IMG/VR virus record: IMGVR_UViG_3300031857_001492
Coordinates: 1 to 22,664 of that record
Direction: 5' to 3' (one strand)
DNA length: 22,664 bases
From: a virus
Shown: positions 1-22,664 of the stretch, in pieces
Position numbering within the stretch: position 1 is the stretch's first letter
How the letters are laid out: every line of letters starts with the position of its first letter
Program-made: the position numbers and the translations under genes
The notes under the pieces: model-generated
What the model was told of the DNA's origin: nothing
Seen by the model: the letters and a program-made list of their open reading frames with translations, nothing else
Databases searched by the model: none

Positions 1-488
1 TCCTCCAGTAATCCAAACGCCACCCCCAGCGCAATCATTGAACGGCGATCGCCCATCCGCTGGGTGCGCAGCTTCAGCGCCTCAATACTGCGCCGCGCCT
101 CTATCACCAGTCCCACCGCCTGCTGCACCTCACGGGCCATTGGGCTGTACTGCTCAACAACGGTAGGCGCCACCTGGGTTACGGGTCGCACCGATGCCAC
201 GCGAGGCTCCTGCGGAGCGCTGGGAACCACCCGCACCACCTTGATCAGCTTGCTTGCCTGGTGCTCGCGCCATTGCTCAGCAGCCACCGGATCGCGCCAT
301 TCAAACGCCGGGTGCAAAGGCGCCTCTTCTGGCCGCGCCTCGGCAACCACTGCCGCAGGCTTGATCGTGCCATCACGGCGGCGGATGCGGTCTAGCTCGC
401 TGCCAGCCGTCTGGGCATCAATGCCTAGCACTTCATCGCCATCTTCGATCCTGAAAGTGAATTGGGGTTCAGTTTTGGTGAAATTCAT
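1..488 (-). CDS. Hypothetical phage protein, 3' end cut by window edge
   Basis: This leftward gene starts at ATG 488-486 and stays open for about 162 codons to the window edge, so its C-terminus is missing. The start MNFTKTEPQF is followed by an acidic stretch and then by HPAFEWRDPVAAEQWREHQA (about residues 58-77) and KLIKVVRVV. From memory, short phage proteins of unknown function carry a similar HPAFEW...AEQWR-HQA...IR-VRVV block; this was not searched. The remainder is helical and rich in Arg, Glu and Ala, with no signal peptide. It has its own leader with a promoter-like element and a GC stem-loop just upstream (513-555). No clear Shine-Dalgarno sequence precedes the ATG. Opposite-strand reading frames here look like shadows. 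The gene is well supported; its function is unknown. Confidence 0.75.
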   Translation of the reverse strand, partial: MNFTKTEPQFTFRIEDGDEVLGIDAQTAGSELDRIRRRDGTIKPAAVVAEARPEEAPLHPAFEWRDPVAAEQWREHQASKLIKVVRVVPSAPQEPRVASVRPVTQVAPTVVEQYSPMAREVQQAVGLVIEARRSIEALKLRTQRMGDRRSMIALGVAFGLLE

Positions 489-512
489 TTGATCGGGGGA
501 TAAAGGGAATGA

Positions 513-555
513 GGGGGCCCATTCAAGCCCCCATTCTGATACACGTCGGTAACGG
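513..555 (-). promoter_or_regulatory. Leftward promoter-like leader with 5' stem-loop
   Basis: Read on the minus strand, this stretch has CCGTTACCGAC (complement of 545-555), then TATCAG (536-541) as a possible -10, then a stem-loop GGGGGC/GCCCCC (513-518 with 527-532, 8-nt loop), and the ATG at 488. The order matches the rightward leaders at 19779 and 20626, where CCGTAACGG is followed by CTACTAT and a GC stem-loop. No T-tract follows the stem on either strand, so it is less likely to be a terminator. The assignment rests on pattern similarity only. Confidence 0.4.
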
Positions 556-955
556 CAGCCATGCCAGCCATGACTGACCGCGCCAGACCACATCGTTCCT
601 TGACTCGCCTGCCTCACGCTGCGAAGCGTTGCCTTACTGGCCATGCCTGCAACGCCATGCCGTGCCTCGATCGCGCCTGAACTCGCCACACCGTGCCTGC
701 AATGCCGTGCCTGAGCTGACAACGCCATGGCTCACCATGCCTGCCGCATCTAGCCGTGCCTCTCCGGTCCTTGCCATGCCTGCATTGCCATGTCATGCAC
801 GAGCCCGACCACGCCTAACCAGCCAGGCCAGGTCAGGCCGTGACTTGCGAATCCATGCCTGCCAGACCTTGCCGCAGCGTGCCGACCTTGCAAATCCATG
901 CCTGCCATCCTTGTAAAACCTTGCGACGTGGCGCCTTACCTAACCTGCCGTGCCA
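556..955. repeat. Degenerate repeat-rich intergenic region (GCCATGCCTGC-type units)
   Basis: About 400 bp between two leftward genes contain no convincing gene but many imperfect short units of the type C-C-R-T-G-C-C-T-G-C. Clear copies start near 641, 660, 691, 705, 735, 754, 774, 853 and 897. A longer pair is visible: AATCCATGCCTGCCA recurs at about 850 and 894, each followed by CCTTG within a few bases. Spacing is irregular, so this is not a CRISPR array or a simple satellite. Read on the minus strand the units are GCAGGCAYGG. Short open frames across it are Cys/Pro/Arg-rich by-products of the repeats. A protein-binding array or a replication origin is possible but unproven. Confidence 0.6.
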
Positions 956-998
956 GTTCAGTGGCGGCGGCAAAGCCACCGCCAAGGGGGTTTCCGCG

Positions 999-1655
999 TC
1001 ACACTATCTCGAACAGGCCATAGCCCAGCCCGGCGCTGTTTTTGCTATCGGGTCGGCCTTCGCCGATGCCGACCTGTAATCCAACCCGCGAGATCAGGTT
1101 TACCACGTCCGAGCTGGTCAGCATCCCGGCGTCATACCTGATGTTGAGTACGGCGGCCCAGTTTCGATACATGGGTCGGCAGCGCAGGTCAATCACGCCG
1201 GTAGCATTCCTGGTGTGGGCCACCCATTGCTCAGCTTCCCCTTCAGTTAGCCGCACCAGCGGGGCACCATCGACCCGATCGAAACCATCTTCTTTTACGT
1301 TGAAAGCCAGCTTTGCATGGGTCATTTTATACCCTACGGCTCGACAAGCGGAGATAGCGCCAGAGCGAAACGCAGCGGCGTTAATGCCCTCCCAGCCCTC
1401 ATGTGATACATGCTTTGCATCCTCAAAAAGGGCGTCAAAGTTTTTTGGCTCGCGTACTTTCTTGGCCTTTGCGGTGCTGCCGGCCTCCTGCGTAGCTCTC
1501 ATCATCTCCATGGCCTTGGCGGAGAATCTGTTGATTACCAGCGGAGCGGTGCCCCGGATGTTGATCGCCAGGTACCTGAAGTTCGGCGGTTTGATGCTGA
1601 TCGCCTCTTCGGTTGCGCCGCTTGCGGGTTTGGCCTTGGCCTTGGTCGTCGCCAT
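999..1655 (-). CDS. Hypothetical phage protein with Gly-rich C-terminus
   Basis: This 218-residue protein starts at ATG 1655, chosen because the stretch further upstream overlaps the divergent gene and promoter. A Lys/Ala-rich N-terminal tag (MATTKAKAKPASG) precedes a folded region beginning FRYLAINIRGTAPLVINRFS (about residues 26-45). The end is G-L-Q-V-G-I-G-E-G-R-P-D-S-K...G-L-G-Y-G-L-F-E-I. The pairing of an N-terminal 'G-T-A-P-L-V-x-N-R-F' strand with a C-terminal glycine-rich loop recalls RAMP-type (Cas5/6/7-like) ferredoxin folds, but this is only a resemblance. No CRISPR genes are nearby. It is transcribed away from the Gp157 gene and its leader contains a clean stem-loop. A curious feature is that its N-terminal tag closely matches that of the divergent neighbour. 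Confidence 0.8.
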   Translation of the reverse strand: MATTKAKAKPASGATEEAISIKPPNFRYLAINIRGTAPLVINRFSAKAMEMMRATQEAGSTAKAKKVREPKNFDALFEDAKHVSHEGWEGINAAAFRSGAISACRAVGYKMTHAKLAFNVKEDGFDRVDGAPLVRLTEGEAEQWVAHTRNATGVIDLRCRPMYRNWAAVLNIRYDAGMLTSSDVVNLISRVGLQVGIGEGRPDSKNSAGLGYGLFEIV

Positions 1656-1690
1656 GTTGATGTTTTCGGAGGGGGCGTGCCGCCGGCTGT

Positions 1691-1720
1691 AAGCCGTTGC
1701 GGCTTTCAAATGGTATCGTA
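1691..1720 (-). promoter_or_regulatory. Divergent promoter region with 5' stem-loop
   Basis: Between the divergent starts at 1655 (-) and 1747 (+), the minus strand shows TACGAT (complement of 1715-1720) as a -10 candidate. About ten bases further on is a perfect stem-loop, AAGCCG-CAA-CGGCTT (1691-1705), near the predicted RNA 5' end. On the plus strand TATCGT (1714-1719) covers almost the same bases, so one near-symmetric sequence could supply the -10 for both directions. No good -35 is evident on either strand. Confidence 0.4.
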
Positions 1721-1746
1721 CGTAGGGCAATACGAAACCACCACCG

Positions 1747-2358
1747 ATGACCACCACCAAGGCCAGCGCCAAGCCTGCTGCCGCCAAGCCCGCGACCACA
1801 GACGAGAAGCCCAGCAACCTGTACGCCTTGACCTGCGACGCCTACCACCTGGAGGTCGCCATCACCGAGGCCGCCGAAGGACTGGTCAGTGATGACCCTG
1901 ATGTGGTTGCTGCCGCCACAGCCGAGCTGGAAGCGCTGATTGTCGCCGGCGAAGGTGCCAAGGATGCCCTGATGGCCAAGGCTGACGCTTGGTGCTGGGT
2001 GATCGATCGCCTGCGGGATCAGGCAGCTCTCCGCCGGGCACACGCCACGCGCTTGACCTGCCTGGCTCAGGGTGATGAGCGAAAGGCTGACACGATGCTG
2101 AGCAAGCTGGTCGCTCAACTTCTGTTCTTGGATCCCGCTGCTACGAAATTCAACTTGCCCAGCCATCGGATCAAGAGCACGCCGGTCACCACGGTTGAGA
2201 TTGATGATGACGTGCTTCCTGAGAGCCTGCCCAAGCAGTATCAACGAAACGTGACTACCACGTCGGTTGATTGCATGGCACTGAAGGCTGCCCTCAAAGC
2301 CGGGACCGTCGTCAAGGGCGCAAGCCTGTTGCAGTATCGCTCCTGGCGCCTGGGCTGA
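1747..2358 (+). CDS. Siphovirus Gp157-family protein
   Basis: This 203-residue protein has the layout of the Gp157 family (Pfam PF05565). N-L-Y-A-L-T is followed by a helical region with KADAWCWVIDRLRDQAALRR (about residues 78-97). Then come a long helix, a strand segment IKSTPVTTVEIDDDVLPESL, and the end V-D-C-M-A-L-K-A-A-L-K-A-G...V-K-G-A-S-L-L. Family members sit in replication/recombination modules of tailed phages, and one was linked to phage resistance in Streptococcus thermophilus. Their biochemistry is unsettled. The first 20 residues are a Lys/Ala/Thr-rich tag resembling that of the divergent gene at 1655. The start is an ATG preceded by ACCACCACCG rather than a Shine-Dalgarno sequence. 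Confidence 0.85.
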   Translation: MTTTKASAKPAAAKPATTDEKPSNLYALTCDAYHLEVAITEAAEGLVSDDPDVVAAATAELEALIVAGEGAKDALMAKADAWCWVIDRLRDQAALRRAHATRLTCLAQGDERKADTMLSKLVAQLLFLDPAATKFNLPSHRIKSTPVTTVEIDDDVLPESLPKQYQRNVTTTSVDCMALKAALKAGTVVKGASLLQYRSWRLG

Positions 2359-2393
2359 CCCTGCTCCTTGTGCTACCACCACCACCAACCACC

Positions 2394-2783
2394 ATGTTTC
2401 CTTGTCCCCATTGCAACGCTCACACCCCTCAGGTACTGGAGAGTCGTTTCCCGAGCAAAAAGGTGCTCAAGCGTCGCCGCTATGAATGCCAAACCTGCAA
2501 GGGCAGGTTTACCACCTATGAACGCCTTTCGGTTGATCAAGCTATGGCTGCCGAATCAATGCCAATCCAGGCGTTGGAGCTTGGGATGCGGGCTTACAAC
2601 TCGTTGCGGCGGCGAGGTATTGACACGGTTGATGTTCTGCAAAAGTTTTCTGCTGATGAGCTGCTGAGCTTCCGCAACTTTGGCCCTGAATCGTTGCTCG
2701 ACGTTCAGGTGTCTATGGCCCTTCATGGGCTGGCCTTGCGTAAGTATCGGCCTGCCAGTAGGCGGCGGCCTGGTTCCGCTTGA
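2394..2783 (+). CDS. NrdR-like zinc ribbon fused to RNA polymerase alpha-CTD-like domain
   Basis: This 129-residue protein has two recognisable parts. Residues 1-45 form a zinc ribbon of NrdR type: C4-x2-C7 and C32-x2-C35, with V-L-E-S-R, K-R-R-R-Y-E-C and the hallmark G-R-F-T-T-Y-E-R. Residues 57-115 match the C-terminal domain of RNA polymerase alpha, with its two helix-hairpin-helix-like segments (LELGMRAYNSLRRRGIDTV, then LLSFRNFGPESLLDV). Counterparts of E. coli DNA-contact residues R265, N268, G296 and S299 are kept (R66, N69, G97, S100), but K298 is replaced by E99. The ATP-cone of true NrdR is absent. I infer a DNA-binding or RNA-polymerase-directed regulator; its target is unknown. 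The start is ATG 2394 after an ACCACC-rich leader, because the upstream in-frame codons overlap the Gp157 gene. Confidence 0.85.
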   Translation: MFPCPHCNAHTPQVLESRFPSKKVLKRRRYECQTCKGRFTTYERLSVDQAMAAESMPIQALELGMRAYNSLRRRGIDTVDVLQKFSADELLSFRNFGPESLLDVQVSMALHGLALRKYRPASRRRPGSA

Positions 2784-2795
2784 TCCATGGCCCTG

Positions 2796-2813
2796 GCACC
2801 CGCCGGGGCTTTT
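2796..2813 (+). terminator. Possible weak intrinsic terminator
   Basis: Just after the alpha-CTD-like gene, bases 2796-2809 can form a short GC stem (GC-CCC with GGG-GC, three-base loop, one bulged A), directly followed by TTTTG. It lies before the next promoter. The stem is short and the T-run has only four bases, so this is tentative. Confidence 0.35.
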
Positions 2814-2831
2814 GCTTGGCCCGTGCTGCGA

Positions 2832-2925
2832 CAGTTTGTAAAGCACGATGGCGGCAGAGCTTTCCGAAAGCCGGTTTTATGGCTTATGATTTGTGGACCG
2901 GGGACGACCCGGTTACCACCGCCGA
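2832..2925 (+). promoter_or_regulatory. Phage promoter-leader, copy upstream of 2933
   Basis: TTGTAAAGC at 2836-2844 matches the boxes at 19748 and 20595. Downstream are GGCT, a -10 candidate TATGAT (2885-2890), and a perfect stem-loop ACCGGG-GACGA-CCCGGT running into TACCACC. The next ATG is at 2933. Box-to-GGCT distance is 45 bp here and 43 bp in the other two copies. Since this element would otherwise fall inside a coding region, it favours the start at 2933 over upstream in-frame ATGs. Confidence 0.6.
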
Positions 2926-2932
2926 TCAACCC

Positions 2933-3217
2933 ATGGCCCAAGCACTGGCTGACGCACTCGACATCATCGCGGCCCACCCGCTTTGCACCGACACCAAGGT
3001 GGAGCAGGGTGACCGCTCTTACCTGCACTTCTTCATCGAGAACGAAAACACAGGCGACCCCAGCTGGGTTGAAGACCTGCACAAGGATCTCACCAGCTAC
3101 GACCAAGACGGCCCCTACCGCATCACCGTCTACCTGCCGCAACAGGAAGACGACAGCGAACCCGATGACTGGGGCCCCTCGGCTGCCGAGCGCAACCTCA
3201 GCATGTTGCGCCGGTGA
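2933..3217 (+). CDS. Hypothetical acidic protein
   Basis: A 94-residue protein, MAQALADALDIIAAHPLCTD..., rich in Asp and Glu, that ends near WGPSAAERNLSMLRR. No family is recognised. The middle (SYLHFFIENENTGDPSWVED) and the strand R-I-T-V-Y-L-P look like a small alpha/beta fold. The start at 2933 is preferred because a promoter -10 and a leader stem-loop occupy the bases before it. In-frame ATGs at 2780 and 2882 lie in or before the promoter. A GGGCCC-type hairpin follows the stop. The single-gene transcription unit suggests separate regulation. Confidence 0.7.
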   Translation: MAQALADALDIIAAHPLCTDTKVEQGDRSYLHFFIENENTGDPSWVEDLHKDLTSYDQDGPYRITVYLPQQEDDSEPDDWGPSAAERNLSMLRR

Positions 3218-3227
3218 TTTTGCCCAT

Positions 3228-3253
3228 GGGCCCCAAGTGGGCCCTAATTATTT
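3228..3253 (+). terminator. Intrinsic terminator-like hairpin
   Basis: GGGCCC (3228-3233), loop CAAGT, GGGCCC (3239-3244) form a perfect six-base stem followed by TAATTATTT. It lies 11 bp after the stop at 3217 and before the next gene at 3275. The position and T-rich tail fit a rho-independent terminator. Confidence 0.6.
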
Positions 3254-3274
3254 CACCCACCACCCCACGCCCCA

Positions 3275-3544
3275 ATGCCAACCCACACCCCCCGCCAGCA
3301 GCCGGTAGCTGCAGCCCTTGATCAACTGCTGGCTGATGCCGAGGCCAGGGCTGCAGCTATCGAAGACAACGCCCGCGACGACGGCGTACCAGTTGACGCC
3401 ATAGCCGTTCACGGTTGGTGTCTAAGGCTAAATCGCATAGCAGCCGCACTTCATACGGCTTCCGATAAACGGGCAATTACTGCCCCTTTTGCAAGCATTC
3501 AGGCAAAGACGCCTTTTACGTTTCCCGGCGAGGAGCCGGCGTAA
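3275..3544 (+). CDS. Hypothetical small protein
   Basis: This 89-residue protein has a Pro/Thr-rich start, then an Ala-rich helix (VAAALDQLLADAEARAAAIE), the segment VHGWCLRLNRIAAALH, and the end FTFPGEEPA. No known domain is recognised and no membrane segment is seen. It starts at ATG 3275 after the leader CACCCACCACCCC, which has no Shine-Dalgarno sequence. It ends four bases before the next ATG (3548). It opens a long compact series of rightward genes that continues to 7394. Confidence 0.65.
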   Translation: MPTHTPRQQPVAAALDQLLADAEARAAAIEDNARDDGVPVDAIAVHGWCLRLNRIAAALHTASDKRAITAPFASIQAKTPFTFPGEEPA

Positions 3545-3547
3545 TCC

Positions 3548-3733
3548 ATGGTCTACACAATCACCTACTACCTCGCCCCACGCAATGACACCCATGACCA
3601 GCCCAGCAACCCTCAACAGACGGAATGGATCACCCCAGAAGGGTGGTCAACCGACAGGGCAAAAAGCAGCTTTGAGGCCCGCCACCTTGGCGTCACCGTC
3701 TTTTCTTGTGAGCCCATCGGTGACGGCATCTAA
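3548..3733 (+). CDS. Hypothetical small protein
   Basis: This 61-residue protein begins MVYTITYYLAPRNDTHDQ and ends VFSCEPIGDGI. The composition is balanced and third codon positions are GC-rich, so it looks coding, but no family is recognised. Its 3' end overlaps the proposed GTG start of the next gene by 14 nt. Confidence 0.6.
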   Translation: MVYTITYYLAPRNDTHDQPSNPQQTEWITPEGWSTDRAKSSFEARHLGVTVFSCEPIGDGI

Positions 3734-3974
3734 GCCGTTCCTTTCCCCGACCTGCCGCCCCTCGCCCCGCCCGCCCGCTCCCCGTCACCAGGCCGCCGGT
3801 AACAGGCTGGACGGCGCCATAGTGGCCGGCCTGCTATTGCTTGGCAATCACCTACTGCTGTGGGTGCTGCTGCTGGGAGGGGCCCTCCTGCTCCCCCAGG
3901 TGCTGGCGATGCGGGACGCCGTGCAGATCCTGCAGTACGAACGATCCGTCGCCCCGGTGCTGCGCAATGACTGA
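3720..3974 (+). CDS. Small predicted membrane protein
   Basis: This 84-residue protein uses a proposed GTG start at 3720, inside the end of the preceding gene. A Pro/Ser/Arg-rich N-terminus precedes a strongly hydrophobic stretch, about residues 34-63 (A-I-V-A-G-L-L-L-L-G-N-H, then LLLWVLLLGGALLLPQVLAM). This could be one long or two short membrane helices. A short charged tail follows (RDAVQILQYERSVAPVLRND). Size and topology would allow a holin-like or other phage membrane role, but no family signature is seen and the gene is not beside the lysozyme-like gene. The open frame extends further upstream without a better start. The stop overlaps the next ATG by 8 nt. Confidence 0.55.
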   Translation: MTASKPFLSPTCRPSPRPPAPRHQAAGNRLDGAIVAGLLLLGNHLLLWVLLLGGALLLPQVLAMRDAVQILQYERSVAPVLRND

Positions 3975-4329
3975 AGCCACCACATCGGCGCCGTGCTGCG
4001 GAAACTGCCGCTACAGCGTGATAAACGGTCAACTGGGAACTTGTCACCGCTACGCCCCCAGGCCAGACGCAAACGGTACTTGGGCGGCATGGCCTCTGAT
4101 TCAACCCTCTGACTGGTGTGGGGAATGGGAGTCGCACGCCCCCGACCCTGCCCCCCCAGTATCACTAGAAGACGTGCGGGCTCTGGCCGACTTCATGGCC
4201 CAGACCGGCGCAACGCCCTTGTTCGACGGGTTTGACGGGCCGCCGGCTCCGCCCATACCCGAAGCACCCCCGGCGACCGCCGAGCCGGAATTTCTTACCT
4301 ACGACAAACTCGAGGATCCACTTCTATGA
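3967..4329 (+). CDS. Cysteine-rich small phage protein
   Basis: This 120-residue protein starts at ATG 3967. The N-terminal half has Cys pairs and Trp that look metal-binding: A-P-C-C-G-N-C-R-Y...G-T-C-H-R-Y-A-P...W-P-L...D-W-C-G-E-W-E (about residues 9-55). Small phage proteins with C-x2-C, C-x-R-Y-P-P and D-W-C-G-E motifs are common and uncharacterised, as I recall. The second half is Pro/Ala-rich with an acidic helix (SLEDVRALADFMAQTG) and ends in an acidic tail. The stop overlaps the next start in ATGA. Confidence 0.75.
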   Translation: MTEATTSAPCCGNCRYSVINGQLGTCHRYAPRPDANGTWAAWPLIQPSDWCGEWESHAPDPAPPVSLEDVRALADFMAQTGATPLFDGFDGPPAPPIPEAPPATAEPEFLTYDKLEDPLL

Positions 4330-4505
4330 TCACCACCACGTACCAACTTGGCTGGTATATCAAGCGCGTTCCAGGCCCTGGCCGCCGCGCCTTGGTTGGC
4401 ACCGAAATGGTTGCCGATTTCGATGCCGCGATCGACAAGATCAAAGACTTGCTGGCCGAAGGACATGAGGTGCGGATTCTCCCGCTGCCAACGGTGAAGC
4501 CATGA
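4326..4505 (+). CDS. Hypothetical 59-residue protein
   Basis: A short gene between two ATGA overlaps, beginning MITTTYQLGWYIKRVPGPGR and ending RILPLPTVKP. Its central part, E-M-V-A-D-F-D-A-A-I-D-K-I-K-D-L-L-A-E-G-H-E-V-R, looks like a helix followed by a strand. The exact 4-nt overlaps with both neighbours (4326-4329 and 4502-4505) and GC-rich third positions support it as a real, translationally coupled gene. Function is unknown. Confidence 0.65.
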   Translation: MITTTYQLGWYIKRVPGPGRRALVGTEMVADFDAAIDKIKDLLAEGHEVRILPLPTVKP

Positions 4506-4744
4506 CCGCTTGGCAACTCCACGCAACCGAGCCCGATACCTGGCTGGTGTTTGCGCCCTATGGCCAATGCCTTGCCGCAGTCCGACCCCAGGGCACCGGC
4601 GACGACAATTTCTGGGAAGGCGTCATACGCCCAAGGCCCGACCAGCTTTACCCAGGCGTCAAGGTCGCCAACTGCCCCGGCAAGGATGCGGCCATGGGCG
4701 TGATTGGCCGGGAGCTGCAGCAGCACTGGCCAGAGGTGGCCTGA
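4502..4744 (+). CDS. Hypothetical 80-residue protein
   Basis: Begins MTAWQLHATEPDTWLVFAPY and ends GVIGRELQQHWPEVA. It has several Trp residues and a central G-D-D-N-F-W-E-G-V-I-R-P-R-P segment. No family is recognised. It starts in an ATGA overlap with the 59-residue gene and its TGA stop shares one base with the ATG of the methyltransferase gene (TGATG), so the three genes are probably translated together. Confidence 0.7.
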   Translation: MTAWQLHATEPDTWLVFAPYGQCLAAVRPQGTGDDNFWEGVIRPRPDQLYPGVKVANCPGKDAAMGVIGRELQQHWPEVA

Positions 4745-6198
4745 TGTTCAACCCTGACTTCTACCCCACCCCTCCCGAGGTGGCGGCGCTGATGCTTGAC
4801 CCGCTTGACCTGCGGGGCAAGACCATCCTGGAGCCCTCCGCCGGCAAGGGCGACCTGGTGCGCGAATGCCTAGCCCGTGGCGCCTCTGAAGTGCTCTGGT
4901 GCGAGAAGGAGCCGCAGTTGCGGAGCATCTTGGTTGGCCTCCCGGTGCAGACCTTCAAGATGGGCGCCGACTTCCTGGCGCTCACTTCCGCCGAGACGGG
5001 CCACATCGACATGATCGTGATGAACCCGCCATTCAGCGCGGACGAGGCCCACATCCTTCACGCCTGGGAGATCGCCCCGCCAGGTTGCGAGATCGTCGCC
5101 CTGTGTAACTGGAATACCTGCGAAGGCTTTTACCGCCGGCTACAACTGCAACTTGCCAGCCTGGTGGAAGGTTACGGCAGCAAGGAAAACCTTGGGGAGT
5201 GCTTTGCCACCGCCGAACGCCCCACCCGCGTCAGTGTTGGCATGGTGCGCCTCACCAAGCCGGGGCAACGTGTAAGCGCCGCTGATGAGTTCGATGGGTT
5301 CTTCCTTGGCCCTGACGACATCGAAGCCCAAGGCGAAGGCCTGATCCCCTACCGCCGGTCCCGCGACATCGTGAACCGGTACGTGGAAGCCTGCCGCATC
5401 TACGACGAGCAGGTGGAAGCCGGTGTCCGTCTGCGGAATGTGCTAGACGGTTTCTTCGGTGGCGAGCTTGGCTTGCAAGTTACCGTCGAAGGTGCTCCAG
5501 TCACCCGTAACCGCTTTCGCAAGGATCTGCAGAAGACAGCCTGGAAGCACGTCTTTGCCGAGTTCCTGCCCGCGCAGATGGCCACCAGCCAGCTTGCAAA
5601 GGACATCAATGCCTTTGTTGAGCAGCAGAGCAAAATCCCCTTTACTGAACGGAACATCTACCGGATGCTCCAGATCGTCGCCGGCACGCAAGACCAGCGG
5701 GTTGATCGTGCGGTAGAGGAAGCCATCGACAGCCTCACCAAGCACACCAAGGAGAACCGCTGGGGTGTTGAAGGCTGGGTCACGAACAGCGGCTACATGC
5801 TCAACCGCCGCTTCATCCGCGCCTACATGGCGGAGCGTGCCTATGACAACCGTGGCGTCAACATCAAGACCTACGGCAGCCAGAGCGATGAGATCCGCGA
5901 CCTGATCAAGGCGCTGTGCTTCATCACCGGTCGCGCCTACGATGAAGTGGCTCAACCTGACAAGCCAGCCGGTGACGGCAGGTTTTGGCCTGGCGAGTGG
6001 TACGCCTGGGGATTCTTCAAGTTCAAAGCACACCTCAAGGGCACGGTGCATTTTGAGTTTTTGGATGAGGAAGTCTGGGCCGCCGTCAACGCCCGCTACG
6101 CCCGCATCAAGGGGCAAGTGCTGCCTGAGCAGGCAGCCAAGAAGAAACCCCGCCGTAAGGCTGCTGCTGAGCCCGTATCAACCCATTCTTCGCCATGA
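4744..6198 (+). CDS. Class I methyltransferase with C-terminal DUF4942-like region
   Basis: This 484-residue protein has an N-terminal adenine-type DNA methyltransferase fold. It shows Y-P-T-P-P-E-V near the start, SAM-binding motif I ILEPSAGKGDLV (about residues 28-39) and catalytic N-P-P-F (94-97). The rest resembles the DUF4942 family found attached to phage methyltransferases, with F-T-E-R-N-I-Y-R-M-L, N-R-W-G-V-E-G-W-V and R-F-W-P-G-E-W-Y-A-W. It ends in a Lys/Arg-rich tail. It probably modifies adenine in phage DNA, perhaps for protection from host restriction; this is inferred. The start at 4744 follows the TGATG overlap and places the Y-P-T-P motif at the N-terminus. The longer upstream frame overlaps the previous gene and is rejected. 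Confidence 0.85.
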   Translation: MFNPDFYPTPPEVAALMLDPLDLRGKTILEPSAGKGDLVRECLARGASEVLWCEKEPQLRSILVGLPVQTFKMGADFLALTSAETGHIDMIVMNPPFSADEAHILHAWEIAPPGCEIVALCNWNTCEGFYRRLQLQLASLVEGYGSKENLGECFATAERPTRVSVGMVRLTKPGQRVSAADEFDGFFLGPDDIEAQGEGLIPYRRSRDIVNRYVEACRIYDEQVEAGVRLRNVLDGFFGGELGLQVTVEGAPVTRNRFRKDLQKTAWKHVFAEFLPAQMATSQLAKDINAFVEQQSKIPFTERNIYRMLQIVAGTQDQRVDRAVEEAIDSLTKHTKENRWGVEGWVTNSGYMLNRRFIRAYMAERAYDNRGVNIKTYGSQSDEIRDLIKALCFITGRAYDEVAQPDKPAGDGRFWPGEWYAWGFFKFKAHLKGTVHFEFLDEEVWAAVNARYARIKGQVLPEQAAKKKPRRKAAAEPVSTHSSP

Positions 6199-6455
6199 AC
6201 ACCACCATCTACGCCGGCCCCGCCGACGGCTGGCACCTGACCATCACCGCCCGCCCCGCCATGGGTCGCTGGGTCCTGAAATTCGCCTACAGCACCACTA
6301 CCGGGCGCAAAAAGGTGGAGCACACCACCTGGATTGACAGGATTGGGTGGGGGCTGCGCCAGTGGCAACCGCTGCCAGACAGCGAAGCCCGCGCCATCGC
6401 CGAAGCCTGGCTCAAGGCCAATCCCGTGCCGGCGCCTGGGGCGCTGAAGCCATGA
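6195..6455 (+). CDS. Hypothetical 86-residue protein
   Basis: Begins MNTTIYAGPADGWHLTITAR and ends NPVPAPGALKP. Alternating strands (WHLTITARPAMGRWVLKFAY) are followed by T-W-I-D-R-I-G-W-G-L-R-Q-W and an Ala-rich helix. No family is recognised. It overlaps both neighbours by 4 nt (ATGA at 6195 and 6452), which places it firmly in the operon between the methyltransferase and the PolX-like gene. Confidence 0.7.
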   Translation: MNTTIYAGPADGWHLTITARPAMGRWVLKFAYSTTTGRKKVEHTTWIDRIGWGLRQWQPLPDSEARAIAEAWLKANPVPAPGALKP

Positions 6456-6976
6456 GCGCCGGCCCCCGCATTTCCTTGGCCGAGGCCCTAAGCGTTGCTG
6501 CCAACGCGGTGGCCGTCCTGGGTCCTCACTGCCAGAAGATTGACATTGCCGGATCCGTCCGGCGGCAGCGCGAAACCATCGGCGACCTAGAGATTGTCTG
6601 CCTCCCGAACCGCGACCCCCTCGAAGCAACCCCGCTGTTTGCCGGCGGGTTTGCCCAGGCTGTTGAGCAGTGGCCAGGGCTCAAGGGCAACCCCGAGGGC
6701 AGGTACACCCAGCGGCGGCTCCGGTGGGGTTTGAAACTGGATCTGTTCATGCCCCACCCGGACGGCTACGGCCTGATCTTGGCCATCAGGACAGGCTCTG
6801 CCGACTGGTCGCACCTGCGCCTGGCAACCGCCTGGAAGCGTGCCGGCTTCCATTCTGAAGGCGGCCTGCTGCGCCGCAAGGACGGGTCAGTTGTCCCCTG
6901 CCGCACCGAGCGGGAGCTGTTCGACGTGATCGGGCTGGCGTGGGTTGAACCGCAGGACCGGGAGGTTCGGCCATGA
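6452..6976 (+). CDS. PolX-like nucleotidyltransferase (DNA polymerase beta superfamily)
   Basis: This 174-residue protein carries the core motifs of family X polymerases and related nucleotidyltransferases. G34-S35-V-R-R with D45-L-E47 in IAGSVRRQRETIGDLEIV gives two metal-binding acids. K-L-D97-L-F supplies the third. I-R-T-G-S (112-116) followed by H-L-R-L-A matches the T-G-S and L-R positions. The end, L-F-D-V-I-G-L-A-W-V-E-P-Q-D-R-E, matches the PolX palm terminus. It lacks the 8-kDa N-terminal and PHP domains of bacterial PolX, so it is a minimal version. It probably adds nucleotides to DNA in repair or recombination, but the substrate is unknown. It overlaps both neighbours by 4 nt. Confidence 0.8.
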   Translation: MSAGPRISLAEALSVAANAVAVLGPHCQKIDIAGSVRRQRETIGDLEIVCLPNRDPLEATPLFAGGFAQAVEQWPGLKGNPEGRYTQRRLRWGLKLDLFMPHPDGYGLILAIRTGSADWSHLRLATAWKRAGFHSEGGLLRRKDGSVVPCRTERELFDVIGLAWVEPQDREVRP

Positions 6977-7326
6977 CCACCCTTCACTCCCTACTCAACC
7001 CCGGCTACGAGCCCGGCGACGGGACCATGGACGGCGCCCAACTGGTTGACGGGCAATGGTGGCATCCGCTCTTCGGCTGCGATTCGATGCAGTACGTGGC
7101 GGATAACGCCCGCCAGTCCCCGGCCCCACAAGTTGCCATCCCCGCTGAGCAATGGACCGACATTGACGGCCCGGTGCTGTGGTGGATGCTCCCGATCAAC
7201 GAAGGCCAGGTCCCGCACCTTGGCCATTTGCCGCCGTCTTGGCGAGCATCGCAACGCTTTGTCTTCACCCGGCTGCCACCCGCCCCGGTGGCGTCAACCT
7301 GCACACCTGAGAGCGAGGCCCCATGA
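6973..7326 (+). CDS. Hypothetical 117-residue protein
   Basis: Begins MTTLHSLLNPGYEPGDGTMD and ends ASTCTPESEAP. The segment Q-W-T-D-I-D-G-P-V-L-W-W-M-L-P-I-N-E-G and the later F-T-R-L-P-P resemble a recurring small phage protein type, but I cannot name a family with certainty. It overlaps the PolX-like gene and the following mini-gene by 4 nt each, and third positions are GC-rich. Confidence 0.65.
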   Translation: MTTLHSLLNPGYEPGDGTMDGAQLVDGQWWHPLFGCDSMQYVADNARQSPAPQVAIPAEQWTDIDGPVLWWMLPINEGQVPHLGHLPPSWRASQRFVFTRLPPAPVASTCTPESEAP

Positions 7327-7394
7327 CACCATCCGAAGCAGCCCAGCAAATCCTGCAACACGCCAATGCCGCCGGCCTTTCCCCAAAGGATTAG
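7323..7394 (+). CDS. Mini-gene or amber-truncated remnant upstream of the lectin-fold gene
   Basis: ATG at 7323 (ATGA overlap) encodes 23 residues, MTPSEAAQQILQHANAAGLS..., ending at TAG 7392-7394. The same frame stays open after the TAG (AEKFNKFNPKQSTTP) and runs directly into the ATG of the formylglycine-enzyme-fold gene at 7440. The protein-like sequence on both sides suggests either a once longer small gene broken by an amber codon or a lost N-terminal extension of the next gene. It is also possible that only the short peptide is made. Confidence 0.4.
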   Translation: MTPSEAAQQILQHANAAGLSPKD

Positions 7395-7439
7395 GCCGAG
7401 AAGTTTAACAAATTCAACCCCAAGCAATCAACAACACCC

Positions 7440-8486
7440 ATGACATTTGATCCTGACAGCGTTACGCCATCACCTGACTTTGTTGACTACATTGCAAACA
7501 CGCACCGCGATGCGTTGCGGTTTGCAACGTTCTGGGCGCGATGGGGCGCCACCGAGGCCACCAAGGTTTTGCAGCCCCCTGCCAACACATGCCTGTTGCG
7601 CCAGGAAGGCGGTCCGCTGCGGCTGAAGATCTACCAGCAGGCGCTGGGCCAGGAGGTGGCCATCAACCTGGTGCCAATTCCTGCCGGCAGCTTTTTGATG
7701 GGCTCTCTTGAGGACGAGTCAGAGCGCTTCGACAATGAAGGTCCCCAGCACGATGTGACGCTGGGCGCCTTCTGGATGGCCCAAACGCCGATCACTCAGG
7801 CCCAGTGGCGGACGGTGGCGGGTTGGCCAAGGGTGGAGCGCGACCTAGAACCTGATCCCTCCAGGTTCAAGGGCGACCAGCGACCGGTAGAGCGGGTGAA
7901 CTGGCACGACGCGCAGGAGTTCTGCCAGCGCCTGAGCCAGCGCACGGGCCAGCGCTACGGGCTGCCGAGCGAAGCCCAGTGGGAATACGCCTGTCGGGCT
8001 GGCACTACCACACCGTTTCACTTTGGAGCCACGCTGACGCCGGGTCAGGCGTGTTTCAACAATGCGCAGGGGCCCGTCGATGTGGCCAGCTTTCCCGCCA
8101 ATGCCTGGGGCCTGCATGACATGCACGGCAATGTCTGGGAGTGGTGCCAAGACCAGTGGCACGGTTCTTACGAAGGGGCGCCAACGGATGGCAGCGCCTG
8201 GGAGGACAACAGCCTGGGGGAGTCCCAAGGCTGCTGCGCGGCGGGTCGTGGGGCAGCTACCCCGGGGACTGCCGCTCGGCCTACCGCTACGACAACCCCC
8301 CGGACTCCCGCTTCTTCATCTTCGGTTTCCGCGTCTGTTGCCTTTGATGATGTCCCAAGGCTGCTGCGCGGCGGGTCGTGGTACAACAGCCCCAGGTACT
8401 GCCGCTCGGCCTTCCGCGACATCAGCCTCCCGGGCAACCGCAACAACAACTTCGGTTTCCGCGTCTGTTGCCTCCCCCAGGACTAA
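7440..8486 (+). CDS. Formylglycine-generating-enzyme/C-type-lectin-fold protein, likely hypervariable retroelement target
   Basis: This 348-residue protein has the FGE-sulfatase (SUMF1-like) fold. Visible are V-P-I-P-A-G-S-F-L-M-G-S (78-89), E-G-P-Q-H-D-V-T-L (100-108), Q-T-P-I-T-Q-A-Q-W (115-123), R-P-V-E-R-V-N-W-H-D-A (148-158), L-P-S-E-A-Q-W-E-Y-A-C-R-A-G (175-188), H-G-N-V-W-E-W-C (229-236), then L-L-R-G-G-S-W and F-G-F-R-V-C-C-L at the end. Such folds are standard receptors for diversity-generating retroelements. The 3' end holds two copies of a variable-region-like segment 130 bp apart. Copy 1 is read out of frame (about residues 261-301, low-complexity Ala/Thr/Pro/Ser) and copy 2 is in frame. 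It probably binds ligands or cell surfaces rather than sulfatases. The start follows CAACAACACCC. Confidence 0.85.
   Translation: MTFDPDSVTPSPDFVDYIANTHRDALRFATFWARWGATEATKVLQPPANTCLLRQEGGPLRLKIYQQALGQEVAINLVPIPAGSFLMGSLEDESERFDNEGPQHDVTLGAFWMAQTPITQAQWRTVAGWPRVERDLEPDPSRFKGDQRPVERVNWHDAQEFCQRLSQRTGQRYGLPSEAQWEYACRAGTTTPFHFGATLTPGQACFNNAQGPVDVASFPANAWGLHDMHGNVWEWCQDQWHGSYEGAPTDGSAWEDNSLGESQGCCAAGRGAATPGTAARPTATTTPRTPASSSSVSASVAFDDVPRLLRGGSWYNSPRYCRSAFRDISLPGNRNNNFGFRVCCLPQD
8222..8343 (+). repeat. Variable-region-like segment, copy 1
   Basis: This 122-bp unit has a constant left end (30 bp, 8222-8251), a 69-bp variable core (8252-8320) and a constant right end (23 bp, 8321-8343). In the frame matching copy 2 it encodes R-L-L-R-G-G-S-W-G-S-Y-P-G-D-C-R-S-A-Y, ends F-G-F-R-V-C-C-L, and meets TGA immediately at 8345-8347. 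The long gene enters it in a different frame, after a run of five G at about 8216-8220. Comparison with copy 2 shows all differences at first or second codon positions. Confidence 0.8.
8352..8473 (+). repeat. Variable-region-like segment, copy 2
   Basis: Exactly 130 bp downstream of copy 1, with identical 30-bp and 23-bp ends. The core (8382-8450) differs from copy 1 at 21 of 69 positions, none of them a third codon position. At 17 of the 21, one copy has A. Copy 2 keeps several AAC codons (for example N-R-N-N-N before F-G-F-R-V). It is in frame with the long gene and forms its C-terminus, followed by P-Q-D and TAA. Confidence 0.8.
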
Positions 8487-8559
8487 TTCTTTACCCTTTT
8501 ATTCTTTAATTCTTTGCCCTTGGATTATGACCACCCCCAAGCCCGCCGCCATCTGAACC

Positions 8560-8955
8560 ATGAGCCAATCAATTCCGCCTTATATCGCCATCACCTATCA
8601 GCCCAAAGTCACTCCTCTGGCTGGGTCCGCTCCGGCGCCTGACCAATTTCCTGACACCACGAAAATGGTCTCCCTCTCCAGCCGCATCGCCCTGGCGGTG
8701 TGCCCTCGACGCCGGGCCGGGGCCCAGGCTTGCCCCGCCCCGTGCGATGACTGCCGCGCCGTTGCTGCTGCTGCTGCCCACGAGATCGCCGACTATTTCA
8801 GCGAGCGGTACGGGGGCGCCAGCACCACTGCAGACACCCTTTACGCGGTCGGGTGCCACCACCATGCACCCCAGGTGGAAGGGCTGGCGCTCAGCCCCAA
8901 TCAGCGGGCCATGGCCCTGGCCGTTGGGCGTGAGGTGCGGAGGCCCAATGTCTGA
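8560..8955 (+). CDS. Hypothetical protein with Cys/His-containing centre
   Basis: A 131-residue protein starting MSQSIPPYIAITYQPKVTP. The centre has C-P-A-P-C-D-D-C-R-A and later V-G-C-H-H-H-A, which could bind metal. Between them lies an Ala-rich helix (AVAAAAAHEIADYFSERYGG). An internal ATG (M36, MVSLSSRIALAVC) is an alternative start. The C-terminus R-E-V-R-R-P-N-V lies in a 20-bp repeat that recurs after the HNH gene. Without that insertion the stop would overlap directly with the gene at 9351. No family is recognised. Confidence 0.65.
   Translation: MSQSIPPYIAITYQPKVTPLAGSAPAPDQFPDTTKMVSLSSRIALAVCPRRRAGAQACPAPCDDCRAVAAAAAHEIADYFSERYGGASTTADTLYAVGCHHHAPQVEGLALSPNQRAMALAVGREVRRPNV
8936..8955 (+). 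repeat. Left direct repeat flanking the HNH cassette
   Basis: TGCGGAGGCCCAATGTCTGA matches 9339-9358 at 18 of 20 positions. It contains a GGAGG ribosome-binding sequence, the ATG of the HNH gene and the TGA of the upstream gene. Confidence 0.75.
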
Positions 8956-9358
8956 GTTAAAACCAAACGATTTAAAACCCGTGGCCAAGTTAACTAAAGC
9001 GGAAATTCGTCTTATAGTATTTTGCAAATACAATGGCAAGTGTGCTTATTGTGGAATCGATCTGGCATGGCCCTGGGATATCGACCACATTACGCCAAAA
9101 GTATTTGGAGGCACTAACGATTTAGAAAACTTAAACCCAAGCTGTAAACAATGCAATAATTACAAATGCCATACCGACCTAGAAGGTTACAGAAAACAAC
9201 TTCATAAAATGCTAAATGAGAAACTTGACTACTTGTTTAGAAGTAAAACGAAAATGCAAGTTGCGATAAATATGGGCTCAATTAAGCACACAGTATGGGA
9301 TGGGGTATTTTATTTTGAACGCTTAGGCTCTGGTGATCTGCGGAGGCCCCATGCCTGA
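8948..9358 (+). CDS. HNH homing-type endonuclease
   Basis: This 136-residue protein has a zinc-bound HNH domain: C32-x2-C35 (K-C-A-Y-C-G), the D-I-D46-H47 catalytic pair followed by I-T-P-K, N61, and the second zinc pair C66-x2-C69. HNH enzymes nick or cut DNA; free-standing versions in phages often act as homing endonucleases. The gene is strikingly AT-rich against GC-rich neighbours, and its flanks are near-identical 20-bp repeats that each contain a coupled stop/start. This marks it as a recent insertion. The start is ATG 8948, preceded by GGAGG, one of few good Shine-Dalgarno sequences here. The C-terminus R-R-P-H-A mirrors the end R-R-P-N-V of the upstream gene. Confidence 0.9.
   Translation: MSELKPNDLKPVAKLTKAEIRLIVFCKYNGKCAYCGIDLAWPWDIDHITPKVFGGTNDLENLNPSCKQCNNYKCHTDLEGYRKQLHKMLNEKLDYLFRSKTKMQVAINMGSIKHTVWDGVFYFERLGSGDLRRPHA
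9339..9358 (+). repeat. Right direct repeat flanking the HNH cassette
   Basis: TGCGGAGGCCCCATGCCTGA matches 8936-8955 at 18 of 20 positions. It supplies the last codons and stop of the HNH gene plus the ribosome-binding sequence and ATG of the next gene. Confidence 0.75.
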
Positions 9359-9731
9359 CCCCGTGAGTAACGATGAGCTGGACTGGCTGATCTGGCGCCA
9401 TCTGCGCGACCATGACGGGCATCCAACTAACAGCGCCGTTCTGATGGCCGCCGCTGGAGGTAACTGGCGCCGCATTGATTCCAGGATCCAGGCCATGCGC
9501 AAGGCTGGACGGCTAAAGTTTTGGCACTTGAGGCCGCGCCCCGCCCACGTCCGTGCCCACGGCTGGGAAGTGCTCGGCTGCCCCGGTGCCGGCGTTCAGG
9601 AAGACGGGCAGTTTGATTGGGCCTATGGCTGCTCAGACTGCACCCGCCGCACTAGGCCTGACCCTGCTGATGGGGTGGTTGAGCCGCCGCCGATTGTTGC
9701 TTTTGAATGTGAATTGAGGATTGAGCCATGA
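9351..9731 (+). CDS. Hypothetical protein, possible winged-helix
   Basis: A 126-residue protein. The N-terminal part (DELDWLIWRHLRDHDGHPTN, then GNWRRIDSRIQAMRKAGRLK) looks like a small helix-turn-helix or winged-helix fold. The later part contains G-C-S-D-C-T-R-R and ends VAFECELRIEP. The start is ATG 9351, inside the right HNH-flanking repeat and preceded by GGAGG. It overlaps the HNH stop by 8 nt, and the next gene begins in an ATGA overlap at 9728. A regulatory or structural role cannot be decided. Confidence 0.65.
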   Translation: MPDPVSNDELDWLIWRHLRDHDGHPTNSAVLMAAAGGNWRRIDSRIQAMRKAGRLKFWHLRPRPAHVRAHGWEVLGCPGAGVQEDGQFDWAYGCSDCTRRTRPDPADGVVEPPPIVAFECELRIEP

Positions 9732-9994
9732 GCGCACCACCGCCCGCCGACCGCTTCCGCCTTGGCGATGTTTGGCGATCACCGCGCCTGAAGGATTGGC
9801 AGGTTGACAAGATCGTCCCGGTAGAGAGCGCCACTGCAGGTCTTGCCAGGTTGCGCAGTGTGGCCAATCCCAAGCGGACTCAATGGCGCGGTGTGTTTGA
9901 CACTGGGCGGGACATGACGACCGCCTGGTTGCGTGTCAGCCCGCCCGACGCGGAAAGACCTCAACCGGCTGCGCCCAAGGGAAACCTCCCCTAG
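9728..9994 (+). CDS. Hypothetical small phage protein
   Basis: This 88-residue protein begins MSAPPPADRFRLGDVWRSPR. The F-R-L-G-D-V-W-R-S-P-R motif recurs in small phage proteins of unknown function, from memory. The middle, L-A-R-L-R-S-V...T-Q-W-R-G-V-F-D, looks like a small beta domain. It ends with TAG, which shows that TAG serves as a normal stop in this genome. It overlaps the previous gene by 4 nt. Confidence 0.65.
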   Translation: MSAPPPADRFRLGDVWRSPRLKDWQVDKIVPVESATAGLARLRSVANPKRTQWRGVFDTGRDMTTAWLRVSPPDAERPQPAAPKGNLP

Positions 9995-10007
9995 CACCGC
10001 ATAACAC

Positions 10008-10280
10008 ATGGCCATCACCTACCGGGGCGAAAGTTTCGACGGCTACAACAAGCCCAAGCGCACCCCCAGCCACTCCGCCAAGTCTCACGCCGTCCTAGCC
10101 AAGGAGGGCGGTCAGGTCCGCCTGATCCGTTTTGGGCAGCAGGGAGTGACCGGAGCCGGAAAGGATCCCAAGAGCCCTGCGCAGAAAGCACGCCGCGCCA
10201 GCTTCAAGGCTCGCCACGCGGAGAACATCGCCAAGGGCAAAATGAGCCCCGCTTACTGGGCCGACAAGGTGAAATGGTGA
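10008..10280 (+). CDS. Conserved basic phage protein (DUF6321-like)
   Basis: A 90-residue, very basic protein. K-P-K-R-T-P-S-H-S-A-K-S-H-A-V-L-A-K-E-G, then L-I-R-F-G-Q-Q-G-V-T-G-A-G, and an end FKARHAENIAKGKMSPAYWA followed by D-K-V-K-W. From memory this closely matches a short protein widespread in cyanophages and other phages; the family number is uncertain. Its role is unknown; the charge suggests nucleic-acid or virion association. The last codons overlap the next gene (AAATGGTGA at 10272-10280). Confidence 0.8.
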   Translation: MAITYRGESFDGYNKPKRTPSHSAKSHAVLAKEGGQVRLIRFGQQGVTGAGKDPKSPAQKARRASFKARHAENIAKGKMSPAYWADKVKW

Positions 10281-10465
10281 CCCCCAAAACCCCCGGCTGG
10301 GGCCTCCGCATCCTCAACGTGCGCAACACCACCGGCGTCCCCGAGGCGTTGATCCTGCCCCCGGATCACGAAGCACCGTTCTGGACGGACCTCCGCCAGA
10401 TCGCGCAGCACCGCGCCCGCGCCATCTACGAACCCATCACCCCCACCACCCACACCACCAAATGA
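10274..10465 (+). CDS. Hypothetical 63-residue protein
   Basis: Begins MVTPKTPGWGLRILNVRNTT and ends in a Thr/His-rich tail. No family is recognised. ATG 10274 overlaps the previous stop by 7 nt; GTG 10277 is an alternative with a 4-nt overlap. The stop overlaps the dCTP deaminase ATG by 4 nt, which suggests coupled translation. Confidence 0.6.
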   Translation: MVTPKTPGWGLRILNVRNTTGVPEALILPPDHEAPFWTDLRQIAQHRARAIYEPITPTTHTTK

Positions 10466-11106
10466 CCGCCACACCCACGCAATGGTCACTACTAGCCAGT
10501 TCCATCCCCGATTGGCGCATCCGCCAGCTCGCCGCTGAGGGCATGATCAGCCCGTTTGAGCCGGGGAAGATCCGGGAGGTGGAGGCTGATAACAGCCATG
10601 GCGAGATTCAATACGCCCCAGTCATCAGTTACGGCACCAGCTCCTACGGCTATGACCTTCGCTTAGCCTCGCACGACTTCCGCATCTTTCAGCACGTCCC
10701 TGGCTTGATCGTGGACCCCAAGCGGTTTGATGATCGCTGCCTGGTCCCGGCTGAGCTGCATAAAGATCCGCTGGACGACTCCACCTTCTTCATCCTCCCG
10801 GCACACACCTACGCCCTAGGGGTGGTGATCGAACGACTAAAGCTCCCCGCCAACGTCACCGCGCAATTCATCGGCAAGAGCACCTACGCCCGTTGTGGGG
10901 TGATCGTCAACCTGACCCCAGGCGAGGCCGGATGGGAGGGATACCTGACCCTGGAGATGAGCAACAGCAGCGGGGCGGACTGCCGCATCTATGCCAAAGA
11001 GGGCATCTGTCAGGCGCTGTTCTACGAAGGGGTGCCCTGTGACGCCCCCTACGGTGATGGCAAATACCAGGCGCAGCCTGCCGGGGTGACGCTGGCGAAG
11101 GCTTGA
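10462..11106 (+). CDS. dcd: dCTP deaminase
   Basis: This 214-residue enzyme converts dCTP to dUTP and ammonia, feeding dTTP synthesis (some relatives also hydrolyse dUTP to dUMP). Family signatures are clear: Y-G-T-S-S-Y-G-Y-D-L-R, the nucleotide-binding G-K-S-T-Y-A-R-C-G (138-146), V-N-L-T-P-G-E-A-G-W-E-G, and L-T-L-E165-M-S-N, where E165 corresponds to the catalytic Glu of the E. coli enzyme. The length is typical for the family (E. coli Dcd has 193 residues). In phages it supplies thymidine precursors during replication. It closes an operon and is followed by a promoter region at about 11140. Confidence 0.95.
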   Translation: MTATPTQWSLLASSIPDWRIRQLAAEGMISPFEPGKIREVEADNSHGEIQYAPVISYGTSSYGYDLRLASHDFRIFQHVPGLIVDPKRFDDRCLVPAELHKDPLDDSTFFILPAHTYALGVVIERLKLPANVTAQFIGKSTYARCGVIVNLTPGEAGWEGYLTLEMSNSSGADCRIYAKEGICQALFYEGVPCDAPYGDGKYQAQPAGVTLAKA

Positions 11107-11142
11107 TCTGCTTGCTGGCCTTCCAAAACGGCGGTAATGGCT

Positions 11143-11182
11143 TATGATATAAGGGCCGGGGCTTATTTTATCGGGCCCGATA
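11143..11182 (+). promoter_or_regulatory. Promoter with adjacent perfect palindrome
   Basis: The stretch after dcd (11107-11247) holds AATGGCT followed by TATGAT (11143-11148) as -10. Near the expected RNA 5' end, the perfect 14-bp palindrome TATCGGGCCCGATA (11169-11182) is flanked by CTTA and TAAG arms. It can be a repressor site on DNA or a stem-loop in RNA. The later leader ends CCACCACTACAACCT before GTG 11248, in the style of the other leaders. Confidence 0.55.
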
Positions 11183-11247
11183 GGTAAGAGGCAGGCGGGG
11201 TTGACCCGGCTTGTCCCCCCGGCTCCCATTCGCCACCACTACAACCT

Positions 11248-11352
11248 GTGTCAGCCGGCAGTCGCCCATCTAAGCTCACTACCGAACTGGTGAAGAAAGC
11301 CAAGCTGGAAGCGGGGCATGGTGAGATGCCTGCTGTCGAGGGGGAAGCATGA
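11248..11352 (+). CDS. Putative 34-residue basic peptide gene
   Basis: GTG 11248 opens a 34-codon frame, MSAGSRPSKLTTELVKKAKL..., ending in TGA that overlaps the next ATG (ATGA, 11349-11352). The coupled overlap, the CCACCACTACAACC leader and the promoter upstream all favour translation. The P-S-K-L-T-x-E-L start recalls the beginning of phage helix-turn-helix or small terminase proteins, but the rest is missing. It could also be a leader peptide. Confidence 0.45.
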   Translation: MSAGSRPSKLTTELVKKAKLEAGHGEMPAVEGEA

Positions 11353-11627
11353 CCGACCTGGTGCGCAGCGTCCTATCTCGCCGCCGGCTGGTGCCTTCTG
11401 AAACCCTGCTGGATTGCCTGGAGCTGGCCGACTGGTTGGGGCCACGCATCCGCGCAGGGTTGACGCCGTACCTCACCATGGCCGAGCTACAGGCCCGTTG
11501 GGATTGCCCGCAGTTCGTCGCCAGCAAGCGCATGGCGGACCTACACGGTGCCCAGTTGATTGACGCCAGCTTCTACCCAGGGGAGAGCGCCTACTGGGCG
11601 GTCAAGCGTGTAGGGTCGGTGGTGTGA
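11349..11627 (+). CDS. Hypothetical protein, possible winged-helix
   Basis: A 92-residue protein beginning MTDLVRSVLSRRRLVPSETL. The second half, Y-L-T-M-A-E-L-Q-A-R-W-D-C-P-Q-F-V-A-S-K-R-M-A-D-L, then L-I-D-A-S and Y-W-A-V-K-R-V-G, fits a helix-turn-helix followed by a wing. A DNA-binding role is plausible but no family is recognised. It overlaps the upstream peptide by 4 nt and the downstream GTG by 4 nt. Confidence 0.65.
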   Translation: MTDLVRSVLSRRRLVPSETLLDCLELADWLGPRIRAGLTPYLTMAELQARWDCPQFVASKRMADLHGAQLIDASFYPGESAYWAVKRVGSVV

Positions 11628-12340
11628 CACCCGCAACGCAGCCGCCATGGCTTGAGAGTGTGGTGAACATCATCACCGAGCTTTACCCTTTTCGAGGGGA
11701 AGCCCATCTCCCTCGCCGTGAATACTTTGAAAGCGCAAGCTCGGAACCCGTTGATTACATTTCCCCTGAAGAATTTTTAAAGTCTGAATTGCCGGATGGT
11801 CCCTGGTGTATTGGTTATCGCCACCACGGGATGGATGTTAAAGAGGGGCAAGTGATTACAAAGGATGAAGGGATTAAGCTGCTTGAGACGGACCTACAGA
11901 TTCTTGCGCAAAAACTGGATGATTTATTGCCATGCTTTAATTCCTGGTATCCGCAAGTAAAAGCAATAGTCGTTTCGCTGGCATTTGATCAAGGTTTTAA
12001 CGATTTCCGGTTATCCAGATTGGGAAAAGACATGGCGACAACTTGGCACGGTTGCAATCGACCTTTGCTTTGTGTCGAAGAATACTATCAAGGCCGTTAT
12101 AGAAACTTTGACAATCGCCGGAAACGGCTCGCCGACGCTCACGGAGACTTAGAGGGACAGCTACGGGATTTGCAACGATCCAAGGCCAAGGCAAAACGTG
12201 AAGCCGAACGCATCGCCAAACGGGCCGCGTTAAAGGCAAAGCGCGAGAAAGCTGCTCAACCGCATCGGTCGGGATTATCGGCTTGGCGCCTTGGCCAGCG
12301 CGACAAGCTGCAGCGGAAGCGTGTGGGGCCGGTGGTGTGA
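11624..12340 (+). CDS. Divergent phage lysozyme-like (GH24-type) protein with basic helical tail
   Basis: This 238-residue protein has, over about residues 60-170, the order of a phage lysozyme: W-C-I-G-Y-R-H-H-G in place of T-I-G-Y-G-H, then V-I-T-K-D-E-G-I-K-L-L-E-T-D-L, A-I-V-V-S-L-A-F-D-Q-G (for S-F-A-F-N-x-G), and Y-R-N-F-D-N-R-R-K-R-L-A-D (for G-L-x-x-R-R-x-x-E). The threonine of the usual Glu/Asp/Thr triad is Cys, and the catalytic Glu cannot be placed with certainty. It may therefore be altered or inactive. A Lys/Ala/Arg-rich coiled-coil tail (about 180-235) could bind anionic envelope or nucleic acid. The central DNA is AT-richer than its surroundings. The start is GTG in an overlap with the previous stop. 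Confidence 0.6.
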   Translation: MTPATQPPWLESVVNIITELYPFRGEAHLPRREYFESASSEPVDYISPEEFLKSELPDGPWCIGYRHHGMDVKEGQVITKDEGIKLLETDLQILAQKLDDLLPCFNSWYPQVKAIVVSLAFDQGFNDFRLSRLGKDMATTWHGCNRPLLCVEEYYQGRYRNFDNRRKRLADAHGDLEGQLRDLQRSKAKAKREAERIAKRAALKAKREKAAQPHRSGLSAWRLGQRDKLQRKRVGPVV

Positions 12341-12386
12341 CGCTGGCCCCGTATTTCCTGCATTGCTCTTTCCAAGCATGCAACAA

Positions 12387-12406
12387 TGGCTTAGACTTTC
12401 TACAAT
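12387..12406 (+). promoter_or_regulatory. Possible promoter before ParB-like gene
   Basis: AATGGCT precedes TTAGACT and then TACAAT (12401-12406), a good -10. AATGGCT also precedes the -10 at 11143. The start of the ParB-like gene follows at 12422, so the leader would be very short. Evidence is by pattern only. Confidence 0.35.
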
Positions 12407-12421
12407 TATGGAAACCGCCCT

Positions 12422-12931
12422 TTGGCAACCCTCAAGGATCTCAAGCCTGACCCCCGCAACGCCCGCAAGCGCACCGACCGCTCAGCGTCCCTGATTCAGG
12501 AGTCGCTGCAACGGTTCGGGGCTGCCCGTAGCATTGTGATCGACGAAGACGGCAGGATCCTTGCTGGCAACGGCACTGTAGAGGGGGCTAAGGCCGCAGG
12601 TATCAGCAAGGTGCGGATCATCGAAACCGAAGGCGACGAGATCGTTGCCGTGCGCCGCACCGGGCTGACCGAAGAGCAGAAGATCGGCCTAGCCCTGGCA
12701 GACAACCGCACTAGCGACTTGAGCGAGTGGGATGGGCTGATGCTGCAGCAGCTCAGCGAGACGCACGACATTGCGCCGTGGTTTGAGCCTGAAGACCTCA
12801 ACGCACTGATCGGCGCCGGGGAAGTCACAACGGCAGCCAAAGAGCATGAAGGCGCCAAAGAGCTTGACCCTGAAGAGTTTTCGGAGTTTGACCACACCTG
12901 CCCCCGCTGTGGCTTTGAGTTCGACGGATGA
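12422..12931 (+). CDS. ParB-like (ParB/Srx-fold) protein with C-terminal zinc knuckle
   Basis: This 169-residue protein begins A-T-L-K-D-L-K-P-D-P-R-N-A-R and has the ParB box G-R-I-L-A-G-N-G-T-V-E-G-A (44-56). It continues V-R-R-T-G-L-T-E-E-Q-K...A-L-A-D-N-R-T and ends H-T-C160-P-R-C163-G-F-E-F. Phage proteins of this type lie next to DNA methyltransferases and terminases and may act as CTP-binding or nuclease factors; their role is not settled. A TTG start at 12422 is the only plausible one, since ATG 12408 is in another frame and no in-frame ATG exists upstream before a stop. It overlaps the cytosine methyltransferase by 4 nt. Confidence 0.8.
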   Translation: MATLKDLKPDPRNARKRTDRSASLIQESLQRFGAARSIVIDEDGRILAGNGTVEGAKAAGISKVRIIETEGDEIVAVRRTGLTEEQKIGLALADNRTSDLSEWDGLMLQQLSETHDIAPWFEPEDLNALIGAGEVTTAAKEHEGAKELDPEEFSEFDHTCPRCGFEFDG

Positions 12932-13980
12932 CAGCTCGCCTCCGACGCTTTCACGGGCCATGGAAGCTGACGGACCTGGCCACCGTACCCAAGACCGGGC
13001 TAACAGCGTTCAGCTGCTTCCACTGTGGTGGTGGTTCAACGATGGGCTACAAGCTCGCTGGTTTCAACATGCTCGGCGGTGTTGAGATTGACCCAGAAAT
13101 GATGGCGATCTATCGGGCGAACCACAATCCGAAGCACAGCTACCTGATGGGTGTGCAGCAGTTCAACGAACTTCTGCTAGATGACTTGCCTGATGAGTTG
13201 AAGAACCTAGACCTGCTGGACGGCTCGCCGCCGTGCTCAGTGTTCAGCATGGCTGGCAAGCGTGAAAAGAAATGGGGCAGCGAGCATCACTTCCGCGAAG
13301 GGCAGCAGAAGCAGCGGCTTGATGACCTGTTCATGCACTTCATTGAAGTAGGCCAGCGGCTTCAGCCGAAGGTGATCGTGGCTGAAAATGTGAAAGGCTT
13401 AATTCTTGGCAACGCTAAAGGCTATGTCAAAGAAATCTTTGCAGCATTCCGAGAAGCTGGCTACGACACTCAGCTGTTCTTGTTTAACGCTGCGCGGATG
13501 GGTGTGCCGCAGGCCAGGGAACGAACCTTCTTTATTGCGCGGCGGCGGGATCTGAGGTGGGGGAAGTTGGAAATGAAGTTTGAGGAGCCTGTAACGACTG
13601 TGAGGCAAGCATGGGCTAATCTGCCAAAGCAGAAAGGCGATGCGCTGCCGCCGTGCTACGCAAAGATATGGGCGAAAGTACCGCCTGGCAAAGCGGGCCG
13701 AGACTATGGATCAACCGGCCTTCAGGTTCACAAGATCAATCAGTCTCAACCTGCCAGAACAGCAATCTCGCAAAGCTGGCATACAATGCACGATCAGGAA
13801 CCGCGCAATCTTTCTGCGCTTGAGTTGACGCGGATTCAATCCTTTCCTGACGACTATAAATACGGGAAGCCTGCGGACCGTCACGCCGGCTACGTCTGCG
13901 GCATGTCCGTTCCGCCCTACATGACGCAGCGGGTGGCGCTAGAGATCGGTCGGCAGTGGTTCGGGATTGAGTACGACTGA
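12928..13980 (+). CDS. DNA C5-cytosine methyltransferase
   Basis: This 350-residue enzyme transfers a methyl group from SAM to carbon 5 of cytosine. The ordered motifs are visible: I (F-S-C-F-H-C-G-G-G-S-T-M-G, 28-40), the acidic end of strand 2 (G-V-E-I-D), IV with the catalytic Cys (D-G-S-P-P-C103-S-V-F-S), VI (A-E-N-V, 152-155) and VIII (Q-A-R-E-R, 195-199). Late motifs L-T-R-I-Q-S-F-P and G-x-S-V-P-P are also present. The target-recognition region between VIII and IX is short. There is no partner restriction enzyme, so self-protection of phage DNA is likely. The stop shares one base with the next ATG (TGATG). Confidence 0.92.
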   Translation: MTARLRRFHGPWKLTDLATVPKTGLTAFSCFHCGGGSTMGYKLAGFNMLGGVEIDPEMMAIYRANHNPKHSYLMGVQQFNELLLDDLPDELKNLDLLDGSPPCSVFSMAGKREKKWGSEHHFREGQQKQRLDDLFMHFIEVGQRLQPKVIVAENVKGLILGNAKGYVKEIFAAFREAGYDTQLFLFNAARMGVPQARERTFFIARRRDLRWGKLEMKFEEPVTTVRQAWANLPKQKGDALPPCYAKIWAKVPPGKAGRDYGSTGLQVHKINQSQPARTAISQSWHTMHDQEPRNLSALELTRIQSFPDDYKYGKPADRHAGYVCGMSVPPYMTQRVALEIGRQWFGIEYD

Positions 13981-14303
13981 TGGCAGCCAAAGGCAGCACC
14001 CAGGCACAGACGATTGAACGCGCAGCACGCTTCGCTCGCATCATCGCCAACGGTGGCCGCCGCTCGGACTGCCTTCAGTACGCTGCAACAAACTGGGGGG
14101 TAAGTAGTCGCACCGCTGACAACTACCTAGCCCTTGCCCGTGATCAGCTTGCCGCCGATTGGGATATGGAGCGCCCGCAGATGGTCGCCGATCTGCTGGC
14201 CCAGTGCTCGACCCTGCAGCTTGAAGCCCGCAAGGCCAAGCAGTACCACATCGCCCTAGGCGCGATCAACACCGCTGCCCGGTTGGCGCAGCTTTGCTCA
14301 TGA
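13980..14303 (+). CDS. terS: Terminase small subunit-like protein
   Basis: A 107-residue protein directly before the large terminase gene. Residues 15-55 form a helix-turn-helix (IIANGGRRSDCLQYAATNWG, then V-S-S-R-T-A-D-N-Y-L). The second half, D-W-D-M-E-R-P-Q-M-V-A-D-L-L-A-Q followed by KQYHIALGAINTAARLAQL, matches the oligomerising helices of small terminases. The small subunit recognises phage DNA and loads the large subunit for packaging. The assignment combines position with sequence pattern. It overlaps the large-subunit start by 4 nt. Confidence 0.75.
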   Translation: MAAKGSTQAQTIERAARFARIIANGGRRSDCLQYAATNWGVSSRTADNYLALARDQLAADWDMERPQMVADLLAQCSTLQLEARKAKQYHIALGAINTAARLAQLCS

Positions 14304-15853
14304 CGATCTGCAGCACCCGCTCTGGCCACGTCCTGAAGCCGCCAGTTTCAACGAGCAACCCTCAGGCCCCCATCGCGGGCAGCTTTGAGGCCTACATCAA
14401 GGAAGTCTGCCCATCGTTCCCCTGGAGCCCCCACACCCACCGCCTGGTTGCGCTAGGCCAGCGTGTCGCCGATGGTGAGCTGCGCCGCCTCATGGTGGAA
14501 CTCCCGCCGCGCCATTACAAGTCCACGATCTTCTCGATCTTCCTGCCTGGCTACTTCCTACGCCGGTATCCAAACAAGTCGGTCGGCATCGGTTGCCATA
14601 CCGCCACCCTCGCCGAAGGCTTTAGCCAGGATGCCCGCGACTACTTCACCGCCTCAGGTGGCGCACTCTCCCCTACCTCCGGTGGCGTCAAGAAGTGGGG
14701 CACCTCCGGCATCGGTGGCCTGTGGACCGCTGGCGTAGGTGGTGGCACCGGTAACCCTGGCGACCTGATCATCGTTGACGACCCGATCAAGTCCCGCGAG
14801 ATGGCCGATTCCGCCGCCTGGCGCCGGCAGGTTCACTCCTGGTGGGATTCGGTTCTGTCCACACGGGAAGAGCCCGGCAATGCCGTGGTGATCGTGCATA
14901 CCCGCTGGCACAGCAACGACCTGATCGGCTACCTGCTGGCCAAGAACGAGGAGCTGGAGAAGGAAGGCCTAGAGGCCCAATGCGAGCCCTGGCATGTGGT
15001 GTCTATGCCAATTGAGGCGGTGGCCGCCAACACCATCAAGCCCTTCCCGCGTACCGTCACCAGCGAACAGGACGACCGGGCCCCTGGCCAGGCACTGGAC
15101 CCCACCCGTTTTGATGAGACCTGGATCGAGCGCAAGCGGGCCAACACCCCCCGCCGTGACTGGGAGGCGATCTATCAGCAGGCACCAACCGAAAGCGCTG
15201 GCACGATCTTCAGCCGCGACACCCTGCGGTACTTCCTGCTGCCAGGCCAGAAGGGGGAGGAGGGAGACGTCAAGTTGCCCGAGTACGGCATCCGCAAGTT
15301 GGCCTCGGTGGACGCCACCTTCAAGGATTCGGTCGGTTCCGACATGGTTGGCATCGGCCTATGGCTGCAAACTCAGGAGGGGATGTTCAGGATTGATCAG
15401 GTGAACCGCCGCATGGGTTTCAATGACACCCTCGACCTGTTGCGCCTACTGAAGCCGGTGTGGGGCTTCAATGAGCTATTGATCGAAGACAAGGCCAATG
15501 GATCAGCGATCATTGACACCCTCAAGCGTGAATCTGGCTGCGCTGTTCATGCCGTCGATCCCCTTGGCGGTAAAACCGCCCGAGCTGAAGCCGCGTCGCC
15601 GTTGTTCCGCCAAGGCCGCATATTCCTGCCGCGCCATGCCCCGTGGCTGGCAGAGTACGTGGGCCAGCTACTGGCTTTCCCATCTGGCACCTTTGACGAC
15701 CTAGTGGACGAAACCACGCAGGCCCTCAACTTCTGCGCCAGCACCGGCCCGATGCGCGTCACCACCGCCACCTACGGCCACGGCACCCACGTCCCGCCGG
15801 CCCGGTCGGAACCGCCACCCCGGCAGCGATCCGCCATCCCCGGCTTTCGATGA
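14300..15853 (+). CDS. terL: Terminase large subunit
   Basis: A 517-residue packaging motor. The ATPase has the Walker-A-like P-P-R-H-Y-K-S-T (69-76) and Walker B L-I-I-V-D-D-P (156-162). The strand V-V-I-V-H-T-R-W-H lies near the coupling motif. The C-terminal RNase-H-like nuclease shows S-V-D338-A-T, I-E-D397-K-A-N-G and D-D-L-V-D470, giving the metal-binding acids. It drives DNA into the capsid with ATP and cuts the concatemer. ATG 14300 overlaps the small subunit by 4 nt and is preferred to the in-frame TTG six bases upstream. Confidence 0.95.
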   Translation: MTICSTRSGHVLKPPVSTSNPQAPIAGSFEAYIKEVCPSFPWSPHTHRLVALGQRVADGELRRLMVELPPRHYKSTIFSIFLPGYFLRRYPNKSVGIGCHTATLAEGFSQDARDYFTASGGALSPTSGGVKKWGTSGIGGLWTAGVGGGTGNPGDLIIVDDPIKSREMADSAAWRRQVHSWWDSVLSTREEPGNAVVIVHTRWHSNDLIGYLLAKNEELEKEGLEAQCEPWHVVSMPIEAVAANTIKPFPRTVTSEQDDRAPGQALDPTRFDETWIERKRANTPRRDWEAIYQQAPTESAGTIFSRDTLRYFLLPGQKGEEGDVKLPEYGIRKLASVDATFKDSVGSDMVGIGLWLQTQEGMFRIDQVNRRMGFNDTLDLLRLLKPVWGFNELLIEDKANGSAIIDTLKRESGCAVHAVDPLGGKTARAEAASPLFRQGRIFLPRHAPWLAEYVGQLLAFPSGTFDDLVDETTQALNFCASTGPMRVTTATYGHGTHVPPARSEPPPRQRSAIPGFR

Positions 15854-16230
15854 TCACTCAACCCACACAGGACACACCCATGGACACCCCTGCACCGATC
15901 AACATCGTCTTCGACGGCCCGCCGGGACCCGAGGGGCCCCGATTTATTGAGGTTGAAACCGACGACGGGCGCAGCATCAGCGTTGGTGAATGGCAGGAGC
16001 GACGGGATGGGTGCTGGAGGCTGAGAATCGCCGCTTTACCGCTTGTGACAACAGGGGTTACGCAGGTTGCTTATGTAGACCCTGAGCAGGATTTACTGGA
16101 GCGAATCCTTAAGGAGTGCATAAACACCGAGCTTTCCGCAATTCATTCCGCTGGGGTGCTTCACGCGGCTGCACTTCTGATGGGATCCCAGACCTTCGAC
16201 CTGACTAATTCTGGGCAGGAAGGCAAATGA
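15850..16230 (+). CDS. Conserved hypothetical phage protein
   Basis: A 126-residue protein with the recurring phage motif I-N-I-V-F-D-G-P-P-G-P-E-G-P-R-F-I-E-V-E, then G-R-S-I-S-V-G-E-W...G-C-W-R-L-R-I (about residues 17-61). Similar small proteins occur in many tailed phages without a known function, as I recall. The C-terminal half is helical (LLERILKECINTELSAIHSA) and its DNA is less GC-rich than the N-terminal part. It starts in an ATGA overlap with the terminase stop and ends in one with the next gene. Confidence 0.75.
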   Translation: MITQPTQDTPMDTPAPINIVFDGPPGPEGPRFIEVETDDGRSISVGEWQERRDGCWRLRIAALPLVTTGVTQVAYVDPEQDLLERILKECINTELSAIHSAGVLHAAALLMGSQTFDLTNSGQEGK

Positions 16231-16487
16231 TCCCCCAACTCTCTGCATTCTTTGGCGCATTCTTAGGTAGTAGCAAGCGGAAGCCAAAAATGTTATCTTT
16301 CTTTTACGCTGGCGTTCAGTTTAACGGCTCAAATAAAACGTATATGAACGGAGTGTATTTCATTGAGCCTAAGCACTACAATCCCGAAACTTTTGTTATT
16401 CTAGTTAAGGAAGACATTGCCAAGCGCTATGGATGCTCACCTGATTCTATGTATTTACATGCTCTCACACCCCTAAGCAGCAAATGA
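16227..16487 (+). CDS. Hypothetical protein, AT-rich gene
   Basis: An 86-residue protein beginning MIPQLSAFFGAFLGSSKRKP and ending YLHALTPLSSK. The N-terminus is hydrophobic enough for a weak signal or membrane segment. The remainder (SFFYAGVQFNGSNKTYMNGV) looks like beta strands. No family is recognised. The gene is clearly richer in A and T than its neighbours, which suggests a recent foreign origin. It overlaps both neighbours by 4 nt. Confidence 0.6.
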   Translation: MIPQLSAFFGAFLGSSKRKPKMLSFFYAGVQFNGSNKTYMNGVYFIEPKHYNPETFVILVKEDIAKRYGCSPDSMYLHALTPLSSK

Positions 16488-16765
16488 CCACCCAACCCAT
16501 GGACACCCCCCGCGACCCGCACCTACCGCCCCCTGCGGTTGTTGATTGGCTGCTGGAGCAGGACTGGTCGGTGATGATCCCGATCACCAGCATTAAATAC
16601 GAAGGGGCAAGGCCTCACGATATGACCAAGAGCACCCACTGGGAATACCAGATGGCGTGCCCTGTGCTCGGCGAGGATGACGCCGGTCGCATCTTCCTGC
16701 CTGTTGAGGCGCTGGACGCTCTTCGCAAGGATGCAGCAGCGCGAGCGAGCGCGGAGGCTTCCTAG
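16484..16765 (+). CDS. Hypothetical 93-residue protein
   Basis: Begins MTTQPMDTPRDPHLPPPAVV and ends DAAARASAEAS. A helix (V-V-D-W-L-L-E-Q-D-W) and central strands are followed by V-E-A-L-D-A-L-R-K-D-A. No family is recognised. The stop is TAG and shares its G with GTG 16765, a possible start of the next reading frame. Confidence 0.65.
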   Translation: MTTQPMDTPRDPHLPPPAVVDWLLEQDWSVMIPITSIKYEGARPHDMTKSTHWEYQMACPVLGEDDAGRIFLPVEALDALRKDAAARASAEAS

Positions 16766-17889
16766 TGGCAAACTCGTCCACCCTCCCCAAACCGCAACCC
16801 ACCGATAGCAAAGATGGCAACCCTGAAGCTCCCGCCAGCACCCTTGTCCCAACTGGTCGGCAAGCCGGTGGCCGGGACCTGGCGCCTTCGCCAGTCGTCG
16901 CAGGGGACTCATCTGGAGGTGTTCCGGTTCGGGGGGAGCTGGATGCCACCATCGCCAGCGGTGAAGATCCACCTGACGCCAAGCCACGTCGTCTTGCTCG
17001 ATCGAGGCGAGCTGTTCGTGCAGGAGAACCCCTAGAGCAGCCGACCAAGATTGGCAGCCCGCCACGTACCGAGCTATCCGAGCGGTTGATCATCGAAAAC
17101 CGTGGCCTGGCAAATGCTGCCGCCAGCAAGTGGGCCCGCCGTTGCTCTAAACCTTTTGAAGACTTCATCGGCCCTGCGCTGGAGGGTCTGATAAATGGCT
17201 GCCGTCGTTACGATTTAACCAGGATCAACCCCGCCACTGGCCGCCCCTATGCGGTTAGCACTTGCGTCTGTCCGTTCATTGAAGGGCAAATAATGCACCA
17301 CATCAGGGACGGCGGCTATGACGTGAAGATGCCCAGTAAATGGCGGGAATACTACCCAAAGGTCAGGCGCCTCTTAGGCGAAGGCCAGTCACTGGCCCGG
17401 GTTGTTGCGGCCATCCCCGCCTTCACCGAAGGTGAGATCGTTGAAATGCTGGGGGCGATGCAGCAGGGCAGCGTCAGCCTGGATGGCGGCGACGGGCACC
17501 AGTTGGACCTTTGCGGGGAGCATCGGCCCGAAGCAACCGATGACCCGTTGGCCCCAGCGCTTTACGCCCTCGTCGAAGCAGCATTCGACAGCCTGCGGCC
17601 CGCTGATCGTGGCTTGCTGGAGCGTTGGGCAGAAAACCCGTTCAAACGGGTGGCCTATCCATCAGGGCCGATGGCCCAATTCCACAACCGCCTTAAGGCC
17701 CAACTGCGGGGTAAGACCCTTAAGCAGTTCCGCCAGGTGACGCTAGGCTTTGACGTGCCCACCATTGCGCCCACCCCCCGCGAGCGCCGCCCACGGCAGC
17801 CCAGGCCCGCCCCTGCTCCGGTGGTGCAGCCATCGCTGTTCGGTGGCCGCAACCAGCGCAAGCCACATCCCAGGGCGGTGAAGCTATAA
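16765..17889 (+). CDS. Sigma-70-family-like protein (start uncertain)
   Basis: The frame from GTG 16765 gives 374 residues. The recognisable part begins near residue 103. I-I-E-N-R-G-L-A-N-A-A-A-S-K-W, then P-F-E-D-F-I-G-P-A-L-E-G-L-I, R-R-Y-D-L and F-I-E-G-Q-I-M-H-H-I-R-D (171-182) align with sigma region 2 of group 3 factors (L-V-x-x-x-A-x-x-Y, F-E-D-L-x-Q-E-G-x-x-G-L, F-D, W-I-R-G-x-I-x-x-Y-L-R-D). Residues 190-240 could be region 3. Residues 265-315 (F-D-S-L-R-P-A-D-R-G-L-L-E-R-W) hint at a degenerate region 4. It may redirect host RNA polymerase to phage promoters. The first 90 residues are low-complexity and overlap a better-coding frame, so TTG 17086 is an alternative start. Confidence 0.65.
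   Translation: MANSSTLPKPQPTDSKDGNPEAPASTLVPTGRQAGGRDLAPSPVVAGDSSGGVPVRGELDATIASGEDPPDAKPRRLARSRRAVRAGEPLEQPTKIGSPPRTELSERLIIENRGLANAAASKWARRCSKPFEDFIGPALEGLINGCRRYDLTRINPATGRPYAVSTCVCPFIEGQIMHHIRDGGYDVKMPSKWREYYPKVRRLLGEGQSLARVVAAIPAFTEGEIVEMLGAMQQGSVSLDGGDGHQLDLCGEHRPEATDDPLAPALYALVEAAFDSLRPADRGLLERWAENPFKRVAYPSGPMAQFHNRLKAQLRGKTLKQFRQVTLGFDVPTIAPTPRERRPRQPRPAPAPVVQPSLFGGRNQRKPHPRAVKL
16814..17035 (+). CDS. Hypothetical 73-residue protein overlapping the sigma-like frame
   Basis: Begins MATLKLPPAPLSQLVGKPVA and continues G-T-W-R-L-R-Q-S...L-E-V-F-R-F-G-G-S-W to the end L-F-V-Q-E-N-P and TAG. Third codon positions in this frame are strongly GC-rich, as in the confirmed genes. The overlapping sigma-like frame shows weaker bias and a low-complexity product over the same bases. 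This favours the 73-residue frame as the main coding frame here, although dual coding cannot be excluded. No family is recognised. Confidence 0.5.
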   Translation: MATLKLPPAPLSQLVGKPVAGTWRLRQSSQGTHLEVFRFGGSWMPPSPAVKIHLTPSHVVLLDRGELFVQENP

Positions 17890-17910
17890 ACAGCCGTGGG
17901 CGGAAAGCTC

Positions 17911-17920
17911 CAGTAGTAGA
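17911..17920 (+). promoter_or_regulatory. Possible promoter before portal gene
   Basis: In the 47-bp gap between the sigma-like gene and the portal gene, CAGTAGTAGACTAG contains TAGACT as a weak -10. A similar TTAGACT stands before the ParB-like gene. There is no clear -35 and no stem-loop, so this is tentative. Confidence 0.25.
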
Positions 17921-17936
17921 CTAGTTTTGGGCGCTG

Positions 17937-19433
17937 GTGAAGTCAAAGCATTCTGGTACTGACCCCAAGCTGCCGAGCTTCCAGCACCCGGTACTGCGGG
18001 AGGTAAGCGATGACCTGGAGCGTGCGCATGACGCCTGGTATTGCCTGCGGGGTGATGGGGTCAAGCGCAAATACCTACCGCCGGAGCCAGCCGAACCGCC
18101 TACTGCCTATGAGGGCCGCCTGGGTCGCGCCGTGTTCAGCGACTTTTTCAGGGCTGGCCTGGAGGGTTTCGCCGGGGTGCTGTCACGCTCCGAGCTGAAA
18201 GATCCGCCGGCAACATTTGAGGCGAACCAGGACAATGTAGACCTAGAGGGCAACTCGCTTGAGGCGTTCTGGCTCACCGTGGATCCCCTTTGCCTGCGCG
18301 ATGGCGCCGTCCCTATCCTGGTGGAGATGCCAAGCGGCAATCCCACCGATGCGGCCACTGAAGCGGCACTCAAGCGGCGCCCCTACCTGGTCAGCCGCAC
18401 CCGCGCCACCTGCCTTAACTGGAAGACCTCCGTAGAGGGTTCAATTGAGGTGGTAACCCGCTGCACGTTCCTCGAATGGGCGGAAGTTGACAGCGACGAT
18501 GGCGATTTTGGGGTGACCTATGAGGAGCGCTACCGGGTGATCGAGCCTGGGAAGTGGACGCTCTACCGGTTGAAGCAGCGTCCCGATGGTTCCATGGAAA
18601 TGCAGAAAGTGGACGAGGGGCAGTATCTGGACTCCAAGCAGCAGCCACTGAAAATCTGCCCAGTGGTCTGGTACAGCGCCGAGAAAGCGGGCTTCGGCCA
18701 GGGTGCGCTACCCCTGCGGCAGGTGGTGGAGCATTGCATCGAGTATTACCAGATGCGAAGCGACCTAAAGGAGAAAACGCACAAGTGCGCCATGCCGGTG
18801 CCGGTTGAGAAAGGTGGGCTGCCGCCGATGGATGGACAGGCTGCCGCCCCGCTGGTGATTGGGCCTAATACGGTCATTCGTGTTGACAAGGACGGCGATT
18901 TCTTCTGGCGCGAGCCTGCGGCCACATCACTTGCCGAGCAACGGGAGCAGCTTAAGGAGGTAAAGGAGCTGATTGATCAGCAACTCCTGGGATTCCTCTC
19001 CGGTGAAAGCAAGATCGCCAAAACGGCCACGCAGTCGCAGCTTGAGGGGGGGCGCACCCAGGTCAGTATCAAGGCGATGGGCGAGCGCAAGAAGTCGGTC
19101 ATGCAAAGGCTTTTTGCCATTTGGTGCCTTTACACCGGGGAGCAGCTTGCAGTAGGCGCCGGCTTGACCATGGATGAAAACGCCTTCGCCGCCCCACTGG
19201 ACGCCCAGGATGCTGATGCCCTGCAGCGGCTTGCCGGTGGCGTCGAGTTGATCTCCCAGGAGAGCGCTGTTGAGGCGCTGCAGCGTGGTGGGTTCAACAA
19301 GTCAACGAACAGCGTGGCCGATGAGATGGCCAGGATCAACCGGGAGCGGCCAACACTGGGGGCCCCAACGCCGGTGAGGGATGACACCACCACGCCGCTG
19401 GATGAGGTGGAGCTGGGGGAGGATCTGGACTGA
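17937..19433 (+). CDS. Portal protein, DUF4055 family
   Basis: A 498-residue protein that follows the terminases and sigma-like gene in the usual portal position. Visible are R-E-V-S-D-D-L-E-R-A-H-D-A-W, K-R-K-Y-L-P-P, F-F-R-A-G-L-E-G-F-A-G-V-L-S-R, Y-L-V-S-R-T-R-A-T-C-L-N-W, C-P-V-V-W-Y and E-Y-Y-Q-M-R-S-D-L. The late part has Q-L-L-G-F-L-S-G-E-S and Q-S-Q-L-E-G-G-R-T-Q-V-S-I. The order matches the DUF4055 portal-like family. Twelve copies of a portal form the DNA channel at one capsid vertex. It ends in an acidic tail. The start is GTG 17937, as no ATG lies close upstream in frame. Confidence 0.85.
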   Translation: MKSKHSGTDPKLPSFQHPVLREVSDDLERAHDAWYCLRGDGVKRKYLPPEPAEPPTAYEGRLGRAVFSDFFRAGLEGFAGVLSRSELKDPPATFEANQDNVDLEGNSLEAFWLTVDPLCLRDGAVPILVEMPSGNPTDAATEAALKRRPYLVSRTRATCLNWKTSVEGSIEVVTRCTFLEWAEVDSDDGDFGVTYEERYRVIEPGKWTLYRLKQRPDGSMEMQKVDEGQYLDSKQQPLKICPVVWYSAEKAGFGQGALPLRQVVEHCIEYYQMRSDLKEKTHKCAMPVPVEKGGLPPMDGQAAAPLVIGPNTVIRVDKDGDFFWREPAATSLAEQREQLKEVKELIDQQLLGFLSGESKIAKTATQSQLEGGRTQVSIKAMGERKKSVMQRLFAIWCLYTGEQLAVGAGLTMDENAFAAPLDAQDADALQRLAGGVELISQESAVEALQRGGFNKSTNSVADEMARINRERPTLGAPTPVRDDTTTPLDEVELGEDLD

Positions 19434-19437
19434 AGCG

Positions 19438-19680
19438 TCAGATTGAGTGGACCTCTACGGTAACCTTCCCGTCCTGATCAACAAACGCCAGTGTCCGACC
19501 CCTGTCGAGTTCTTTTTTGGCAATGGCGAACAGGGCGACACCGCGCCGGATGCTTTCGGACATCGTGATGCCATGCTCGGCATTGAGCTGAGCCAACAGG
19601 CCCACCAGTCGCTCGCTTGCCCGAAAGTTAAGGCGTTCACCTTTGGCTTCCTGGCTGGTTTTGCTGCTGTGGTCAGGCAT
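19438..19680 (-). CDS. Ribbon-helix-helix DNA-binding protein
   Basis: This 80-residue leftward gene starts at ATG 19680 (MPDHSSKTSQEAKGERLNFR). The segment R-L-N-F-R-A-S-E-R-L-V-G-L-L-A-Q-L followed by G-I-T-M-S-E-S-I-R-R-G-V-A-L-F fits a strand-helix-helix CopG/Arc fold. The C-terminal F-V-D-Q-D-G-K-V-T-V-E-V could be a dimer or sensor extension. Such proteins repress short operators or act as antitoxins; no toxin gene is adjacent. It is the only leftward gene on the right side, placed between the portal and a rightward promoter. An upstream palindrome ACTTGCAAGT (19698-19707) is a candidate operator. Longer in-frame starts would run through that promoter and are rejected. Confidence 0.75.
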   Translation of the reverse strand: MPDHSSKTSQEAKGERLNFRASERLVGLLAQLNAEHGITMSESIRRGVALFAIAKKELDRGRTLAFVDQDGKVTVEVHSI

Positions 19681-19697
19681 GGGGTTGCAGTGGCTGT

Positions 19698-19707
19698 ACT
19701 TGCAAGT
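19698..19707. promoter_or_regulatory. Palindromic operator candidate
   Basis: The perfect 10-bp palindrome ACTTGCAAGT lies 18 bp before the ribbon-helix-helix start. On the minus strand TACACT (complement of 19705-19710) could be the -10 and overlaps it, so a bound repressor would block transcription. Autoregulation is inferred. Confidence 0.4.
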
Positions 19708-19744
19708 GTATGTAGGCAGGTGCCCAGACTGACCGGATCGTGAC

Positions 19745-19830
19745 GCATTGTGAAGCGGTCGGGCTGGATCCCGTTTGGCCGTAACGGACCGGCTACTATA
19801 TGGAGACCGGGGGAGAGCCCCGCTACCACC
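19745..19830 (+). promoter_or_regulatory. Phage promoter-leader, copy upstream of 19845
   Basis: TTGTGAAGC (19748-19756) lies 46 bp before TACTAT (19794-19799). The 21 bases at 19779-19799, beginning CCGTAACGG, are identical to 20626-20646. A stem-loop with CGGGG and CCCCG arms follows, then CTACCACCACC and ATG 19845. The equal spacing and identity to the second copy make a functional promoter likely. Confidence 0.7.
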
Positions 19831-19844
19831 ACCGCCAGCCAGCA

Positions 19845-20153
19845 ATGACCGCCACTACCCTGACCGTTTCTGATTTTGCCGCTGCGGGCCAGTTCTGGAC
19901 ACAGTTTCGCGGCGAGGAAATTGATCACATCACCATCATTGCCGAAAACGGCACTCGGTACGAGACAAGGGGGCTTCTTCATATCTGCAATCGTTGGTAT
20001 ATCAACGGCCCGGTTCGTAACAGCTACATCATCTCCACCCTTTGCGGAGGCCCGATCCAAGCAACAGCAAACACCAAAATAGAGTTCAAAAAGCCCGCCG
20101 GAGCCAGGGCATTTCGCAAGCCCGCCGCCGCCCACAAGAAAATATGGGATTGA
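19845..20153 (+). CDS. Hypothetical protein
   Basis: A 102-residue protein beginning MTATTLTVSDFAAAGQFWTQ. Strands and short helices (H-I-T-I-I-A-E-N-G-T-R-Y, W-Y-I-N-G-P-V-R-N-S-Y) are followed by a Lys/Ala/Pro-rich tail. No family is recognised. An in-frame ATG at 19800 falls on the predicted transcription start, so 19845 is chosen. It follows the shared promoter-leader directly. Confidence 0.65.
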   Translation: MTATTLTVSDFAAAGQFWTQFRGEEIDHITIIAENGTRYETRGLLHICNRWYINGPVRNSYIISTLCGGPIQATANTKIEFKKPAGARAFRKPAAAHKKIWD

Positions 20154-20210
20154 CCCCCCCGGGCCCGCCGGAGCCCATCCGGCAACAACCACCACCACCC
20201 TCAGCCAGCC

Positions 20211-20546
20211 ATGAAAGCCCTTTACCTCGACGATTCGGTTACCACTTGCGATTGCTGCGGACGCACCGAACTGAAGGCCACCGTGGCCATGCAGCTCGAC
20301 TGCGGCGGCATCCTTCACTACGGCCGCACTTGCGCCGCTCGCAACAGCGGTAAGACCAGTCAGCAGGTAACCAAGGAGATTCGTGCTGAGCGTGACATGG
20401 CTCACGGCCGCACCATGAACAAGCTCTCAGACTTGCGCCGTGCTGGGGTCAAAATCACCCGCCAGCTAATGCGTGAAGTGGCTGCCAGCTACAGGGCTGA
20501 TGTTGACTGCCTGCTCCGCAACTGGGGTCACTTGGCTGAGACCTGA
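20211..20546 (+). CDS. Small zinc-binding-type phage protein
   Basis: A 111-residue protein with T-C-D-C-C-G-R-T-E-L-K-A-T-V-A-M near residue 12 and L-H-Y-G-R-T-C-A-A-R-N-S-G about 20 residues later. This C-x-C-C-G...G-x-x-C-A pattern is common in uncharacterised phage proteins and probably binds zinc. The C-terminal half is helical and basic. The start ATG 20211 follows CAACCACCACCACCC and CAGCCAGCC. No distinct promoter lies in the 57 bp before it, so it is probably co-transcribed with the gene at 19845. Confidence 0.75.
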   Translation: MKALYLDDSVTTCDCCGRTELKATVAMQLDCGGILHYGRTCAARNSGKTSQQVTKEIRAERDMAHGRTMNKLSDLRRAGVKITRQLMREVAASYRADVDCLLRNWGHLAET

Positions 20547-20589
20547 CCCCCACGGCATCACGGGCCCTTACCGCCCCAGCCAGTTTGAG

Positions 20590-20665
20590 ACAATCTGTAA
20601 AGCGTCCCACCCCATCCCTCCCAATCCGTAACGGACCGGCTACTATTTGAAAACAGGGCAAGCCT
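20590..20665 (+). promoter_or_regulatory. Phage promoter-leader, copy upstream of 20690
   Basis: CTGTAAAGC (20595-20603) lies 46 bp before TACTAT (20641-20646), exactly as in the 19745 copy. Bases 20626-20646 are identical to 19779-19799. A weaker, bulged stem-loop (CAGGG with CCTCTG) and ACCACCACC follow, then ATG 20690. The 25 bp between the box and CCGTAACGG are not conserved between the copies. Confidence 0.7.
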
Positions 20666-20689
20666 CTGACCACCACCGAACCGCCAGCC

Positions 20690-20890
20690 ATGATCCGCAC
20701 TCCTATGTCCATGCTTCCCGCTTCCGCCACCAACATGGCGGTGCGGGCTCAGTCCAGCTGTATTGCATCGGCTGGAAGCGATATGGCCGCCTATGGCCGC
20801 TGGTCGACCAGGCTTGATCAGTGGATGGCCCACCCAGAATTCGACCCGGCTGAGTTCAGCCGGCTATGCCGGGCCTACAAGCTGGACTGA
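20690..20890 (+). CDS. Hypothetical 66-residue protein
   Basis: Begins MIRTPMSMLPASATNMAVRA and ends E-F-D-P-A-E-F-S-R-L-C-R-A-Y-K-L-D. The C-terminal half looks like a short helical domain with W-S-T-R-L-D-Q-W-M. No family is recognised. It is expressed from the shared promoter-leader directly upstream and starts after CAGCC, like the genes at 19845 and 20211. Confidence 0.6.
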   Translation: MIRTPMSMLPASATNMAVRAQSSCIASAGSDMAAYGRWSTRLDQWMAHPEFDPAEFSRLCRAYKLD

Positions 20891-20926
20891 GCCAGTCCCG
20901 ACCCCCAGCCCCCCGCCCCCCCCACC

Positions 20927-21166
20927 ATGAAAATCCCAACCGCTGCAGAAATCGACGCCGACGCCCTCCTGGCGGAGGTAGATGCGGTGATCGCCTCAGG
21001 CGACGCGGTAGTCCGGCGAGTTGACCGGCTTTTGCAGCAAGGGAGCATCTCGGTCCGGATGGCCGACCTGGCCCTCCAAATGGAACAGGGACAACGGGAG
21101 CTGGACGCGATCGAGGCGCAACAAATCCGGATCGAGGCCCAGATCAAGGCCTTGGAGGCGGGCTGA
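20927..21166 (+). CDS. Small predicted coiled-coil protein
   Basis: A 79-residue protein beginning MKIPTAAEIDADALLAEVDA. Heptad-like leucines and many Gln/Glu residues in MADLALQMEQGQRELDAIEA and the following Q-Q-I-R-I-E-A-Q-I-K-A-L-E predict a coiled coil over the last 40 residues. Such small acidic proteins may form oligomers; no specific role is evident. The leader is a C-rich CCCCCCACC run without a Shine-Dalgarno sequence. The 98 bp after its stop hold nothing recognisable. Confidence 0.65.
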   Translation: MKIPTAAEIDADALLAEVDAVIASGDAVVRRVDRLLQQGSISVRMADLALQMEQGQRELDAIEAQQIRIEAQIKALEAG

Positions 21167-21285
21167 TCGCCCCCGGTCCTGCACCCTGACCCCTGCACGG
21201 TGGCCCTGCCCTCTCGGCCAGCCTGCAGCGCTCAGCTGCTCAATCCACCATCGAGGACCTAAACGTGGCCGACAAAATCACCACC

Positions 21286-21501
21286 ATGACCAAAGATCGC
21301 ACCAACTACGCCACCATTGCCGACGCCGAGGCCGATGGATGGAGGCGAATCCGTAAATCCGACAAAGATGTCAGCGGAGGCAACTCGTTCGGATACAACT
21401 ATATATCCGCGAATGGCAAGCGCTCGCAAACCATCACGTTTAGCCAAGAGACAAACCGAATGGGCGCCTTCGGTTGCTGCATGGAAATGTTCAAAGATTG
21501 A
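21286..21501 (+). CDS. Hypothetical 71-residue protein
   Basis: Begins MTKDRTNYATIADAEADGWR and ends GCCMEMFKD. The middle (SGGNSFGYNYISANGKRSQT) looks like beta strands. No family is recognised. ATG 21286 is chosen because it directly follows ATCACCACC, the leader style used elsewhere here. GTG 21265 would add seven residues. Confidence 0.6.
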   Translation: MTKDRTNYATIADAEADGWRRIRKSDKDVSGGNSFGYNYISANGKRSQTITFSQETNRMGAFGCCMEMFKD

Positions 21502-21560
21502 CCCCCCAACCCGCCAGGCGCCGTGAGCTTGGCGGATCCATTCCATCCCAACAACGCCCC

Positions 21561-21770
21561 ATGAGCACTTCTGAGTTTGTTCCATCAATTGAAAATGTCC
21601 TAGACAGCAACCCAATTTCTTGGGATGCAGACGGCAATCGCCTTATTGAGTGGGAAGTGAACGGAGGCTGGCAGTGGATTCCCTATGCAGAGCTGCGCGA
21701 AGCTTGCGAAGCCGCTTACGACCCGACTATGCCCAACTGGCCCGCCATGGTGGAGATTGGTGATGCCTGA
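21561..21770 (+). CDS. Hypothetical 69-residue acidic protein
   Basis: Begins MSTSEFVPSIENVLDSNPIS and ends A-M-V-E-I-G-D-A. It contains W-E-V-N-G-G-W-Q-W-I-P-Y-A-E-L-R-E-A-C, Trp-rich for its size. No family is recognised. ATG 21561 is preferred to 21474, which overlaps the previous gene. The stop overlaps the next gene by 8 nt in ATGCCTGA. Confidence 0.6.
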   Translation: MSTSEFVPSIENVLDSNPISWDADGNRLIEWEVNGGWQWIPYAELREACEAAYDPTMPNWPAMVEIGDA

Positions 21771-21966
21771 TCAATCCCCAGAGTGGATCCGCGGAGCCCT
21801 CATGCTCTATTTCCTGGCCCGCCCCGGCGCCCGCGTTGATTCGGCTGACCTGCTCGGCTACTTCCATGTTGCATCGGTCCTTGATGCCGCCGAAGACCTG
21901 GTGCGTGCCGGGTGGCTGGTCAGGACCGGTGGGCCCTATCCCAAACTTATGCGCTCCAATGCCTGA
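21763..21966 (+). CDS. Small winged-helix-like protein
   Basis: A 67-residue protein: R-G-A-L-M-L-Y-F-L-A-R-P-G-A-R-V-D-S-A-D-L-L-G-Y-F, then L-D-A-A-E-D-L-V-R-A-G-W-L-V-R. The helix-helix-strand pattern, ending in 'G-W-L-V-R-x-G', fits a winged helix, so DNA binding is plausible. It starts in an 8-nt overlap (ATGCCTGA) with the previous gene. Confidence 0.6.
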   Translation: MPDQSPEWIRGALMLYFLARPGARVDSADLLGYFHVASVLDAAEDLVRAGWLVRTGGPYPKLMRSNA

Positions 21967-22370
21967 CCCCCACCCCCGATCTGTTGGCCGCCCTGCAGGC
22001 CGCCCAATTTGCCCTGATTGAGGCTGCGGAGGCGATCCAAAAGCTCGAAGACTTTAGCCGTACCCGCAGCAGGGCCGCCAACGCCAGCCACGCTGCACGG
22101 GACGCGGTTGACCGGTACCGCAGGAATGCCAATCCCATGACTGATCCCACCAACGCCGAACGCCAGCGCCGCCACCGCGCCCGCCAGGCCGGCTTACTGC
22201 CCCCGGTGGAGCTGCAACCCTGCACCACCTGCCCGCGCCTTCACACCGGCACCCACGGCGAGCACTGCTGGGAGTGCTGGCGGTTGCACACCCCCCAAGG
22301 CCGGGCGGACCGGGCGGACCGGGTTGCTCGATCCAAGTTGCGCCGCCGGGAGCGGGAGGCGGTAAGCTAA
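21912..22370 (+). CDS. Hypothetical basic protein with zinc-type cysteines (start uncertain)
   Basis: The open frame from GTG 21912 gives 152 residues. The likely coding part begins near TTG 21984 (L-L-A-A-L-Q-A-A-Q-F-A-L-I-E-A-A-E-A). The second half, from ATG 22137 (MTDPTNAERQRRHRARQAGL), has C-T-T-C-P-R-L-H-T-G-T-H-G-E-H-C-W-E-C-W, a four-Cys zinc pattern, then an Arg-rich tail. A similar second half occurs alone as a small protein in other phages, as I recall, so 22137 may be the true start and the first half a separate or fused helical segment. Function is unknown. Confidence 0.55.
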   Translation: MAGQDRWALSQTYALQCLTPTPDLLAALQAAQFALIEAAEAIQKLEDFSRTRSRAANASHAARDAVDRYRRNANPMTDPTNAERQRRHRARQAGLLPPVELQPCTTCPRLHTGTHGEHCWECWRLHTPQGRADRADRVARSKLRRREREAVS

Positions 22371-22391
22371 GCCGTACCGCAAGCCACCCCC

Positions 22392-22610
22392 ATGCCTGAA
22401 ATCCTGACCTCCGCTGAAGTCTTGCACGAGGCCGTTACCGATCTGATCGAAGAATCCGAATGCGGCCTGTTTGAAGCCGTTGGCGTACTTGAAGTGGTCA
22501 AGGCCGAGCTGACCTTGGCATCCCTGGCCGCCGAGGAAGATGAAGCCCACGACTTCGCGCCCGAGGAAATTGTCGGCGAGTTTGAAAGCGACGGCGTGGT
22601 GGGTGAATGA
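22392..22610 (+). CDS. Hypothetical acidic 72-residue protein
   Basis: Begins MPEILTSAEVLHEAVTDLIE and ends E-F-E-S-D-G-V-V-G-E. It is strongly acidic and mostly helical. No family is recognised. It starts after GCCACCCCC, without a Shine-Dalgarno sequence, and ends in an ATGA overlap with the gene cut by the window edge. Confidence 0.65.
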   Translation: MPEILTSAEVLHEAVTDLIEESECGLFEAVGVLEVVKAELTLASLAAEEDEAHDFAPEEIVGEFESDGVVGE

Positions 22611-22664
22611 CCGCCCCGGTCGTCACCGCCATCGGTCGCCGCCTCCGGCCCGCTGATGGCGTCC
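22607..22664 (+). CDS. 5' end of a gene truncated by the window edge
   Basis: ATG 22607 overlaps the preceding stop by 4 nt and the frame stays open to the edge (MTAPVVTAIGRRLRPADGV). Only 19 codons are visible, so no product can be named. By position a head-morphogenesis gene could follow, but nothing in the sequence shows it. Confidence 0.5.
   Translation, partial: MTAPVVTAIGRRLRPADGV

Follow-up and report, generated by a model that had tools for sequence, protein, structure and literature searches.

The window analysed here is a complete IMG/VR record of 22,664 bp. On its plus strand, the open reading frame at 7440..8486 codes for a 348-aa protein made up of a body, an off-frame repeat copy that serves as a linker and a second, in-frame copy, with the TAA stop codon of this frame-0 product at 8484-8486. 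The product matches the Pfam family FGE-sulfatase (PF03781, E 1.6e-47). An AlphaFold model of residues 71-348, based on an 80-sequence alignment, has a mean pLDDT of 83, and for this model Foldseek gave PvdO and formylglycine-generating enzymes as the best solved folds and placed the Treponema denticola variable protein (PDB 2y3c), a target of a diversity-generating retroelement (DGR), at rank 23. The family match and these structural matches bear out the FGE/C-type-lectin fold assigned by the original prediction. In the model of the frame-0 product, copy 2 completes the fold; the stretch encoded by off-frame copy 1 is of low confidence and likely disordered. Relatives of the protein are found in phages and cyanobacteria, the closest cellular ones being in freshwater picocyanobacteria. 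No terminase or portal genes were found beside the FGE gene in its gene neighbourhood.

The two copies lie in tandem at 8222-8343 (copy 1, variable region 1) and 8352-8473 (copy 2, variable region 2) on the plus strand. Each is 122 nt long, and no other direct repeat in the window comes close to this length. Copy 1 reads VPRLLRGGSWGSYPGDCRSAYRYDNPPDSRFFIFGFRVCCL in the -1 frame, and copy 2, in frame with the FGE gene, reads VPRLLRGGSWYNSPRYCRSAFRDISLPGNRNNNFGFRVCCL. The tandem copies and their 21 core differences are real as predicted, with a pairwise identity of 83%. The predicted identical end of 30 bp was also right, but the other end is 24 nt rather than 23 and the core between them 68 nt rather than 69. 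Every one of the 21 differing sites is a first or second codon position (frame GTC-CCA-AGG), and a recount found that 17 of them carry A in one of the two copies; both results agree with what had been claimed. A 10.4-kb contig from another sample (L021), 99.99% identical to the window, carries both copies; a random assembly error is therefore unlikely. Elsewhere in the window, a 52-nt repeat at 19779-19830 and 20626-20677 (75% identical, beginning CCGTAACGGACCGGCTACTAT) lies ahead of two small genes and is perhaps a shared regulatory element.

Comparison with a host template supports the DGR origin of this variation. When 27 phage variable regions were aligned with the template of the picocyanobacterial genome L136, all 25 A positions were variable as against 6 of the 83 other positions (Fisher p 3e-19, a nominal value since the copies are related). 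The identification of the copies as DGR-type variable regions in a lectin-fold protein is thus well supported, by this A-specific variation together with the PF03781 and 2y3c matches, as the original prediction had proposed. AAC-rich template repeats of a related type are present in the picocyanobacterial genomes L128, L136, L146 and L188, and reverse transcriptases in 11 of the 12 cyanobacterial genomes searched. By contrast with the host side, where these elements occur, the window and 33 related phage records, which may be fragments, gave no match to a reverse transcriptase (RVT_1), and no template repeat was seen in the window or the phage loci, in line with the earlier reading of the window. 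With no reverse transcriptase in the phage records, the FGE gene was filed as a DGR target and not as a complete DGR. Exact-pattern searches returned no template from IMG/VR and no phage-type template from 300 genomes of the host family. Phage-encoded DGR machinery was rejected as a candidate, there being neither RVT_1 nor template, and the viral contigs hold only distant reverse transcriptases.

Two host genomes, L198 and L230, contain remains of a phage-type DGR. In L198 (9179-10006, minus strand), a host reverse transcriptase frame is cut off after YLRYV, near the catalytic motif, and fused to the template end FRVCCLPQHPS; this DGR seems to have collapsed by deletion. In L230 (Synechococcus sp. 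Tobar12-5m-g), an AAC-rich template-like copy with a 6-nt deletion lies on the reverse strand around G035:C14:42926-43029, and no reverse transcriptase was recognised beside it. This relic differs from ten phage copies at 126 of 230 A cells and 77 of 790 other cells, mostly as fixed lineage differences. In view of the templates and reverse transcriptases of picocyanobacterial genomes and of these remains in L198 and L230, we infer that the phage gene is likely diversified in trans by a host-encoded DGR. The earlier suggestion that the machinery acts from elsewhere fits with the cyanobacterial reverse transcriptases, but no intact phage-type donor DGR was found in the host genomes searched. Between the phage genomes L008 and L020, copy 1 is identical and copy 2 different, which is only suggestive of ongoing diversification.

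The pitch between the copies is 130 nt, i.e., 1 mod 3, so the copies sit in different reading frames, and the FGE frame is in register with copy 2 only. Upstream of copy 1, the copy-2 frame has 281 open codons and the copy-1 frame only 39. Frame 0 reads copy 1 one base off, as ESQGCCAAGRGAATPGTAARPTATTTPRTPASSSSVSASVAFDD, a linker rich in Ser, Pro, Thr and Ala. Translated in the -1 frame, copy 1 has GFRVCCL at its end, followed directly by a stop (TGA, 8345-8347). The same two-frame arrangement is present in L001, L002, L004, L006, L007 (two genes), L008, L012, L018, L020, L046 and L092, and in L014 when read by eye, with tandem-copy pitches of 124, 127 or 130 among the relatives; it is thus common to about a dozen other phage genomes. 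The original prediction had called a tandem duplication of the variable region unusual, which is right in general, but the duplication recurs within this phage group. It had missed that the gene is in register with copy 2 alone, and that the two-frame layout with its presumed slip site is conserved in other phages.

The presumed -1 slip site is the heptamer G GGG GAG at 8216..8222 (plus strand), which is in phase with frame 0 and non-canonical. It lies in phase directly 5' of copy 1 in six phage genomes, namely the window, L001, L004, L006, L046 and L092. At the same position, L002, L005, L007 (twice), L008, L012, L014, L020 and L027 (five times) have G GGA AAG, and L018 has A AAA AAG. In E. 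coli, both of the latter heptamers are strongly shift-prone (PMC5009743); a literature search found no paper describing G GGG GAG as an established slip site. The spacer from the heptamer to the RGGSW motif is 5, 14, 17 or 20 nt and always 2 mod 3, and a scan of viral contigs that permitted spacers of 2-32 nt returned only 5, 17 and 20, besides one chance match. The candidate heptamer locus L097 was discarded as a chance match to the pattern. The genes with the conserved heptamer phase are related, so their phases are not independent observations. In single-copy in-frame genes, an in-phase X XXA AAG occurs within 60 nt in 2 of 131 cases, and from codon usage Leu-Gly-Lys is expected to be written as xxG GGA AAG in about 3% of cases.

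Each of the 13 tandem genes tested has a stop in the -1 frame no more than a few codons past copy 1, and these stops are preserved with differing codons. In these genes the overlapping -1 frame is conserved with its own coding content (copy 1) and its stop. Resampling of synonymous codons with the amino acids fixed gave a product of stop chances of 1.2e-6 over the 13 genes, which are not independent, and the window alone has a chance probability of 0.79 of a -1 stop given its amino acids.

Two elements near the heptamer are possible stimulators of frameshifting. One is a Shine-Dalgarno-like GGGAGG at 8200..8205 (plus strand), 10 nt upstream of the heptamer; most relatives have a purine-rich GGAGG-like run at a similar position, and the element may simply reflect codon choice. 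The other is a predicted RNA hairpin downstream of the heptamer (8228..8282, plus strand), formed by framework codons of the variable region, with a shuffle z of -0.7 in the window and mostly weak values of -0.4 to -3.1 in most relatives.

Other members of the family arrange the same parts differently. In L027, a single open frame 0 runs through the FGE body and five units, each of GGGAAAG, a variable region and a -1 stop, after which a sixth variable region follows that is itself in frame 0. Over the whole locus (L027:10576-11522), the single FGE body is followed by seven variable regions. One -1 shift could not reach the last of these, and the TGATATG ahead of it resembles a stop-start overlap that would supply an ATG of its own. 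L016 has a single in-frame variable region and a broken heptamer, GAGAAAG. L005 has, after an intact GGGAAAG, one variable region that lies in the -1 phase; it could be read only through frameshifting, unless two copies were merged in the assembly. Two or three same-frame variable regions, uninterrupted by stops, precede the FGE domain at L033:10016-10267, L034:6869-7273, L035:10166-10417 and L040:10016-10267, and L045:8159-10376 has several variable regions in apparently short, separate frames, some with very little upstream sequence. In a tree of FGE domains, genes with the frameshift arrangement are scattered over several positions among the single-copy ones, L018 and L027 on long branches among them. 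Within two clades GGGAAAG alternates with GGGGGAG; several deep forks are weakly supported. This distribution suggests repeated gain, loss or exchange of the frameshift arrangement.

Our interpretation, to which we assign a probability of roughly two in three, is that programmed -1 frameshifting selects between two hypervariable C-termini of one DGR target gene in this picocyanobacterial phage. Ribosomes that stay in frame 0 would turn copy 1 into a flexible linker of ~43 aa, translated off-frame, and end in copy 2, which would complete the lectin fold. A -1 slip at the heptamer just 5' of copy 1 would instead bring copy 1 into frame and lead to the stop right after it, yielding a product that shares the body but is shorter and carries a different hypervariable end. 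Both copies would presumably be rewritten by the host-encoded DGR in trans. Such a design has a built-in safeguard: an AAC codon of the template becomes NNC upon diversification, which one base on is read as NCN. All NCN codons specify Ser, Pro, Thr or Ala and none is a stop, so the copy-2 product stays intact however copy 1 is diversified. For the cyanophages as a group, a broader form of this idea has somewhat better than even odds in our judgement. Tandem DGR ends would act as frameshift-addressed cassettes, each with a slip site and a -1 stop, with the ratios of the products set by slippage, skipped cassettes serving as inert Ser/Pro/Thr/Ala linkers and diversification left to the host retroelement.

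The comparative support for the frameshift model is strong. Its main rival is that copy 1 is a silent remnant of duplication: only copy 2 would be expressed, the off-frame linker would be tolerated and the DGR would still rewrite copy 1. Conservation of copy 1 is no evidence of its translation, because a DGR can rewrite it. No case shows a stop in frame 0 within copy 1, as a silent copy would require; indels in the spacer must preserve frame 0 in any event, which explains part of the phase conservation, and the -1 stop of the window is, as given above, expected by chance. A silent copy nevertheless leaves unexplained why distant genes have in-phase, shift-prone heptamers 5' of copy 1, why L018 has the A AAA AAG variant, why L027 has five units, and why the stops are kept with different codons (synonymous null product 1.2e-6, over genes that are not independent). 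We therefore regard the silent copy as doubtful, though it retains an appreciable share of the probability.

The remaining explanations concern the run of Gs at the junction. That a frameshift, whether genuine or a sequencing error, has broken the gene, with one G lost from the run and copy 1 as the true gene end, gains some plausibility from the fact that one extra G gives LGGVPRLLRGGSW in frame in the window. But the junction site is reproduced in L021, and the same frame relation recurs with different junction sequences in the dozen or so other phage genomes, which makes a broken gene very improbable. Nearly as improbable is that copy 1 is made in the -1 frame through internal initiation or through transcriptional slippage on the G run. 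The window does offer five consecutive Gs and the 39 open codons upstream of copy 1, but an internal start would yield a lone variable region devoid of the lectin body, and transcriptional slippage does not account for GGGAAAG, the commonest form in the relatives, which is a slip site of ribosomes and not of polymerases.

The variable regions have clear counterparts in known systems. The Treponema denticola variable protein (2y3c), the targets of Thiohalocapsa PB-PSB1 (PMC10907252) and cyanobacterial DGRs (PMC7517822) share the fold, the RGGSW...GFRV framework and A-specific variation at AAC codons, and diversification in trans has been proposed for the Thiohalocapsa PB-PSB1 targets (PMC10907252). 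In known targets with several variable regions, the whole CLec domain is repeated in one frame or the regions belong to separate paralogous genes (PMC3521204, PMC10907252), whereas the window has two variable regions in different frames behind one lectin body. With phage -1 frameshifting as in lambda gpG/gpGT or in added Ig-like domains (PMC5009743), the window's group shares the X XXA AAG heptamer and, if the model holds, two C-termini per gene. It differs from the lambda type in that both outcomes would be versions of the same hypervariable domain, that units can be serial (L027) and that slippage is here predicted. Among the published open-access papers searched, DGR and ribosomal frameshifting co-occurred only in one on phage annotation for therapy.

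Among isolated cyanophages, gp062 of the Microcystis phages Ma-LMM01 and MaMV belongs to the same protein family and has a variable-region-like C-terminus; the gp062 gene examined has one in-frame variable region, unlike the two of the window. No sign of ongoing diversification was seen in MaMV, the variable region being identical among four isolates. The Ma-LMM01 gene (L209:8944-9774) is annotated as a 'kinase' despite its FGE/lectin-fold family and variable-region-like end, and phrog_18508 seems to carry the same misannotation in its PHROG label. DGR targets of this kind in other bacteria have been proposed as antigen sensors of conflict systems (PMC10907252), and for this reason the phage protein may serve in receptor binding, as a decoy or in anti-defence.

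If the frameshift model is true, targeted hypermutation and programmed frameshifting are joined in one gene, which would give these phages several independently diversified binding ends from a single coding sequence. It would also represent a coding design in which a hypervariable cassette does no harm when read in the other frame, and a case of phages using the DGR machinery of their hosts in trans.
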